Shown: positions 1 to 64,000 of the stretch, in pieces
How the letters are laid out: each line of letters opens with the position of its first letter
Position numbering within the stretch: the first letter of the stretch is position 1
Source of the DNA: Bacteroidales bacterium
Lineage (GTDB): Bacteria; Bacteroidota; Bacteroidia; Bacteroidales; GCA-2711565
Assembly (NCBI GenBank): GCA_028280405.1
Contig: JANQLW010000033.1
Location: 1-64,000, forward strand
Direction: 5' to 3'
Length of the DNA stretch: 64,000 bases
Made by a program: the position numbers and the translations under genes
Notes under the pieces: generated by a model
Told to the model about the DNA's origin: nothing
Databases searched by the model: none
Seen by the model: only the letters and a program-made list of their open reading frames with translations

Positions 1-135
1 ATTAATTGGATGTCAGATATTGATATAGGGTTCATCGTTAATCCCCTGACGGGGAATAAGGGGCATATTCAGGAACCATTAGCTATTGAGATGGATCCCT
101 TAACGGGGAATTTTCGCGATTCATTAACATATTAG
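1..135 (+). CDS. 3' end of an unknown gene (partial)
   Basis: Frame 1 is open from the window edge to a TAG at 133-135, giving a 44-residue C-terminal tail. It contains two similar six-residue stretches, NPLTGN and DPLTGN, about 17 residues apart, so the end of the protein may be repetitive. The rest lies outside the window and I do not recognise the family. The reading frame and stop are seen directly; that it is a real gene rather than a chance open frame is an inference. Confidence 0.5.
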   Translation: MNWMSDIDIGFIVNPLTGNKGHIQEPLAIEMDPLTGNFRDSLTY

Positions 136-488
136 CAATAACATTTATGTTACATTGCCCATTTAGGACATTTTCTGTCATTTTCTCATTATGCCTAATA
201 AAATTAGGTGAACTCTCAGAATGACGGGTTTTAAAGCTCATAATCTTTTCCTTAAAAACCCTTTGTGATATTAATGAAACAATTTATCTTTGCCTTATCA
301 AAACTAATGAATGTTAAAACTTAATTTGGATCTGGTATTGTAAATAATCTTAAGCATAATACTTAAGGTTATCTTTTCGTTTAGCTTCGGCATATATATG
401 TCGGGCATATTTCATATTTATACTATTTTTATTAATGTCATGTTATAAGTGATTCGCTTATATACTGACCAAAATTATTTTAAACATC
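136..488. other. Intergenic region with a long 5' leader
   Basis: This 353-bp gap holds the promoter at 262-292 and then about 190 nt of AT-rich sequence before the methyltransferase start. A short inverted repeat (CTTAAG, 7 nt, CTTAAG) lies near 350-368, with a second box resembling TATCTTTT just after it. I see no RNA gene. The leader is long for this window, so a second start site closer to the gene is possible. Confidence 0.4.
262..292 (+). promoter_or_regulatory. Bacteroidota-type promoter
   Basis: TTTG at 262-265 is followed by exactly 19 nt and TATCTTTG at 285-292. This matches the Bacteroidota housekeeping promoter TTTG-N19-TAnnTTTG. Transcription would start near 299 and read into the methyltransferase at 489. 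Confidence 0.7.
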
Positions 489-1262
489 ATGAGTAACGAT
501 AACAAATCAATACATGAATTCGATTTAGACTTAATTTGCGAATATTATTCAAACCTTGAGCGACAAGGTCCCGGGAGTCCGGAAATAACTTTAAAAGCCT
601 TAAGCTTTATTGATAACTTAACAGATGAATCTCAAATAGCTGATATCGGTTGTGGTACAGGTGGGAAAACAATGGTGTTGGGCCAGCATGCACCCGGACA
701 AATCAGAGGAATAGACCTCTTTCCTAAATTTATACATCTTTTTAATGAGCATGCGAAAAAACTAAATTTGCAAGACCGTGTTAAAGGTATTGTTGAATCT
801 ATGGATCAATTATCTTTTCAGGAAGAAGAATTGGATTTGATCTGGTCGGAAGGTGCAATATATAATATTGGCTTTGAACGTGGATTGAAGGAATGGCGAA
901 AATTTCTGAAAAAGGGTGGCTATATTGCTGTTTCGGAAGCAAGTTGGTTTACCAATGGACGTCCTGATGAAATTCATGAGTTTTGGATGGATGCCTACCC
1001 CGGTATTGATACCATTCCAAATAAAGTAAAACAAATGCAACATGCAGGCTATATTCCTGTAGCAAGTTTTATTTTGCCGGAAAATTGTTGGATTGAGCAT
1101 TTTTATGAACCTCAACTTGAGGCGGAAAAAAAGTTTCTGAAGAAATACAAAGGAAATCAAACTGCTGAATTCTTTATTAAAAACCAAAGGCATGAAGAAA
1201 GTTTATATTATAAGTATAAAGATTATTATGGCTATGTGTTTTATATAGGGAAAAAACTATAA
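489..1262 (+). CDS. Class I SAM-dependent methyltransferase
   Basis: The 257-residue protein has a Rossmann-type SAM-binding motif [11 protein letters not shown], at about residues 51-60, and the usual acidic residue after the next strand (GIDLF). This is the methyltransferase 11/25 type seen in small-molecule and lipid methylases, often labelled UbiE/COQ5-like. The substrate cannot be read from sequence. It has its own promoter about 200 bp upstream and is followed by a strong hairpin terminator, so it is probably monocistronic. The start ATG gives a normal family N-terminus, and there is no membrane segment, so the enzyme is likely cytoplasmic. Confidence 0.85.
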
Positions 1263-1357
1263 TTGAATAGCAGATTGTCGATAGCAGATAACAGATAGAA
1301 GATTTATTTGCGATTTAAATCGTACATTACTTAAATCGATAATCTGCTATCCTTGTT

Positions 1358-1439
1358 GGGCTAAGGCTTTGCCTTAGCCCTTTTATTATTAAAGGCTCAG
1401 CCTTTATTGATATTCACGACTGAGGCAGAGCCTCAGTCG
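1358..1439. repeat. Three tandem hairpins with core AGGC-NNN-GCCT
   Basis: Three perfect inverted repeats lie within 82 bp: 1358-1380 (10-bp stem, loop TTT, followed by TTTT and so also a terminator for the upstream gene), 1391-1405 (6-bp stem) and 1417-1439 (10-bp stem, loop AGA). All share the core AGGC-NNN-GCCT with different loops and outer stems. The rest of the 1263-1597 gap shows no gene. Confidence 0.7.
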
Positions 1440-1597
1440 AACTGGGAAACACAAATCTTTTAAAAGATCGTCATAAAATTGATGGCATTTCAAAAGAATG
1501 TATTGAATTAGTTTCAATATTTCAAAAAACTGACAATTGAAAATTTAAATCTGGTCAACCTATATCAGGGAAAGACAGAAAGTATCCAGCTATATTT

Positions 1598-2050
1598 TTA
1601 GCTCCAAATAATTTCATTTTCAACAACAGTTTCTTTGACCAAGGTTGTATTCATGATATTGTCAGCAATAGGGCATCTTTTAGTAACTTCATGAAGAAAT
1701 GCTTCTTTTTCTTCATCATTTAAATCTGCATCAATGTTTACAAAAGCTCTTATTTCAATGAATCCAGCACGGCCTTCTTCTGTTTTCCCCATAAGAAAAT
1801 TTTTGTCGATGTCTCCTTCTACACTTACATCAATACCGTTTAATTGAATTCTTCTTTGAGCTGCTATCATTCTTCCGATAGCGCAAATACATGCCGGAAG
1901 TGATGATAAAAAAACTTCCAGAGGACTTGGACCTAAACCCTGTCCGCCGCCTGCTTTAGGTTGATCAATAATAAAATCATTTGAACATTTGATGTCTGTT
2001 CTGTAGCCTTCTTTCATGCTTGCGCTAATCTTTACTGTAGATATTGTCAT
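1598..2050 (-). CDS. OsmC family peroxidase-like protein
   Basis: The 150-residue protein matches the OsmC/Ohr fold. It has a first cysteine pair in LPACICA (Cys54 and Cys56) and a second conserved cysteine in KRCPIADNI (Cys126). OsmC and Ohr proteins reduce organic hydroperoxides with two such cysteines, using lipoyl or other thiols. Length is normal. The KRCPI context resembles the general OsmC group more than classical Ohr. A TACATTTG box (2088-2095, minus strand) lies about 38 bp upstream, so the gene likely has its own promoter. Confidence 0.85.
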   Translation of the reverse strand: MTISTVKISASMKEGYRTDIKCSNDFIIDQPKAGGGQGLGPSPLEVFLSSLPACICAIGRMIAAQRRIQLNGIDVSVEGDIDKNFLMGKTEEGRAGFIEIRAFVNIDADLNDEEKEAFLHEVTKRCPIADNIMNTTLVKETVVENEIIWS

Positions 2051-2087
2051 TACTATAATTTTTAAATGTGATAATTTTTTTGCGCAG

Positions 2088-2095
2088 CAAATGTA
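2088..2095 (-). promoter_or_regulatory. -7 promoter box for the OsmC gene
   Basis: On the minus strand this reads TACATTTG, a full match to TAnnTTTG, 38 bp before the OsmC start. No clear TTTG sits 19-20 nt upstream, so only the -7 element is supported. Confidence 0.4.
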
Positions 2096-2133
2096 AATAG
2101 ATATATCGAGAAATTTAGATGTTTAATAAGTGA

Positions 2134-2370
2134 TTTTTATCACGTTTTGCGGTTATAATCGAATCTATGATTGCCTCTATCGGTATCAAAACATTAATTG
2201 ATTCCGAAGCAAATCTATCTGAAACCAGAAACCAGGTTATTGTATCAGTAGTTTTAACTGTTGGAATTGGTGGAGCCATCATTAAATATGGAACATTTTT
2301 ATTGGCAGGTATTGGATTGGCTGCAACAGTAAGGATTATTTTGAATTTATTACTGCCAAAGACGAAATAA
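2134..2370 (+). pseudogene. C-terminal remnant of a UraA-type uracil/xanthine permease
   Basis: An ATG at 2167 opens a 67-residue frame that resembles the last part of nucleobase:cation symporter-2 proteins (UraA/UapA): IASIGIKTLID, then RNQVIVSVVLTVGIGGA, a hydrophobic helix and the ending LNLLLPK. Family members are about 400 residues. The frame is open upstream only to a TGA at 2131-2133, and nothing before it encodes the rest of the transporter. The fragment keeps two membrane segments but cannot form a transporter, so it is best read as the 3' remnant of a deleted gene. Its conserved residues suggest a recent loss. A short membrane protein reusing the fragment is possible but less likely. 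Confidence 0.7.
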
Positions 2371-2387
2371 AAATATCATTATTTATG

Positions 2388-2425
2388 AAAAAAGCTGTCC
2401 TGATAAATCCGGGACAACTTTTTTA
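2388..2425. terminator. Rho-independent terminator
   Basis: An AAAAAGCTGTCC arm pairs with GGACAACTTTTTT across a 12-nt loop, with poly-A and poly-T flanks, so it could stop transcription in both directions. It lies between the permease remnant (plus) and the small winged-helix gene (minus). Confidence 0.75.
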
Positions 2426-2444
2426 AGTTCAATAAAATTCGGAA

Positions 2445-2621
2445 TTACTTAGGTTCCCAAAAACAATGCTTGGGAGAAACAATAGCATCTTCTTTTTTAA
2501 GGACTTTCATTGCTTTGTCAACTTCCTTTCGGTCAATTCCACTTAGTTCTGATATTTTTCCTGCATTCAATGGCATGCCTGCTTTTTTCATAGTGTCTAA
2601 TACTTGGTCTTTAATATCCAT
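2445..2621 (-). CDS. Small winged-helix (MarR-like) protein, 58 residues
   Basis: The frame from ATG (2619-2621) to TAA (2445-2447) encodes 58 residues with a compact helix-turn-helix/winged-helix pattern: [15 protein letters not shown], then a [17 protein letters not shown] recognition-helix region and a short wing ending [12 protein letters not shown]. Tiny conserved winged-helix proteins of this shape are common in anaerobic and environmental bacteria and are annotated as transcriptional regulators. It lies 60 bp downstream of the CDF transporter on the same strand and may be cotranscribed. The target is unknown. Confidence 0.7.
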
Positions 2622-2681
2622 AATTGAAAAATTTATTTATTCTTTTTAATTCAATCGATTATTAAAGATACTGATAATTTG

Positions 2682-3341
2682 TTATTTGCTTTTAATATCC
2701 AATAATTCTTTTCCTGAATTTTTTAGAAGGCCAATTGACCATTTTATGATAACTAAAGAACTAATTGTCGCTGCTATGGTATCTATAAATGGGATATCCC
2801 AGATTTTTGCAGCATATAGCCCAATTATAGCAGATAGGCTGGTTAGTGTATCGGCAAGTACATGCAAATATGCGGCTCGAATATTGTGATCGGTATGTTC
2901 ATGATCATGATGTAACAGGAAAGCACTAATAAGGTTAACTACTAATCCTATAATGGCTACCATGATGGCTTCATCATAAATTATATCAACAGGATTGTAA
3001 AAACGATGAATGGCTTCCACCATAATAACTACTGCAAATATAAGTAGCATGAGACCACTGCTATATCCTGATAAAGCCAAGATCTTATTAGAATTTCCTT
3101 TAAATTTATTGTTATTAGATAATCTTCTAACAATCACATAAGCAATCCAGCTTAATCCAATTGCGAGCACATGAGATCCCATATGAATCCCATCTGCAAG
3201 AAGGGCTATGGATTTTGTAGTCAATCCAAAAATGATTTCCACAACCATGGTTGCTGCTGTTAGCAGCATTACCCATAAGGTTCTTTTTTCATGTTTATAA
3301 TGTTGACCTGACATAGCTGCAAAAATAATGTCTTTTTGCAA
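2682..3341 (-). CDS. CDF (cation diffusion facilitator) metal transporter lacking the C-terminal domain
   Basis: The 219-residue protein has the six-helix CDF fold. Metal-site residues are visible in TM2 (ADGIHMGSH) and TM5 (HVLADTLTS, HxxxD), and a His-rich loop HHDHEHTDHN precedes TM5. The motifs resemble the DmeF/CzcD group that exports divalent metals (Zn, Co, Ni). Most CDFs are about 300 residues because a cytoplasmic ferredoxin-like domain of some 80 residues follows TM6. Here the protein stops 12-15 residues after TM6, so that domain is absent. Start may be at the first ATG or at MSGQHY nine codons later. It is 77 bp downstream of the TonB receptor on the same strand. Confidence 0.85.
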   Translation of the reverse strand: MQKDIIFAAMSGQHYKHEKRTLWVMLLTAATMVVEIIFGLTTKSIALLADGIHMGSHVLAIGLSWIAYVIVRRLSNNNKFKGNSNKILALSGYSSGLMLLIFAVVIMVEAIHRFYNPVDIIYDEAIMVAIIGLVVNLISAFLLHHDHEHTDHNIRAAYLHVLADTLTSLSAIIGLYAAKIWDIPFIDTIAATISSLVIIKWSIGLLKNSGKELLDIKSK

Positions 3342-3418
3342 AGTAGAAACAGGCTTATTCTTATTTAGAAAATAGAACAGGAATAGTTTTAATGTCCTAT
3401 TCCTGTATATTATATATT

Positions 3419-5752
3419 CTAGAAGGATATTTTGTAACTAATATTGGGGATCACAATTGATTCTCTGAGTTCTTCAACTTGATTGGTTTTGTAATTATAA
3501 CGATGTCCCTGAAATTCCTTATGATTGGTGGCATTAAGGAGTTTTAAAGAAATGCGATGTGTACTTTTCTTTTTGTACCATTCGTAATTAAGTGTAAAGT
3601 GAACAAAGAGGGCTGCTTTTGCCTGTTCAGAAAACGGATTACTTTCATTGTAAACCACTTCTTTTTCTATTAATGATCTTTGCTCGTCAATAGGAGAGTA
3701 GCGATCTCCTCCCATGGTACTTAGCTTAAAATTAATGCCAAGGAGATTATTGCGTTTTCCTAATCGATATTCTTTACCAAATAATAAGTTAAATATATAG
3801 TTTTTGTTATAACGTGTATTATACCAAATGTCACTTTCTGTTTTATATTTTGAGTTAAACAGAGAAGCTGATACTAAATAATAAAAGCCATTCTGAATGT
3901 ATTGCTCAAGAGTAAAATCAATACCATAATTAATGCCTTTACCCTTATTGATATAGGTGTCATTGATAAACCAATCCATTTTTAAATTTACCAGGGAAAG
4001 CGTACTATCCTGAACGATCGGAATGTTGAAAAGGTATTGAAAATAAGGCTCTATTTTTAAATGAAGTTTGTCACTTATGTTGTGATCAAATGCAAGAACC
4101 AAATGATGTGATTTGGACAACCCTAAATTTTTATTAGCCTGAGGGTTTTCCTTATTTAAAGTATTAGCGAAATAAACATTCAGATTTTCCATGCGGCTGT
4201 GTAAACCATAACCAAAGCTAATTTTGCTCTTTTTACCCAAATCTCTTTCCAAGCCGATTCGAGGTTCAATGGTCCAGGATTTATTTAAACTAAAGTACTG
4301 GGTGTTAATTCCAATATTCAAACGGAATTTCGAAAAATTGAAAGTAGAGGAACTGAAAGCAGACAACAAAGCAGCTTCTCCCTTTTCATCTGTAAAGGTC
4401 AATAAACCAGCATGATTATAATGAGCTTCCTTAATCAGTAGGTCATATGCATATCCTTGTAGTGTAATTCCGCTTCTGTTATAATGTTTATTACTAAATT
4501 TTTTATGAATGAAACTTTTAAAGGTCATATTGAAATTCTTGCTGTTTATAAGGTTTTGCGGTTTTAGCTCATTCGAATTATCCAATCGATCAGTCTCTAA
4601 ATCCAAACCATCCGCAGTAATTGCCAGATGACTACTCCAATAAGCAGTTTTTTGTATGGGTTTTTTATAGCTAAGTCCGAATGCACCCATGAACTGTTTT
4701 ACATTATTATCTTCGATATCCTGATAATAGTTTCGTTTGTTTTCTTCTTTTTCTGGTTTTGTACCTGAATTGTCAATCAAACCTATACCCCAGACAGATA
4801 GTTTTCCGCCTTTAGGGGAAGGGAACTTTAGTTTAAAGGATAAATCCTGATAATTAATTTTGCCAGCATCTTCGGGTAATAAAGAGGATATTAAGCCAAG
4901 GGTTGAATAGCGGTAATTCATGATATAAGATGAATTCTTGTTTTTACTTATCGGACCTTCAGAAGCAAATCCCAATCCGATTACTCCTAATTCAATACTA
5001 TGTTCATGTTTGTTGTTGTTACCACTTCTTAATTTCATGTCAAATACTCCTGATAATGCATTGTTGTACTCTGCTGGAAAGGCTGAAGTAAAAAAATCAG
5101 AATTCGCCAGCATATTTGAGCTAAAGGCAGTTAGTCCGCCTCCACCCATAGCTGATAAGTTTGCAAAGTGATTGGGATTAGGAATTTCCACCCCTTCAAT
5201 TTTCCATTGTAGAAATTTAGGTGCATTTCCCCGTATCACAATCGAATTATTGCTAATGGTACTTGCAACACCAGGAAAGGAAGCCGCTAATCTTGCAGGA
5301 TCATCATAACCTCCGGCATATCTGTTAGCTTCTTCTACACTTAGCATACGGGCACTAACCACAGCCATTGGATTGAGAGGGCTTTCCTTCAATACTTTTG
5401 GCTTAACTACTACTTCGTTTAAGTCAGTGCTTTGTTCTTTGAGTTCAATACTTAAAACTTTATCTTTTGCTGAGCTTAAAATAATTTCTGGGATTATTAA
5501 AGTTTCATATCCTATATAGGAAACTTCTATGTCGTAACGGCCGATTAAAATATTTTTTAAAATAAAGTTACCATCTAAGTCTGTTGTCGTCCCGATTAGG
5601 GGATTGCTGTTTTTAATGATGATCGTCGCACCTGCCAATGCTTGTTGACTTATCACGTCTTTTACATTTCCCCGAATATTTGTATGTAATTGTTGCGACA
5701 TTCCCGTAAGGGAGATTAGCCATATAAATAAAATGATGAGTTTGTTTTTCAT
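3419..5752 (-). CDS. TonB-dependent outer-membrane receptor with carboxypeptidase-regulatory-like domain
   Basis: The 777-residue protein starts with a signal peptide (about 1-20). A CarboxypepD_reg-like beta-sandwich follows (about 24-105, with GTTTDLDGNF and YIGYET), then a plug domain with SNNSIVIRGNAP and a 22-strand-type barrel. This is a ligand-gated outer-membrane transporter driven by TonB-ExbBD. The short plug and the YDDPARLAASFPGV motif are typical of Bacteroidota receptors not paired with SusD; no susD gene lies beside it. An AraC-type regulator precedes it and a CDF metal transporter follows it on the same strand, so the substrate may be a metal or metal complex. That is inference from context only. 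Confidence 0.88.
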   Translation of the reverse strand: MKNKLIILFIWLISLTGMSQQLHTNIRGNVKDVISQQALAGATIIIKNSNPLIGTTTDLDGNFILKNILIGRYDIEVSYIGYETLIIPEIILSSAKDKVLSIELKEQSTDLNEVVVKPKVLKESPLNPMAVVSARMLSVEEANRYAGGYDDPARLAASFPGVASTISNNSIVIRGNAPKFLQWKIEGVEIPNPNHFANLSAMGGGGLTAFSSNMLANSDFFTSAFPAEYNNALSGVFDMKLRSGNNNKHEHSIELGVIGLGFASEGPISKNKNSSYIMNYRYSTLGLISSLLPEDAGKINYQDLSFKLKFPSPKGGKLSVWGIGLIDNSGTKPEKEENKRNYYQDIEDNNVKQFMGAFGLSYKKPIQKTAYWSSHLAITADGLDLETDRLDNSNELKPQNLINSKNFNMTFKSFIHKKFSNKHYNRSGITLQGYAYDLLIKEAHYNHAGLLTFTDEKGEAALLSAFSSSTFNFSKFRLNIGINTQYFSLNKSWTIEPRIGLERDLGKKSKISFGYGLHSRMENLNVYFANTLNKENPQANKNLGLSKSHHLVLAFDHNISDKLHLKIEPYFQYLFNIPIVQDSTLSLVNLKMDWFINDTYINKGKGINYGIDFTLEQYIQNGFYYLVSASLFNSKYKTESDIWYNTRYNKNYIFNLLFGKEYRLGKRNNLLGINFKLSTMGGDRYSPIDEQRSLIEKEVVYNESNPFSEQAKAALFVHFTLNYEWYKKKSTHRISLKLLNATNHKEFQGHRYNYKTNQVEELRESIVIPNISYKISF

Positions 5753-5770
5753 GTTCTATTAATTTTGAAG

Positions 5771-5778
5771 CAAAACTA
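5771..5778 (-). promoter_or_regulatory. -7 promoter box for the TonB receptor gene
   Basis: The minus strand reads TAGTTTTG 19 bp before the receptor start, a full TAnnTTTG match. No good -33 element was found at the expected distance, so activation by the neighbouring AraC-type regulator is possible. Confidence 0.35.
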
Positions 5779-5882
5779 AAGGCTATAAAGGAAGTGTGCG
5801 TTCGGATTTATGGATACGAACTGCTTAATAGTATAAGTGATTGATGTGTAGAAGTTTGTAAGAAAGGTGTATGAGTTCGGGA

Positions 5883-6980
5883 TTATAATTCCGTTCTTGA
5901 TTTACGAAATTCGGACGGAGTTATGCCACTTATTTTCCGAAAAGTTGTGTTGAAAGAAGTTTTGGAATTAAAGCCGGATTCATAGGCAATTCCTAACACA
6001 GACAGGTGTTTTTTATCTTCACGTAATAGAAGCTCTTTGACCTTTTCTACCCGGTATTTATTGATGAAGAAAAAGAAATTTTCTCCAAAACCTTCATTGA
6101 TCAGATAGGATAATTGATGTGGGCTTATTTGCAATTTATGAGCAAGTTTTAGCAAACTCAATTCCTCATCTAAATATGGTTGTTCCGTTTCCATTAATCG
6201 GATAAGTTCAGCCTTGTGCTTTATCATTTCCTTGTCAGAAATAACTTTCTTCTTTTCTATGTTAATTGTATTACTTTGATCAAATACCAATTGTCGTTCA
6301 TTTTCATCAATATTGTAAATCTCCTTTTGTTTAAAAGCATGATAAGCTATGAATATGACTATGCTGAGTGTGAATGAATTTGCAAACAGATTCAAGTCAT
6401 TGACCGGAAAGAATAAATCATATAATGCAATAAAAATGACCATACTTAATAATGCGAAAATGATTTGTTCTATCCATCTTAAATCCTTTTCATGAATATT
6501 GGAGGCCATTAATTGAATTTTTCGTTTATGCCTTTTTAATTTTATAAAACATAGAACTATTACGCCAATAGTTTGGATATTTATAAGAACAGGGATGATT
6601 ATATCCATTATGCTATTCATCGTCATTCTCCTTAATATTAAACACATTAGATAAATTAATGGTAGCATAAAGTATATAGCATAGATTTTTTTAGGTTTCC
6701 AGTTTGGATCTGTATAAAAACTAATGCTGACAAATAAAAGAGGAGGTGTGAAAAACTGTATAAATTGAAGTCCAAATAAGAAATTCGGATTGATTAAATA
6801 TACTCCTAGCAGATTGAGTATTTCTTCAATCCAGAAACTTGACCACATAAATAAGGATATTCCAAGAAACAAATTCGCTTTTTTGTTCACATTTAATGGA
6901 TTTGCAATTAGTATGATTGACAATACTACCAATGAACCGTATAATAGAATAACCAAAAATGAATTTATACTTGCGATCAT
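5883..6980 (-). CDS. Membrane-bound AraC-family transcriptional regulator
   Basis: The 365-residue protein has about six or seven hydrophobic helices in residues 1-220, then a linker and a C-terminal AraC/XylS HTH_18 domain (about 265-360). The domain ends in the family signature: SVLGIAYESGFNSKTSFNTTF followed by SGITPSEFRK. Seven-helix sensors joined to AraC domains are common in Bacteroidota and probably sense a signal at the membrane. It lies just upstream of the TonB receptor on the same strand (130-bp gap), and the natural guess is that it controls the receptor and the metal transporter. The first ATG is used because it precedes the first hydrophobic helix directly. Confidence 0.85.
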   Translation of the reverse strand: MIASINSFLVILLYGSLVVLSIILIANPLNVNKKANLFLGISLFMWSSFWIEEILNLLGVYLINPNFLFGLQFIQFFTPPLLFVSISFYTDPNWKPKKIYAIYFMLPLIYLMCLILRRMTMNSIMDIIIPVLINIQTIGVIVLCFIKLKRHKRKIQLMASNIHEKDLRWIEQIIFALLSMVIFIALYDLFFPVNDLNLFANSFTLSIVIFIAYHAFKQKEIYNIDENERQLVFDQSNTINIEKKKVISDKEMIKHKAELIRLMETEQPYLDEELSLLKLAHKLQISPHQLSYLINEGFGENFFFFINKYRVEKVKELLLREDKKHLSVLGIAYESGFNSKTSFNTTFRKISGITPSEFRKSRTEL

Positions 6981-7125
6981 GTTTTTATATTATGATGTGA
7001 AATTATAAAAATTCTGTATTAAGTTAGCAATATTGATATCAGATTTAACTGCACAACTGCATAACCATATAACAATGTAGCAATAGATCAGTGTAACAAT
7101 GAACCAACTTAACACTAATTTAACC

Positions 7126-7156
7126 TTTGACCCTAAACTGAAAAACTTTATCTTTG
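7126..7156 (+). promoter_or_regulatory. Promoter of the thrS-infC-rpmI-rplT operon
   Basis: TTTG at 7126-7129, a 19-nt spacer and TATCTTTG at 7149-7156 give a perfect match to the Bacteroidota consensus. Transcription would start near 7163, leaving a leader of only about 20 nt before thrS, too short for a large attenuator. Confidence 0.85.
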
Positions 7157-7184
7157 CAGCCAATTTTTAAACGAATACAAACAC

Positions 7185-9122
7185 ATGATTAATATTACCT
7201 TACCGGATGGCTCAGTAAGACAACATGAAGCAGGTGTAACTGCCTTGGATGTCGCAAAGAGCATTAGCGAAGGGCTGGCACGTAATGTGCTGGCAGCAAA
7301 AGTAAATGATGAAATTTGGGACGCTATGAGACCGATTAAGTCTGATGCAACTCTTAAATTATTTACATGGAATGATACGGAAGGTAAAGCAGCTATGTGG
7401 CACTCCTCAGCTCACTTAATGGCTGAAGCAGTGGAAGTCCTTTATCCTGGTGCTAAATTTGGTATTGGCCCGGATATTGAAAATGGCTTTTATTATGATA
7501 TTGATTTGGGAGACAGAGTGATTACTGATTCGGATTTCCCAAAAATCGAGGCCAAAATGAAAGAGCTTGCGAAGCAAAAACAAACTTTTGAAAGAACAGA
7601 AGTTTCAAAAGAAGAAGCCTTAAAATATTTTTCTGAAAAGGGGGATGAATATAAGCTGGAACTGATCAGTGAACTGGAAGATGGACAAATCACTTTTTAT
7701 AAAACTGGTGAGTTTGTAGATCTTTGTCGTGGGCCACATATCCCCAATACATCTCCGATTAAGGCCTTAAAAATATTAAGTGTTGCCGGTGCATACTGGA
7801 GAGGTGATGAAAAAAGAAAACAATTGACCCGTTTATATGGTATTACTTTTCCGAAAGCCAAAGAACTTACCGAATATCTGGAAATGCTTGAAGAAGCGAA
7901 GAAAAGAGATCACCGTAAATTAGGTAAGGAATTAGAATTATTTGCATTCTCACAGAGAGTAGGACAGGGTTTACCTCTATGGTTACCAAAAGGAACGAAA
8001 TTGAGAGAACGATTAGAGCAATATTTAAAGCGCGTACAGCGTGAAGCCGGATATGAGCAGGTAATGTGTCCTCATATTGGTAATGTTGAATTGTATAAGA
8101 CTTCAGGGCATTATGAAAAGTATGGTGAAGACTCATTCAAACCGATTTCAACTCCGGTAGAAGGAGAAGAATTTTTCTTAAAACCGATGAATTGCCCTCA
8201 TCACTGTGAGATCTATAAAGTAAGTCCAAAATCATATAAAGACCTTCCATTACGATTAGCAGAATTTGGTACTGTATACCGTTATGAGCAAAGTGGTGAA
8301 TTACACGGATTAACCCGTGTACGTGGATTTACCCAGGATGATGCACACATTTTCTGTACTCCTGATCAATTGAAAGATGAGTTTAAAGGAGTCATTAAAA
8401 TTGTGATGCAAATTTTTAAAGCATTGGATTTTAAAGATTTTATTACTCAAGTCTCTTTGCGCGATCCCGAAAATAAAGAAAAATATATAGGAACAGATGA
8501 AGCCTGGGAAAAAGCTGAACGTGCTATCATTGAAGTTTCTGAAGAAGAAGGCCTGAATGGAGTGATTGAATATGGTGAAGCTGCTTTCTATGGCCCGAAA
8601 ATGGATTTTATGGTTAAGGATGCTTTAGGGCGTAAATGGCAGTTAGGTACGATTCAGGTAGATTATAATTTACCGGAAAGATTTGAATTGGAATATGTAG
8701 GCAGTGATAATGAAAAACATCGTCCGGTAATGATTCACCGTGCACCTTTCGGATCTATGGAAAGATTCGTGGCAGTTTTAATTGAACATTGTGCCGGAAA
8801 TTTCCCATTATGGTTAACTCCTGAACAGGCTATTATCCTGCCGATCAGTGAAAAATATCATAAATATGCCGAAAAAGTTTTAAATTTGCTAAATAATTCC
8901 GAAATTCGCGCCCGCATTGATGAAAGAAGCGAGAAGACAGGTAGAAAAATCCGTGATGCTGAAATCAAAAAAATCCCATACATGTTGGTAGTAGGGGAAA
9001 AGGAAGAAAACAAAGGTACTGTTTCAGTACGCCGTCATGGTGAAGGAGACTTAGGATCAATGCAGCTTGATGAATTTATAAAATTGATAAATAATGAAAT
9101 TGAGAAGCTAATTAGTGAATAA
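7185..9122 (+). CDS. thrS: Threonyl-tRNA synthetase
   Basis: This class II synthetase charges tRNA-Thr with threonine. The 645 residues show the N-terminal TGS domain (1-60), the second additional editing domain with HSSAHLMAE (His pair for Ser-tRNA-Thr hydrolysis), the catalytic core with [11 protein letters not shown] (zinc and substrate Cys/His) and [13 protein letters not shown], and the C-terminal anticodon-binding domain. Length is normal. It is the first gene of the classic thrS-infC-rpmI-rplT operon and has a perfect promoter directly upstream. No tRNA-like operator of the kind that controls E. coli thrS was seen; the leader is too short. Confidence 0.98.
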
Positions 9123-9164
9123 TTTGACAAATTAGTCCATCAATTTCCAATTAATAATTAAAAA

Positions 9165-9181
9165 TAGGAGAATTAATTATC
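9165..9181 (+). promoter_or_regulatory. Ribosome-binding site and non-ATG start of infC
   Basis: TAGGAG at 9165-9170 precedes ATT (9176-9178) and ATC (9179-9181). The reading frame is open only from 9158, and no ATG, GTG or TTG occurs in frame before the GTG at 9299, which lies deep inside the conserved domain. A clear Shine-Dalgarno sequence is unusual in this window, which fits a start codon that needs help. Confidence 0.75.
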
Positions 9182-9742
9182 GCAACAAATTTCAGCCACA
9201 ATCGGAACCGCCGAGGCAGAGGGCCACAAAAAAAAGAAAACCCTCACAGAATAAATGAATACATTACAGCTCCAGTAGTTAGAGTTGTAGGCGAGAATGT
9301 GACTGTTGGAATTTACCAACTAAAAGAAGCTCTGGATATTGCAGATGAACAAGGTTTGGATCTTGTAGAGATTTCCCCATCAGCAAATCCTCCTGTTTGT
9401 AAAGTAATTGATTATAAAAAGTTCCTTTATGAACAAAAAAAGAAGCAAAAAGAAATTAAGGCTAAAACAGCAAAAGTTGTTGTTAAGGAAATTCGTTTAG
9501 GGCCTCATACAGATGATCATGATTTTGATTTCAAATTGAAACATGCCATCAAATTTTTGTCGGACGGAGCAAAAGTTAAAGTAGATGTATTTTTTAAAGG
9601 AAGAAATATCATCTATAAAGAAAAAGGTGAAATCATTCTGCTAAAGTTTGCCCAGGCATTGGAAGACTATGGGAAAGTCGAGCAATTGCCAAAGCTGGAA
9701 GGTAAAAGAATGATCATGATTGTTTCTCCTAAGAAAAGCTAG
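9176..9742 (+). CDS. infC: Translation initiation factor IF-3 (AUU start)
   Basis: IF-3 binds the 30S subunit, blocks premature 50S joining and checks the start codon. The 188-residue protein has a basic N-terminal extension, then the N-domain ([18 protein letters not shown]) and the C-domain ([14 protein letters not shown] and later FFKGR). A GTG at 9299 would delete the first 41 residues including the conserved RINEYI motif, so the true start must be ATT at 9176 or ATC at 9179. In E. coli infC also starts with AUU and represses itself because IF-3 rejects such codons. It lies 53 bp after thrS and 32 bp before rpmI. Confidence 0.93.
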
Positions 9743-9774
9743 AAGATTGTTAATTATATATAAAACAAGTAGTA

Positions 9775-9969
9775 ATGCCAAAGATGAAAACGAAATCCAG
9801 TGCTAAAAAACGCTTTAGCGTTACAGGCTCTGGTAAGATTAAGAGGAAGCATGCTTACAAAAGTCACATTTTGACAAAGAAAACGAAAAAGCAAAAACGT
9901 AACTTAACTTATTTTGCGATCGTTGATTCAGCAGATGAGAAGAATGTAAGACAAATGATTCAAAAGTAA
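9775..9969 (+). CDS. rpmI: 50S ribosomal protein L35
   Basis: The 64-residue, very basic protein starts [14 protein letters not shown] and contains the L35 signature [13 protein letters not shown]35 is a small protein of the large subunit. The size and the position between infC and rplT are as in most bacteria. It shares the operon transcript with its neighbours. Confidence 0.97.
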
Positions 9970-10001
9970 ACAAATGTTAAACTTATTTTGAGCTAAAAAG
10001 A

Positions 10002-10020
10002 TTCCCGGGCGAATCGGGAG
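10002..10020 (+). promoter_or_regulatory. Hairpin in the rpmI-rplT spacer
   Basis: TCCCG at 10003-10007 pairs with CGGGA at 10015-10019 across a 7-nt loop, and a T-G pair extends the stem. It lies 27 bp before rplT. L20 represses its own operon in several bacteria by binding structured mRNA; this hairpin is a candidate site, but I see no match to a defined L20-leader motif. Confidence 0.35.
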
Positions 10021-10046
10021 CGCTTAAAGTAAAAATTCAGAAAAAA

Positions 10047-10391
10047 ATGCCAAGATCAGTAAATGCAGTAGCTTCAAGAGCAAGAAGAAAGAAGCTAATG
10101 AAAGAGACCAAAGGACAATTTGGTCGTAGAAAAAATGTTTGGACGGTGGCTAAAAATGCATATGAAAAAGGCCAACAGTATGCATACCGCGACAGACGCA
10201 ATAAAAAGAGAACATTCAGAGCCTTATGGATTATGCGTATTAACGCAGCCGTTAGAGAATACGGAATGTCTTATTCTGTATTCATGGGCAAACTTCATGA
10301 AAAAAATATAGAATTAAGCCGTAAAGTTCTTGCCGATTTAGCAATGAACAACCCGGAAGCATTCAAAGCGATTGTTAATGCGGTAAAATAA
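10047..10391 (+). CDS. rplT: 50S ribosomal protein L20
   Basis: The 114-residue basic protein matches L20: [16 protein letters not shown] at the start, [10 protein letters not shown], and [19 protein letters not shown] in the middle. L20 binds 23S rRNA early in 50S assembly and acts as a translational repressor in several species. It is the last gene of the operon and is followed after about 20 bp by a strong terminator. Confidence 0.98.
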
Positions 10392-10410
10392 ACCGGACTT
10401 AAAATAATTG

Positions 10411-10447
10411 AAAAAGGATCTTATGGATAACATAAGGTCCTTTTTTG
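10411..10447 (+). terminator. Rho-independent terminator of the translation operon
   Basis: AAAAAGGATCTTATG pairs with CATAAGGTCCTTTTTT (one mismatch, 5-nt loop), ending in TTTTTTG. The T-tract overlaps the -33 element of the next promoter (10444-10447). Confidence 0.9.
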
Positions 10448-10474
10448 TTTTTAAGCGTTTTTGGATTAAATTTG
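10444..10474 (+). promoter_or_regulatory. Promoter embedded in the preceding terminator
   Basis: TTTG at 10444-10447, a 19-nt spacer and TAAATTTG at 10467-10474 give a perfect consensus. The -33 box is formed by the last three T's of the rplT terminator and the following G. It would drive the coiled-coil gene that starts at 10552. Confidence 0.75.
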
Positions 10475-10551
10475 TTAGGTCAGTTTCAGGCTTTAGGCTA
10501 TATGCTTCAAGTAGTGATGAACTGCGTATTCCAAACAATCAATATAGATCG

Positions 10552-11499
10552 ATGAAAAGATTTTTTTTACTCGTTGTAGCAGTTTTATTATTTTCTCAAA
10601 CTTCCCTTTTCGCCCAACAAGGGAATATAAGCCTTGAACAAATCAGGGAGAGAAATTATAAGCATTACAGGGCATTTAAAGATACAATGACCGTCAGAAC
10701 CTGGTTTAATATGGTAGAATTGGCAAAGCGATTGGAGGCTGTGGTGAATGTAGATAATGTACTTATTGATACTTTGATGAAACAAAGAACTCCTGTACAA
10801 AACAGAATAGAACAAAAACCGGAAAGTCAACGGATTCTGGAATTGAAAAATAGTAAAAAAGAACTAAACCTTGAAGTAGCCAGGTTAAATGCCCATAAGG
10901 AAAGCCTGTCTAAAAGAAAAAATTTCTATGCTATAACAATGGTATTAAGTGTACTCGCTTTATTAATAACCCTTGGCTCTTATATATCTTATGTTCAAAA
11001 GAATAAAGAGATCATTAAAAAACAAAAGAAAAATAATAAAGTCATCCTGGAATTAAAACAGGCACACCAAAATGATTTAAGTAGCTTAAATTCAGAGAAT
11101 GAAAAACTTAAAAAAGAACTTGAAGGCCATGATGAAATTGTGAATAAGCTAAACGCTGAAATTGAAAAGCTCACTGAAGAAAAAGAAATGCTTGAAAATA
11201 ATGCATCGGCTATGAAGCAATCTTATGATGCAATAAAAAGTAAAGAAGCCGAGAAAAAAGAAGAGGCTGCTTCAACTCCACCTGCTGTTACCGAAGATGA
11301 ATTGGCAGAAATTCGTCGTGAAATCAATACTTTAAGTGAGGAAGTTGCTCAAATCATTAATGAAAAAAATAATCTGGAAGATAAATTAAATCAAACAGTT
11401 GACGAACTGGAAAAAGAGAAACAAAAGAACAGTGAGATTGGTGGCGATATTGAGGGATTATTAAAAAAATTTAAAGGAGATATTAAGAATAATGAATAA
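10552..11499 (+). CDS. Secreted/membrane coiled-coil protein of unknown function
   Basis: The 315-residue protein begins at MKRFFLLVVAVLLFSQTS, a clear signal peptide ending FAQ; a longer upstream frame runs through the promoter and terminator and is not used. One membrane helix lies near residues 124-148 (FYAITMVLSVLALLITLGSY). It is preceded by a helical stretch and followed by about 160 residues of charged heptad-like coiled coil rich in Glu, Lys, Asn and Leu. I do not recognise a named family. Such proteins often organise envelope or cell-division complexes, but nothing here proves that. It has its own promoter and ends in front of a perfect 19-bp inverted repeat. Confidence 0.8.
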   Translation: MKRFFLLVVAVLLFSQTSLFAQQGNISLEQIRERNYKHYRAFKDTMTVRTWFNMVELAKRLEAVVNVDNVLIDTLMKQRTPVQNRIEQKPESQRILELKNSKKELNLEVARLNAHKESLSKRKNFYAITMVLSVLALLITLGSYISYVQKNKEIIKKQKKNNKVILELKQAHQNDLSSLNSENEKLKKELEGHDEIVNKLNAEIEKLTEEKEMLENNASAMKQSYDAIKSKEAEKKEEAASTPPAVTEDELAEIRREINTLSEEVAQIINEKNNLEDKLNQTVDELEKEKQKNSEIGGDIEGLLKKFKGDIKNNE

Positions 11500-11510
11500 T
11501 GAGTACCGAA

Positions 11511-11556
11511 GAATTAGGGAAGCAATCCTTTCTTCATAGGATTGCTTCCCTAATTC
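11511..11556. terminator. 19-bp perfect inverted repeat between convergent genes
   Basis: Positions 11511-11529 are the exact reverse complement of 11538-11556, with an 8-nt loop. The repeat touches the oxyR stop codon at 11557 and starts 11 bp after the coiled-coil gene. No long T-tract follows on either strand, so its role as a bidirectional terminator is likely but not certain. Confidence 0.7.
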
Positions 11557-12498
11557 TCATCGCCATTCTACAATCGTTCCGCGTGATTTATCGAGCATTT
11601 TCTTTGGAACAGCGGCTTTGATCTCTTCCGAAATCAAATTTAATAATCTTTTCTTTGAATAATTTCTGGAGTAAGTTAAACTAACTTCTCTTAAAGGACT
11701 TGTATTTTTGAATTGCCTGATTACTGTTTCCTTATCCGTTGATTGTTTATCAATTGCAAGTTCTGGTATCATCGTATAACCACCTTCAGTTTTTATTAGC
11801 TTTTTGATGGTTTCCAGCGAATCACTGGAATACTGAAAATGATTATTGTCTGGCTGTTGCGTTTTTATATTACATAAATTAATTATTTGTGACCTGAAAC
11901 AATGGCCGTTGTTTAAGAGCCATAAATCAGGACTATCAATTTGCTGTAAATCTATTTCAGATGCAGAGGCAAACGTATGGTTTTTGTTTATATAAAGCAT
12001 CATTTCTTCATAAAATAAAGGATCTTCCTTAATTCCATCCTCTTTTAAAGGTGTAACCAGAATCCCTAAATCTACCAGGTCTTTTCTCAGATGCTTAATG
12101 ATATCTTCTGTTAGCAATTCGATTACTTTAAGTTGTACATCCGGATATTTTTTCATAAACCTTCCTATGAATAATGGAAGTAAGTAATGAGCCAACGAAG
12201 GAATAATTCCGATTTTTAATTCTCCATGTATAGAATTATTAAAATCGTCTATTATTTCATTAATCTTTTTAGATTCGGAAAGAATAACCCTTGCCTGTTT
12301 AATAATCTGCTTGCCGATTTCAGTAGGTATAATAGGCTGCATACTCCTGTCGAAAACAGTAACACCTAATTCCTCTTCCAGTTTTTTAATCTGCATACTA
12401 AGTGTTGGTTGAGTTACAAAACACTTTTCGGAGGCAGTAACAAAATGTCTGTAAGTATCAACAGCAACGATGTATTCAAGTTGAATTAAACTAATCAT
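11557..12498 (-). CDS. oxyR: Peroxide-sensing LysR-type regulator OxyR
   Basis: The 313-residue protein has the LysR helix-turn-helix (about 1-60, CFVTQPTLSMQIKKLEEELG) and an effector domain. The redox motif NGHCFRSQIINLC is present, with Cys200 and Cys209 nine residues apart like Cys199 and Cys208 of E. coli OxyR. Oxidation by H2O2 would form a disulfide and activate target genes. It is divergently placed from a peroxiredoxin-dps pair, its expected targets. The intergenic region holds AT-rich near-palindromic sequence around 12505-12535 suitable for a LysR-type site. Confidence 0.93.
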   Translation of the reverse strand: MISLIQLEYIVAVDTYRHFVTASEKCFVTQPTLSMQIKKLEEELGVTVFDRSMQPIIPTEIGKQIIKQARVILSESKKINEIIDDFNNSIHGELKIGIIPSLAHYLLPLFIGRFMKKYPDVQLKVIELLTEDIIKHLRKDLVDLGILVTPLKEDGIKEDPLFYEEMMLYINKNHTFASASEIDLQQIDSPDLWLLNNGHCFRSQIINLCNIKTQQPDNNHFQYSSDSLETIKKLIKTEGGYTMIPELAIDKQSTDKETVIRQFKNTSPLREVSLTYSRNYSKKRLLNLISEEIKAAVPKKMLDKSRGTIVEWR

Positions 12499-12542
12499 AA
12501 TGCAAATATAGATAAAATTTATATTATGATAAAAAGAATCAA

Positions 12543-12574
12543 TTTGATTTATATGTAAAGATTCTGCATCTTTG
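12543..12574 (+). promoter_or_regulatory. Promoter of the peroxiredoxin-dps genes
   Basis: TTTG at 12543-12546, 20 nt, then CATCTTTG at 12567-12574, one base off TAnnTTTG. The imperfect -7 box fits a promoter needing OxyR as activator. The palindromic AT-rich stretch at about 12505-12535 just upstream is a candidate OxyR site. Confidence 0.6.
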
Positions 12575-12613
12575 CTTCAGAAACAAACAAATAAAAATTT
12601 AAAAAAAGAAAAA

Positions 12614-13270
12614 ATGGAAAATCAAGATCAACAAAACAACATCATGCCTCGTATAGGCGACCAGGCTCCGGATTTCGAAGCTTTAACTACGACAGGGAAA
12701 ATTAAATTTTCAGATTTTGCAAAAGATAAGTGGATTGTAATGTTTTCACATCCTGCCGACTTTACTCCGGTTTGTACAACCGAGATGAGTGGTTTTGCAC
12801 TGCGTAAAAATGAATTTGATACTTTGAATACAGAGTTAATCGGGTTGAGTATTGATAGTATTCATTCGCATTTAGCTTGGGTAAACAATGTAAAAGAAAA
12901 AACCGGTGTTTATTTCGGTTTTCCAATCATTGCTGATATCGATATGAAAGTATCAAAGCTTTATGGAATGCTTCAGCCGAACGAACACGAAACTGCTGCT
13001 GTAAGGGCCGTATTCTTTATTGACCCTTCCAAAAAGATCAGACTGATAATGTATTATCCTTTGAACGTAGGGAGAAATATGGATGAAATATTACGTGTAT
13101 TGGAAGCCCTTCAAACTTCTGATAAACATGGGGTAGCAATGCCATTAAACTGGAAGAAAGGTGATAAAGTAATAGTGCCTCCTCCAAAAAACCTTGAGGA
13201 AATGAATAACCGCCTGAATGATGACAGCTGTGAACGCACGGATTTCTATCTCTGTAAAAAGGAATTATAA
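12614..13270 (+). CDS. Prx6/AhpC-type peroxiredoxin
   Basis: The 218-residue protein reduces peroxides with a catalytic Cys54 in the motif HPADFTPVCTTE, which marks the Prx6 group. Two more cysteines near the C-terminus, Cys206 and Cys214 (DDSCERTDFYLC), resemble the arrangement in archaeal thioredoxin peroxidases of this group, where they help resolve the sulfenic acid. The start MENQDQQ is chosen because the 14 codons before it are Lys/Asn-rich leader sequence with A-rich ribosome-binding character. It is divergent from oxyR and 31 bp before dps, so a peroxide-inducible operon is likely. Confidence 0.93.
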   Translation: MENQDQQNNIMPRIGDQAPDFEALTTTGKIKFSDFAKDKWIVMFSHPADFTPVCTTEMSGFALRKNEFDTLNTELIGLSIDSIHSHLAWVNNVKEKTGVYFGFPIIADIDMKVSKLYGMLQPNEHETAAVRAVFFIDPSKKIRLIMYYPLNVGRNMDEILRVLEALQTSDKHGVAMPLNWKKGDKVIVPPPKNLEEMNNRLNDDSCERTDFYLCKKEL

Positions 13271-13301
13271 AAACTAATTAATCAACCAAAAAAAAAATAA
13301 A

Positions 13302-13769
13302 ATGAAAAATTCAATAGGAATAAACAAAGAAAAAGCTGAAGGATTAGTAAAATCTCTAAACTATTTGTTAGCTGATTATCAATTATTTTATCAAAACCTG
13401 AGAGGACTGCACTGGAATATTAAAGGAAGAGAGTTTTTTGAATTACATCAGAAATTTGAAGAATACTATGATGATGCGGTGATAAAAATAGATGAAATCG
13501 CAGAACGCATACTGACATTGGAAGGAGAACCTTTACATTCGTTCACCGATTATTTAAAAGCCTCTGATATTAAAGAGGAGAAAAATGTATTTAACGGACT
13601 GGAAGGTGTTAAAATTGTAGTGAACAATCTTTCAACCTTGATTGTTAAGGAAAGGGAAATACTTAAGCTGGCCAGCGAGGCGGATGATGAAGGGACTGTA
13701 AGCTTGATGAGTGATTATATCAGCGAGACAGAGAAAACGCTGTGGATGTTGAATGCATATCTTAACTAG
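13302..13769 (+). CDS. dps: Dps-family DNA-protecting mini-ferritin
   Basis: The 155-residue four-helix protein has the Dps ferroxidase ligands His37, His49, Asp64 and Glu68 (LHWNIKG, FFELHQKFEEYYDDAV, KIDEIAERI). Dps forms a 12-subunit shell that oxidises Fe(II) with H2O2 and stores iron, preventing Fenton damage. It has no long basic DNA-binding tail, so DNA binding is uncertain. It follows the peroxiredoxin in one operon and ends before a strong terminator. Confidence 0.93.
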   Translation: MKNSIGINKEKAEGLVKSLNYLLADYQLFYQNLRGLHWNIKGREFFELHQKFEEYYDDAVIKIDEIAERILTLEGEPLHSFTDYLKASDIKEEKNVFNGLEGVKIVVNNLSTLIVKEREILKLASEADDEGTVSLMSDYISETEKTLWMLNAYLN

Positions 13770-13773
13770 AAAA

Positions 13774-13824
13774 AGAGAAGTTGTCCTAAAAGCATACTAT
13801 TACAATTTTGGGGCAACTTCTTTT
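13774..13824. terminator. Terminator after dps
   Basis: AGAAGTTGTCCTAAAA pairs with TTTTGGGGCAACTTCT across about 17 nt, followed by TTTGG on the plus strand. Convergent genes on both sides suggest it works in both directions. Confidence 0.75.
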
Positions 13825-13841
13825 GGTTTGTTATTCCATAA

Positions 13842-15218
13842 CTACCCAATATCATATTTCTTCATTCTCCTATCCAAACTCTGCCAGGTAATATTTAATA
13901 AAGAAGCAGCTTTCGATTTATTTCCTCCTGATTGTTCAAGAGCTTTAAGAATCATGTTTTTCTCTGTTTGTTCCAGATCCATAGATTGATTTTCATCAGT
14001 GGAAGGAAGAACTTCATTGCTTATGTTCTTCTGGTTGTATTGAAAATGATCCAATAACAATTCATCCCCATCACAAATAATTAATGCTCTTTCCACCATG
14101 TTCTTTAACTCCCTGATATTTCCGGGAAAATTATATTTTATCAATTCTTTTTCGATATTCGGATCTACATATTTTATAGGTTGAGCCATTTTATCTGAAT
14201 ACTCCTTAATGAAATGATTTAGTAATACGGGAATATCTTCTCTTCTTTCTCTTAATGGAGGTATATGTATAATAAATGAACTCAATCGGTGATATAAGTC
14301 AAGGCGAAATTTTTGATTTTCACTCATTTCTTCCAGGTTTCTGTTCGAGGCAGCAACTACCCTTACATCAACATCTATGCTTTGTCTGGAACCTACTTTA
14401 GATACCGATTTTTCTTCCAATACCCTTAAAAGTTTAGCCTGTTGGTTGATTGGCATATCACTGATTTCATCCATGAAAAGTGTTCCTTTGTTTGAAATCT
14501 CAAACCAACCCGGCTTATCTTCTGTTGCTCCTGTAAAAGATCCTTTTTTATGACCAAAGAATTCACTCTCAAACAGGGTTTCCGGAATGGCGGAGCAGTT
14601 TACGGAATGAAAATAATGTTTGTTGCGCGCACTTAAGTAATGGATCCCTCGGGCAATAAGTTCTTTTCCTGTACCGCTTTCACCTGTAACTAATACGGAA
14701 GTATCATATGACTTTGCTACTTTGGTCATTAGATTAACGATATCTTTTATGGCCTTGCTTTTTCCTAATAAGCGATGTCCTATTTTATCGTGCAATTCTT
14801 TTGATAGCAGAGAAAGGCTGCTTTCAAAATCTTTTATCTTATGATTTAGCTTTATAAATCGTTTGGTTCTTTCAATGGCATTATTGATTTCCAGCAATCT
14901 GAATGGTTTTTGAAAATAATCCGTAGCTCCTAAACGCATGGCTTCAATGACACTTTGCATGTCTCCATGCCCTGAGATCATGATCACCTCAATCTCCGGA
15001 TATTCTTCTTTGACTTTTTTAAGAACACTGATACCGTCCATTTGAGGAAGCTTTATGTCGAGTATTGCGATATCAATAACTTCTTCTTCTAGAATTTTAA
15101 AAGCGACGGAAGGTAGTTCTGCCTTAAAAACAGTGAATTTGTTATCCAGAAGAAATTCTTCCACTTCGTCTCTTACTCTTTGTTCATCGTCTAATATAAG
15201 TACTTTTAAATCTTTCAT
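13842..15218 (-). CDS. NtrC-family sigma-54-dependent response regulator
   Basis: The 458-residue protein has a receiver domain (1-120) with Asp10, Asp11, phospho-acceptor Asp54 and Lys104. An AAA+ sigma-54 activator domain follows (about 145-375; Walker A GESGTGKE at 179-186, GSFTGA at 226-231, Walker B TLFMDEIS), then a Fis-type HTH ending GGNKSKAASLLNITWQSLDRR. GSFTGA instead of the usual GAFTGA keeps the key Phe-Thr pair. It activates sigma-54 promoters on phosphorylation. The partner kinase lies 29 bp upstream in the same operon. Confidence 0.95.
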   Translation of the reverse strand: MKDLKVLILDDEQRVRDEVEEFLLDNKFTVFKAELPSVAFKILEEEVIDIAILDIKLPQMDGISVLKKVKEEYPEIEVIMISGHGDMQSVIEAMRLGATDYFQKPFRLLEINNAIERTKRFIKLNHKIKDFESSLSLLSKELHDKIGHRLLGKSKAIKDIVNLMTKVAKSYDTSVLVTGESGTGKELIARGIHYLSARNKHYFHSVNCSAIPETLFESEFFGHKKGSFTGATEDKPGWFEISNKGTLFMDEISDMPINQQAKLLRVLEEKSVSKVGSRQSIDVDVRVVAASNRNLEEMSENQKFRLDLYHRLSSFIIHIPPLRERREDIPVLLNHFIKEYSDKMAQPIKYVDPNIEKELIKYNFPGNIRELKNMVERALIICDGDELLLDHFQYNQKNISNEVLPSTDENQSMDLEQTEKNMILKALEQSGGNKSKAASLLNITWQSLDRRMKKYDIG

Positions 15219-15247
15219 AATACAAGAATTCAGTATTCAGAATCCGT

Positions 15248-16957
15248 TTATTTTTTTTCTCTATAAATAGGAAGTTCGATAATCATGCGTGTATATTCGT
15301 TTTCAAGGCTCTTTACCATAATATCTCCTTTCATTTCCTTGATAATACCATAGGAGATAGAGAGTCCTAATCCTGTTCCGGAATCTATGGATTTAGTTGT
15401 AAAAAAAGGATCAAATACATTTTTAATGAATTTTTGAGGAATCCCAAGTCCATTATCTTCAACAGTTATAATTATGCTGTCATCATCAGAGAAGGTATCA
15501 ATCTTTATTCTTTTTACATATTTAATATTTTCTTTTGATTTGAGAGCTGCTTTTTCATCAACAGCAAACTTTGCATTTGAGAATAGATTCAGTAATACCT
15601 GTTCCAGTTTAAATGGATTGCACATTACAAACTTTTCATTTGCCTTAAAGGATAGCCTGAATTCAATATCCAGTTTGTGGTATTGGTTTTTTACCATATT
15701 CAGGGCATTTTCAATAACGATATGTATATCAAATTTACGATGCTCTTCTTTATCCTGCCCCCGTGAAAATGAACGGATATGGTCGATGATTTTTTTTATT
15801 CGTTCAATATCATCAAAAGATTGTTTGATCTTAGACTCCAGGTAGGTATTGTTTAATTTACCTTCAGTAAGTTTATATAAAATATTGTCGAGACTTAAGG
15901 AAATAGCACCCAGAGGTTGGTTAATTTCATGTGCAATTCCTGCTGCAAGTTCTCCTAATGACTCCAGTTTGGATTTTTGTATTAATAATTGTTGCTGGGA
16001 TTCAATCTTTTTTAGTTCTTCCTGAACTCTGTTTTCCAGCCTTAGGTTAAGCTCATGCAATTGGGCAGCAGTTTCTTTTCGTTCCGTAACATCAGTAACA
16101 AAAGTTAATACGGCCGGACTATTTTCCCACCGTATCAATGCAGATTTGAGTTCGAACCAACGCAAATCTCCGTTCTTATTATAAGCCTGAATGTCATATC
16201 TTTCTTCAACTTCTTCTCCTCTCATTCGCCCTAAGTGGTTATTAAAAACTTTTTCACGATAAGCAGGATGTACGAACTCAGTGAAAGGTTTGGCAATGGT
16301 TTCTTTAGGCAAGAAGCCGGTTATTTCATAAAGCTTGGGGTTAATAAATTTTACGACACCATTAAGCGTCAGAAGAATACCATCGTTGGCATTTTCAAAT
16401 ATCTGTCGGTATTTTTCCTCACTTTCACTAAGCATTGTCAGTGCCTGGTTACGCTTGCTTACCTCTTTTCGAAGGGCAGCAGTACGTTTCTCAACCCGGG
16501 CTTCCAGTTCTTCATTTAATTTATGAAGTTCTTTTTCTGCTTCAACCCTTTTGCTTTCTTCAAGCTTGATTTTCTTATAAGATTCTATAAATAAGAAATG
16601 TTCTTCAATGCTTTTGTCCAGATCTTTTTTCTTAACGGGCTTTACAAGAAAACCGTTTACCCCTAAAGCAATTGATTTTAAAAAGTATTTAGGTTCGCTA
16701 TAAGCAGAAGTAATAATGATACGGACATCAGTTTTTAGTTTTTTTATTTTGGCAATCATTTCGAGTCCGTCCATTTCAGGCATCCGGATTGCACTGATGA
16801 TGAGATCAGGGGATAGTTCTTTGAATAATTCCAGTCCCTGGATACCATTTTCTGCAACAAATAATGAGTTTGTATGTTCTTTTAGATATGGGATATACTT
16901 ATTTCTGATCCTTTCGTCATCTTCAACATATAAAATACTGATGTTTTTATTTGCCAT
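15248..16957 (-). CDS. Hybrid sensor: pseudo-receiver, PAS and histidine kinase
   Basis: The 569-residue protein has no membrane helix. It starts with a receiver-like domain (5-120), then a coiled coil (about 125-175), a PAS domain (about 180-298), a HisKA domain with His343 in ELAAGIAHEINQPLG, and a HATPase domain (NLFSNAKFAVDE, DNGLGIP, GTGLGLSIS). The receiver keeps the acidic pair (Asp13, Asp14), Thr83 and Lys106, but the phospho-acceptor position is Ala56 (LIISAIRMPEMDG) instead of Asp. It therefore cannot be phosphorylated in the normal way and may act as a fixed or protein-binding switch. It is 29 bp before the NtrC-type regulator and 9 bp after the DUF1684 fusion gene. Confidence 0.92.
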   Translation of the reverse strand: MANKNISILYVEDDERIRNKYIPYLKEHTNSLFVAENGIQGLELFKELSPDLIISAIRMPEMDGLEMIAKIKKLKTDVRIIITSAYSEPKYFLKSIALGVNGFLVKPVKKKDLDKSIEEHFLFIESYKKIKLEESKRVEAEKELHKLNEELEARVEKRTAALRKEVSKRNQALTMLSESEEKYRQIFENANDGILLTLNGVVKFINPKLYEITGFLPKETIAKPFTEFVHPAYREKVFNNHLGRMRGEEVEERYDIQAYNKNGDLRWFELKSALIRWENSPAVLTFVTDVTERKETAAQLHELNLRLENRVQEELKKIESQQQLLIQKSKLESLGELAAGIAHEINQPLGAISLSLDNILYKLTEGKLNNTYLESKIKQSFDDIERIKKIIDHIRSFSRGQDKEEHRKFDIHIVIENALNMVKNQYHKLDIEFRLSFKANEKFVMCNPFKLEQVLLNLFSNAKFAVDEKAALKSKENIKYVKRIKIDTFSDDDSIIITVEDNGLGIPQKFIKNVFDPFFTTKSIDSGTGLGLSISYGIIKEMKGDIMVKSLENEYTRMIIELPIYREKK

Positions 16958-16966
16958 AGGGTAAAG

Positions 16967-18184
16967 TTAAGGAGTTTTATAACATTTTTCACCGGCTCTG
17001 ATTGAAATACTTAAATAGTTGTATTCAGGTACTTTGAGAGATGTTAGTTCAGCATTATAGGCTTTATACGGATTATATACATTATTAAAATCCAGCCAAA
17101 TAGAATCTTGTACATTTGCCGGGAGCTTATAGTATCTGCCTTCAACAAATGATTCCTTACCACAACTTAAGTCTTTAAAGGGAATCAGTAATTCTTCATC
17201 CTCATCATGTTTTTTGAAAGCCGTAAGGTGATATTGAGTCGAATCCAATAAAAAATAAAGTTTACCCGCTTTAATATATTCTAAAGAGGTTTCATTTGAT
17301 ACAGACAAGTTTACAACTTCATTACCGGGTTCAGGCTTAAAGTAGGCTTTAATCTTATATTTTTCATCAATCGGGAAATATTTTAATTGTATAAACTTTT
17401 TCTTTTGTGTAACTGTCAATGGACTATCGGCATTCATACTGAAATCAAAATCCTTTTCATTCCGTTTACGCTGAATCTGATCAATATAATAACTGTCATT
17501 CAATTCCTTCAGGTCTCTTTCCCTCTCTGCTTTAAAAAATAGCTTCACATACATATATGCCAGCGCTTCATTAAACACAGTTCTGAATCCTTTACTGGCT
17601 TTCCACCATTTTACCTGATCATAACTCCTGTCTTCACCGGCAATGATCCCAACTTTTACTTTTTCCCCTAAAGCAGCTTGAAACAATACTTTACTTCTTC
17701 GGGCATGGCATCCCAAAGTATAGACATTTACCTGATTTAGTTTGTAGCTTGAGTTATCCAACCATTGGGAAAATAACAGTCCGGTAGAATAGGTCCGGTC
17801 TCTTTTTACAGTTTCCGGAATAGATATCGTCACTATTAAATTACTGTCAACTCCCATTTTTTGGATCAATGTGGCCCGCATTAAATCTGCAGAAGTTAAA
17901 AACCCTTTTAAGTAATATCCTTGCCCGATGGGTTTACCTGTAATTACAATTTTCTCATAATTTTTGGTATAGAATTCCTGTAGCATATTTTTAAGGGTGT
18001 AATCAGGTAAAAAACCTTCAATAACAAGAATAGGCGATGAGAGAGGTTTATTTAATGATAAAAACTTATTTAAGTTTTTAATAATAAAAAAAGAAGTAAC
18101 AATAAAAGCAGCAAGTAGTATAAGTCTTGAGAACCAGGTTAAACCCAACCTGTTTCTACGTTTGAGGAGTTTAATTTTAATCAT
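16967..18184 (-). CDS. Membrane-anchored YdcF-like (DUF218) and DUF1684 fusion protein
   Basis: The 405-residue protein has one N-terminal membrane helix (about 18-38). A DUF218/YdcF/ElyC-like domain follows (about 50-225; LVIEGFLPDYT, TYSTGLLF, YTLGCHARRSKVLF), and then a DUF1684 domain (about 250-405). The second domain is shown by LKYFPIDEKYKIKA (267-280), GKESFVEGR (342-350), NPYKAYN (371-377) and IRAGEK (395-400). DUF1684 proteins are usually separate lipoproteins of about 200 residues of unknown function; DUF218 proteins include envelope factors. It is the first gene of a leftward operon with the sensor kinase and NtrC-type regulator. The fold assignments are from recalled motifs and the function is unknown. 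Confidence 0.75.
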   Translation of the reverse strand: MIKIKLLKRRNRLGLTWFSRLILLAAFIVTSFFIIKNLNKFLSLNKPLSSPILVIEGFLPDYTLKNMLQEFYTKNYEKIVITGKPIGQGYYLKGFLTSADLMRATLIQKMGVDSNLIVTISIPETVKRDRTYSTGLLFSQWLDNSSYKLNQVNVYTLGCHARRSKVLFQAALGEKVKVGIIAGEDRSYDQVKWWKASKGFRTVFNEALAYMYVKLFFKAERERDLKELNDSYYIDQIQRKRNEKDFDFSMNADSPLTVTQKKKFIQLKYFPIDEKYKIKAYFKPEPGNEVVNLSVSNETSLEYIKAGKLYFLLDSTQYHLTAFKKHDEDEELLIPFKDLSCGKESFVEGRYYKLPANVQDSIWLDFNNVYNPYKAYNAELTSLKVPEYNYLSISIRAGEKCYKTP

Positions 18185-18313
18185 GTTAAACAGTAAATTG
18201 CCCTGCCAAGTTAGTATTTTTTTAGAAGCGAAAACAAGAAGAATTTATGAAATTGGCTTCAATTGAATATTTATTAAATTTGATAGGCTTTTCAGAATTA
18301 AAATATTTATCGG

Positions 18314-18955
18314 ATGGAAAATCAAAACTTAAATGATTTTAGAAGGGAATACCAAAAAGGTATTTTGGATAAAGAAAATGCAAATGCTGATCCGTTTAAA
18401 CAATTTGGTGCTTGGCTGCAGGATGCCCTGAAATATGTGAATATTGACCCGACAGCCATGGTACTTTCTACGGTTTCAGATAATAAGCCTTCATCCAGAA
18501 TAGTTTTATTAAAAGAATTCGATGAAAACGGATTTTGTTTTTTTACAAATTACGAAAGTCGTAAAGCCTTAGAAATAGAGAAGTCGGCTTATGCTTCAAT
18601 TTTATTTTTCTGGAAAGAATTGGATCGGCAAATCAGAATTGAAGGCATTGTTGAAAAAACAAACAGTATTGTTTCAGATGAATATTTTAATAGCCGGCCA
18701 TACGACAGTAGGATATCTGCTATAATATCACCCCAAAGTGATGAAATAAAAGAGAGGGGATTACTGGATAAAGCATTTGAAAAAATGAAGATGGAATTGG
18801 AAGGGAATGATCCTGATCGCCCGGTATATTGGGGTGGATATGTTTTAAAAGCTAATTACTTTGAATTTTGGCAGGGGAGGGAAAACCGATTACACGATCG
18901 GGTTGTTTATGAGAAGAAAGATGAGGGCTGGAAGATTAAGAGGATAGCTCCTTAA
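18314..18955 (+). CDS. pdxH: Pyridoxamine 5'-phosphate oxidase
   Basis: This FMN enzyme oxidises pyridoxine or pyridoxamine 5'-phosphate to pyridoxal 5'-phosphate, the last step of vitamin B6 synthesis and salvage. The 213 residues show the substrate/FMN motifs SSRIVLLKEFDENGFCFFTN and SRKALEIE, WKELDRQIRIEG, and the C-terminal signature FWQGRENRLHDR ending RIAP. Length is normal. It stands alone on the plus strand, divergent from the two-component operon. Downstream repeats separate it from the symporter. Confidence 0.97.
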   Translation: MENQNLNDFRREYQKGILDKENANADPFKQFGAWLQDALKYVNIDPTAMVLSTVSDNKPSSRIVLLKEFDENGFCFFTNYESRKALEIEKSAYASILFFWKELDRQIRIEGIVEKTNSIVSDEYFNSRPYDSRISAIISPQSDEIKERGLLDKAFEKMKMELEGNDPDRPVYWGGYVLKANYFEFWQGRENRLHDRVVYEKKDEGWKIKRIAP

Positions 18956-18975
18956 GGTATGGGGTGCGGTTTGCG

Positions 18976-19075
18976 AGTTACTAGTTACGAGTTGCTAGTT
19001 GCTAGTTACAAGTTACAGGTTGTATGTTGCCTAGAGTTTGAAGCCTGTAGCCTTTAGCCTGTAGCCTGTAGCTTT
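18976..19075. repeat. Degenerate tandem repeat (GTTACTAGTTAC type plus AGCCTGT type)
   Basis: A first block of 7-8 bp units related to AGTTACTAGTTACGAGTTGC is followed by a block of related AGCCTGTAGCCTTTAGCCTG units. Similar tracts occur at 31813-31868 and, reversed, at 34846-34917. No coding potential. Confidence 0.65.
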
Positions 19076-19129
19076 TATTTTAGGACACTGAAATTAACTT
19101 AACTAATATCGTTTATTAAAATAAAAACC

Positions 19130-20569
19130 ATGGAATACCAAACTCAACTTCTCGTTGTCATGATTGCCTATATGGCGATATTGATTATTTATGGAATGTA
19201 TCAGGGCCGTAAGGTAAAAACGGAATCTGATTATGCGATTGCCGGCCGTAAATTACCGGGATGGGCTGCGGCATTATCGGAAAGGGCAACCGGTGAATCT
19301 TCCTGGGCATTGTTAGGGCTTCCCGGAGCTGCATATGCAACCGGATTAACTGAAATATGGACAGCCTTAGGCTGTGTTGTCGGTATTATTACTGCCTGGG
19401 TCGTTATATCCTGGAGGTTACGTGCTGAAGCTGAAAAATATGAAGTAAATACATTTATGGATTTTATTGCCAAAAGGCATGGCGAGAGTGGTAAGTGGTT
19501 AAGAATAGTCGGTAGTACCACTATTGTTTTCTTTTTCTTCTTTTATGTGGGTGCTCAGTTTTTAGGTGGAGGCAAAACTCTACATACCATGTTTGATATT
19601 GATACTACTTTGGGTATGGTAATTACAGCATTGGTTATTATTCCTTATACCATTTACGGAGGGTTCAGAAGTGTGGTATATACCGATGTCATTCAGGCAA
19701 TTGTTATGATTGTTACCCTAGTGATCGGACCTATCGTGGGATTGGTTTATTTAGCAAACCACCCCGAATTATTTGCAAGTACCATTCCTGAAGCGCTGGA
19801 TAAAGCGGGGCCGGCTTATTCAAAATTAACCGGTGTCAGTGGTGGTTTCACTGCCGGAATTGTAATTGCCGGAGGATTCTCATGGTTCTTCGGATACTTG
19901 GGAGGGCAACCACAATTAAGCACACGATTTATGGCAATTACAGATGCAAAAGAAGCAAAAAAAGCCAGAAATATCGGGGTTAGCTGGACAGTGATTGCTT
20001 ATATCGGAGCTTTATGTTTAGGGTGGATAGGTTTAGCCATGTTTGGTCCTGATGGATTGGAAGACAGGGAAACGGTGATGCCTGCAGTGATCCTGAAAAT
20101 ATTTCCACCTGCAATAGCTGCAGTATTAATTATGGGAGCCATTGCTGCCATGACTTCTACCGCGAATTCATTATTGATTTTATCTTCCACTGAATTATCG
20201 GAGAATTTGATCAATCCGCTTTATAAAAAACAAACTAATAATATTTTGTCCCGGTCTCGTCTGATTACAGGCTTATTGGCTATCATTGCTTTAGGATTGG
20301 CTTATGTTCTTCCTTCTACCTTTATTTTTACATTGGTGAGCTGGGTATGGGCCGGAATTGGAGGAACTTTTTCCATTGTGATCCTGTTTACATTGTTTTG
20401 GAAGAAATTTCATGGTAAAGCTGCTATATTAACGATTGTTGTTGGATTGGTATTTACTATTGTGTGGATCACTACCGGATTGGATAAAGAATTGATTACG
20501 GCGAGGATTGTGACTTTCTTTGTGGCGGGGTTAACGGCTGTAGTAAGTAGTTTGTTGATTAGAAAATAG
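19130..20569 (+). CDS. Sodium/solute symporter (SSS family, PutP-like)
   Basis: The 479-residue protein has about 13 hydrophobic helices and SSS-family signatures: SDYAIAGRKLPGWAAALSE near the N-terminus, GYLGGQPQLSTRFMAI and AAMTSTANSLLILSSTELSEN with the Na+-site Thr/Ser residues. The motifs GESSWALLGLPGAAY and YGGFRSVVYTDVIQ are close to sodium/proline symporters such as PutP. Substrate is most likely proline or a related amino acid. The start ATG is followed directly by the first helix. It stands alone, bounded by repeats on both sides. Confidence 0.9.
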   Translation: MEYQTQLLVVMIAYMAILIIYGMYQGRKVKTESDYAIAGRKLPGWAAALSERATGESSWALLGLPGAAYATGLTEIWTALGCVVGIITAWVVISWRLRAEAEKYEVNTFMDFIAKRHGESGKWLRIVGSTTIVFFFFFYVGAQFLGGGKTLHTMFDIDTTLGMVITALVIIPYTIYGGFRSVVYTDVIQAIVMIVTLVIGPIVGLVYLANHPELFASTIPEALDKAGPAYSKLTGVSGGFTAGIVIAGGFSWFFGYLGGQPQLSTRFMAITDAKEAKKARNIGVSWTVIAYIGALCLGWIGLAMFGPDGLEDRETVMPAVILKIFPPAIAAVLIMGAIAAMTSTANSLLILSSTELSENLINPLYKKQTNNILSRSRLITGLLAIIALGLAYVLPSTFIFTLVSWVWAGIGGTFSIVILFTLFWKKFHGKAAILTIVVGLVFTIVWITTGLDKELITARIVTFFVAGLTAVVSSLLIRK

Positions 20570-20612
20570 GGACTTTTTTCGGATTTTGGTATTAATAAGT
20601 AAAATCTAATAA

Positions 20613-20656
20613 TTTTTTTAACCTGTCAGGTTCTTGAACCTGACAGGTTAAAAAAA
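20613..20656. repeat. Upstream palindrome pair of the RAYT element, also a terminator
   Basis: Positions 20613-20633 and 20636-20656 form a perfect 21-bp inverted repeat with a 2-nt centre and T7/A7 ends. Each arm holds the 13-bp palindrome AACCTGWCAGGTT (20620-20632 and 20637-20649). It lies 25 bp before the RAYT gene and could also terminate the symporter transcript. Confidence 0.85.
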
Positions 20657-20681
20657 GTGACCCCTCCCCATTATTTTACTT

Positions 20682-21323
20682 ATGGAGAACATTAAAATCT
20701 TGAAATTCGATCACTATTATCATATCTATAATAAAGGAGTTAATGATATTGATCTATTTAGGGAACATAAGGACTACTATAGATTTCTTAACCTGATGGA
20801 TAAGTATTTATTGCCTGTTTCAACTATTTATGCATGGGCTTTGATACCAAATCATTTTCATATCTTATTAAAAACCAAAAAAGTTGAAGAGCTGGATATC
20901 TTTAAAGGATTGAAATATTTATTAGTATCTAATAGACAGTATTTTGTGATAAAGCATTCACTCAAAATTCCAAACCTTTCAAAACAAGTTTCCAATCTAT
21001 GTAATGCTTATGCCAAATACTATAATATTAAATATAGAAGACGTGGAACTTTGTTTGAGAGGCCATTTAAGAGGAAGTTGATAGATAATAAATATTATTT
21101 TAAAAGACTTGTATTATATATTCATTATAATCCGGTGCATCATAAGTTTTGTGAACATCCATTAGAATATCCATGGACATCTTATCTGAGTTGTATATCT
21201 ATGCATAAAACTAAGATTGACAGAAATACTGTTGTTGGCTGGTTTGATAACTTAAACAATTTTAAGCGTTTGCATAATGGAAATATTGAAGTCTATAGTA
21301 TTGATGAGTGGTTGGAAATATAA
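20682..21323 (+). CDS. REP-associated tyrosine transposase (RAYT, Y1_Tnp family)
   Basis: The 213-residue protein has the HUH motif of Y1 transposases (IPNHFHILLK, His58 and His60), a candidate nucleophile Tyr in NAYAKYYN (about 110-114), and the RAYT-typical RRGTLFERPFK and YIHYNPVHHKF stretches. RAYTs nick and move REP palindromes in single-stranded form. The gene is framed by three pairs of AACCTGWCAGGTT palindromes, one upstream and two downstream, which is the expected pattern. It is intact and of normal length, and no IS200/IS605 ends or TnpB are present. Codon use looks AT-richer than its neighbours. Confidence 0.88.
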   Translation: MENIKILKFDHYYHIYNKGVNDIDLFREHKDYYRFLNLMDKYLLPVSTIYAWALIPNHFHILLKTKKVEELDIFKGLKYLLVSNRQYFVIKHSLKIPNLSKQVSNLCNAYAKYYNIKYRRRGTLFERPFKRKLIDNKYYFKRLVLYIHYNPVHHKFCEHPLEYPWTSYLSCISMHKTKIDRNTVVGWFDNLNNFKRLHNGNIEVYSIDEWLEI

Positions 21324-21337
21324 GTCAATACATTTTT

Positions 21338-21417
21338 AACCTGACAGGTCATAGAACCTGTCAGGTTAAGTATTACTACTATCATTCAACCTGTCAGGTC
21401 CACCAACCTGTCAGGTT
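21338..21417. repeat. Two downstream palindrome pairs of the RAYT element
   Basis: Four copies of AACCTGWCAGGT(T) occur at 21338-21349, 21355-21367, 21388-21399 and 21405-21417. They form two pairs with 5-bp centres, separated by 20 bp. The first lies 14 bp after the RAYT stop codon. They match the upstream pair and form REP/BIME-like units. Confidence 0.88.
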
Positions 21418-21540
21418 AGAAAAATTCCAATTTGTCTATTCTATTTCTTAATACGTATATAATTTAAATAAATATGTAACAGCTCCTTTGAATAAGAGTC
21501 TTTAGCATATAGTATGAATCAGTCTAATCAAATCTAAAGT

Positions 21541-23883
21541 ATGTTCAAAAATTATCTTACCATCGCCATTCGTAATATTTTACGACAAAAAGGATATTCT
21601 TTTATTAATATTTTTGGTTTAGCAATAGGGCTGGCCTCTGTAATTCTGATCTTCTTATGGGTGAAGTTCGAGTTTAGTTATGACAAACCCCATCAGAATT
21701 TGGATCATCTTTATCGATTGGGGCAAACGCAGTATTATACCTCCGGCCCCTTACATGTATTTGCTATGCCGGGCCCAATAGCGGCAGACATTAAGGCTGA
21801 ATATCCGGAAATCGTGAATGCTTGCCGTTATTCATATTCCGGTATGATCATAAGGCATGGGGATAAAAAATTCTCCGAAGAAATTATTTATGGTGGAAAG
21901 GAGATTTTTTCCATGTTCACATTCAACTTTATAAAAGGAGATACTTCCACCATGTTTAAAGATCATCATTCTGTGGTGATTTCTGAAAAAATGGCAAAAA
22001 AGTATTTCGATAATGATAATCCAATAGGAAAGGTATTGATCTTTAATGATAAGAAGAACTTCAAAGTCACAGGTGTTTATGAAGATATGCCCATGAATTC
22101 TTCATTAAAATTTGATTTTTGTATTCCTTTTGAGCATATAGTGGAAGATAGAAATTCACAAGTTAATCAATACGGATGGAACTCTTTTGCAGTTTACCTG
22201 CAGCTGGCAGAAGGAACGGACATAGAAATGATGAATGAAAAAATTAAGCCTTTCATGAAGAATAAAAGGAATATTCCCGAATTAAAGGTTGATATGTGGT
22301 TATGGCCGCTTAAAAAAATTCATTTATACAAGTATACAGGAGGAGGAATGATCAATACGATTTATCTGTTTATCATAATCGCGGCATTTATCCTTTTAAT
22401 TGCCTGTATCAATTTCATGAACCTGTCTACCGCACGTTCTACCATCAGGGCAAAGGAAATCGGATTGAGAAAAGTAATGGGAGCCAGGCGAAAACAAATT
22501 ATCAATCAGTTTGTAGGAGAATCCGTTTTATTATCTTTTTGTGCATTAGTGGTGGCTTTGCTTATCGTTTCTTTTATACTCCCTTCATTTAATTTAATTA
22601 CAGAAAAGGAATTAGTATTGGATTTTTCAGATCCTGTCATAGTTCTCGGATTGCTTATCTTAACCCTTTTCACGGGTTTTATAGCAGGAAGTTATCCGGC
22701 ATTGTATTTATCTTCTTTCAAGCCGATCATGGTCTTAAAAGGCTTTGTAAGCCGCGGAAAGTTTGGAGCCAACTTCAGAAGGATATTGGTGGTCTTCCAG
22801 TTCACCCTGTCAGTCATGCTGATTATAGGAACCATCATCATATACAAGCAATTAAATTATGTAATGGATAAGGATATCGGCCTTAGGAAAGATAATGTAA
22901 TTTATACCGGTCTGCAAAGAGGTATGAGTAAAAAGTTTGATGTCATTAAATCATTGTTAATACAAAATCCTGGAATTCAGCATGTGTCCTATACCAATCA
23001 TTTGCCTTTTATGGTAGGTAGCAATACCAGTAGTATTAGATGGCCGGGGAAGCTTAAAGATCAGGATTTCCTGATTGGTTTTACACATGTGGGAAAAGAT
23101 TTTGCAAAGACCATGGGGATTACTATTAAAGAAGGAAGGTTTTTTGAAAAAGGCTATGGAACCGATAGTATTTCTGTGGTGCTCAATGAAAATGCAGTAA
23201 AAGTGATGGGTTTAAAAAATCCGGTAGGACAATATTTAAATTGGGGTGATAATCACCGTTTTAAAATTATAGGTGTTGTAAAGGATTATAATTTCAAGCA
23301 TATGAGTGAGGAAATAAGCCCTTTATCCATTTATAATGCGGGGCGTGGAAACTACATGCTTATAAAACTCAATAAAACAGATATACAGCAATCTTTGGAT
23401 TATATAGAAGAATGCTGGGATAAAGTATACCCGACTGTTCCTTTTTCCTATACTTTTCTGGATGACAGATATCGGGAGATTTATCAAAGGGAAGAAAAAA
23501 GCGGAGAGTTGTTTAAATATTTTGCCATTCTGGCTATTTTAATTTCAAGTTTGGGATTGTTCGGGCTTACCTCTTATCTGGCTGAGCAAAAAACAAAAGA
23601 AATTGGGATCCGGAAAGTGCTGGGCTCATCCGTAAGCGGAATTCTGTTGATCATGTCAAAAGAGTTTATAAGATGGATCATTGTAGCAAATATGATTGCC
23701 TGGCCGGTTACCTGGTATTTGGGCAGACAATTCCTCGATACCTATGCTTATCGCACCAATATCGGGATTTGGATCTTTATTATTGCTGCTGTTATTTCTT
23801 TTATCATCGCATTCCTGACCATCAGCTATCAGGCTTTTAAAGCAGCGAACAGCAATCCGGTGAATGCGTTGAGGTATGAGTAA
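21541..23883 (+). CDS. FtsX/MacB-like ABC transporter permease
   Basis: The 780-residue protein is a Bacteroidota-type ABC3 permease. It has an N-terminal helix (FINIFGLAIGLASVILIFLW) and a MacB-type periplasmic domain (about 45-270). A first FtsX block of three helices follows (about 285-410, with TIRAKEIGLRKVMGARRKQI), then a second periplasmic domain and a second FtsX block (about 660-780, with TKEIGIRKVLGSSVSGI). These proteins move lipids, peptides or signals in the envelope with a separate ATPase. No ATPase gene lies beside it, so the partner is elsewhere. Members of this type are usually numerous per genome. Confidence 0.92.
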   Translation: MFKNYLTIAIRNILRQKGYSFINIFGLAIGLASVILIFLWVKFEFSYDKPHQNLDHLYRLGQTQYYTSGPLHVFAMPGPIAADIKAEYPEIVNACRYSYSGMIIRHGDKKFSEEIIYGGKEIFSMFTFNFIKGDTSTMFKDHHSVVISEKMAKKYFDNDNPIGKVLIFNDKKNFKVTGVYEDMPMNSSLKFDFCIPFEHIVEDRNSQVNQYGWNSFAVYLQLAEGTDIEMMNEKIKPFMKNKRNIPELKVDMWLWPLKKIHLYKYTGGGMINTIYLFIIIAAFILLIACINFMNLSTARSTIRAKEIGLRKVMGARRKQIINQFVGESVLLSFCALVVALLIVSFILPSFNLITEKELVLDFSDPVIVLGLLILTLFTGFIAGSYPALYLSSFKPIMVLKGFVSRGKFGANFRRILVVFQFTLSVMLIIGTIIIYKQLNYVMDKDIGLRKDNVIYTGLQRGMSKKFDVIKSLLIQNPGIQHVSYTNHLPFMVGSNTSSIRWPGKLKDQDFLIGFTHVGKDFAKTMGITIKEGRFFEKGYGTDSISVVLNENAVKVMGLKNPVGQYLNWGDNHRFKIIGVVKDYNFKHMSEEISPLSIYNAGRGNYMLIKLNKTDIQQSLDYIEECWDKVYPTVPFSYTFLDDRYREIYQREEKSGELFKYFAILAILISSLGLFGLTSYLAEQKTKEIGIRKVLGSSVSGILLIMSKEFIRWIIVANMIAWPVTWYLGRQFLDTYAYRTNIGIWIFIIAAVISFIIAFLTISYQAFKAANSNPVNALRYE

Positions 23884-23896
23884 AGCTGGCCGGCCC

Positions 23897-23927
23897 GGGA
23901 TCGTTTCCCCGCAGGGGACGCGATCCC
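23897..23927. repeat. GC-rich hairpin repeat (GGGATCG family)
   Basis: GGGATCGTTTCCCC pairs with GGGGACGCGATCCC across GCA, with two G-T pairs. Close relatives occur at 36631-36664 and 39474-39504. It follows the FtsX-like gene by about 13 bp and could end its transcript. Confidence 0.75.
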
Positions 23928-23936
23928 GTGATTTTT

Positions 23937-24330
23937 GTTAGCTGTTAGCCTTTGGCTTAAGGCTTACAGGCTTCAAGTTCCAGGCAGGGGCATTGAGCGC
24001 AGCGCAGCGGAGTCGAAATGCTTGTATTGAGTAAACCGAAATGCGCTTCGATAAGCTCAGCGACCCAGTCATTGATCGAAGTGCAGCGAAGTCGAGATGC
24101 ACCTCGGCAAGCTCGGTGACCGGCCATCGAGTGGAGTGAAACGGAATCGAGATGCATTCACGCATTGAAAAAAACTTTTAGTTTTTACCTCTTTCTTTTT
24201 AGTTTTTTTCATAACTTGCTACCAATTAGTACTTAACTTAACTAAAAACTCTCCGTACTGAAAAACTATTTAAGGAAAGCATTGTGGTGAAGAAAACTTT
24301 ATAAATTATATATATCCGATTTGGATGGGT
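23937..24330. repeat. Long direct repeat, copy A
   Basis: This ~394-bp stretch is repeated at 25690-26063 in the same orientation with scattered differences. The left half is made of REP-like palindromic units (for example 23990-24155), while the right half (about 24170-24330) is unique AT-rich sequence with runs such as CATAACTTGCTACCA. It ends at the ATGGGT that begins the longest possible reading frame of the permease. Apart from this repeat I see nothing in the 23928-24372 gap. Confidence 0.85.
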
Positions 24331-24372
24331 ATTATATGTACAGTTATGCATGATTACAAATCAACCCCAAAA

Positions 24373-25653
24373 ATGAGTAAAAAGATTGGACTTAAAGAAG
24401 CAATGTCAATTGGAATTGGAGGAATGGTTGGTGGTGGGATTTTCGCTGTTTTGGGTTTAGCTGTTTCATTGGCAGCAGGCGGAACTCCGATTGCATTTCT
24501 ATTTGCTGGAATTTTAGCTTTAATTACTTCTTATAGCTATGTAAAGCTTTCTATGGCTTTCCCTGATAGGGGAGGAACCGTAAAGTTTGTAAACAAAGGA
24601 TTTGGAAAATCTATTTTCAGTGGTGCGATCAATAACCTGCTTTGGGTCAGTTATATCATTATGTTATCTCTCTATGCTTCTGCTTTTGGCTATTATGCTC
24701 CTAACTTATTACAAATAGGCGGTGAAACAATTGACTTTCATATTTATGCAAGTTCAATAGTTTTTTTGGCCACAGCAATAAATTATTATAGTATAAAAGT
24801 GGTTGGAAAAATTGAAGCTTATGCTGTGATTATAAAGCTCATCATATTACTATCTTTTGTGGTAATAGGTATATATGGTTTATTTGGAAACCCGAACCTT
24901 ATGCAACTCTCTATTTCAAATTGGGAAGCTCCTATAAGTATTTTAACAGGTGGAATGGTTATATTTGTGGCTTACGAAGGATTTGAACTGATTGCCAATG
25001 CTGCTCCTGATATAAAAAATCCAAAAAGGAATATTCCAAGGGCCTACTATTATTCAGTAATTTTTGTTATTTTATTATATGTAATTATTGCTTGTGTTAC
25101 TGTTGGTTCTTTACCTTTTAAAGAAATAGCAACAGCACAAGATTATGTATTGGCAGAAGCAGCGAAACCTATGCTTGGAAAAACAGGTTTTACCGTTATC
25201 ACTATTGCAGCTTTAATATCAACATTTTCAGCAATTAATGCCTCCTTATACGGAGGAAGTAGAGTCAGTTATGAAATTGCTGAAGATGATGAACTGCCCC
25301 ATCACTTAATGAGTAGACTGTGGAATCAACCGATCGGGCTTTTAATAACTGCAATAGCAACATTAGTGATCGCAAATTTATTAAAGCTCGAAAGTATCTC
25401 AACTGTAGGTAGTGTCGGTTTCCTTTTAATATTTTCCATAGTAAATTATGTAGGTTTCAGACTGAATGATACGATTAAAGGAAATAAGATAATCCCCCTG
25501 ATAGGATTTTTACTTTGTCTTATTGCTTTAATAATAATGATAGGTCAACAATATTCTTCTAACAGGACAGGAGTTATCGTTGCTACTTCGGTAATAGTCA
25601 GTTGCTTTCTATTAGAGTGGATTTATAAAAAAACGCTGTCCAAAATGGGATAA
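24373..25653 (+). CDS. APC-superfamily amino acid permease
   Basis: The 426-residue protein has about 12 hydrophobic helices and the APC signature near the start: GLKEAMSIGIGGMVGGGIF, the substrate-binding Gly-rich unwound helix 1. MVIFVAYEGFELIANAAPD in helix 6 is also family-typical. It would exchange or import amino acids across the inner membrane. I chose ATG 24373 (MSKKIG) because the family N-terminus begins there; in-frame ATGs at 24325 and 24346 would add residues encoded by or next to the direct repeat. The gene sits exactly between two long direct repeats. Confidence 0.88.
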   Translation: MSKKIGLKEAMSIGIGGMVGGGIFAVLGLAVSLAAGGTPIAFLFAGILALITSYSYVKLSMAFPDRGGTVKFVNKGFGKSIFSGAINNLLWVSYIIMLSLYASAFGYYAPNLLQIGGETIDFHIYASSIVFLATAINYYSIKVVGKIEAYAVIIKLIILLSFVVIGIYGLFGNPNLMQLSISNWEAPISILTGGMVIFVAYEGFELIANAAPDIKNPKRNIPRAYYYSVIFVILLYVIIACVTVGSLPFKEIATAQDYVLAEAAKPMLGKTGFTVITIAALISTFSAINASLYGGSRVSYEIAEDDELPHHLMSRLWNQPIGLLITAIATLVIANLLKLESISTVGSVGFLLIFSIVNYVGFRLNDTIKGNKIIPLIGFLLCLIALIIMIGQQYSSNRTGVIVATSVIVSCFLLEWIYKKTLSKMG

Positions 25654-25689
25654 ACAGTGGGATGATAGGTTTTACGGGCTATTAAGGCT

Positions 25690-26063
25690 GTTAGCTATTA
25701 GCCTTTGGATACAGGCTTCAAGCTCCAGGCAGGGCCATTGAGCGCAGCGTAGCGGAGTCGAAATGCTTGTATTGAGTAAACCTAAATGCGCTTCGACAAG
25801 CTCAGCGACCCGGTCATCGAGCGTAGCGCAGCGAAGTCGAGATGCACCTCGGCAAACTCGGTAACCGGTCATCGAGCGGAGTGAAACGGAATCGAGATTG
25901 AAAAAACTTTTAGTTTTTACCTCTTCCTTTTTAGTTTTTTTCATAACTTGCTACCACTTAGTACTTAACTTAACTAAAAACTTCCCGTACTGAAAAACTA
26001 TTTAAGGAAAGCATTGTGGTGAAGGAAATTTTTATGAAATATATACATTCGATTTGAATGGGT
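25690..26063. repeat. Long direct repeat, copy B
   Basis: Second copy of the stretch at 23937-24330, about 374 bp, same orientation. Both the REP-like half (about 25735-25895) and the unique AT-rich half (about 25910-26063) are kept. It ends about 80 bp before the three-gene putative defence operon. Recombination between the copies would remove the amino acid permease. Confidence 0.85.
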
Positions 26064-26087
26064 TTGTTTAGTGTTGAATATATACAG

Positions 26088-26120
26088 TTGGGGCACGTTA
26101 ATAGAGATTTAGTAAGTTTG
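26088..26120 (+). promoter_or_regulatory. Promoter of the three-gene putative defence operon
   Basis: TAAGTTTG at 26113-26120 is a full TAnnTTTG box. The nearest -33-like TTGG (26088-26091) is 21 nt away, slightly long. It lies 25 bp before the first gene and just outside repeat copy B. The XRE-type helix-turn-helix of the first gene product may bind here. Confidence 0.5.
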
Positions 26121-26145
26121 ATCATCAAATAAATGTACTATCGTT

Positions 26146-28101
26146 ATGGATATTAAAGAATTAGGATTTCAAGTTAAAATACATCGTGAGCAACTAAATA
26201 TTAGTCAAAAAGATTTAGCTGAAAAAATTGGCCAAGGTACAAATAGATCAAATATTGCACATTTAGAACAAGGTAGAAAATTGCCTTATGACCTAAAGAT
26301 TCTTGAATTAATTTGCAACTCCATTAACCTTCCTAAACCTATTTGGCAAGATTTCATAAATGTACAATCTGTTAATAGATTAAATTTCGAAAAATCATTA
26401 AGCGAACTCTCTGGTGAAAATGCTACAACATCAAATCTTGATAACATTATTATAAAAGTTATTGATGACGAAATCGATCATCTTTTTACGGCAAATTTAA
26501 CACCAGAACAATCATATGACTGTTTAAACAGTGTGATTGTTTATTATGGCTTTACTCCATTATCAAAATACTTTTTTCAAAGATATTTAAGTAAAGATTC
26601 ATTTAAGTCGCAAAAATCTTTTGAAACTTCAGTAGTTAAATTCCAAAAAGAAGCTATAAGATTATTTAGTTCCATTAATGAAGCCTATATAACTCTCAAT
26701 TTATCTGATAAAACAAAATTCGATCAATTATTAGAACCCATAAAAGCTAAAAATACGGATAATTATACGGTAAGAACAGAGTGGGATAAAATAGATAAAA
26801 TACCAAATGAAGAGTTACCTTACCTTGGATATATAGCGGCAAGTGAAGTTAAAAAGGAAGAAAAAGAAAGGAAAGAGTTATCAAAGTTTCTTTTAGAAAT
26901 TGCATTAAAAAAGGAAAGACAAGAATTTAAAATGGAAGACTGTGGAATTAAAAAAAGAAAGCGGATGGATTCGTTACTTAGAAAATTTAACTCAACAATT
27001 GAAAACGGTTTGTTTTCGCCACTTTTCGATCCTGATGTCGAAACACTTAGACGTGAGGCAGAATATATTTCCCCAGAGAAGAATGAGAATTACGAATTAA
27101 TGGAAAAAACTCAAAAAACAGCATATCATAATCTATCAAACTATTTGTCGGCTGATCATTTAGATGTTTATGTTGCCACATCAATGAGGAATTATGCTGA
27201 CTTCGTATCTGTAAATCAATTTGTAGAAACTTTATTTAGTCACTCTGATTTAAGACAACTAAAGCTAAGATATTTTAATCCTACTCAATCATGGATTGAA
27301 GATAGAGTTGCAAAAGGTTTGGTAGAGGCCCTAATGCTTAAACGAGCTGATATTTGTATATATATGGCTCAGAAAGAAGATACTTTTGGTAAAGATTCTG
27401 AAGCTTCCGTTACTCTTGGTCAAGGAAAACCTGTTATTGTATATGTTCCAAAATTATTTGATCGAAACTCTGCTATTGATTCTGAAATCTTTGGACGCAT
27501 GGAACGTAATGAACTAATTAATGAAATAAAAAAAATAGACGAAAATATTGATGATATTGATGAACTTGAAGATATTGAAGCATTACACTCAACTCTCTTG
27601 CATAAAAAGCTAGATAGATTAAATAAGAATGATTTAGTGAGGATAACAAAAAACCATTGGGCTGATTTTGATATAGAAGGTGAGTTTGAAAAAAGACTAA
27701 AAAACGGAGATATAGCTATCATGAAAAAATGGTTAAAGGAAGTAATAAATGATAAAACTCAAATAGTACCAGATAATCAGTTAACAAATCTTAAGGATAT
27801 CCTTGTAGCTTCAACGATGCGATTTGAAAGACGTGCAAAGGTATTTAGAGAAGTACATCCACTTGCATTACAAGTTATATTGAGTAGTGGTGTTTTGAAC
27901 GGGATATTAGTTGTAAGATCAATTAATAGTTGTGCACAACTCGTAAATGCATTATTGGAGAACAAGCTAGAGCTTGAACTCCAAGTTGATGAGAAAAATT
28001 ATAAGTTGATTGAGAAAAACACACTTTCTACAATACGGGTAATTTCAACTCATAAGTTAATCTCAAATTCATTCAAAACTTTTTATAAGAGAGAGAATTA
28101 A
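26146..28101 (+). CDS. XRE-HTH protein with nucleoside 2-deoxyribosyltransferase-like domain
   Basis: The 651-residue protein has an XRE/Cro helix-turn-helix (about 6-60; ISQKDLAEKIGQGTNRSNI, HLEQGRKLPYD) and a long helical, Lys/Glu-rich middle (about 85-335). A Rossmann-like domain at about 338-434 resembles nucleoside 2-deoxyribosyltransferases and related TIR/SLOG-like folds: LDVYVATSMRNY, KRADICIYMAQ, DSEASVTLGQGKPVIVYVP. The C-terminal ~200 residues are unassigned. Related folds cleave nucleotides or NAD in immune systems, so this may be regulator and effector in one. Its stop overlaps the next start (TAATG), so translation is coupled to the methylase. Function is inferred. Confidence 0.7.
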   Translation: MDIKELGFQVKIHREQLNISQKDLAEKIGQGTNRSNIAHLEQGRKLPYDLKILELICNSINLPKPIWQDFINVQSVNRLNFEKSLSELSGENATTSNLDNIIIKVIDDEIDHLFTANLTPEQSYDCLNSVIVYYGFTPLSKYFFQRYLSKDSFKSQKSFETSVVKFQKEAIRLFSSINEAYITLNLSDKTKFDQLLEPIKAKNTDNYTVRTEWDKIDKIPNEELPYLGYIAASEVKKEEKERKELSKFLLEIALKKERQEFKMEDCGIKKRKRMDSLLRKFNSTIENGLFSPLFDPDVETLRREAEYISPEKNENYELMEKTQKTAYHNLSNYLSADHLDVYVATSMRNYADFVSVNQFVETLFSHSDLRQLKLRYFNPTQSWIEDRVAKGLVEALMLKRADICIYMAQKEDTFGKDSEASVTLGQGKPVIVYVPKLFDRNSAIDSEIFGRMERNELINEIKKIDENIDDIDELEDIEALHSTLLHKKLDRLNKNDLVRITKNHWADFDIEGEFEKRLKNGDIAIMKKWLKEVINDKTQIVPDNQLTNLKDILVASTMRFERRAKVFREVHPLALQVILSSGVLNGILVVRSINSCAQLVNALLENKLELELQVDEKNYKLIEKNTLSTIRVISTHKLISNSFKTFYKREN

Positions 28102-28922
28102 TGCTTATGGAAGAAAATATTAGCCCCTTTTTGAGATGGGCAGGAGGAAAAAAGTGGTTAATTAAACATTTAGACAAGCTTTTGCCGGCAGATGGATTCA
28201 ACCGATATTTTGAACCATTCTTAGGTGGAGGTTCTATTTTCTTAGCGATCAATCCTCAGAAAAAATCATTCCTGTCAGATTTAAACGAAGAACTAATTCA
28301 AACATATTCAACTTTAAAGGAATCTCCTGAATCAATAATTGAAGTGCTTGAGCAATTTCAAAATACAAAGGAGTTTTATTACGAAATAAGAGAAGAACAG
28401 TTTAAAAATTCGATCCAAAAAGCAGCTCGTTTCATTTACTTAAACCAAACTTCATTCAATGGAATTTATAGAGTAAATCTGAAAGGTAAATACAATGTGC
28501 CATATGGATTTAGAACAAAAAACTTTCTTGAAAAAGACAAGTTAATTGCTGTCAGCGAGAGATTAAAAAACACAGCCCTATCACACGGTGATTTTTTTAA
28601 AATCAAAAGTAAGGTAAAAGAAAAAGACTTGATTTTTTTAGATCCACCTTATACTGTGTCGCATAACGACAATGGTTTTATAAAATATAACCAAAAACTA
28701 TTTTCATTAAAAGACCAAGAAAGGCTAAGTAAGTTGATTGATCACATTAAAGATCAAGGAGCTTTTTACATTTTGACAAATGCCGCTCATAAAAAAATCG
28801 ATGAGATCTTTAACAAAGGAGATTATCGTTTTGTGAAAGAAAGAGCAAGTTTAGTTGGTGGTATCAATGCAGAAAGGGGACAAATAAAAGAATACGTATT
28901 TACAAACATAAACAATTCATAA
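28101..28922 (+). CDS. Dam-type (D12 class) DNA adenine N6-methyltransferase
   Basis: The 273-residue protein transfers methyl from SAM to adenine in DNA. Motifs are FLRWAGGKKWLI (10-21, motif X), FEPFLGGGSIF (37-47, motif I, SAM site) and FLDPPYTVSH (DPPY catalytic motif at 181-184). The order and length match D12-class enzymes such as Dam and DpnM. Start is the ATG overlapping the previous stop; a second ATG six bases later is also possible. Sandwiched by coupled genes, it probably marks host DNA against the nuclease-domain protein downstream rather than acting as an orphan Dam. The recognition site is unknown. Confidence 0.93.
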   Translation: MLMEENISPFLRWAGGKKWLIKHLDKLLPADGFNRYFEPFLGGGSIFLAINPQKKSFLSDLNEELIQTYSTLKESPESIIEVLEQFQNTKEFYYEIREEQFKNSIQKAARFIYLNQTSFNGIYRVNLKGKYNVPYGFRTKNFLEKDKLIAVSERLKNTALSHGDFFKIKSKVKEKDLIFLDPPYTVSHNDNGFIKYNQKLFSLKDQERLSKLIDHIKDQGAFYILTNAAHKKIDEIFNKGDYRFVKERASLVGGINAERGQIKEYVFTNINNS

Positions 28923-31231
28923 TGACCGAAGAACAAAAAAACAGTTTTTGGGAAAGCATAGTTCCAGAGAAAAGTTTAAGTAGTATGATATCGAAAAGGA
29001 AGAAAGCTTTCATATTCGAAAGTATAAATCCAGAATCAAGGGAACGTTATGAAAATGAGGGTTGGGAACTAGATAGAGAATTCAAGGTAAAGTTCAGAAT
29101 GAAGAAATTAAAGCCATTTGATATGGCTTTTGAAGATCAAGTTTGGACTACTATTGCTGGTTTGGGCTTCAAACACTTAAATAAAGATAGAAATTTCAAA
29201 ATGCCATATTCATTAGATCCATTATTAACACAGCAAATAGATGTTTTTGCGGCAGATGATGAAACAATTCTTTTTATAGAATGTAAATCAACCAATGGAG
29301 AACCTAAAAAAGGAAATTTTAAAGAAACTATCGAAGCTATTGGTGGAAAAAAAGAAGGATTTCATAAAGTTTTGAGAAAAATATTTCCGCACCTAAAGCA
29401 TAAAGTTAAGTTCATTTTTGCCACAAAAAACTACTTCCTGTCAGAACCAGATAAAGAAAGATTAGAGAACTATGGAATACTACACTTCGATGACGAAATA
29501 ATTCATTATTACCAAGATTTAACAAAACATTTGGGACTTTCTGCCAGATTTCAACTTTTAGGAAATTTATTTGAAGGTCAAGCAATCCCTGAATTAGATA
29601 ACAAGATACCTGCTATTGAAGGGAAGATGGGTGGGCATACTTATTATTCTTTTTCAATTGAGCCTGAAAAACTTCTAAAAATTGGATATGTACTTCACAG
29701 AAATAAGGCAAATAAAAAATTGATGCCCACATATCAGCGATTAATAAAAAGAGCAAGATTAAAATCTGTGCAGGAATTTGTTGAAGACGGAGGCTTCTTC
29801 CCTAATTCAATTATAATTGATATAAATACAAACAGAAAAAAACTTCGTTTTGACCAATCAGGGAATCAAGTTGACTATTCCCTATCAAGAATTGGAGTCT
29901 TGTATTTACCTAAACAATATCGATCGGCTTTTATAATTGACGGACAGCATAGATTATACGGATATGCTAATTCTGAGTATAAAAATAAAAATACAATTCC
30001 TGTTGTAGCATTTATAAACCTTGAACGAAAAGAGCAAGTGCGTTTATTTATGCAGATTAATGAAAACCAAAAAGCTGTACCGAAAAATTTAAGAAATACT
30101 CTTAATTCTGATTTACTATGGAATTCAGATAATTTGAACGACCAAGTAAAAGCGTTAAAACTACAAATTGCTCAAGACTTAGGTGAAGAATTATCTTCAC
30201 CTCTTTATGACAGAATAACAGTAGGAGAAAACCCCAAAACGGCTATTCGATGTATAACAATTGATTCTATTAAAATAGGATTTGACCGTAGCAATTTCTT
30301 CGGGCAGTTTACCAAAAATGCAATAAAATCTGATGGCACTTTTTATAAAGGAAACAATGATGAAACGTATGACAAATTTTTCCCTTTTATCCAAAGTTGC
30401 TTTTCATTGATAAAAGACAATCTTCTGGCTGAATGGAATAAGGGTGAAACTGAAGATGGTTATTTAGCAATTAACGCAGGTATTGAATCCTTAATCAGGG
30501 TTTTCAGTGATATTATTGATCATTTAAAAAAAGAGAATGTTATAAACCCAAAATCTGACAGTAATGATTTAATAATTAAAGAGGCAGAATATTATGTTGA
30601 CCCATTGATAACATTTTTTTCTGAGCTGTCAAAAGAACAACGGTTCGAATTGAAGAAAAGCTATGGAACAGGTGGTAGAGGAAGATATTGGAGAACTTTA
30701 CAAAAAGCAATTAACGAAAAAAGACCGGAGTTTAAACCAGATGGAATGGAGAAATATTGGAAAGATGAAGCTCAAACATTTAATGAAGAATCTTTCAAAA
30801 TGATTAGAAATCTCGAAACATTTATGAAAGATGATTTCAGGTCAAAACTAAAACAATTACATGGTGAAAATTGGTTTAAATCTGGAGTTCCAAAGACTGT
30901 TTATGATGCCGCAAACCAAAGAGCATCAGACAAAAATTATGAAGCAAAAACAAAAGATGAGGAAGTTGAGCCATGGGATTGTTTAAATATTATTGATTAC
31001 AGAAGGATTGCTACCTATGGAAGAAATTGGAGTGAAGTTTTCGAAGAGATTTATACAAAACCTGGAGAAGAAAAAGTAAGAGGTGGTAAAGAAGCAAAAA
31101 CTGCTTGGATGCAAAAGCTTGAAAGAATTAGAAATGAAAATTTTCATTCTTATAGTGTCAAAGAAGACGAATATGGATTTTTATGTGAGTTGAATGAATG
31201 GTTAATAGAACAAAAAATAGAATCTGAATAA
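28922..31231 (+). CDS. PD-(D/E)XK nuclease-like, DGQHR and HEPN-like three-domain protein
   Basis: The 769-residue protein has an N-terminal restriction-nuclease-like region (about 65-210) with Asp107, Glu120 and Lys122 (QIDVFA, FIECKST) forming a PD-(D/E)XK pattern. A central DGQHR domain follows (about 230-480; FIIDGQHRLYGY with DGQHR at 340-344, and FMQINENQKAV), the fold of DndB in DNA phosphorothioation systems. The C-terminal region (about 650-769) ends in RIRNENFHSYS, an Rx4H motif (Arg737, His742) like HEPN ribonucleases. Its start overlaps the methylase stop (TAATG). It likely binds or cuts DNA according to methylation and may degrade RNA. Which domain is the toxin is not known. Confidence 0.75.
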   Translation: MTEEQKNSFWESIVPEKSLSSMISKRKKAFIFESINPESRERYENEGWELDREFKVKFRMKKLKPFDMAFEDQVWTTIAGLGFKHLNKDRNFKMPYSLDPLLTQQIDVFAADDETILFIECKSTNGEPKKGNFKETIEAIGGKKEGFHKVLRKIFPHLKHKVKFIFATKNYFLSEPDKERLENYGILHFDDEIIHYYQDLTKHLGLSARFQLLGNLFEGQAIPELDNKIPAIEGKMGGHTYYSFSIEPEKLLKIGYVLHRNKANKKLMPTYQRLIKRARLKSVQEFVEDGGFFPNSIIIDINTNRKKLRFDQSGNQVDYSLSRIGVLYLPKQYRSAFIIDGQHRLYGYANSEYKNKNTIPVVAFINLERKEQVRLFMQINENQKAVPKNLRNTLNSDLLWNSDNLNDQVKALKLQIAQDLGEELSSPLYDRITVGENPKTAIRCITIDSIKIGFDRSNFFGQFTKNAIKSDGTFYKGNNDETYDKFFPFIQSCFSLIKDNLLAEWNKGETEDGYLAINAGIESLIRVFSDIIDHLKKENVINPKSDSNDLIIKEAEYYVDPLITFFSELSKEQRFELKKSYGTGGRGRYWRTLQKAINEKRPEFKPDGMEKYWKDEAQTFNEESFKMIRNLETFMKDDFRSKLKQLHGENWFKSGVPKTVYDAANQRASDKNYEAKTKDEEVEPWDCLNIIDYRRIATYGRNWSEVFEEIYTKPGEEKVRGGKEAKTAWMQKLERIRNENFHSYSVKEDEYGFLCELNEWLIEQKIESE

Positions 31232-31336
31232 AGTACGATTCTCAAATATTGTATAAATGTAATGCGAGCTGAAGTATTAATAATAAAGTCTACTGACACG
31301 AACATTTGTCCGTGCCACAATAACTTCACCCTCACA

Positions 31337-31366
31337 TTTCCAAAATTAATCCTTTCCTTAGCTTTG
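31337..31366 (+). promoter_or_regulatory. Promoter of the truncated nucleotidyltransferase gene
   Basis: TTTC at 31337-31340, 18 nt, then TAGCTTTG at 31359-31366, a full -7 match. It is 17 bp before the TTG at which the gene appears to start. Confidence 0.5.
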
Positions 31367-31382
31367 ACAAAAATGATTATCC

Positions 31383-31766
31383 TTGAAACGATCACTCAAA
31401 CATCTTCCATCTCATAAACAGGCTAAACTCAATCAAATTGTAAACTTCGTGATTGAGACCAGATCTGTCGAAATGATCATCCTATTTGGAAGCCATGTCC
31501 GTGGCGACTGGGTTGAACACAAATATGTAGAAAACGGAACCACCTACGAATATAAAAGTGATTACGATTTACTCTTTGTAGTAGATAGTGAAGAAAAAAC
31601 ACATCGTTATAAAGCTGCCAAGAAACTCAGGCGAAAAATAGTAAGAGAAGTTGATTTGGATACTTCCTTGAATGTGATCTATCACGGCATAGATTATTTG
31701 AATGCTGAAATTGAAGATGGAAACTATTTCTTTAATGACATCTTAAGGGATCAGGCTGTAGCATAG
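31383..31766 (+). pseudogene. MNT-type nucleotidyltransferase lacking its HEPN half
   Basis: The 127-residue product has the nucleotidyltransferase motif ILFGSHVRGDW (Gly36, Ser37) and the metal-binding pair Asp60/Asp62 (KSDYDLLF). Closely similar Bacteroidota proteins are about 300 residues, with a C-terminal HEPN domain after a conserved EGILLYD-type stretch. Here the frame stops at that point (DILRDQAVA) and nothing HEPN-like follows. The start is a TTG where relatives have ATG (KRSLKHLPSHKQ). This suggests a decayed two-domain MNT-HEPN gene. A functional stand-alone MNT protein cannot be excluded. Confidence 0.65.
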
Positions 31767-32271
31767 CAGGAAGTTTGTGGAGAGAAGATTAGAAAAATGT
31801 AAGACTGAAGAGGGTTGCTGGTTACTGGTTACTGGTTACTAGTTACTGGTTACTAGTTGCTGGTTACGGGGTCTAAAATCTAATGTCTTTCATTTTGAAT
31901 CTTGATACTTTCATACCATTCACTTTTGGCTACTAACAATCGACTCTGATCAAATTTCATTTTCTTCAAGTGTAACATTTCTATAAATTTATATGTCTTT
32001 TTTAAGAAATATAAAATCTTAATTTAACGTAAAATGTAAAAAAAATTACTGTTTCATTGTTCAATTCTTTAACTGTTCAATTGTTTGAAAGTTCATAAGT
32101 GATAGCGTTTAGGCAAACAATATAACAATGAAGCAATTGAACGGTATAAGCAGCCTGTGGCAGGCAGGAGCAGCTTGGGCCGATTTTAATAAATTTGGCT
32201 TAGATCGAACCCATATTAATTTATATTATTTATAATCTATGATTAGCCATTATTTCCAAATTCAATATCTC
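31767..32271. other. Intergenic region with microsatellite-like repeat
   Basis: It holds the tandem GTTACTGGTTACTAG-type tract (31813-31868), AT-rich sequence, and a TAAATTTG box at 32190-32197 that may be the -7 element of the secreted protein gene at 32272. A GC-rich stretch near 32150-32180 contains a partial REP-like sequence. No gene seen. Confidence 0.5.
31813..31868. repeat. Tandem GGTTACTGGTTACTAG repeat tract
   Basis: About seven near-identical 7-8-bp units (GGTTACT / AGTTACT / AGTTGCT) in tandem. The same unit type occurs at 18976 and, reversed, at 34880, always between genes. Confidence 0.75.
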
Positions 32272-33336
32272 ATGAAAAATTATTTTAGAATTTTAATTAT
32301 TGCATGTGCAATAGTTGGTTTAAGTTTTGTTTCTCAGGCACAAAATTCAAGTTTGAACTTTAATTACTCAGCTGTATACGATTTTCTGGACATGGTAAAA
32401 AAGCCTGAAATAAAAGAATCGGATATAGATAAACTTCTGGATACAGAACCATATGAAAAATTATACATTTGGTCCAGAAGAGGTATAAAAAAAGACAAAG
32501 AAGATTTTAAACAAATTTTTTACCATGCACTTCTGGGTGAAGAATTAGCCGCAAAATATAAAACTGATGATTTTACAGGAGGCTTGATATCCCGTATCAT
32601 CAGAAATATAAAATATTCAAAACAAAACCCGGAAAAAATCCACTTTATTATTCAATTTCTTAAAGAGAAATTAGCTACTGAAGATGTATTTGAAATCACC
32701 TATTCTTATTGTCCTGATAAAAGTATTAATGTGGAATACACCGTATATTTCATAATAGGTCTGGCACAAGGTGTGGGTCCCAAAGGATTTATGGTAATGG
32801 ATATTGCAAATATCGATGAGAATACTGATATCAGGTATATGCAGGATTGGATAGCCCATGAACTCTTTCATAGTTACCATAATTTCATTCCTACCTTACA
32901 AATTAAAGATCCGATATATAAATCCTTGAATAGTATGCTGGAAGGGATACAACAGGAAGGTATCGGAGAATTACTAAGATATCGGAAAGCAGATTTTCGT
33001 AAGCGGAACAAAGAATTGGCTAATGCACTGCTTATGCGTTTGGACTATCAACTGCAAAAGGCTTTTGAACAACCCAGTACTGAAGGATTTAAAAATCTTT
33101 ACAATACCTTATATGATCCTTACACACATAGAGTGGCCTTATTTATGGCTTATACGATAGAGCAGCAATTGGGAAAAGATGCTGTGATAAAATGTGTGGG
33201 AAATAAGAAAGATTTCATTATTTCTTACCAAAAAGCAGCAAAAAAACTTAATGACCCCCGGGAAGTATATATCTTTAGTCAGGAAACCATAAATAATATC
33301 AGCAATTTAAATTGGGTGATTAAGCAGCCTGAATAG
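32272..33336 (+). CDS. Secreted putative zinc metalloprotease (HExxH, DUF5700-like)
   Basis: The 354-residue protein starts at ATG 32272, which opens directly into a signal peptide (MKNYFRILIIACAIVGLSF, cleavage near SQAQ); an in-frame ATG 33 bp upstream would only add leader residues. The motif AHELFHSYH gives HELFH at 196-200, the HExxH zinc-binding motif of gluzincin-like peptidases. The general layout, helical with about 350 residues, resembles the DUF5700 putative Zn-protease family of Bacteroidota. Substrate unknown; it would act in the periplasm or outside. A distal third metal ligand was not identified with confidence. Confidence 0.7.
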   Translation: MKNYFRILIIACAIVGLSFVSQAQNSSLNFNYSAVYDFLDMVKKPEIKESDIDKLLDTEPYEKLYIWSRRGIKKDKEDFKQIFYHALLGEELAAKYKTDDFTGGLISRIIRNIKYSKQNPEKIHFIIQFLKEKLATEDVFEITYSYCPDKSINVEYTVYFIIGLAQGVGPKGFMVMDIANIDENTDIRYMQDWIAHELFHSYHNFIPTLQIKDPIYKSLNSMLEGIQQEGIGELLRYRKADFRKRNKELANALLMRLDYQLQKAFEQPSTEGFKNLYNTLYDPYTHRVALFMAYTIEQQLGKDAVIKCVGNKKDFIISYQKAAKKLNDPREVYIFSQETINNISNLNWVIKQPE

Positions 33337-33362
33337 TAAATTAAGTACAAAAGAATTAAAAG

Positions 33363-34205
33363 ATGCCACAACTTAGAATACCGGAAGCTCCAAAATCCAT
33401 TCAAAAAGGAACCTCCTTAAAAATGGTTTTAGATAAAGAAGCCATTCATCAATTAGGAGACAATATTCATCTCGTATATGTCCGGTTTGATAAAATTGCA
33501 TTTATTAAAGATGCGATGAATAGTATTGAACCACTAAGTATTACTGAAAGAAGTAGCCATATTGCCGAATCACTGAGAAAGCATTTACCCGGGACTTATT
33601 CAGAAGCCATTGAAATCATTTTAAAGTCGCTCACTCCTCCTTTAGAAAAGACTGAGGGCAATGGACTTTCAGCATTATTTTACATGCCTCATTGCAGTTA
33701 TATAGCCAAATATGGAGTTGATCCCGTTTTTAATAAAGGAACTGACCCATTTGACATTTCGATGAATGCACAATTCGAATTAACCAAAAGGTTTACCTGT
33801 GAATTTTCTATCCGGCCATTTATCATTAATGATCAGGACAGAACGCTAAAAGTATTGTACCAATGGATGACGGATAAAAATCCTCATGTCAGAAGGCTTT
33901 GTTCGGAAGGTACAAGGCCAAGATTACCCTGGTCTATGAAGATTGACTCATTTGTGAAGGATCCGGGGCCATGCATTCCTATTTTGGAACAACTGAAAAA
34001 TGATCCTGATTTGTATGTAAGAAGAAGTGTTGCCAATCATATTGGTGATATTGCAAAAGACAACCTTGACCTGGCCCTGGAACTCTGCGGGAACTGGTTA
34101 AAAAATGCTTCCACCGAACTTAAATGGGTAATTCGGCATGCTTTACGAAATCCGGTAAAAAAAGGAGACAAAAGAGCTGTAGAACTGAGGATAGCTGCTA
34201 AATAA
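33363..34205 (+). CDS. AlkC/AlkD-like HEAT-repeat DNA alkylation repair protein
   Basis: The 280-residue protein resembles AlkC-type DNA glycosylases. It has the AlkC-like start region (VRFDKIAFIKDAMNSIEPLS, RSSHIAESLRKHLP) and HEAT-like repeats: FTCEFSIRPFI, NPHVRRLCSEGTRPRLPWS, YVRRSVANHIGDIAKDN. Such enzymes remove N3- and N7-alkylated bases by flexing the duplex around a solenoid. Length agrees with the family. The 26-bp gap suggests it may be cotranscribed with the gene before it, and the DUF1801 gene follows closely. Confidence 0.85.
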   Translation: MPQLRIPEAPKSIQKGTSLKMVLDKEAIHQLGDNIHLVYVRFDKIAFIKDAMNSIEPLSITERSSHIAESLRKHLPGTYSEAIEIILKSLTPPLEKTEGNGLSALFYMPHCSYIAKYGVDPVFNKGTDPFDISMNAQFELTKRFTCEFSIRPFIINDQDRTLKVLYQWMTDKNPHVRRLCSEGTRPRLPWSMKIDSFVKDPGPCIPILEQLKNDPDLYVRRSVANHIGDIAKDNLDLALELCGNWLKNASTELKWVIRHALRNPVKKGDKRAVELRIAAK

Positions 34206-34224
34206 TTAGTATAATTTGAGAAGC

Positions 34225-34590
34225 ATGATTAACGAAATCGACAATTATTATTTCAATCAGGAAGAGCCTAACAGAAGCTGTCTGTTTGCTTTGCGAAATA
34301 TTATTCTTGAACAGGATGTTAACATCACGGAAACAATGAAATGGGGAATGCCCTGCTTCTGTTTTAGGAAAAAAATGTTTTGTTATTTATGGGCCGACAA
34401 AAAAACGGATGAACCTTATATTCTTATGGTAGAAGGGAAACATCTTAACCACCCTGAATTAGAAGCTGGCAAACGTTCCAGAATGAAAATTTTCAGAATA
34501 GATCCGAACAAAGATTTACCCATTAAAACAATTAAATTAATTTTGAATCAGGCACTGGACCTTTATAGAAATGGAGTTTTAAAAGCTTAA
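34225..34590 (+). CDS. DUF1801 (YdhG-like) protein
   Basis: The 121-residue protein is a compact cytoplasmic DUF1801 member (YdhG/Fra-like fold): LRNIILEQDVNITETMKWGMPCFCFRKKMFCYLW, GKHLNHPELE and MKIFRIDPNKDLP. These match the family's conserved strand and loop motifs. The function of the family is not settled. I use ATG 34225; a TTG at 34216 lies nine bases upstream. It is 19 bp after the AlkC-like gene, so the two form a likely operon. Remains of an SRPBCC gene follow directly. Confidence 0.8.
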   Translation: MINEIDNYYFNQEEPNRSCLFALRNIILEQDVNITETMKWGMPCFCFRKKMFCYLWADKKTDEPYILMVEGKHLNHPELEAGKRSRMKIFRIDPNKDLPIKTIKLILNQALDLYRNGVLKA

Positions 34591-34607
34591 ATAATGGAAT
34601 CTGGAAA

Positions 34608-34720
34608 ATGAGAAAAGTTGAAGTCAATATTCAAATTAAGACAAAATCGTAAATTGTCGTTAAAGCATTCATCGATCCGGAAATATTAAGTGAATGGTAG
34701 AATGTGGAAATCGCTGGTTT
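34608..34720 (+). pseudogene. Dead AHSA1/SRPBCC-domain gene fragment
   Basis: An ATG at 34608 opens a frame reading RKVEVNIQIKTKS, TAA at 34650, then IVVKAFIDPEILSEW, TAG at 34698, then NVEIAG. This matches the start of AHSA1-type SRPBCC proteins, with the conserved FxDPE-LxxW pattern, but two in-frame stops and no recognisable rest (about 120 residues are missing) show it is degraded. AHSA1 and DUF1801 genes are often neighbours in Bacteroidota, which supports the reading. I see no other gene in 34591-34925. Confidence 0.75.
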
Positions 34721-34784
34721 CAAATTTTTGAATTTTTTTTGGAAAATCGTTAAGTCCGGATAGAGTGCTCAAAGTATCTGTTGA

Positions 34785-34917
34785 ATTGCATCTCGACTCC
34801 GCTGTGCTGTGCCTGCCTTATGCAGTTAAACTCGACGACCTAAGGCTGGAGCTTGTAGCCTGTAGGCAAAAGCTAATAACCAGTAACTAGTAACCAGTAA
34901 CTAGCTAGTAACCACTA
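34785..34917. repeat. REP-like fragments and reversed GTTACTAG tract
   Basis: REP-like sequence around 34785-34850 (CATCTCGACTCCGCTGTGCTG and related) is followed by the reversed AACCAGTAACTAG tandem tract at 34876-34917. It ends just before the helicase stop codon. Confidence 0.65.
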
Positions 34918-34925
34918 TTCAACAA

Positions 34926-36272
34926 CTATCGCCTCTTTTGATTGGCTTTCTTATCTCCCCTTTTCTTCGGTTTCTTATACTTACTCGGTTTCCGTTTCCC
35001 GGGGCCTCCCAAATTAACTTTCAGGTTCTTCGCTTTCTTTTCATGAAAAGCAGGGCCGGATTCAGGAAGTTTGGATTTACGGTTTCTATGAATTTTTTCA
35101 ATGATTCTTGGTTTTTCATCCGGAATGAGTTGCGGATTAATCTCTACTTCCTTAGGAAAGTCCATATCCGGGATCTCCATATTCATTAGGAGTTCAATGG
35201 CTAATTTGGCATCTTCTTCTTTTTCGGTATAGAAAAGAATGGATTTCCCTTTTTCCTTGGCCCGCCCTGTACGTCCGATGCGGTGCATATAATTTTCGGG
35301 ATAAACCGGAGTATCAAAGCTTATCACATGAGAAATCTTTTCCAGGTCAAGCCCACGTGCCATCACATCCGTAGCAATCAGGATCCTGTTGATGCCTTCA
35401 TCAAATTCTTCTACGGAGCGAAGCCGGTAATTTTGAGATTTATTGGAATGGATCACTCCGCATTCCGTGCCGTATTCTTCCTCAATCTCTTCAAATAAAC
35501 GGTCGGCTTGTTTCTTTGTGGAAATAAACACCAATACCTTGTGAAAAGTTTCTTTATCCTTTAAGATATGTTTTAGCAAATTAGCTTTGGTATTGAAATT
35601 CAATACTGCATAAGAAGATTGGTCAATGTTTTCCAAAGGAGTTCCGCTTACGGCAATCGAGATTTTCTTCGGTTTAAAAAAGAAGGCATGAATGAGGGCA
35701 TCCACATCTTCCGTCATGGTTGCGGAGAACATGATGTTTTGCCGGCGTTCGGGTAAAAGTTCAAATATATTTGTCAGCTGATAACGAAATCCAAGGTCCA
35801 GCATTTCATCCACTTCATCAATGACCAGTTTTTTGACATCTCTGAGTTTCAAAGCTCCACTGACTACCAAATCGAATAATCTTCCGGGAGTGGCTACCAG
35901 AATATCCATGCCTTCAGCCATTTTATCCTTTTGCGTATTGATATTGGTTCCGCCGAAAACACCCTTAATTCTGCAAGGGATATATTTTGAAATCGTTTCT
36001 ATCATGTCAACGGTTTGCACAACTAATTCTCGAGTAGGAACTAACACCAATATTCTGGGGTTCACCTGATCCGAATAACTTAAGCCTTGTAAAAGAGGCA
36101 ATGCGTAGGCAAGGGTTTTTCCGGTTCCCGTTTGAGCGATTCCAACGATATCTTTGCCTGATTTTACCACGGAAAAAGACCGGATCTGAATAGGCGTAGG
36201 CTTTTCAAAGCCCAGTTCTTCTATTGCTTTACTTAATTGCTTCGTTAATTTGAAATCGTCAAACGTAGTCAT
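34926..36272 (-). CDS. DEAD-box RNA helicase (motif II DEVD)
   Basis: The 448-residue protein has all RNA-helicase motifs: Q-motif region (GFEKPTPIQIRSF), I (AQTGTGKT), Ia (PTRELVVQ), II (VIDEVDEMLD), III (FSATMTED), V (TDVMARGLD) and VI (HRIGRTGRA). It ends in a basic Lys/Arg-rich tail typical of RhlE/CshA-like enzymes. Motif II reads DEVD rather than DEAD, a tolerated variant since Asp-Glu and the final Asp are kept. It unwinds short RNA duplexes, for example in ribosome assembly or mRNA decay. A TATCTTTG box (36289-36296, minus) lies 17 bp before the start. The long gap after it is repeat-rich. Confidence 0.95.
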   Translation of the reverse strand: MTTFDDFKLTKQLSKAIEELGFEKPTPIQIRSFSVVKSGKDIVGIAQTGTGKTLAYALPLLQGLSYSDQVNPRILVLVPTRELVVQTVDMIETISKYIPCRIKGVFGGTNINTQKDKMAEGMDILVATPGRLFDLVVSGALKLRDVKKLVIDEVDEMLDLGFRYQLTNIFELLPERRQNIMFSATMTEDVDALIHAFFFKPKKISIAVSGTPLENIDQSSYAVLNFNTKANLLKHILKDKETFHKVLVFISTKKQADRLFEEIEEEYGTECGVIHSNKSQNYRLRSVEEFDEGINRILIATDVMARGLDLEKISHVISFDTPVYPENYMHRIGRTGRAKEKGKSILFYTEKEEDAKLAIELLMNMEIPDMDFPKEVEINPQLIPDEKPRIIEKIHRNRKSKLPESGPAFHEKKAKNLKVNLGGPGKRKPSKYKKPKKRGDKKANQKRR

Positions 36273-36288
36273 GGGTAATTATTTTGTG

Positions 36289-36296
36289 CAAAGATA
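36289..36296 (-). promoter_or_regulatory. -7 promoter box for the DEAD-box helicase gene
   Basis: The minus strand reads TATCTTTG, a full -7 match, 17 bp before the start codon. No clear TTTG lies 19 nt upstream. Confidence 0.45.
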
Positions 36297-36372
36297 GTGG
36301 ATTAGATTTGAATTATAGATTATGGATTATGAATTGCCGGGCACAGCTAGCAGGTACCGAAGGGATCGCGTC

Positions 36373-36632
36373 CCATAGGCGTCAACTTAAGAGACTATAC
36401 AAACATATTTTATCCCCTAAAAGACTTCCCCCATAATAGTTTAGAGCGTTTCAAAAAAGTAAGAAAACCTTAGCGGAAATTCTCTCAGAGAATCACAGAA
36501 ACATAGACAAAAACAAGAATCGTCTGTGAAAATCTGTGTAGTCTGTGTGAGAATAAACAATCAAAATTAGCGCACAGCAATCACAGAAAACCACAGAAAA
36601 AATAAAAATTTCTTTTAAGTTGACGCCTATGG
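36373..36632. mobile_element. MITE-like element with 18-bp terminal inverted repeats
   Basis: CCATAGGCGTCAACTTAA (36373-36390) is the exact reverse complement of 36615-36632. The 260-bp element has no coding capacity; inside are CTGTG/CACAG-rich short repeats near 36500-36600. It is flanked on the left by GGGATCGCGTCC (36362-36373) and on the right by GGAATCGCGTCC (36631-36642). It therefore appears inserted within a GGGATCG-type hairpin repeat, with the sequence next to the insertion duplicated. No transposase is in the window for it. The rest of the 36297-36984 gap holds REP-like repeats. Confidence 0.65.
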
Positions 36633-36664
36633 AATCGCGTCCCCTCCGGGGGAAACGATCCCCT
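36631..36664. repeat. GC-rich hairpin repeat (GGGATCG family), interrupted copy
   Basis: Reads GGAATCGCGTCCCCTCCGGG and continues into GGAAACGATCCCC, a hairpin like those at 23897 and 39474. A half copy (36362-36373) lies on the other side of the MITE-like element. Confidence 0.65.
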
Positions 36665-36667
36665 TAG

Positions 36668-36835
36668 TCCGGTCACCGAGCTTGTCGAGGTGCATTTCGA
36701 TTCCACTGCGCTTCACCTGCCTTCTGCAGGTAAACTCGATGACCTAGGTCGCTGAGCTTGTCGAAGCGTAGTTGCTAAGTAAGGCCGTAGTACATCTCGA
36801 CTCCGTTTCACTCCGCTCGATGACCTCACCCCGCC
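36668..36835. repeat. REP-like repeat cluster
   Basis: Several palindromic units of the type GTCACCGAGCTTGTCGAGGT, CATTTCGATTCCACTGCGCT and GTCGCTGAGCTTGTCGAAGC lie end to end. The same families appear at 23990-24155, 25735-25895 and 39515-39800. No gene. Confidence 0.75.
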
Positions 36836-36984
36836 TGAAGCCTTTACCTTTTAGCTAATTGCCAATAGCTAACAGCCAATAAAAAATTTCCCTCCAATCA
36901 TCTCCCAACATTCACAATTAAACCTTATCTTCGTAAAAAGTTAAGTGCTTTCCTTCCGTAAGGATAATTAATTGATTAATATTT

Positions 36985-39444
36985 ATGAAAAAACAAACCA
37001 ATTCTCAATTGCAACTGGCCTTTGATTTTGTATGCAATACAAATCAGAATGTGTTTCTTACAGGGAAAGCAGGTACCGGCAAAACAACTTTTCTGAAGGA
37101 TTTAAGAAATAAAACTTTTAAACGAATGATTGTGGTAGCTCCTACAGGAGTTGCAGCGATCAATGCCGGAGGGGTCACGATCCATTCCTTTTTTCAAATG
37201 TCATTCGGCCCTCAGGTGCCACAGACAAACCCCAGTCTTTCAATTAATGAACCGAATGGATCGAATGCGCCTACAAACATTAAGCGCTTCAATAAAGAAA
37301 AAATAAATATTATCAGAAGCCTGGATTTATTGGTCATAGATGAGATCAGTATGGTCAGGGCAGATATGCTGGATGCCATTGATGAGGTGCTAAGAAGGTT
37401 CAGGGATAAACGGAAAGTATTTGGGGGCGTGCAATTATTGATGATAGGGGATATGCAGCAATTGGCACCCATCATCAAAGAAGATGAAAGAAGTATTTTA
37501 AGCCAGTATTATGATCAGTTCTATTTTTTTGGAAGTAAAGCATTGAAAGAAGCTGGTTTTATCAGTATTGAACTAAAACATATTTTCCGTCAGGAAGATG
37601 AGAAATTTATAAAGATCCTGAATCAAATCCGGAATAATACACCGGATGAGAAAGTTTTAAAGGAGTTGAACCAAAGGTATGTCCCGGACTTTAATCCGAA
37701 AGACGAAGAAGGCTATATCGTATTATCTACACATAATAAGCAGGTTCAGTATATTAATCAGCAGAAATTAAATGCTTTGAAAACAGAATCTGTGATCTCA
37801 CAGGCAGAGGTTATCGGAGAATTCCCGGAATATATTTATCCTACGGAAGAAGAGCTGGAACTGAAGTTAGGCGCACAGGTCATGTTCGTGAAAAATGATA
37901 TTTCGGTTGAAAAAAGATATTATAACGGGAAGATCGGCCGGATCAGTAAACTGGACGAATATGGAATTAAAGTCGTATGCCCTGAAGATGATGAACCGAT
38001 TTCAGTTGAAAGGGTGGAATGGCAAAATGCCAAATATTCTATAAATAAAGAAACCGGGGTCATTGTTGAGAATGTAATAGGCACTTTTGAACAATTTCCT
38101 TTAAAGCTTGCCTGGGCCATTACCATCCATAAGAGCCAGGGGCTCACTTTTGAAAAAGCAATTATAGATGCCCAGATGTCATTCGCTTTTGGCCAGGTAT
38201 ATGTGGCTTTGAGCCGATGTAAATCTTTGGAGGGAATGGTGTTGAAAACTCCTATCAAAACACATAGCATCAAGAATGACCGTTCCATTGTAAGCTTTAA
38301 CGAAAAGGTGGAAGAAAATCAGCCTGGAACAGAAGAATTGCTGAAATCGAAAAAGGAATATCAATATCAACTGCTGACCGAACTATTTGATTTCAATCCG
38401 ATGCTTTGGCAAATTAAATATTTGATCAAACTTTGCAATCAGCATGGGACCGTGCTTTTGGGAAATCTTTATGCGCAATTGCAGACGATGATCAATCCCT
38501 TAAATAATGAAGTGATTGCTGTCTCGTCAAAATTCGGATATCAAATGAGGGAGTTGGTTGCTCAATCGGAAGAAATTGAGCAGAATGATATCTTACAGGA
38601 ACGGATCAAAAAAGCATGTAATTACTTTCTTGAGAAAATAAACCTTCATATAGAGAAACCTTTAAAAGAAACCGAATATCAAACAGACAATAAAGAAGTT
38701 AAAAGGAGTTTGAAAGAAGGTTTTGAAAGATTTAGCAGGGAATTAAAAATAAAAAGAAGTAGTCTGGAAGTTTGTAAAGAGGGCTTTATACTGAAAAATT
38801 ATCTTGAAACCAAAGCCAAAGCATCTCTGGACCTGAAAGCAGCGGCTTATAAATCAGGTAGTCCGGCAGCGACAATCTCTAAGTTTCCTGATTTCTTTAA
38901 GCAGATTCATAACTGGCGGCTGGAAAAATCAAAAGCAGAGCAAATCGAAGTTTCCAAAGTAATGCCGCAAAAGACCATGTTAGGTATTGCAGATGCCCTT
39001 CCTGCTACTGTTGCTGACTTGAAAGCGGTTAAAGGGATGGGCGGTAAAAAGCTTAAACAATACGGAAAAGAAATTCTGAAATTATTGATCGCTTACAGAA
39101 AAGAAAAAGGAATGTCCATTCCGGATGATCCTGAAAAAGAAATTGAATCGGCAGGATTGGATTCGAAGCATCTGAGCTTTAAACTTTATCAGGAGGGGCA
39201 TAAAATCCCGGAAATTGCCCTAGAGAGAAAAATGGCAATCACTACCATTGAACAGCATTTGGCTCATTTTATAGCCAGTGGTGAAATTAAAGTCGAGCAA
39301 CTTGTAGAAGCTCACCGGGTTGAAATTATTAAAGACTTTTTCAAAAAGAATTATACCAATACCCTTTCGGAAGCAAAGCGAAAATTAAGGGATGAGTATA
39401 GTTATGCAGAGTTGAGGTTTGTATTGAGTTCGATGAAAAAATAA
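36985..39444 (+). CDS. PIF1/RecD-like helicase with HRDC and HTH domains
   Basis: The 819-residue protein has an AAA_30/PIF1-type helicase core: Walker A LTGKAGTGKTTFL (25-37), Walker B LVIDEISMVRADM, MIGDMQQLAP, and late RecD-like motifs around AWAITIHKSQGLTFEKA and VYVALSRC. A C-terminal HRDC domain (about 640-705) and a helix-turn-helix of the HTH_40 type (about 715-775) follow. This architecture is common in Bacteroidota and is thought to act in DNA repair or replication; the HRDC would bind nucleic acid. The gene stands alone between two repeat blocks. A weak TATCTTCG box lies at 36926-36933. Confidence 0.88.
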   Translation: MKKQTNSQLQLAFDFVCNTNQNVFLTGKAGTGKTTFLKDLRNKTFKRMIVVAPTGVAAINAGGVTIHSFFQMSFGPQVPQTNPSLSINEPNGSNAPTNIKRFNKEKINIIRSLDLLVIDEISMVRADMLDAIDEVLRRFRDKRKVFGGVQLLMIGDMQQLAPIIKEDERSILSQYYDQFYFFGSKALKEAGFISIELKHIFRQEDEKFIKILNQIRNNTPDEKVLKELNQRYVPDFNPKDEEGYIVLSTHNKQVQYINQQKLNALKTESVISQAEVIGEFPEYIYPTEEELELKLGAQVMFVKNDISVEKRYYNGKIGRISKLDEYGIKVVCPEDDEPISVERVEWQNAKYSINKETGVIVENVIGTFEQFPLKLAWAITIHKSQGLTFEKAIIDAQMSFAFGQVYVALSRCKSLEGMVLKTPIKTHSIKNDRSIVSFNEKVEENQPGTEELLKSKKEYQYQLLTELFDFNPMLWQIKYLIKLCNQHGTVLLGNLYAQLQTMINPLNNEVIAVSSKFGYQMRELVAQSEEIEQNDILQERIKKACNYFLEKINLHIEKPLKETEYQTDNKEVKRSLKEGFERFSRELKIKRSSLEVCKEGFILKNYLETKAKASLDLKAAAYKSGSPAATISKFPDFFKQIHNWRLEKSKAEQIEVSKVMPQKTMLGIADALPATVADLKAVKGMGGKKLKQYGKEILKLLIAYRKEKGMSIPDDPEKEIESAGLDSKHLSFKLYQEGHKIPEIALERKMAITTIEQHLAHFIASGEIKVEQLVEAHRVEIIKDFFKKNYTNTLSEAKRKLRDEYSYAELRFVLSSMKK

Positions 39445-39809
39445 AAGGAACGCCTTCTGTTTCATCGGAGGAAGGGATCGTTTCCCCGAAGGGGAAGCGA
39501 TCCCTTTCAATGCTTGAATGCATCTCGATTTCGCTGCACTTTACTTGATGACCCCGGTCACTGAGTCTGCCGAAGTGCATTTCGACTCCACTTCGTTCCG
39601 CTCAATGACCTGTCCGGTCGCTGAGCTTGTCGAAGCACTGTTGGATATACAATATAAGCATTTTGACTCCGCTGCGCTTCGCTCAATGACCGGTCACCTG
39701 GCATGTTGAGGTGCATCTCGGATTCCGCTTTGCTATACTCAATGACCCCTCTGATCGCTGAGCTTGTCGAAGTGTGGTCGTTGAGCTTGTCGAAGCGTAA
39801 ATTGACACT
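39445..39809. repeat. REP-rich intergenic block
   Basis: It contains a GGGATCG-family hairpin (39474-39504, likely the terminator of the helicase gene) and then about ten REP-like units with GTCACTGAGTCTGCCGAAGT, TTCGACTCCGCTGCGCTTCG and GTCGCTGAGCTTGTCGAAGC cores. Apparent short open frames here come from the repeats and are not genes. Confidence 0.8.
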
Positions 39810-41342
39810 TTATTGGTGTTGCTCTCGCAGCAGGTCATTCACCGTCTTCACCGGATTAAATGTAATAATCGGACACTCCACAAAAATGGTGATCCAATCT
39901 GCCATCGCTCCGTTCCATAGTCCGGGAAGCTCCTGTGCTTTTAAGGTTTTTCCGTTTTGTGATTTTTCACTGATAAAGCCGGTATTCGGATCCACATATT
40001 TTGTCAAGTCAAATTTGTTGCCTTTATAATCATATACACCACAAACCAGGTCGACAGGATTAAAATGAGTGGCCTTATTCACGATTTCTTTTTGTTCGGG
40101 TATATTGAGGTTCATTTGGGAGCTTTCAACGATCTGAAGGCTTATTTTGCCTCGTTGGTTTTTGACCCAGAACGGTCCGCCACCGGGTTCGCCTTCATTT
40201 TTTACCATTCCACAAATTCGTATAGGACGGTTTAGCTTCTCTTTCAGAAATTTGACTTTTTCATCTCTAGAAGAAAACTCATTTGAGAAATCTATAAATA
40301 ACCTTTCTTTTGCGAAAGTTGTAATTTCTTCCAGTAAATCAGCATCCGGATTATGATCCAATTCTTCCAAATATTCAAAGATTTGATTTTGAAGGTTGAT
40401 AAGATGTGATGCAATAACCTTTTTGAACGTATAAGTCGTTGCCCGCAATTTATCAGGAACCACATTATCGATATTCTTTATAAAAATGATATTGGCTTCC
40501 AGCTCGTTTAAATTCTCAATAAGGGCTCCATGGCCACCCGGACGAAATACCAATTCGTCTGTATTGTTTCTGTATGGACGATTGTTTAAATCTACGGCAA
40601 TAATATCCGTAGAAGGTTTCTGAATAGAAAAACTTACTTTTAGCGAAACATTATAGTCGCTTTCAAAAACATGAATTTTTTCACGTATTGCTTCTTTGAA
40701 CTTTTCCATATGCTCAGGAGAAACCGTAAAATGGATCCGTACATCTTCATGTTCATCCTTACTGTAAACTGCTCCTTCTACTAGATGTTCTTCAATCGAC
40801 ATGCGACTGTGATCCCCGTATTTATGAAATTTAAGCAAACCCTTTGGAAGTGCAGCATAGTTTAAGCCATCCTTATCAAGTAAAGCGGATATAACTTCTT
40901 TGAATTTCTTTTTTTCAACCAATGGCTTTAGCGGCTGGACCTCAGAAATTAAAGCTTCGCTTAAGTCTGCATGAAAAGCAAATTTATCAATATTGTCGAA
41001 AAAATTAAAGACAGAATTAAAGCCTTTGTCGCTAAATAGTTCTGCTTCTTTCTCAGGACTGTATTGATCTTTGAATTCAAATAAATGTTTGAACATCCGG
41101 CTTGCAGCTCCTGAGGCAGGTACAAACTTCAACACTTTCTTTCCTTTTATGAGTGTTTCATATTCCTTTTCGAGTTTCTGAATTTTTTGATCGCTAAATT
41201 GTACAATCCCGTGATCAGGTGTTGCAGCTGCTACTAGCTGAGCAGGGGAAAAACCTTTTTCGAAGTTTGTAAGCTGTCCCTTAATTTTTTCAATTTCAAT
41301 GCCTTTGTCCCGGATAGTCTGAAGATCTTTTTCTGTAAACAT
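39810..41342 (-). CDS. DUF4301 family protein
   Basis: The 510-residue protein matches the Bacteroidota family DUF4301. It has a start MFTEKDLQTIRDKGI and a nucleotidyltransferase-like Gly-rich stretch VPASGAASRMFKHLFEF. RPGGHGALIENLNEL, VKNEGEPGGGPFW and NLICGVYDYKGN-like DLVCGVYDYKGNKFDL complete the pattern. The family is conserved but has no settled function; the Gly-rich motifs suggest binding of nucleotide-sugar-like compounds. It stands alone, convergent with the helicase block and divergent from tRNA-Leu. Length is normal for the family. Confidence 0.85.
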   Translation of the reverse strand: MFTEKDLQTIRDKGIEIEKIKGQLTNFEKGFSPAQLVAAATPDHGIVQFSDQKIQKLEKEYETLIKGKKVLKFVPASGAASRMFKHLFEFKDQYSPEKEAELFSDKGFNSVFNFFDNIDKFAFHADLSEALISEVQPLKPLVEKKKFKEVISALLDKDGLNYAALPKGLLKFHKYGDHSRMSIEEHLVEGAVYSKDEHEDVRIHFTVSPEHMEKFKEAIREKIHVFESDYNVSLKVSFSIQKPSTDIIAVDLNNRPYRNNTDELVFRPGGHGALIENLNELEANIIFIKNIDNVVPDKLRATTYTFKKVIASHLINLQNQIFEYLEELDHNPDADLLEEITTFAKERLFIDFSNEFSSRDEKVKFLKEKLNRPIRICGMVKNEGEPGGGPFWVKNQRGKISLQIVESSQMNLNIPEQKEIVNKATHFNPVDLVCGVYDYKGNKFDLTKYVDPNTGFISEKSQNGKTLKAQELPGLWNGAMADWITIFVECPIITFNPVKTVNDLLREQHQ

Positions 41343-41460
41343 TTGTAAGCTTTAAGTTAATTCTAGAAACTCTAAATTTATAAAAAATATCCTAGTGGAA
41401 AACCGTAAGTGAAATCAATCTTTTTCTTACGGTTTGTAAGAATTATAAGTAAAATTATGT

Positions 41461-41468
41461 TAAATTTG
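41461..41468 (+). promoter_or_regulatory. Promoter box of tRNA-Leu
   Basis: TAAATTTG, a full TAnnTTTG match, ends 9 bp before the mature tRNA start. A TTTG at 41433-41436 is 24 nt upstream, longer than the optimum of 19. Confidence 0.55.
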
Positions 41469-41477
41469 CACTCAATT

Positions 41478-41562
41478 GCCCGGGTGGCGGAACTGGTAGA
41501 CGCGCATGGTTGAGGGCCATGTGACCGTATTGGTCGTGCAAGTTCGATTCTTGTTCCGGGCA
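41478..41562 (+). tRNA. tRNA-Leu (anticodon GAG)
   Basis: The 85-nt gene has a 7-bp acceptor stem (GCCCGGG with CCGGGC plus a G-T pair), a D arm with GGTAGAC, and the anticodon stem CATGG/CCATG around loop TTGAGGG with anticodon GAG at 41512-41514. It also has a class II variable arm (TGACCGTATTGGTCG) and the T arm GTTCGATTC. CCA is not encoded. It reads CUC and CUU leucine codons. Confidence 0.97.
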
Positions 41563-41589
41563 CTTTCCCATCTTTTTATTTCCAATTGA

Positions 41590-41620
41590 TTGACAGTCTA
41601 AACAGCTTTCTGTACATTTG
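41590..41620 (+). promoter_or_regulatory. Promoter of the secreted protein gene at 41653
   Basis: TTGA at 41590-41593, 19 nt, then TACATTTG at 41613-41620, a full -7 match with a -33 box one base off. Confidence 0.5.
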
Positions 41621-41652
41621 TTATCTTTTTATTTTAGCTTTAAAATTTGATC

Positions 41653-43332
41653 ATGTATAAAAGGGTATTGGTAATCTTAAGCTTTATTACTTTGGCAGGT
41701 ATTGCAGGAGCTCAGGAATATCGTATTCAGGATAAGGTTGAAGCTGATTACCAATTAAAAATTACCAACAGAAATACGGAAGATCACCAGTTCACCAATA
41801 CCTTGTTACAGGAAATTGCTTACAGAAATTCTATCTCATTTAAGGATCTGGATGTATTGCTAAAATATAGTTTACAAATTGAGATCGTGCAATCTCCTGA
41901 TCGAAAGGCTGAAATCATTTTTAAGCTGAAGCAGACCTCTGTAAGTGAAGATACACATATCAAAAACATTGATATCAAAAAATATTTATTTCCATCCACT
42001 TGCATTTTTGAATGTGTGATCAAAAAGAAAAATTCCGACTTTATTTACGATCAGTTATTTGGCCGGTTGCAATTAACAGATAAAAAGACAAGCGTTAAAA
42101 CCAGCCTTCCCGATCATTTTGATAAAGATGATTTTGAAATCGACTTTTCCAATATTGCCTTTTATTATTCGGAATCGGATTTAACAGCCTTTAAGCAGAT
42201 GCTAACTCAAATTGATTATTGCAGGATTTCTGCATATCTGGCTGATAAGCTTTTAGAAGAGTATAAAGACTGGCGCCCTGATCTGGATGAGGATGCATTA
42301 ATGAGCTTTTTCAAGATTCTTGAGTATCAGCGGTTTCTTGAAGTATTAGAAGGTTTTGATTTTGAAAATAATTTACGATTGCATGAACATGACCCTTTTG
42401 ATTATACAGATAAGCTTCAGGAACTTCAGAATTTGGGCAGAAGGCTGCAAACCTTATTTAATGACAGGGGTAAGATAGATATTATAGGTTTGCCGGATGC
42501 CATTCATTTAGCTGATATGCAGATCAGGCTTTATGATCAGTATAGGGAATTTCTGAAAGATTATGCCGGTGATACGGAATTTTATGTGAATCATTTCTTA
42601 AGTATTGATTACTCTAATACCTTCTTTACCAAGCTTTATCAACGTTTTTTAAAACATTTTGACGGGGTAAGCATAGAATACCTGGAAATTCGCTTTGCGG
42701 AGGTTATCCATGAATTTCTGAACCTGCATATAAAGTTTGCAGATCAATGTATTCAGAATAAGCAATTTGTGAGAGCCGAAATCCAGATTGCAAATGTAGA
42801 GAAAGTAGCGGTTCTAACCGATAATCATTTTCAGGACAGGATTAAGCAACTCAAAACTAAGGCTATCTTTGGTACTTATAATTCATATCTTGATGTAGCT
42901 GAGAAAGCCATGAAGGTTCCAAAAGCCGATATGGTTATACTATATCTGCATAAAGCAGAAGAGTTTCAAAAATTACATCCGGATATAATCCCTGATAAAT
43001 CTGCCGTGTATCGGTTTTATGATGAATTGGGCGGATTGATACTTGCAGAGGCTAAGATTCTAAGGGAGCAAAATAAACTGGTGGAAGCCGGATTTTACCT
43101 GACTGAATTAACCAAGATCTCCAAATATAAACAAGACCGGGAGCTTGCAAGTGGCTTGCAAAACGAATTGAATGTGTTATACGAAATGGGGGAGAAGCGA
43201 ATCAATGAATTGAATTATTACAGGTATAGCATGCTTGATAAAGATGCCGCAGAAGATATGCACAATGAAGTTTTGATGCTGAGAGGCAATCAGAAAAGTA
43301 TATTGAACAACCTGGATATGCTTAAATATTAG
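41653..43332 (+). CDS. Secreted protein of unknown function, helical
   Basis: The 559-residue protein starts at ATG 41653 (a TTG two codons upstream is less likely) with a signal peptide MYKRVLVILSFITLAGIAGAQ. The mature part is rich in Glu, Lys and Leu, mostly predicted helical by composition. TPR-like helical pairs may occur near the C-terminus (VRAEIQIANVEKVAVL, DMVILYLHKAEEF, KLVEAGFYLTELTKISKY). I do not recognise a family. It is periplasmic or surface-exposed by its signal. It lies between tRNA-Leu and the peptidase E gene, 37 bp before the latter, so they may share a transcript. Confidence 0.8.
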   Translation: MYKRVLVILSFITLAGIAGAQEYRIQDKVEADYQLKITNRNTEDHQFTNTLLQEIAYRNSISFKDLDVLLKYSLQIEIVQSPDRKAEIIFKLKQTSVSEDTHIKNIDIKKYLFPSTCIFECVIKKKNSDFIYDQLFGRLQLTDKKTSVKTSLPDHFDKDDFEIDFSNIAFYYSESDLTAFKQMLTQIDYCRISAYLADKLLEEYKDWRPDLDEDALMSFFKILEYQRFLEVLEGFDFENNLRLHEHDPFDYTDKLQELQNLGRRLQTLFNDRGKIDIIGLPDAIHLADMQIRLYDQYREFLKDYAGDTEFYVNHFLSIDYSNTFFTKLYQRFLKHFDGVSIEYLEIRFAEVIHEFLNLHIKFADQCIQNKQFVRAEIQIANVEKVAVLTDNHFQDRIKQLKTKAIFGTYNSYLDVAEKAMKVPKADMVILYLHKAEEFQKLHPDIIPDKSAVYRFYDELGGLILAEAKILREQNKLVEAGFYLTELTKISKYKQDRELASGLQNELNVLYEMGEKRINELNYYRYSMLDKDAAEDMHNEVLMLRGNQKSILNNLDMLKY

Positions 43333-43369
43333 AAGAGTAAAATAATTATAAATTAAATTAATATAAAAG

Positions 43370-44107
43370 ATGAAACAACGTTTATTATTGATCAGTAACT
43401 CTACAAATGCCGGGGAGGCTTACTTAGGATGGCCTCAGGAGCATATTGTTGATTTCTTAAAAGAAACTGATGTAAAAAGAATTTTATTTATTCCTTATGC
43501 AGGAGTGGGTTTAAATGAAGAAAGCCTGGAAAAATCATATGATGCGTATGAAGAAAGAGTGAATGGTGTATTTCAAACTTTAGGTTATGAAATCTATTCC
43601 ATCCATAAACAAGCAGATCCGGTTAAAGCAGTTGAAGAAGCAGAAGCGATTGCAGTGGGTGGTGGAAACACTTTCCACTTGGTTTATGAAATGCACAAAA
43701 ACAAATTGATGGAACCCATCAGAAACCGGGTACAAAATGGCCTTCATTATATGGGGTGGAGTGCAGGTTCGAATGTAGCTTGTCCGACCTTAAAAACAAC
43801 CAATGATATGCCGATCATTGAACCGGAGAGTTTCCATTGCTTAAACCTGATTCCTTTCCAGATTAACCCTCACTATCTGGATGCAAATCCGGAAGGTCAC
43901 GGAGGGGAAACCCGCGAACAAAGAATAGAAGAATTTATGGTAGTAAACCGTGAGGTATATGTAGCCGGTTTACGTGAAGCTTGCTTATTCAGAATAGAAG
44001 GGGAGGAGATGAAATTAATCGGAAACCGTCCGTTAAGACTCTTTAAATTTGGTCAGGAAGTACAAGAAATCCCTGCAGGATCAGATGTAAGTTACTTGTT
44101 AAAGTAA
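43370..44107 (+). CDS. pepE: Peptidase E (alpha-aspartyl dipeptidase)
   Basis: The 245-residue protein is a family S51 serine dipeptidase that cleaves Asp-X dipeptides with an N-terminal aspartate. The nucleophile lies in GWSAGSNVACP (Ser131); NPHYLDANPEGHGGETR carries the conserved His region, and AIAVGGGNTFHL is a family motif. Relatives of the E. coli/Salmonella enzyme are about 229 residues, so length is close. It follows the secreted protein gene by 37 bp and ends before a clear terminator. It acts in the cytoplasm. Confidence 0.92.
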   Translation: MKQRLLLISNSTNAGEAYLGWPQEHIVDFLKETDVKRILFIPYAGVGLNEESLEKSYDAYEERVNGVFQTLGYEIYSIHKQADPVKAVEEAEAIAVGGGNTFHLVYEMHKNKLMEPIRNRVQNGLHYMGWSAGSNVACPTLKTTNDMPIIEPESFHCLNLIPFQINPHYLDANPEGHGGETREQRIEEFMVVNREVYVAGLREACLFRIEGEEMKLIGNRPLRLFKFGQEVQEIPAGSDVSYLLK

Positions 44108-44151
44108 TTTGTTAATTAATACTTGTTAAATTCTGGTAAATATAATTTAAT

Positions 44152-44187
44152 AAAAAGCGATTGTCACAATGTCAGTCGCTTTTTTTG
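44152..44187 (+). terminator. Terminator after pepE
   Basis: AAAAAGCGATTG pairs with CAGTCGCTTTTTTT (one G-T pair) across about 9 nt, ending in seven T's. Confidence 0.85.
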
Positions 44188-44555
44188 TGTTTTTCAGCTA
44201 CTTTTTAAAGAAAAAATCAGGAGCATTTATTTTGAATGTCAAATTTGTCTGAAAATTATCTTCAGATAATTATTTGCTAATTAAAGTAGAAAATATATGA
44301 AAAGAAATGAAACTAATTTAATATTCTGGGGAAACTTAAAATGGAAACTTCACAGTTTATTTATAAAATTATTTTGTGTTTATTACTAAAAGAAATTCTT
44401 GATTTTAAGATACGGTTCTTTAAAGATATTTCAAAAATATTTGAACTAAATAGAATGAAGTATTTTATTTGAGTTTCCATTTTTGAATTTGAAAAACGGA
44501 AGCTTGTAGTTTAAAAATTTATCGAAAATATTATTGGTTTAAATGGATAAAAAAC
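44188..44555. other. AT-rich intergenic region
   Basis: This 368-bp gap has no convincing gene. A 30-codon frame starts at about 44297 but has no conserved features. A 12-bp inverted repeat (AAAATGGAAACT and AGTTTCCATTTT) is present with about 120 bp between arms. Confidence 0.5.
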
Positions 44556-44972
44556 TTATACCTTTTTCAGGTTTAAAAAATATTTTGATCCCGATAAAAT
44601 TAATGCAGTTCCGATGCCAATATAGATGATTGCTAAATATGGTTTAGGGATAGGAGACATTCTCAAATAAATTCCCATGGTCATCATAATTATCACAATC
44701 AGGTAGCTTTTCCACGACATGAATCCAAAAATGCATGGTTTTTTTGGCTTCTCCGCAATTCTTTTCAAATTCTTGGATACAATCTTTGAAAACCCGAAAA
44801 AATGGATGAGAAAGGCTAAAATCAAGCCGGAAGTGATTAAAATGATCAGATTAAAGGTTTTTTCGTTCAGTAACCAGTGATATGCCAACCTGTTTAGAAA
44901 GGCTCCTACTATTACCCACATGAGGCCGGCTATTAAAAGTAATATGAATTTTGGTGCTGACGGCTTTTTCAT
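44556..44972 (-). CDS. Small four-helix membrane protein of unknown function
   Basis: The 138-residue protein has four hydrophobic segments (about 8-25, 38-58, 88-105 and 113-130) separated by a short Lys-rich loop (RIAEKPKKP). It starts MKKPSAPKFILLLIAGLMW. I recognise no family. Proteins of this size next to heme genes can be accessory membrane proteins, but the 87-bp gap with an inverted repeat separates it from the hemG operon. Confidence 0.7.
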   Translation of the reverse strand: MKKPSAPKFILLLIAGLMWVIVGAFLNRLAYHWLLNEKTFNLIILITSGLILAFLIHFFGFSKIVSKNLKRIAEKPKKPCIFGFMSWKSYLIVIIMMTMGIYLRMSPIPKPYLAIIYIGIGTALILSGSKYFLNLKKV

Positions 44973-45002
44973 CTGTTTATAATTTTATTTTTTATTTGTC
45001 AG

Positions 45003-45063
45003 ATGGAACATCCATGCTATCATCATTCCTTTGTGTGAGAATTTACTCTCATGGATGTTTCAT
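45003..45063 (-). terminator. Inverted repeat at the end of the heme operon
   Basis: ATGGAACATCCATG (45003-45016) pairs with CATGGATGTTTCAT (45050-45063), 13 of 14 positions plus a G-T, with a 33-nt loop. It overlaps the hemG stop codon, so it may form a terminator or 3'-end stem. There is no strong T-tract. Confidence 0.45.
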
Positions 45064-46409
45064 TTATTTGAAATGATTTTATTTGCAATCTGATTAGCTT
45101 GTTTTACACGGTCGGCAAGGCCTACTCCATCTTTTATACTTCCTGCAAGATAAAAACCTTTATGTTTATTTTCCAATAAATTTATGGCTTCCAGGCGTTC
45201 TTTTGAGTCGGCTCCATATTGAGCAATGGCTTTTTCATAGGTATTGGTTTCATAAAGGTTAGGCTTGAATTCTTTCAATCCCATCATTGTTTTCATTTCC
45301 TTGGCAATTATAGCCTTCAACTCTTCACCTTCTTTATTGGCTAATTCTTTCTTTCTGGTCCCACCTGTGAAAATTGTAAGCAAAGCGCCGTCTTTCGGTG
45401 CTCTGCCTTGGAATAGTGTTGAGAGAAATAATATTCCGAGAATGTCTCTGTTTTCCTTGAAAGGAACCAGTCCGCCGAAAGCGTCTAAAGGAATCCCTTC
45501 CCACTTATTAAAGCCTAAAGTAACCTCAGTAACCTTGGCATAAAGTAAATTATCTATGGCTTCAGTTTCTTGTTTCATGATAAATGGAAATACTTCATAA
45601 ATATTTCCTGCATTAATTGTACTTACCAGGTGGGTAAATTCATTTTTATAATCTCTGATGTGGAAATAGTTATTATGTCTTAAAGCATCTATATTCGAAC
45701 AGTTTAAAACAATGTTTTCTTCGCCGACCTCCTTCTTTAAAGCATTGATTAAATTTATTAACCCACCCTTAAAAGAAAATATTTCCCGGCTAGCTTTCTG
45801 CTCATCAGGAGTTTTATGAGTTTTCCTTTTTTTTATGGCACCTTTTATAAAACTTCCATAATCCTGTTCCAAATTATAGAGTTTCGGCAGGGCATATTTA
45901 GGAACTATATAAGCAGGATCTCCCGCATAGATTCCCAGGATAAAAGGATCTATTGCATAGTCCAGGAAGGATTTTCCTAATCTTCTTTTTACCAAATCTG
46001 CTAATGATTCATGTGGATCATTTCCTTTTTTTCGCCAGGGTTCTCCCAGAACCCTCAATTTATCGGAAAAGGAAAATAATGGAGTTTTAATTGCTGAAAA
46101 TAAACCTGAAGGCAATGCTTCCCATTTGTTCCCTTTCCATATCAATCTTTTCGCTGAAGCATGATCGGCTTTCTCCAATTCACATTTATCTGCCAGATCT
46201 TCAAATAGGTTGGCGATTTCCGGTGTTGACATCACTCCGCTATTAGGACCGGTTTCATAAACAAAACCATTTTTTTGTTTTGTGTTGATCACTCCGCCGA
46301 TATGATTGCTTTTCTCAAAAACCGTAAAAGAAATACCTGCTTTTTTCAGATAATAAGCTATGGAAAGCCCTGTAATTCCTGCTCCGACTATGGCAACCTT
46401 TTTTTCCAT
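45060..46409 (-). CDS. hemG: Protoporphyrinogen oxidase (HemY/HemG type, FAD)
   Basis: The 449-residue flavoprotein oxidises protoporphyrinogen IX to protoporphyrin IX. It has the FAD-binding motif VAIVGAGITGLSIAYYLKKAG (residues 5-25, GxGxxG), a second signature YETGPNSGVMSTPEI and the C-terminal FAD motif FYLAGSIKDGVGLADRVKQA. Overall it matches the oxygen-dependent or FAD-linked HemY family more than the flavodoxin-like HemG of E. coli; the gene symbol is used for the function. It follows hemN by 2 bp as the last gene of a leftward operon with a TonB receptor and an MFS importer. Confidence 0.9.
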   Translation of the reverse strand: MEKKVAIVGAGITGLSIAYYLKKAGISFTVFEKSNHIGGVINTKQKNGFVYETGPNSGVMSTPEIANLFEDLADKCELEKADHASAKRLIWKGNKWEALPSGLFSAIKTPLFSFSDKLRVLGEPWRKKGNDPHESLADLVKRRLGKSFLDYAIDPFILGIYAGDPAYIVPKYALPKLYNLEQDYGSFIKGAIKKRKTHKTPDEQKASREIFSFKGGLINLINALKKEVGEENIVLNCSNIDALRHNNYFHIRDYKNEFTHLVSTINAGNIYEVFPFIMKQETEAIDNLLYAKVTEVTLGFNKWEGIPLDAFGGLVPFKENRDILGILFLSTLFQGRAPKDGALLTIFTGGTRKKELANKEGEELKAIIAKEMKTMMGLKEFKPNLYETNTYEKAIAQYGADSKERLEAINLLENKHKGFYLAGSIKDGVGLADRVKQANQIANKIISNK

Positions 46410-46411
46410 GA

Positions 46412-47785
46412 TTATAAAGCTTTTGAGAAATTTTTATCTGTATTTTTTAGTTTCGGGTCAAATAGAGCTGCTATGTTTCTCATAAAGAATTTACCACTTT
46501 CAGTAATCAGAATATTTTCATTCACAAATTTTATGGAACCTTCTTCTTCAAAAGCTGCTAATAATTGGGGTTCAAAAGCTGATATTTTCTTTATATCATA
46601 CACAGAAACCTTGTGTTTTAAAGCTAATTGGTTCCAGTCAAGATATTGGTTACACATTAATTGATTGATAATATCTCTGGTAATTTTTTCTTCTTTAGTT
46701 AAAAAATGAACTTTTTCAATTGGGATTTTTCCATTGTGAATCGCTTGCTTATAAATATTCAGGTCTTTAGTGCTTTGAAGATAGGCTCCTTCCAGCTGAC
46801 TGATACCGCTTACGCCTAATGCATAAACCTGTCCGGTGGTTTCCCTTGTACAATATCCCTGAAAGTTTCTGTGTAAGCTTCTGTTATTTAATGCAATGCT
46901 TAATTCATCATTTTCTTTCGCAAAATGATCCAGCCCAATGGATTTATAACCGGCTTGTCCTAAAACATCATAAGCTATTTCGAAGAGCCTTACTTTTTCT
47001 TCCGCATTAGGTAGCCCCAATTTTTCCAGTTGTAATTGCGCCTTTTTAAACCAGGGTACATGTGCATAGGAAAATGTTACTAACCTGTCAGGTTGAATCA
47101 GTGCTGCTTGTATCATTGTTTCCCTGAATGAGTCTTTTGTTTGAAGCGGAAGCCCATAGATGAAATCCAGATTTACTGAGATATTCCGGGATTTTAAATA
47201 ATCACGCATTTCCTTAACCGGAATGATTGCCGGATCTCTATTAATTGCTTTTAGTACATCCTCCTCAAAATCCTGAATTCCCAGGCTTAATCTGTTGAAG
47301 CCTGCCTCTATTAAACCTTCTGCATATTCAAAAGTTAAATGTCCCGGGTGACATTCTATAGCTATTTCAGGATTATTAATGAATGTAAAATGCTCATGAA
47401 AGAGGCTCATTATTTCCTGAACATGTTGCAGAGGAAGATAATTAGGCGTTCCTCCGCCCCAATGAATTTGGGATACCTTTCTGTTTGGATCCAAATTTGA
47501 CTTTAAGATGAAAAGTTCCTTTTTAATTGTATTTACATATTCTTTGATCAAATCCTCATCTTTGCTGATGTGGGTGTTACATCCACAATAAAAGCAGAGT
47601 TTCGAACAAAACGGGATATGTAAATAAAAGGAAATGTTTTGAGGATCATCGTCATTAGATTGTTTTAAGGCCTCAATACAATCCTTTTCTTCAAACTGAT
47701 CCGTGAAAAAGTTAGCCGGAGGATAACTGGTATACCTGGGAATAGGAACATTATATTTATTTAAAAGTTCAGTTGGAGTTTTCAT
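46412..47785 (-). CDS. hemN: Oxygen-independent coproporphyrinogen III oxidase (radical SAM)
   Basis: The 457-residue radical-SAM enzyme decarboxylates coproporphyrinogen III to protoporphyrinogen IX. The Fe-S motif is CSKLCFYC (Cys60, Cys64, Cys67), with IHWGGGTPNYL, SLGIQDFEEDVLKAINR and PDRLVTFSYAHVPWF as HemN signatures. The YTSYPPANFF N-terminal motif supports true HemN rather than HemW. Length is normal. It lies between the MFS gene (29 bp) and hemG (2 bp) in one transcript and provides HemG's substrate. Confidence 0.96.
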   Translation of the reverse strand: MKTPTELLNKYNVPIPRYTSYPPANFFTDQFEEKDCIEALKQSNDDDPQNISFYLHIPFCSKLCFYCGCNTHISKDEDLIKEYVNTIKKELFILKSNLDPNRKVSQIHWGGGTPNYLPLQHVQEIMSLFHEHFTFINNPEIAIECHPGHLTFEYAEGLIEAGFNRLSLGIQDFEEDVLKAINRDPAIIPVKEMRDYLKSRNISVNLDFIYGLPLQTKDSFRETMIQAALIQPDRLVTFSYAHVPWFKKAQLQLEKLGLPNAEEKVRLFEIAYDVLGQAGYKSIGLDHFAKENDELSIALNNRSLHRNFQGYCTRETTGQVYALGVSGISQLEGAYLQSTKDLNIYKQAIHNGKIPIEKVHFLTKEEKITRDIINQLMCNQYLDWNQLALKHKVSVYDIKKISAFEPQLLAAFEEEGSIKFVNENILITESGKFFMRNIAALFDPKLKNTDKNFSKAL

Positions 47786-47814
47786 TATCTTGGTGCCTGG
47801 AGTTTATCCTGATA

Positions 47815-49029
47815 TTATGTCGTTTTTATCATTTCTTTTTTTTCTCTGTAAAGATAGGGGATTAGTAAAAACACGAGCAGACAAACAAAAGTTTCTGTTA
47901 AAAATAAACCATTGTAACCAAACAAATCTGCTATTTTCCCACTTCCAATAACAACCAGGATTCCACTTAAATGTGTGATCACAATTTGAATGGTAAAATC
48001 GGTTCCTTCTCTGCCCGGCCTTACATTATCCATAGAAATGGTGTATATAATTACTGAACACATTCCGTAAGTGGCCCAGATTAAAAGCATGCCTATAATT
48101 ATCATGGTTCTGTCCGGATCAGCTTGTGTCAGATAGTAGAAGTAAGAAGCTGAAATGATTGCAAAAAGAATAAAGAGTTGTAAACTTCTGAGTTTTTTGA
48201 TACGTTTTACAATATAACCAGCAATTAAGGCTGCTCCTGCACCTGATGCGGCACCATAAATCCCTTTTAATAGTCCGATCTCACTTTTCGTATATTTTAA
48301 ATCAACCATCCATGGTGCAGACATGGAAAGTATTCCTGTGATCCCTGAATAAAAAATGGCCAAGAGGATAATCCTTCTTAAATTTTCTTTGGCTGTAAAA
48401 AACCGCCAAATATCAGAAACCTGAATCGGGGGACTTGGCTTTCTTTCAGGAATATCTTTTTTTCCTTTATAAAATATGACCGGAATAATAGCCAGAAGGA
48501 CAAACCCTGCCAGGCAAGCTAATAACGGCTGCCATCCCATATCATCATAAATCATTAAAAGCACCCCACTTCCTGTAAGTGTTCCTAAAAAACTTCCGGC
48601 AGATTGCATACTGTTACCTATACTTCGCTCTTTTTTCCTTAAAATTAGAATGGCAAAGGCATCTGTTGCTATATCTTGCGTGGCTGAAGCAGTAATGGCT
48701 ATAACCATCAGGGTTATCACTAATTTGAAATTTATATCCAGGCTTAAAAAGCTGATGCTAAAAATAACGATAGCATAAAAAATTTCAGAAAAGATAATCC
48801 ACTTTCTGTGCCCGTGAATCGTAGCTCCTGTTTTGTCGACGAAAGGTGCCCATAGAAATTTAATAATCCATGGTAATTTAATCAGTTGTAAAAATCCGAT
48901 TGAAGTTAAAGAGTATTGTTCACCACGCAATAAAACGGGCATAACCGTTGAGAAAAAACTCATTGGTATGGATTGAGCAAGATACAGGCTAAGCAGTGTG
49001 CCATATTTACTGCCGGAAGTTTTCCACAT
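47815..49029 (-). CDS. RhtX/AmpG-like MFS importer
   Basis: The 404-residue protein has 12 hydrophobic helices and MFS signatures LYLAQSIPMSFFSTVMPVLL and WIIKFLWAPFVDK, the pattern of the AmpG/RhtX-FptX group. This group includes AmpG (muropeptides) and RhtX/FptX (ferric siderophores). Sitting 6 bp after a TonB receptor and just before hemN-hemG, it likely imports a siderophore or a porphyrin from the periplasm. The substrate is inferred from context only. It ends in a basic cytoplasmic tail. Confidence 0.85.
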   Translation of the reverse strand: MWKTSGSKYGTLLSLYLAQSIPMSFFSTVMPVLLRGEQYSLTSIGFLQLIKLPWIIKFLWAPFVDKTGATIHGHRKWIIFSEIFYAIVIFSISFLSLDINFKLVITLMVIAITASATQDIATDAFAILILRKKERSIGNSMQSAGSFLGTLTGSGVLLMIYDDMGWQPLLACLAGFVLLAIIPVIFYKGKKDIPERKPSPPIQVSDIWRFFTAKENLRRIILLAIFYSGITGILSMSAPWMVDLKYTKSEIGLLKGIYGAASGAGAALIAGYIVKRIKKLRSLQLFILFAIISASYFYYLTQADPDRTMIIIGMLLIWATYGMCSVIIYTISMDNVRPGREGTDFTIQIVITHLSGILVVIGSGKIADLFGYNGLFLTETFVCLLVFLLIPYLYREKKEMIKTT

Positions 49030-49035
49030 ATAAGT

Positions 49036-51135
49036 TTAGAATTTAAATTTTGCAAATACTCCGAATTGTGCAGGTTTACCAAGCTGAACAAATGGAGCAC
49101 TCGTAACAAAATAGAAAACGTTATAATCTACATCCATGATATTTTTGGCCCATAAACCAAAATCAAAAGTATCATTTTCAAATGTTAGTTTAGCATTCAA
49201 TAAACCATAATTTTTTTGGAATGCCGTATTTTCTTCATTCCAGAAAATTTTACCAAAGTGCTGGTAATTTACATTTAAATGAGCTTTGTCAATAAATCCA
49301 CCATTAATGAATACCGTATAATTTGTACCTGTACTTAATGTGTATCTCGGGGTATTTGGTGCAAAGTTATTATTAAGTACAGCTTCTTGGGAATTAGTAT
49401 ACTCTAAGAATTTTACTTTGTTATATCCAAAGTTTGTCCATATTTGCCAGTTATCATTGATATAACCATTAATTTCCAATTCAATTCCCCAACTTCTGGA
49501 TTTAGCAGCATTATCAACATAGCTGCCTAAACTACTAGGTACACTCTGGCTAACTTGTTGATCAGTTATTTCTATTGTAAAGAAAGTAAAATTAGCTACT
49601 AATTTATTGTTGAGCCAAGTAGTTTTGGCTCCAATTTCCCAATTTGTACTTTTTTCAGGATCAAAGGTTCTGGCATCATCACTTTCAAACGAAGAATTAA
49701 ATCCTCCTGCTTTAAAGCCTTTAGTTATAGCCCCATAAAATGTGAAATAATCACATGGTAAATATGAAATAGTGAATTTAGGTGTAAACTGGTTAAAGTT
49801 TAAATCACTGTTAAATCCAGGCTGTAATGCATCATTCCCATTTACAGTTTTAACATAAGTATATTCTAAATCTGCTGATTCATAATCAATTCTTGCACCT
49901 GCAGTAAAACTAAAATTTCCAATAGGATAGGATGCTTGTCCGTAAGCAGCAGCTCCAAGAGTAGGCTGGTTATATGACTTAACATATGAATAAGAAGTAA
50001 AAGGTTTTCCTGCTAGCCATGCATCATGAAAATTAACATTTACATTTTTATCAGTTGATTGCTTGAAATACATCATTCCCAGCAACCATTTAAGTTTTGA
50101 TTTTGCTACGGAGTGAATGTTGAATTCCTGATAAAAAGTATGGTGAACTCTGTCTTGTGCAATCGAAAATACATCTGCAGGAGAAAAATCCTGATCCAGT
50201 ATAAATAGGTCATCTAAGAACTGGTAACTGGTAGCAGAGGTTACAACTATATTTTTACCTTCATATTTCAGGTTTAATCCGATAGAAAGCAGATCTCTGT
50301 CGTAAGAGCTTGGTCTGTTATAATTAACCGGACTAACAACCTGAGTAGCATTGTCAAATTTTCCGTAAGGATACCCTAATTGCTTGTTTCTCTCAAAGTC
50401 AGTATTGAAAGTAGCTTTAAAGTTATTATTGGGACGATAAGCTATTTTTATTCTTCCTGAATAGGTATTGTATTTGTCAGCTTTGTTTCCGGTTGATATA
50501 TTATCGAAAAAACCATCGCTATGAGAATATCCTGCATTGAATACCGTATAGAATTTCTTGCTAATTGGCTGATTGACATGCAGTACTGTTTTGGATGTAT
50601 TGTAGTTCCCGTATTCTGATTTTATATATCCTGAAAAATCAGCAGAAGGATCCTGAGTATATATTTTAATGAGGCCACCCATGGTATTTCTACCATATAA
50701 TGTTCCTTGCGGACCTCTTAAAATCTCTATATTCGCAATATTCATAAAATCGAAATTAAAGCTTCCTTTTTCGAGATAAGGAATATTGTCAACATAAAGG
50801 CCTACAGATGGAGAAGCATCTCTTCTCAATCCCATGCCCCGCATGAATACCGGAGGAGAAAGCTTTGATCCATAGTCCATAATAAAAAAGTTGGGAATAC
50901 GCGCACTGATATCAGCGAGGGTATTTATATTTTCATTTTCAATTTTTTTCACTTCAATTAAAGATGCTGATATTGGTGTTTCCTGTAGTTTACTTTCAAC
51001 CTTATCAGCCGTAATAACAACCTCTGTTAAATCAACAGATTTTTTGTTTTGACTCTTCTTTTTATCCTTTGTTTCCTGAGCAATGCTTAAAAATGGTAAT
51101 AAAAAGAAAGCCAATAAAATAGTATATGTTTTCAT
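49036..51135 (-). CDS. TonB-dependent receptor (siderophore/porphyrin type)
   Basis: The 699-residue protein has a signal peptide (1-19), a TonB-box-like stretch (DLTEVVITADKVE), a plug domain with VFMRGMGLRRDAS and NIEILRGPQGTLYGRNTMGG, and a barrel ending FGVFAKFKF, the usual C-terminal aromatic residue. It lacks the carboxypeptidase-like domain seen in the receptor at 3419 and is closer to FecA/FptA-type receptors. It starts a leftward operon with an RhtX-like MFS transporter, hemN and hemG. A GATTAG-N5-CTAATC palindrome lies 26 bp before its start. Confidence 0.9.
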   Translation of the reverse strand: MKTYTILLAFFLLPFLSIAQETKDKKKSQNKKSVDLTEVVITADKVESKLQETPISASLIEVKKIENENINTLADISARIPNFFIMDYGSKLSPPVFMRGMGLRRDASPSVGLYVDNIPYLEKGSFNFDFMNIANIEILRGPQGTLYGRNTMGGLIKIYTQDPSADFSGYIKSEYGNYNTSKTVLHVNQPISKKFYTVFNAGYSHSDGFFDNISTGNKADKYNTYSGRIKIAYRPNNNFKATFNTDFERNKQLGYPYGKFDNATQVVSPVNYNRPSSYDRDLLSIGLNLKYEGKNIVVTSATSYQFLDDLFILDQDFSPADVFSIAQDRVHHTFYQEFNIHSVAKSKLKWLLGMMYFKQSTDKNVNVNFHDAWLAGKPFTSYSYVKSYNQPTLGAAAYGQASYPIGNFSFTAGARIDYESADLEYTYVKTVNGNDALQPGFNSDLNFNQFTPKFTISYLPCDYFTFYGAITKGFKAGGFNSSFESDDARTFDPEKSTNWEIGAKTTWLNNKLVANFTFFTIEITDQQVSQSVPSSLGSYVDNAAKSRSWGIELEINGYINDNWQIWTNFGYNKVKFLEYTNSQEAVLNNNFAPNTPRYTLSTGTNYTVFINGGFIDKAHLNVNYQHFGKIFWNEENTAFQKNYGLLNAKLTFENDTFDFGLWAKNIMDVDYNVFYFVTSAPFVQLGKPAQFGVFAKFKF

Positions 51136-51160
51136 TGATTTATTTTAATATTTATTAAAT

Positions 51161-51177
51161 GATTAGAAATACTAATC
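51161..51177. promoter_or_regulatory. Palindromic operator candidate before the TonB receptor gene
   Basis: GATTAGAAATACTAATC is a 17-bp near-perfect palindrome 26 bp upstream of the receptor start. It could be an operator for a Fur- or TetR-like regulator of the heme/siderophore operon. The regulator is unknown. Confidence 0.4.
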
Positions 51178-51301
51178 GGTTTGTAGTAACCATTATATAA
51201 ATAATAGATTAATACAACTAAGCTGTAATAATAATTGTGATTTTAATAATAAAAGACAATGAATAAATCATTGCAAAGTATAATAATAAAAAAGCGTGAA
51301 A

Positions 51302-51667
51302 TTAAGCCTGTGGCGGAGGGCGGGAGTAACTTGCTCCGGCGAACAAACAGGAGTAAGTATGCTTTAAATTACAATGTCGAATTGTAGTCAATAAGCGCAA
51401 ACTAAAACAGTCTTCGACTTGTAAGCTTTCACTGGTTTGAGTTTTTTTATCTGATAAATAATCAAGAATATCAATCTGAGAATTATCATGCTCTGAATCT
51501 GAAATATTAGATTCTTCCTCAAGAATAATTTGGTGTTCATCTTGAGCAATTTCTTCAGATTTCGGATATCCAATATTAATAAATAAGAATATGAGGTATA
51601 GCACAGAAGAAACCCCTGAGGAAATAAGCATAAACGGAAGTTGCAGATTCACGATACCTTCAAACAT
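51302..51667 (-). CDS. Possible small membrane protein, unknown
   Basis: The 121-residue frame has one hydrophobic segment (about 13-33) followed by a Glu/Ser/Asp-rich linker. Its last ~20 residues run through a GC-rich repeat (51302-51345, with a GCCTGTGGCGGAGGGCGGG core), which suggests an altered or truncated 3' end. A perfect TATATTTG box with an ATTG -33 element 19 nt away lies just upstream (51689-51719), which supports transcription. I do not recognise the family, and it could be a degraded gene. Confidence 0.45.
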   Translation of the reverse strand: MFEGIVNLQLPFMLISSGVSSVLYLIFLFINIGYPKSEEIAQDEHQIILEEESNISDSEHDNSQIDILDYLSDKKTQTSESLQVEDCFSLRLLTTIRHCNLKHTYSCLFAGASYSRPPPQA

Positions 51668-51688
51668 ATTCTTTATCTAGTGTCAGAG

Positions 51689-51719
51689 CAAATATAACAA
51701 ATATTAATGTTAGGACAAT
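51689..51719 (-). promoter_or_regulatory. Promoter of the small membrane protein gene
   Basis: The minus strand reads ATTG (51716-51719), 19 nt, TATATTTG (51689-51696). The start codon is at 51667. The inverted repeat TAACAAATAT/ATATTTGTTA (51695-51704 with 51723-51732) overlaps the box and may be an operator. Confidence 0.55.
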
Positions 51720-51921
51720 ATGATATTTGTTATTTCGGCACAAAACTACCGAAATTATTTTTTTGATCAAATGAAAATGAAATTTTTTTGTTTACTTATT
51801 CACATTTAATGTAATAATTTATCGCGTTTATTAACATACAAGTAAGGATTGAGTGATTTTATAAAGTAGACATTTTAACGTAAGAGGTATTAATAAATAT
51901 AAGTCATTAAAAGTTATTAAT

Positions 51922-52491
51922 ATGTCTGATAAATTATTTAATGGATTCCGCAAGTCGAGTATAAGGTTAAGGAGATGGAACTATAATTGGCATGGTAAAT
52001 ATTTTGTTACTATTTGTACGTTAGGTATGACAGAATATTTTGGAGAAGTTAGGAATGGGAAAATGAGCTTGAATAATTCAGGGAAAATTGCAAAGGATAT
52101 TTGGATGAAAACTCCCGAGCATTATTCTTATGTTCAATTAGATGAATTTATAGTAATGCCAAATCATATTCATGGAATCATAATCTTGAAAAATTTCAAT
52201 TATGATAAAGATTTTTGTAAAGATGCGATTTATCGCGTCTGCATTAACGAAGAAGAATTAAATAGAAAAAATGGAGGTGGCATTTGTGGACAAAATAATC
52301 CGATGTTAAATCATAATTTATCAAGGATTATAAGATGGTATAAAGGAAGAGTCACATTTGAAATCAGAAAGAAATGTAAAGAATTTGAATGGCAATCCCG
52401 GTTTTATGAAAAAATTATTCGAAATGAAAAAGCTTTAAAATTGATAAGGAATTATATTAAAACGAATCCTAAACGTTATGAGGATAAATAA
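51922..52491 (+). CDS. Second RAYT (REP-associated tyrosine transposase)
   Basis: The 189-residue protein belongs to the Y1_Tnp family. The HUH motif is MPNHIHGIIIL (His82 and His84), and the region RIIRWYKGRVTFEIRK carries the candidate nucleophile Tyr. The ending KIIRNEKALKLIRNYIKTNP is typical of RAYTs. Residues 101-107 (DAIYRVC) are encoded by a copy of the element's own REP palindrome (52221-52240), inserted in frame; most relatives would not contain this. REP copies lie downstream. It differs strongly from the RAYT at 20682 and uses another REP family. Confidence 0.85.
   Translation: MSDKLFNGFRKSSIRLRRWNYNWHGKYFVTICTLGMTEYFGEVRNGKMSLNNSGKIAKDIWMKTPEHYSYVQLDEFIVMPNHIHGIIILKNFNYDKDFCKDAIYRVCINEEELNRKNGGGICGQNNPMLNHNLSRIIRWYKGRVTFEIRKKCKEFEWQSRFYEKIIRNEKALKLIRNYIKTNPKRYEDK
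52221..52240. repeat. REP palindrome inside the RAYT coding sequence
   Basis: AGATGCGATTTATCGCGTCT differs by one base from the intergenic REP unit AGACGCGATTTATCGCGTCT (52520-52539). It is read in frame as DAIYRVC. Confidence 0.9.
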
Positions 52492-52514
52492 AATAATTAT
52501 ATAAATTAAAAATT

Positions 52515-52637
52515 TGTATAGACGCGATTTATCGCGTCTGAATAGAACCATGATTTATGACAAAGAAGATGTGATAAATCGTATCTATATGTTTTGTGAC
52601 TTATGAAAAAAAGACGCGATAAATCGCGTCTATACAA
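52515..52637. repeat. REP array after the second RAYT
   Basis: Three units occur: 52520-52539 (AGACGCGATTTATCGCGTCT), a degenerate one at 52567-52586, and 52612-52631 (AGACGCGATAAATCGCGTCT). The outer two extend to a perfect 25-26-bp inverted pair with TTGTAT/ATACAA ends, forming a BIME-like unit. Similar 20-bp palindromes are widely seen in Bacteroidota genomes. No gene lies between 52492 and 52707. Confidence 0.9.
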
Positions 52638-52707
52638 TAAATGATTCTGGGTTAATGATAAATTTATTTGTATAAATCCATTGTACCCTTATTGTCAGAA
52701 TTCTATA

Positions 52708-53982
52708 TTATGAATACAACACCTCTTTCAATTCATCAAAATCGTTTTTGATTTTAATTTTATGACCTTGTTGCATATCAATATGATTAAACCTGTTGAA
52801 TGCAGGTATGGCTTTTCTAACCACAGATTCGAACTTAAAAGGATCGGCCGTAGCCAGAAAAATACCGGTTTGATAATTTTTTAAATTAGATTTAAGCGCT
52901 TCGTATGCAACAGCTCCATGTGGATCCAAAATATAATTGAAGTCTTTGTAAACCTGGGCAATTCTGTGAATCGTTTGTTTGTCACTTACAGATAAACTTT
53001 CTATATCACCCAGCATAATTAGCAAATCTCTGTTATACATATGCATAATTCTTTGTAAGTTGCTGGGGTTTCCAACATCCATAGCATTTGAATAAGTCTT
53101 TTCAGAAGGCCTGATATTTAATTGTCCATACTTTAGTAACTCATGGAACATCTTATTTTCATTAACACCGGCAATGAATTTATAAACAGGTAATCCCATT
53201 TTCATAGCCATTAATCCGGCAGTTAAATTTCCAAGGTTTCCGCAGGGGACAGACATTAGTACATCTCTTTTTTTATCAGATAGTTGTTTGTATGCCAAAA
53301 AGTAATATACAATTTGAGGGAGCAATCTGCCAATATTAATAGAATTTGCTGTAATCACATTTAATTCTTTTCTGATCAGCTTATTCCCCAAAACGGATTT
53401 TACCATCTTCTGACAATCATCAAAAGTTCCGTTAACTTCTATTGCATGAACATTGTTTGCATTATTGGTAATTTGTTGTTCCTGAAATTTACTGACCCCA
53501 TCTTTTGGAAATAAAACATAAACTTCAATACCTTCTTTACCTGAAAAGGCATTTGCTACTGCACTACCGGTATCTCCGGATGTTGCAACCAATACCCTGG
53601 TTTTTTCCTGATCCTTTTTTATTTCACTTAAGAATGAAGCCAGGAAATTTGCCCCCATATCTTTAAAGGCCATCGTTGGGCCATGGAATAACTCAAGTGC
53701 ATGTATATTTTCTTCTACCTGTACTAGCGGAATGTCAAAACCAAGAGTGTTTTCTACAAGTTTCATTAGATCTTGTTTATTAATAAATTCTCTGACATAA
53801 GGAAGTAGAATTTCTAAAGCGACCTCATGATTTGACATTCTTGAAAGGGCTCTGATGAATAATGGCCCGAATTCAGGGATATTGGCAGGCATGTACAAGC
53901 CTCCATTATCAGCCTGGTCATTAAATAATGCTTCTTTAAAGTTAACAGCTTGCAGCTTGTTCTTTGTATTTATATATTTCAT
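52708..53982 (-). CDS. thrC: Threonine synthase
   Basis: The 424-residue PLP enzyme converts O-phosphohomoserine to threonine. The PLP lysine lies in ELFHGPTMAFKDMGANFL; LVATSGDTGSAVANAF and NSINIGRLLPQIVYYF are conserved, and PCGNLGNLTAG is the phosphate-binding loop. The start overlaps the end of thrB by 41 bp, so the two are translated from one message. It lies behind a threonine-rich leader peptide, so its expression likely falls when threonine is plentiful. Confidence 0.97.
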   Translation of the reverse strand: MKYINTKNKLQAVNFKEALFNDQADNGGLYMPANIPEFGPLFIRALSRMSNHEVALEILLPYVREFINKQDLMKLVENTLGFDIPLVQVEENIHALELFHGPTMAFKDMGANFLASFLSEIKKDQEKTRVLVATSGDTGSAVANAFSGKEGIEVYVLFPKDGVSKFQEQQITNNANNVHAIEVNGTFDDCQKMVKSVLGNKLIRKELNVITANSINIGRLLPQIVYYFLAYKQLSDKKRDVLMSVPCGNLGNLTAGLMAMKMGLPVYKFIAGVNENKMFHELLKYGQLNIRPSEKTYSNAMDVGNPSNLQRIMHMYNRDLLIMLGDIESLSVSDKQTIHRIAQVYKDFNYILDPHGAVAYEALKSNLKNYQTGIFLATADPFKFESVVRKAIPAFNRFNHIDMQQGHKIKIKNDFDELKEVLYS

Positions 53983-54928
53983 GATATTGATTACTATATG
54001 GATTAATAACTTCGGCTCCTTTTATTCTGATCCGACTAATGAAGCTCTGGTATTCAAATGATGAAATTTTATAAGCTTCACCAATGGCCTGTTTAACAGA
54101 TTTTGCAATTACTTTTCCTTTGCACAATGCAAACACTGTAGGGCCGGAACCGGATATTCCAAAACCTAGAGCTGCATTATCTATAGCTGCCTGTTTCATT
54201 TCATAATAGGCCGGGATTAAACCAGCTCTTTGCTTTTCTGCAATTTCATCTACCATAGATCTGCTTAATAAATCATAGTCGTTTTTATAAAGAGCGGAAA
54301 CAAAAGAGGCCAGATTTCCCCATTGCTTGGAAGCAGTTTTCAGTTCAATATCTTTGTTCAAAACTGATCTGGATTCAGAAGTTTTCAAACTGATTTTCGG
54401 AAAATGTGCAACGATATATAGATCTTCAGGTACCGGAAGCTCAACTATTTCAAGAGGATTATAATCTTTTACCAGGCAGATGCCTCCATAAATTGCAGCT
54501 GCAACATTATCGGCATGAGCAGTACCCGAAGCGGCTCTTTCGCCTTCCATAGCAAATTTAACCAAATCTGTTTTTGAATAAGATACATTCAAAAAGGTAT
54601 TCATGGCAATAGCTGTAGCAGCAGAACTGGCCGCACTGGAGCCTAGCCCACTTCCACTTGTATAACCTTTTATAATTCTTATGCTGATTCCAAAATTCTT
54701 GTTTTGGTCTTCGAGCATTTTCTTTACCACAACTCCACAGCTATTTTGATCCGGATCTAATGATAGCTGATCTCCATTTATAATATCTGATATTTTTACT
54801 TCATTAAATGGAGCAGATGATATTTCTACAATGTCTCCAATGTCTTCCAGCGCAAGGCCGAGTACATCAAACCCACAACTTACATTGGCTACAGTTGCCG
54901 GCGCAAAGGCGCGGATAATTCTTTCCAT
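53942..54928 (-). CDS. thrB: Homoserine kinase
   Basis: The 328-residue GHMP-family kinase phosphorylates homoserine to O-phosphohomoserine. The ATP loop is GSGLGSSAASSAA, with AFAPATVANVSCGFDVLG at the start and GFGISGSGPTVFAL near the C-terminus as family marks. Its C-terminal 14 codons overlap the start of thrC. No thrA (aspartokinase-homoserine dehydrogenase) lies beside it in this window. The leader peptide at 55032 and its hairpins lie about 100 bp upstream. Confidence 0.96.
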   Translation of the reverse strand: MERIIRAFAPATVANVSCGFDVLGLALEDIGDIVEISSAPFNEVKISDIINGDQLSLDPDQNSCGVVVKKMLEDQNKNFGISIRIIKGYTSGSGLGSSAASSAATAIAMNTFLNVSYSKTDLVKFAMEGERAASGTAHADNVAAAIYGGICLVKDYNPLEIVELPVPEDLYIVAHFPKISLKTSESRSVLNKDIELKTASKQWGNLASFVSALYKNDYDLLSRSMVDEIAEKQRAGLIPAYYEMKQAAIDNAALGFGISGSGPTVFALCKGKVIAKSVKQAIGEAYKISSFEYQSFISRIRIKGAEVINPYSNQYHEIYKYKEQAASC

Positions 54929-54996
54929 TTTTTATTTTCTGTTGAATAAAATTAATAATTGATTGAACCTGATCAAAATAAACCAAGAAACGGAAT

Positions 54997-55178
54997 GCAC
55001 CAATGGTGCTTATATGTCAATGTTGAACCCCCTAAGGGGTCGTTGTGGTTGTAGTCGTAGTTGTTGTTGTACTAACAACGAATGTAATTAATCCAATAAT
55101 AGAAGCATCAGCCATGGAGATTGGCTTAACAAATGAGTTGTATATGCTATTTATTGAATTCATGTGTCTGCAAAATTA
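54997..55178 (-). promoter_or_regulatory. Threonine attenuator leader region of thrBC
   Basis: On the minus strand: a TAATTTTG -7 box (55171-55178), the Thr-codon leader peptide, a small hairpin ACCCC/GGGGT around its stop codon (55027-55040), and a GCACCAATGGTGC palindrome (54997-55009) followed by a U-rich stretch. The order fits transcription attenuation by ribosome stalling on Thr codons. No perfect terminator/antiterminator pair is obvious, so the RNA structures are tentative. Confidence 0.7.
55032..55115 (-). CDS. thr operon leader peptide (Thr-rich)
   Basis: The frame from ATG (55113-55115) to TAG (55032-55034) encodes 27 residues: MADASIIGLITFVVS, then eleven Thr codons in a row and a final Pro. 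The Thr codons use ACA, ACT, ACG and ACC, so they are not a simple repeat. An in-frame ATG at 55161-55163 would give 43 residues but sits almost on the predicted transcription start. E. coli thrL (Thr/Ile-rich) has the same role upstream of thr genes. Here there are also four Ile codons. This is direct evidence for threonine-controlled attenuation. Confidence 0.85.
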   Translation of the reverse strand: MADASIIGLITFVVSTTTTTTTTTTTP

Positions 55179-55290
55179 TATATTTTAATCAATACAAATT
55201 ACAAATTCCGTAAATTAATTTTTTATTAAGGCTTTTAAAAAACGCTGTAATACTTGATTGACAAGAGTTTTGAGAAAATGTCTTGAAATA

Positions 55291-55330
55291 AAAAAGGACT
55301 GCCATCTATCACGATAGCATGTCCTTTTTA
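55291..55330. terminator. Hairpin terminator between TetR and the thr leader
   Basis: AAAAAGGACTGC pairs with GCATGTCCTTTTTA, with an inner CTATC/GATAG stem, and T/A tails on both sides. It would end the TetR transcript (minus strand). The rest of 55179-55412 is AT-rich without genes. Confidence 0.8.
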
Positions 55331-55412
55331 GTGGCTATTAAAAATATACAACAAATATAAATAAATATATTTAAGTAAGTATTAAAAATAAAAATTATTT
55401 AAGATCAAACTT

Positions 55413-56015
55413 CTATTTAATTCTCATCTCAAATAGTTTTATTAATTCCTCTATGTTCTTGCTATAAGAATAAGAGCTTTTGGAAGATATCAGTTGTTCT
55501 ACCATAGAATGAAGGCTTCCCAGGTATAGAGAAACTAACACATCCACATTGTAAATCTTTAACTTTCTGTTTTTAATTTCATTATTGAGAGTTTCAGTTA
55601 TTATTTGTTTTGAAAACCCATACCAGTTATCCTTATCCTTGTCAAAAGGGTTTATATTATGGTATCCTTTTTTATGAAGTTCACCAAGCAATATTTTGTT
55701 ATCAGTTGCTAATTTTAGCATAAATTCAGCATGCATTTTCAATTTATTAATGAATGGATTTTCTGATTCCAGGATATCTGTAATCTCTTTTCTTTTAGAA
55801 TTAAAAACCTCCCCATATACTTGTTCCAGTAAAATATTCTTATTTTTAAAATAGGCATACACAGTACCTTTAGCCATACCGGCTTTTTTTGCTACCAGAT
55901 CCATAGTGAATCCTTTTATTCCTTTTTCAATAAGAAGGCTATTTGAAGCATCAATGATATCCCATTTGTTTAAGTCTTCAATGATTTTTTTCCGTACCAG
56001 TTTTTTTTCAGACAT
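55413..56015 (-). CDS. TetR-family transcriptional repressor
   Basis: The 200-residue protein has an N-terminal TetR helix-turn-helix (about 15-60; GFTMDLVAKKAGMAKGTVYAYF) and a helical ligand domain of unknown specificity. A 13-bp palindrome TGACTAATAGTCA lies 36 bp before its start, probably its own operator. Neighbours give no clear target; the thr genes are separated by terminators. A similar ACTAATC half-site occurs at the TonB receptor promoter (51161-51177), which is only suggestive. Confidence 0.88.
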   Translation of the reverse strand: MSEKKLVRKKIIEDLNKWDIIDASNSLLIEKGIKGFTMDLVAKKAGMAKGTVYAYFKNKNILLEQVYGEVFNSKRKEITDILESENPFINKLKMHAEFMLKLATDNKILLGELHKKGYHNINPFDKDKDNWYGFSKQIITETLNNEIKNRKLKIYNVDVLVSLYLGSLHSMVEQLISSKSSYSYSKNIEELIKLFEMRIK

Positions 56016-56050
56016 AGCTAGTATAGTTAATTGTCACTAAGTTTTTTATT

Positions 56051-56063
56051 TGACTAATAGTCA
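56051..56063. promoter_or_regulatory. Likely TetR operator
   Basis: TGACTAATAGTCA is a perfect palindrome around a central A, 36 bp upstream of the TetR start codon, the usual place for autorepression. Confidence 0.6.
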
Positions 56064-56210
56064 TTTTTTATTCAAAGATAATAAACTATCATAGTAATAA
56101 TTAGTTAAGCGATTCTATTTATTCAGAATTTTTTTCCATAATTTCGGAAATTGTGAATTGAAGAGAAGCTGATCACCAGCTATATTATACTTGTTTATTT
56201 ACGAATGTAA

Positions 56211-56807
56211 TTATTTCATTCCAAGTTTTTCATCTTTTTTGAGTGCTCTTATTGCTTCTTTAATTCGCCTGTCTCTGGTATCTTGTTTCTTTGCAGTAGT
56301 TATCCATAGAATGTATTTTTTTTGATAAGAAGGTGCTAAGTTGAGAAAATTATTAAGGGCAGGCTGATTTCTGGAAAGCTCTTTTATCAGGTATTCAGGA
56401 GCTTTTATGTTTTTATTTGTTTTTCCTTTTTGAACAGGCTCATCAATATCCCAATCTACCTTTCCTGTTTTTAAATACAGGTCAATTTTGTTTAAGCCGA
56501 CTTCTGTCATTTCACCACACTCAATTAATTTTAATACTCTTTTTTTATTTGTGGGTGACCAATTTTTTGTATCGATTCTAGGAGTAAACTTTCTTACATA
56601 TTTTTCATGATCTATTGATTTTAGTATGCTGTCTATCCATCCAAAACATAAAGCTACTTCGACAGAATCATCATAGCTGATACATTCCATATTCGTATGT
56701 TTTTTATAATAAAGCAACCAAATACCATTACTATCATTATGATTTTGCTGTAACCATTGCCAAAAATCGCTTTTGTCTGGAAAACATATTTGTTGAAGTT
56801 CATCCAT
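56211..56807 (-). CDS. YdeI/OmpD-associated family protein
   Basis: The 198-residue protein matches the YdeI/OmpD-associated family: KSDFWQWLQQNHNDSNGIWLLYYKK, ISYDDSVEVALCFGWIDS, KFTPRIDTKNWSPTNKKRVLKLIE and a basic C-terminal end with WITTAKKQDTRDRRI. Members are related to bacteriocin resistance in some bacteria, but the biochemical role is unknown. It is probably cytoplasmic and stands alone, followed by no obvious partner. Confidence 0.85.
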   Translation of the reverse strand: MDELQQICFPDKSDFWQWLQQNHNDSNGIWLLYYKKHTNMECISYDDSVEVALCFGWIDSILKSIDHEKYVRKFTPRIDTKNWSPTNKKRVLKLIECGEMTEVGLNKIDLYLKTGKVDWDIDEPVQKGKTNKNIKAPEYLIKELSRNQPALNNFLNLAPSYQKKYILWITTAKKQDTRDRRIKEAIRALKKDEKLGMK

Positions 56808-56945
56808 TTTTCTTAGATTTAAAAAACTAAGTTAATGAATTCAGCAATAGATATAAAAAGGATACAGGATTTAGATCTTTACCTTAAGTAAGAATGGGAA
56901 AAATTAAAAAGTTTTGTACAAATAATCAATCCAAAACTTCGCTAA

Positions 56946-56980
56946 ATAAAAAAAGCAAGCTAAATAAAATAGCTTGCTTT
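56946..56980 (-). terminator. Terminator after tRNA-Arg
   Basis: On the minus strand AAAGCAAGCTA pairs with TAGCTTGCTTT across 7 nt, followed by TTTTTATTTAG. It lies 30 bp after the tRNA. Confidence 0.85.
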
Positions 56981-57009
56981 GTCTTGAAAAATTTGTTTTG
57001 ATCGTCGAG

Positions 57010-57083
57010 TGATCCAGCCAGGATTCGAACCTGGGACCCACAGCTTAGAAGGCTGTTGCTCTATCCAACTGAGCTACTGGACC
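57010..57083 (-). tRNA. tRNA-Arg (anticodon TCT)
   Basis: The 74-nt gene (minus strand) has acceptor GGTCCAG/CTGGATC with one G-T pair, discriminator A, D arm GCTCAGTTGGATAGAGC, anticodon stem ACAGC/GCTGT around CTTCTAA (anticodon TCT, 57047-57049) and T arm GGTTCGAATCC. It reads AGA and AGG arginine codons. CCA is not encoded. A TATATTTG box lies 13 bp upstream. Confidence 0.97.
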
Positions 57084-57096
57084 CGATTTCGGTTTG

Positions 57097-57104
57097 CAAA
57101 TATA
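57097..57104 (-). promoter_or_regulatory. Promoter box of tRNA-Arg
   Basis: The minus strand reads TATATTTG, a full -7 match, 13 bp before the tRNA. A weak TTG-like -33 element is about 21 nt upstream. Confidence 0.5.
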
Positions 57105-57172
57105 TAAATTAATTTTCTACGGAAACAAGAAATTGACTGATTTATTTTAGACCGTTTTAGGCCTGTTCAACT

Positions 57173-58144
57173 TCAATTGTTAAACTTCTCATTCCTATAT
57201 TCTACGGTCGATTGACGCTCTCTGTTTACAATTAATTTCGTGACATCCGGACGGGAATAATGCCCTACAGGATCAAAGTTTTGTCTTTCTTCCAAAACAC
57301 GATTATGATCAATGGTTTTTGTAAATATGCCCTCTTTATTCATTATAGGTTCTATAATAAAATTTCCATCAGGACCTACTAGGCAACTTCCGCCATTTGC
57401 TAATATTTTTGGAGAATCTTTAATAATAAGATCATAATGAGGAGTATCAGATGGGAAATCTTCTTTAGTCATTAAGCCTGAAACAGAAATTACAAAAGAA
57501 CGGCCTTCTTTTGCCATAAATCTGCTAATATCTTCAGTATTATGTTTTGAACCCGGCCATACTGCTATGTGTAAGTCTTCACCCATACCATATAAAGCTG
57601 TTCTTGGTAATGGCATCCAGTTTTCCCAACAATTTAATCCTCCCACAGTAAAGTTATTCATTGTATGAACCTGTAATCCGTTTCCATCTCCGGGCGACCA
57701 TGTTAGTCTTTCATCAAATGTTGGTTGTAATTTTCGGTGAACAGACTTAATTTCCCCATCTTTATTAATATATGCTAATGAACAGTACAAACTATGTCCA
57801 CCACGATTACCGGCTCTTTCTATAAAACCAAGATAAATTGCAATTTTCTTTTGTTTTGCTAATTCACAAATATCATTTAATTCTCCCTTCTCAACCATAA
57901 TCGCATTTCTAATATAGTGAGCGTGAATTTCCTTTTGAATACTGGAGTTCCATTCTGTTCCTTTGGTTAATGCTAACCAAAACGGATATCCGGGAAGTAC
58001 TGCTTCGCCGAAGACTACCAAATCACTTTTCTGATTTGATGCTTCTGAAATGGCATCTTTTATCTTTTCAATGGTTTTTTCTTTATTAAGCCATACAGGG
58101 GCTATTTGGGCAAGGGAAACTGTAAGTAAACTTGAGTTGTTCAT
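57173..58144 (-). CDS. Nitrilase-family carbon-nitrogen hydrolase
   Basis: The 323-residue protein has the nitrilase catalytic triad: Glu47 (VVFGEAVLPGYPFW), Lys138 (VHRKLQPTFDER) and Cys172 (GGLNCWENWMPLPR). The CWEN motif and the 320-residue length suggest a true aliphatic or aromatic nitrilase that converts nitriles to acids, rather than an amidase. It would act in the cytoplasm as a large homo-oligomer. It stands just downstream of the pyrimidine-dimer glycosylase gene on the same strand (70-bp gap). The natural substrate is unknown. Confidence 0.9.
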   Translation of the reverse strand: MNNSSLLTVSLAQIAPVWLNKEKTIEKIKDAISEASNQKSDLVVFGEAVLPGYPFWLALTKGTEWNSSIQKEIHAHYIRNAIMVEKGELNDICELAKQKKIAIYLGFIERAGNRGGHSLYCSLAYINKDGEIKSVHRKLQPTFDERLTWSPGDGNGLQVHTMNNFTVGGLNCWENWMPLPRTALYGMGEDLHIAVWPGSKHNTEDISRFMAKEGRSFVISVSGLMTKEDFPSDTPHYDLIIKDSPKILANGGSCLVGPDGNFIIEPIMNKEGIFTKTIDHNRVLEERQNFDPVGHYSRPDVTKLIVNRERQSTVEYRNEKFNN

Positions 58145-58213
58145 AAAATTAAATCTGTTTGTGTAAAGATAATTATAAGTTATGAGTTATGAATTCTTAC
58201 ATAAAGTTAATTT

Positions 58214-58642
58214 TTATTGAATTTCCCAGGCTTCAATTTCCCCTTTGATAACTTCAAACAGGGGATGGGGTTCTATGTTTGAAATTCTTTTTAATGCTTC
58301 AAACTTGATATGATCTCGTTCAATGAGCTTATTTAATAAATGTTCCCATTCATAATTAATTTGGCCTTTATTTACAGGAAGCAGGTGAGGAGTGAAGTTC
58401 CAATCAATTTTTTCTTTGTCAAAATTATATCCTCTTTCCTGTGCTTCGTTATATATTATACTGAGATATTGGTTAATACATTCCAGAGGATGCTTGGTAT
58501 GTTTAAACCTTATTAATTGTGGGTGATTCGTATATCCTTTTGTGTTTCCTTGTAAAACTTTTTTCGCTAGAAGGCTTTCTCTCCAAAGAGCTACCAGTCC
58601 TTTTGAGTCTAAATATTTAGGATGTAACGACCATAATCTCAT
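58214..58642 (-). CDS. Pyrimidine dimer DNA glycosylase (Pyr_excise family)
   Basis: The 142-residue protein begins MRLWSLHPKYLDSKGLVALWRE and contains NTKGYTNHPQLIRFK and ECINQYLSIIYNEAQERGYNFD, the pattern of the T4 endonuclease V-like family. Such enzymes cut the glycosidic bond and backbone at UV-induced cyclobutane dimers. Length is right for the family. Its substrate range in Bacteroidota is not established, so function is by family only. Confidence 0.85.
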   Translation of the reverse strand: MRLWSLHPKYLDSKGLVALWRESLLAKKVLQGNTKGYTNHPQLIRFKHTKHPLECINQYLSIIYNEAQERGYNFDKEKIDWNFTPHLLPVNKGQINYEWEHLLNKLIERDHIKFEALKRISNIEPHPLFEVIKGEIEAWEIQ

Positions 58643-58694
58643 AAGTACAATTTGCTTGGTTTATGTATATAAAATTAAATCATTTTGCCTAATA

Positions 58695-58724
58695 AAGAAA
58701 GACAACCAAGTGGTTGCCTTTCTT
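58695..58724 (-). terminator. Terminator of the hydroxyproline/peptidase operon
   Basis: On the minus strand AAGAAAGGCAACC pairs with GGTTGTCTTTCTT (one mismatch) across 4 nt, followed by TATT. It lies about 125 nt after the C69 dipeptidase stop codon. A second hairpin (ACCCAT/ATGGGT) occurs near 58741-58766. Confidence 0.65.
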
Positions 58725-58850
58725 CATTTTGATTCATATTAACCCATTTTTTGAGGGATGGGTCAATCCCTGATTACTATTAAGTGCTTGTTTTGGTTTT
58801 ATAATAAAGTTTTATCAATCTTTAGCTATCTGTTTTTCTTTTTTAGTTGT

Positions 58851-60485
58851 TTAAATGCCTTGTTTATTGTTGGTGAATTTAGTAATCAATTCGAGTCGTA
58901 AGTCTTTAAATAATTGATGTACTTTATTCATTCTGTCTATAGTGATTTCCGTAAGATATTTTGCTGCCTTTTTAGGATTTTTGGCTGCTAATTCTTTTGC
59001 TTTGTTATCTATGGCTTCTTGTTCATCAAAAAAGCTTTGCTCTAAAGGGTTACGTTTTTCATGTAAAACTTTTACGGCATCCTGCCATCTTAAGTATAAA
59101 AGATTATCTACAAAATCTACAGCCCATCTGATGCTGTTATCCTGAAAAACTGTTTTATCATAAACCTTATAAGGCTCAGCTATATCAGTTACTCCCGAAT
59201 AAATAGGAACATAAGCACTGGTAAAAGCGTTATCAACATAAAACCAGTATATGCCTCCAACCTCATTCGGAAGCCATCCCCTTAATTGAGCGATCATTCC
59301 ATATTCACCACGGGCACGGGCTACATTCCTTCTTCTGTTAATTTTAAGAACCTTTCTCATCTCTTCTGTAGGAAAAGGAGTTGCAATAGGACTTCTGATC
59401 ATTTTGCCTTCAGCATCCGGGTAATACCAGGTGGCATCATTTTCTTTGTCGTAAATAGTTCCGTTGAAAGTCGAACGCTGAAATTTCATGATATCCTGTA
59501 CAGACATCTTTTTTTCCGGTTTTACAGAAAAAGGATAAATAGATAGCGGTTCCACGAACTGTGTATATTGATCTTCTCCCTTAAAAGGATCTGTTGTAAA
59601 ACGATTGGGCCAATCACGATAATTGGGTGCAAAGCTGGCATAAAACAACCAAAAACGTGATGTGGCCCATTCTCTAGGGATAGGCGAATAAACGTCTTGC
59701 CAAACAAACGGCATTCCTGAATCAGGATGATACCATCCTCTATCAATGGCTTCCTGCATATAATTTGAAGAAGCCTGATAATTCGCTTTATCCTCTAGTT
59801 TAAGTTCTTTAATAATGCTCCAGTTAGGAATAATCATTACATGATCATCCGGTACTCTTTGTGCTGCCCAAATACAGCCTGGTTTTCCACTTTCCGGTGT
59901 CCATTCATTTCCGACACTAAAAACTTCCAACACCCAAATCTCATCTACATCAGCAATAACCAGGGATTCACTTTCATCTACACAGGAAGGAAGAAAGCCA
60001 TATTTTTCCAATAATTCTGTGATTAAGGTTAAGGCTTCTTTAGCTGTTTTACATCTTTGTAATGCAAATGCCTGTGCCTGCTCAATAGTCATGATCTGTT
60101 TACATTTTGTACGATCAAGTTTTAATTCTTCTCTCTGGCTTAAGGTACTTTCACCAATAGCAAGCTGATATGCATTCATTTGAGGGTAGGCGGTTTGGAA
60201 ATAAGAATAGGTTTCTTCTACCTGAGGGATTTGGCCAATTACTTCTCCATAATCTCCTAATTTTCGACCTAATTCTATCATACCCCAATGAACAGCCGCT
60301 TGTGTCCCTGGTTTGAATTTCCGGCCGGGAACCAGATGTATACGGCAATCAGGGCCGGCATCAGTATGGGAAACTATTACAGAGCCGTCTACAGATGCTT
60401 TTTTCCCTACAGCAATGATTGTACAGGCCATAGAATGAATTCCTGTAATGATTAATAGACTGAATATTACTCCTATCTTTTTCAT
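58851..60485 (-). CDS. Secreted C69-family dipeptidase
   Basis: The 544-residue protein has a signal peptide (about 1-20, MKKIGVIFSLLIITGIHSMA) directly before Cys21, the Ntn nucleophile of C69 dipeptidases (ACTIIAVGKKASVDGS). DGSVIVSHTDAGPD and SLVIADVDEIWVLEV are further family marks. Such enzymes cut dipeptides, often with proline or broad specificity, in the periplasm. It is the last gene of a leftward cluster: S9 peptidase, Xaa-Pro aminopeptidase, truncated cyclodeaminase and hydroxyproline dehydratase. The 6-bp gap to the dehydratase gene supports cotranscription. Confidence 0.9.
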   Translation of the reverse strand: MKKIGVIFSLLIITGIHSMACTIIAVGKKASVDGSVIVSHTDAGPDCRIHLVPGRKFKPGTQAAVHWGMIELGRKLGDYGEVIGQIPQVEETYSYFQTAYPQMNAYQLAIGESTLSQREELKLDRTKCKQIMTIEQAQAFALQRCKTAKEALTLITELLEKYGFLPSCVDESESLVIADVDEIWVLEVFSVGNEWTPESGKPGCIWAAQRVPDDHVMIIPNWSIIKELKLEDKANYQASSNYMQEAIDRGWYHPDSGMPFVWQDVYSPIPREWATSRFWLFYASFAPNYRDWPNRFTTDPFKGEDQYTQFVEPLSIYPFSVKPEKKMSVQDIMKFQRSTFNGTIYDKENDATWYYPDAEGKMIRSPIATPFPTEEMRKVLKINRRRNVARARGEYGMIAQLRGWLPNEVGGIYWFYVDNAFTSAYVPIYSGVTDIAEPYKVYDKTVFQDNSIRWAVDFVDNLLYLRWQDAVKVLHEKRNPLEQSFFDEQEAIDNKAKELAAKNPKKAAKYLTEITIDRMNKVHQLFKDLRLELITKFTNNKQGI

Positions 60486-60491
60486 AATTTT

Positions 60492-61532
60492 TTATCTAAA
60501 TATAAACCCGTCCTTTAGCGGGTCTGAAGGGTCAAACCAAAATTCATTTCTTCCTGTTATATAGGCTTTTCCTGTTACTTCCGGAATAACAGCACTGTGT
60601 GGTCCATAGTTTGTGATTTCCTTTACTTCTACATCCATCGTAGTATCCAATATGCTTTCTATGATTATTTTCTCTCCTTGTTTGAGCTCTCCTTTTGCAT
60701 GATGCAAAGCAGCCCGGGCACTAACGCCTGAACCGGTTGGAGAACGGTCAACTTCGCCTTCGGCAAAAATGCATACATTTCGACTGTGATGTTCCGGATT
60801 TTTTGCCGTGCCGGTGAAAATAGTACCATATAAAAAACTTAAATCTTCTTCAAACGGATGTTTTATTTCAAATTTATCCATTACAGCATATTTTATTCTT
60901 CGGCCGTAATCAATCAATTGATTATAATCTTTTGCTTCTATTTCAAGCCGAAGTTCATCTGCATTTACAAAGGCATAAAAAGCTCCGCCATAAGCGATGT
61001 CAAATTTTACATTTCCTATTCCTTTTACTTCTGCATACTCATCCTGATAAAGTAAGAAAGAAGGAACATTTAAAAAACTAACCTTTTCTACGATTTCGTT
61101 CTTAAAATAGGCTGTAGATCTGATTAATCCCGGAGGAGCATCAATTATTAAATCAGGAGTATCCCCCGTTTTAAGAATCATTCCGGTATCAAATACCAAT
61201 TTCGTTAATGCAATAATCGCATGCCCACACATGGTGCTATAACCTTCATTGTGTAAAAAGAAAGTTCCGAAATCCGCATCTTTAGTGATAGGTTCGGTAA
61301 TTAATGCACCATACATATCGGCATGTCCTCGTGGCTCAAACATTGTACCTGTACGGATATAATCCAGATGGTCTTTAAAATATTTTCGTTTTTCCAGAAT
61401 GGTTTTACCTTTTACTTCGGGCAAACCATCATAATATACACGTAAAGGTTCTCCTCCCGTGTGTAAATCAACGGTTTTTATTTTTAACCAATCTTTGGGG
61501 GGCTCCCAATTCCATCTATCTAATTCTATCAT
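60492..61532 (-). CDS. Proline racemase-family enzyme, likely trans-3-hydroxy-L-proline dehydratase
   Basis: The 346-residue protein is in the proline racemase family. The first catalytic motif, GYSTMCGHAIIALTK, keeps Cys102. The second reads DRSPTGSG with Thr266 where racemases and 4-hydroxyproline epimerases have Cys. The Cys/Thr pair is the hallmark of trans-3-hydroxy-L-proline dehydratase, which yields delta-1-pyrroline-2-carboxylate. It lies 12 bp after an ornithine-cyclodeaminase-family gene, whose normal role in this context is to reduce that product to proline. It is cytoplasmic; no signal peptide. Assignment is from the two motifs and context. Confidence 0.88.
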   Translation of the reverse strand: MIELDRWNWEPPKDWLKIKTVDLHTGGEPLRVYYDGLPEVKGKTILEKRKYFKDHLDYIRTGTMFEPRGHADMYGALITEPITKDADFGTFFLHNEGYSTMCGHAIIALTKLVFDTGMILKTGDTPDLIIDAPPGLIRSTAYFKNEIVEKVSFLNVPSFLLYQDEYAEVKGIGNVKFDIAYGGAFYAFVNADELRLEIEAKDYNQLIDYGRRIKYAVMDKFEIKHPFEEDLSFLYGTIFTGTAKNPEHHSRNVCIFAEGEVDRSPTGSGVSARAALHHAKGELKQGEKIIIESILDTTMDVEVKEITNYGPHSAVIPEVTGKAYITGRNEFWFDPSDPLKDGFIFR

Positions 61533-61544
61533 GAAATAGCAATG

Positions 61545-61880
61545 TTATAATTTGACATTTGTTCCCAGATTCAATTCTTCACATTTTTTATTTACCAGTT
61601 CTGCACCGAATAAATCGAAAATTCCCAAACCTACAGTTCCCTGTATCACATCTTTCCCTGATTTCATATTTCCCGGAAATACAGAAACCAGTTTAGTGGT
61701 AAAAACATTTGGGCCTATGGATGGCATTAAGAATAAGGTATTTGAATCCATATCCACATACATTCGATCCGGAGTAAAATAGGCCGGATCAGATATGGAT
61801 AGCAATGCTTTTTCCATTACATCTATCCAGATTCCAGGATTGGCTACCTTTTCGATATGTTCTGCGGATATGATTTTCAT
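61545..61880 (-). pseudogene. Ornithine cyclodeaminase-family gene with internal deletion
   Basis: The 111-residue product has a normal family N-terminus: TPDRMYVDMDSNTLFLMPS, TTKLVSVFPGN and VIQGTVGL. It then jumps at about residue 85 to the normal C-terminus (GIFDLFGAELVNKKCEELNLG). Family members (ornithine cyclodeaminase, mu-crystallin, delta-1-pyrroline-2-carboxylate reductase) are about 315-340 residues, so about 200 residues with the whole NAD(P)-binding Rossmann domain are missing. The frame is kept, so it was deleted cleanly or the sequence is misassembled. It should be inactive as a reductase. Position between the aminopeptidase and the dehydratase fits its original job in hydroxyproline use. 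Confidence 0.8.
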
Positions 61881-61903
61881 GGGTTAAATTGTTATTTATT
61901 CTT

Positions 61904-61934
61904 CCGTCATGCTGAACTTGTTTCAGCATGACGG
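61904..61934. repeat. 13-bp perfect hairpin (CCGTCATGCTGAA type)
   Basis: CCGTCATGCTGAA (61904-61916) pairs with TTCAGCATGACGG (61922-61934) across CTTGT. Palindromes of this type are common dispersed elements in Bacteroidota genomes. It lies in the 65-bp gap between the aminopeptidase and cyclodeaminase genes. Confidence 0.8.
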
Positions 61935-61945
61935 GGTTCTTATTC

Positions 61946-63337
61946 TTAAAATGCTTTCAAGCGTTCGTTTTCTACCTGCTCAATTGTCTTTGCCAGTGGT
62001 TTTCCTAATAGTTTATATCCTGTTTCTGTAATTAAGAAATCTTCTTCATTCCGGCATCCGCCAAAATCTTTATAAGATTCAATTTTTTCATAATTAAGGA
62101 ATTCTGAAAAACGTTTTTCAGATTTCCATAAATCAATTAATTGTGGGATAAAATAAATTCCCGGCTCTATGGTTAATACAAAATTTGGCTCCAGCTTTCT
62201 TCCCAAGCGTAATGACTTTTGTCCGAATTGAGTGCTTTTTGCTTCATTATCATAGCCAACATATTCTTCTCCTAAATCCTCCATATCATGAACATCCAAC
62301 CCCATCATATGGCCTAAACCACAAGGGAAGAATATAGCATGAGCTCCTGATGCAACTGCTTCATGAATATCACCTTTTACAAAATCCAGATCTTTCATGC
62401 CTCTCATAATTTCACGGGCGGATTCAAAATAAACTTCTTTAAAAGGAATGCCTGGCTTTAGCATCTCAATAGCTTTCTCATGGGAGTTTAAAGCTACCTG
62501 GTAAATTTCTTTCTGTCGGGTTGTAAAGTATTTTCCTACAGGAAAAGTACTGGACATATCTGCTGCATAACCTATAGTTGTTTCTGCTCCTGCATCCAGA
62601 AGGAACATTCTTCCCTCTTCAAGAGTATTCCCATGATAGTGATTATGTAAAGTTTGTCCGTTTATGGTTGCAATTACCGGAAATGAGATATATCCGTCTT
62701 CAGCCATAGGGATACGTTCTACTTCGGCAGCAATTTGTGCTTCTGTCATACCCGGACGGGCCATACGCATAGCAGCATAATGCATATCGACGGTAATATT
62801 TGCCGCTTTTTCAATTTCAAGGATCTCTTCTTCCGATTTATAATTCCGCTGATTTATAACGGCTTTTACAAATTCCAGGCTTGCTTTCTCTTTTATTTCA
62901 GAAGGAAGCACACCCAATAATTCGAAGATCCTGATTTTACTTTCTCCTCTGTAAACGGGAAGAAAGTGAATTGGACGGCCTTTTGCAATGGCTTCATCCA
63001 GGTCTTTTTTTAATTGAGCCGAAGGTGCCGATCTTTTAACACCACAATTGTTTGCTCTATCCTGAATAGTAGGCTGGTTTCCCATCCATACAATATGGTC
63101 AATGGTATAATCATCTCCATAAATAATTTCTTCACCAGATTCAACATCAATTACAGCTGCCAAATCCGGATGGCTTAATCCAAAAAAGTATAAAAAAGTA
63201 CTATCCTGACGGTAGCGATATGTATTATCTGTATAATTCATTGGGCTTTCACCATTTCCTATAAATAATGCTAAACCCTTATTAACTTCTTTTGCCAACT
63301 TTTGGCGCCTTTGTATATAAGTTCCTTTACTAAACAT
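61946..63337 (-). CDS. Xaa-Pro aminopeptidase (M24B)
   Basis: The 463-residue protein has an N-terminal aminopeptidase-P domain (about 1-150) and a pita-bread M24 catalytic domain. Metal ligands are seen in LLDAGAETTIGYAADMSS (two Asp), CGLGHMMGLDVHDME (His) and LTIEPGIYF plus ENFL-like DFGGCRNEEDFLITE (two Glu). It removes an N-terminal residue before proline, so it serves proline- and hydroxyproline-rich peptides, such as those from collagen. No signal peptide is visible; it acts in the cytoplasm. It precedes the cyclodeaminase and dehydratase genes and follows the S9 peptidase. Confidence 0.93.
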   Translation of the reverse strand: MFSKGTYIQRRQKLAKEVNKGLALFIGNGESPMNYTDNTYRYRQDSTFLYFFGLSHPDLAAVIDVESGEEIIYGDDYTIDHIVWMGNQPTIQDRANNCGVKRSAPSAQLKKDLDEAIAKGRPIHFLPVYRGESKIRIFELLGVLPSEIKEKASLEFVKAVINQRNYKSEEEILEIEKAANITVDMHYAAMRMARPGMTEAQIAAEVERIPMAEDGYISFPVIATINGQTLHNHYHGNTLEEGRMFLLDAGAETTIGYAADMSSTFPVGKYFTTRQKEIYQVALNSHEKAIEMLKPGIPFKEVYFESAREIMRGMKDLDFVKGDIHEAVASGAHAIFFPCGLGHMMGLDVHDMEDLGEEYVGYDNEAKSTQFGQKSLRLGRKLEPNFVLTIEPGIYFIPQLIDLWKSEKRFSEFLNYEKIESYKDFGGCRNEEDFLITETGYKLLGKPLAKTIEQVENERLKAF

Positions 63338-63425
63338 CGTTTAAAATTTTTTAAATTTTAACAACGAATAATGAAAAACTAAAAATGAAAAACCGAGATA
63401 TAGATTTAGCATTATTCACTATTCA

Positions 63426-64000
63426 TTATTTTATTTTATATTCTTTCGGAGGGGTAGTTCCATGTAAATGTTTTACAAAGAAATCCCATCGTTTACGAAT
63501 TAAATATTTATCATAATAAACCTGACTATGATCTTTGTTTGGTATTAAAATAAGTTCAAAGTCTTTATTGGCTTTAATCAGTTCTGCTGCCAGGCGCATA
63601 CTGGCTGTCGGATTTACATTTTGATCCAGATCTCCATGAACTAATAATAAATTCCCTTTTAAGTTTTTAGCCAGGTTATAATTTGATTGTTCATCATAAT
63701 TTTTTCCGGCCGGATAGCCCATATATAATTCAGGCCACCATGCTTTTGCAGATCGATGGTCATGGTTCCCTGCAGTAGCAACAGCTACTTTATAAAATTC
63801 AGGATGTGTTAAAATAGCATGTGCTGCATCATAACCTCCGGCTGAATGACCAAATATTCCAACCCTGTTAATATCCATCCATGGACGGTCTTTTGCCAGT
63901 TGTTTGATAGCTGCAATATGATCCGGTGCCCCGATATCTCCAAGGTTTCTGTATGATACATCATGAAAAGCTTTGGAGCGAAAGGCTGTACCCATCCCAT
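63426..64000 (-). CDS. S9 prolyl oligopeptidase / DPP-IV-like peptidase (C-terminal part, cut by window edge)
   Basis: The frame is open to the window end, so only the C-terminal ~190 residues are visible. It has FHDVSYRNLGD, then the nucleophile motif GIFGHSAGGYDAAH (Ser), a conserved Asp in LLLVHGDLDQNVNP and a His in PNKDHSQVY, the triad order of S9 serine peptidases. The sequence resembles dipeptidyl peptidase IV and related secreted oligopeptidases that cut after proline. It is the first visible gene of the leftward operon for proline-rich peptides. Confidence 0.9.
   Translation of the reverse strand, partial: GMGTAFRSKAFHDVSYRNLGDIGAPDHIAAIKQLAKDRPWMDINRVGIFGHSAGGYDAAHAILTHPEFYKVAVATAGNHDHRSAKAWWPELYMGYPAGKNYDEQSNYNLAKNLKGNLLLVHGDLDQNVNPTASMRLAAELIKANKDFELILIPNKDHSQVYYDKYLIRKRWDFFVKHLHGTTPPKEYKIK

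Follow-up and report, generated by a model that had tools for sequence, protein, structure and literature searches.

A REP palindrome within the reading frame of a Bacteroidales RAYT gene and its counterparts in related RAYTs

The locus described here raises the question of why some RAYTs carry a REP within their own reading frame and, more widely, of what keeps RAYTs and REPs matched. The DNA analysed (the window) is a stretch of 64,000 nucleotides from a Bacteroidales bacterium (contig JANQLW010000033.1, positions 1 to 64,000). An intact open reading frame of 189 amino acids at 51922..52491 on the plus strand specifies a RAYT (TnpA_REP), the sole one found in this genome, and the sequence AGATGCGATTTATCGCGTCT lies within it at 52221-52240.

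The RAYT gene and its in-gene REP

The protein matches the NCBIfam family NF047646 (REP_Tyr_transpos; E 7.9e-13, 48.5 bits, under the cut-off of 80) and Pfam Y1_Tnp, again under the curated cut-off, plausibly because a loop splits the domain. Its HUH motif, PNHIHG (residues 80-85), satisfies NH[IFV]H; the codons for H82-I83-H84 are at 52165..52173 (plus strand), and both histidines are invariant in an alignment of 44 RAYTs. In the same alignment W157 and Q158 are nearly invariant, as is the column of Tyr178 (YIKTNP; codon at 52453..52455, plus strand), which from knowledge of the family we take to be the catalytic residue. Eleven residues separate Tyr178 from the end of the reading frame, and no C-terminal domain follows the core. 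An AlphaFold model built from the 44-sequence alignment places a strand at residues 82-89 and a helix at 133-149, and between them a low-confidence stretch at 91-130 (pLDDT 57-62, versus 91-98 in the core). This corresponds to the variable beta3-alphaC loop (residues about 91-130; 52192..52311, plus strand).

The preliminary description had placed a 20-bp palindrome at 52221-52240, one base from copies at 52520 and 52612 and read in frame as DAIYRVC between the HUH and Tyr motifs, and the positions, mismatches and reading were all confirmed. The 20-mer differs by one base from 52520-52539 (plus strand) and by one base from 52612-52631 (minus-strand reading); it is translated as K100-D-A-I-Y-R-V-C107, between H82/H84 and Tyr178 and with the frame intact, and residues 100-107 fall within the low-confidence stretch of the model. 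The likeness reaches beyond the palindrome: 52214-52244 is identical to 52513-52543 at 28 of 31 positions, the TTTGTA foot included. We therefore regard 52214..52244 (plus strand; core 52221-52240, read CKDAIYRVC, with a degenerate 5' foot, GTAA) as a REP unit. A chance resemblance between the in-gene 20-mer and the REPs has a negligible probability, and is ruled out by shuffling: dinucleotide shuffles of the window gave no match to the 20-mer at 3 mismatches or fewer, and 2000 codon shuffles of the RAYT gene reached at most 21/31 against the downstream REP.

The in-gene hairpin is a weak one. Its 8-bp stem includes one G.T wobble, and as single-stranded DNA it folds at -5.9 kcal/mol (z-score -1.2), compared with -9.0 and -9.1 kcal/mol for two intergenic copies. 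Its palindrome score of 5.9, below the cut-off of 8.5, ranks low among the 99 RAYTs compared below, and it lacks a GTAG foot, so that constraint in this genome may have lapsed.

Other REP copies and the published subclass

Three further REPs lie downstream of the gene. The first, at 52513..52543 (plus strand; foot TTTGTAT), was recognized by sequence match and fold; the second, at 52567..52586 (minus strand), is degenerate, with 3 mismatches to the 20-mer; the third, at 52612..52637 (minus strand), is an exact 26-nt inverted copy of 52514-52539 and completes a REPIN-like pair. This pair lies between the 3' ends of the RAYT gene and a convergent minus-strand gene at 52708-53982, which from its sequence we presume to encode a threonine synthase-like protein. 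The third REP is followed by a T-run, which makes it terminator-like for the minus strand; no other such site occurs in the region scanned. It sits a short way beyond the end of the minus-strand gene and may terminate that gene's transcript. Upstream of the RAYT gene, ATTTATCGCGTTTATT at 51817..51832 (plus strand) is a possible half-REP remnant, a weak inverted match (88%) to 52609-52624; the stretch around it folds no better than shuffles.

The REP family of this genome is small: with up to 3 mismatches allowed it was found in 11 places, seven of them outside the RAYT locus. The feet are mostly degenerate, with GTAG in the copies on contigs C88 and C24 and GTAT or GTAA at the window copies. 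On contig C87, far from the RAYT, 2394-2413 is identical to the in-gene 20-mer and has an inverted partner 58 bases on, at 2452-2471; this is a second REPIN-like pair.

E. coli rayT is flanked by REPs, as the window RAYT is. The E. coli enzyme (RayT/TnpA_REP, subclass 2.2), solved with a bound REP hairpin as a REP-associated tyrosine transposase (PDB 4er8), has the same fold and is the best solved match to our model. The best palindrome anywhere in its gene scores only 5.8 and is located past the Tyr motif. The hallmark of TnpA_REP subclass 2.4, according to Quentin et al. 2018 (PMC6006769), is a REP that lies inside the gene, as a rule between HuH and Y, and leaves the frame unbroken. The same authors call this trait unique to that subclass, place it in the variable beta3-alphaC insertion, and report the subclass, which equals Bertels group 4, as abundant in Bacteroidetes and Cyanobacteria and in scattered phyla (PMC6006769). 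By its motifs and this published description the window RAYT fits subclass 2.4, sharing the NHIH and WQ motifs, the variable beta3-alphaC insertion, an in-gene REP that keeps the frame, flanking REPs and the want of a C-terminal extension. It departs from the consensus in its Y motif (YIKTNP instead of YIxNNP), in the REP foot (GTAT or GTAA next to the gene instead of GT[AG]G), in REPs that are not double-foot, and in the weakened in-gene copy.

Our literature search for REPs in frame within coding sequences covered journal papers and found two (PMC6006769, PMC3733652). REPs in other protein genes and the Rickettsia palindromic elements (PMC3733652) are likewise in-frame palindromes within proteins; all of these are scattered over unrelated genes, whereas the window palindrome sits in one loop of its cognate transposase. 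An in-gene REP in a RAYT is thus an already known trait, to which the window gene adds another case, and parts of the analysis of relatives given below may overlap with supplementary data of that paper (PMC6006769).

Loop palindromes in related RAYTs

Relatives were collected from 60 order-level genomes and a species-wide contig collection, with within-genome paralogues added. RAYTs whose HUH and Tyr motifs were both clear were retained, 99 in all with the window RAYT counted. A strong palindrome was present in the beta3-alphaC loop of 79 of the 99, as against 3/99 and 1/99 for equal-length regions before and after the loop and 30/1980 (1.5%) for shuffled loops. The preliminary description had seen in the in-gene copy a rare view of REP spread; with this frequency, and as a published trait of subclass 2.4 (PMC6006769), it is no rarity. 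Several RAYTs, L023 and L038 among them, have no loop palindrome and are otherwise intact.

Loops with a palindrome are longer (median 51 versus 30 amino acids, p = 1e-5), as insertion predicts. The earlier proposal that the element had inserted into its own transposase without breaking it thus stands in part, with a cognate REP copy, an intact frame and the longer loops on its side; core identity between the window RAYT and the relatives found is at most about 54%, and none of them shows an empty site, so that the insertion here is not datable. In genomes of the same genus the neighbouring threonine synthase-like protein is just 59-60% identical, and synteny was uninformative. Three near-identical Chlorobiaceae RAYTs, L109, L113 and L122 (90-94%), differ by indels of 12-39 nt beside the in-gene palindrome, which shows fast length change in the loop. 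Two different in-gene REPs share one loop in L080, L090, L048 and L053, and dispersed copies of both variants also occur in three Marinifilum genomes. L080 and L090, whose cores are 92% identical, at first seemed to have switched palindromes; this reading was discarded when alignment revealed both palindromes in both genes.

Related gene pairs are not independent, and the pair counts given here are descriptive only. Between RAYTs of 65-90% core identity the palindrome is 87% identical, the core DNA 63% and the rest of the loop 37%, a comparison that was not conditioned on a shared palindrome sequence. Likeness of the palindromes tracks relatedness of the RAYTs: at 30-50% core identity 0.5% of pairs or fewer share a palindrome, at 60-70% about half do. 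Stem changes were two-sided and paired in 612 cases and one-sided in 85, the former being over-counted, since only clear palindromes entered. Two Marinifilum species have identical in-gene palindromes in loops that are otherwise 64% identical; an off-centre TTCA variant is likewise unchanged between two RAYT genes of Marinifilum, with TTAA in most of the remaining near copies of one of these genomes.

Likeness to the REPs beside the same gene is frequent. A match of 19/20 or better occurs in a gene's own flanks for 22 of 66 in-gene palindromes, compared with 0.75% in the flanks of other RAYTs (permutation p < 1e-4), and two thirds have no near-exact partner within 1.5 kb. Several genomes are drafts and may hide further copies. 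In G001 (same genus, 87% complete) the in-gene copy, which forms a perfect, long hairpin and has paired changes (AAACGCG/CGCGTTT), is the only one found at 3 mismatches or fewer, and in G045 (97% complete) that of L150, at C104:2070-2087, is the only one at 1 mismatch or fewer. All three copies in a further genome, G007, are at the RAYT locus. The preliminary description had held that the same residues in relatives without nearby REPs would mean coincidence of sequence. This was seen in part: relatives such as L020 and L021 carry the same palindrome family and have no REP match within 1.5 kb. Coincidence does not follow, since the frame in which the shared palindrome is read differs among L020 and other relatives. 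These cases suggest instead that the in-gene copy is of long standing and able to persist after the flanking copies have gone.

Explanations for the in-gene copy

Even-centred loop palindromes are read in two frames, with counts of 25 and 36; the third frame, in which GTAG gives a stop (TAG), is used once. The identical 18-mer GACGCGATTAATCGCGTC encodes RDAINRVS or, in other genes, VETRLIASL, the frames differ in 14 of 50 related pairs that share a palindrome, and between L073 and L115 (82% core identity) indels on both sides shift the frame of nearly the same palindrome. This use of two frames tells us that the peptide is not what is preserved. A conserved protein motif, DAIYRV or DAINRV, with the palindrome as a by-product of its codons, could be argued from the shared DAINRV reading of L019, L033 and L049; L020 and L145, however, read the same DNA in another frame, the two frames are about equally used across families, and the palindromes vary widely between clades. 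Frame usage rules out a peptide constraint for the family, and we give this explanation very little credence. Judged from the sequences compared, it is the palindrome DNA and not the peptide that is kept across relatives. Quite improbable, too, is the in-gene copy as source of each genome's REP family, as the preliminary description had also proposed. Copies confined to the RAYT gene or locus in G001, for one RAYT of G045 and in G007 agree with such an origin, as does the identity of C87:2394 with the in-gene 20-mer, but the in-gene copy is further from the GTAG-footed consensus than some other copies in this genome are. The direction of copying is not readable from these data.

The main rival to the reading we prefer, and in our judgement a rather unlikely one, is that REPs repeatedly hop into a RAYT gene surrounded by REPs and survive only in the permissive loop, where the copy does nothing. 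It resembles the position taken by Quentin et al. 2018, who suggest that the in-gene REP has little effect on the protein (PMC6006769). A loop that is disordered in the model and longer when it holds a palindrome, loops with two REPs (L080/L090, L048/L053), the use of both open frames and the weak, drifting window copy would all suit it. A passenger should decay, however, and between related RAYTs the palindromes have diverged less than the coding DNA of the core; they persist where no other copy was found (G001, one G045 RAYT), and the Marinifilum TTCA variant was kept in two genes, although in one of the genomes the other near copies are mostly TTAA.

With modest confidence we therefore consider the in-gene REP to be probably a resident hairpin of the REPtron, that is, of the RAYT gene plus its REPs, inherited with the gene as part of that unit and kept at the DNA level by a role in cis or by homogenisation. 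A REP copy would have lodged in the disordered loop between beta3, which bears the HUH motif, and alphaC of a subclass-2.4-like RAYT, and the peptide that it encodes would be tolerated because the loop lies outside the catalytic fold. The hairpin, in DNA or mRNA, might then act in cis, bound by the RAYT on the gene or transcript that encodes it, and so tune expression or activity; alternatively, the single-strand cutting and joining by the enzyme might keep the in-gene and flanking copies alike. Against constraint at the DNA level stands the window copy itself, where score, G.T pair and foot look relaxed, and against maintenance stand intact relatives such as L023 and L038 and the many genes whose flanks hold no near-exact partner.

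For the family as a whole, conservation, frame-switching and paired changes in relatives point to maintenance at the DNA level, as opposed to the published view of little effect. It is possible, and we put it forward tentatively from these sequence comparisons, that the in-gene REP has a function in cis throughout this RAYT branch, the transposase binding the hairpin in the gene or transcript that encodes it, and that such self-recognition would keep the enzyme and its REP family matched over evolution.
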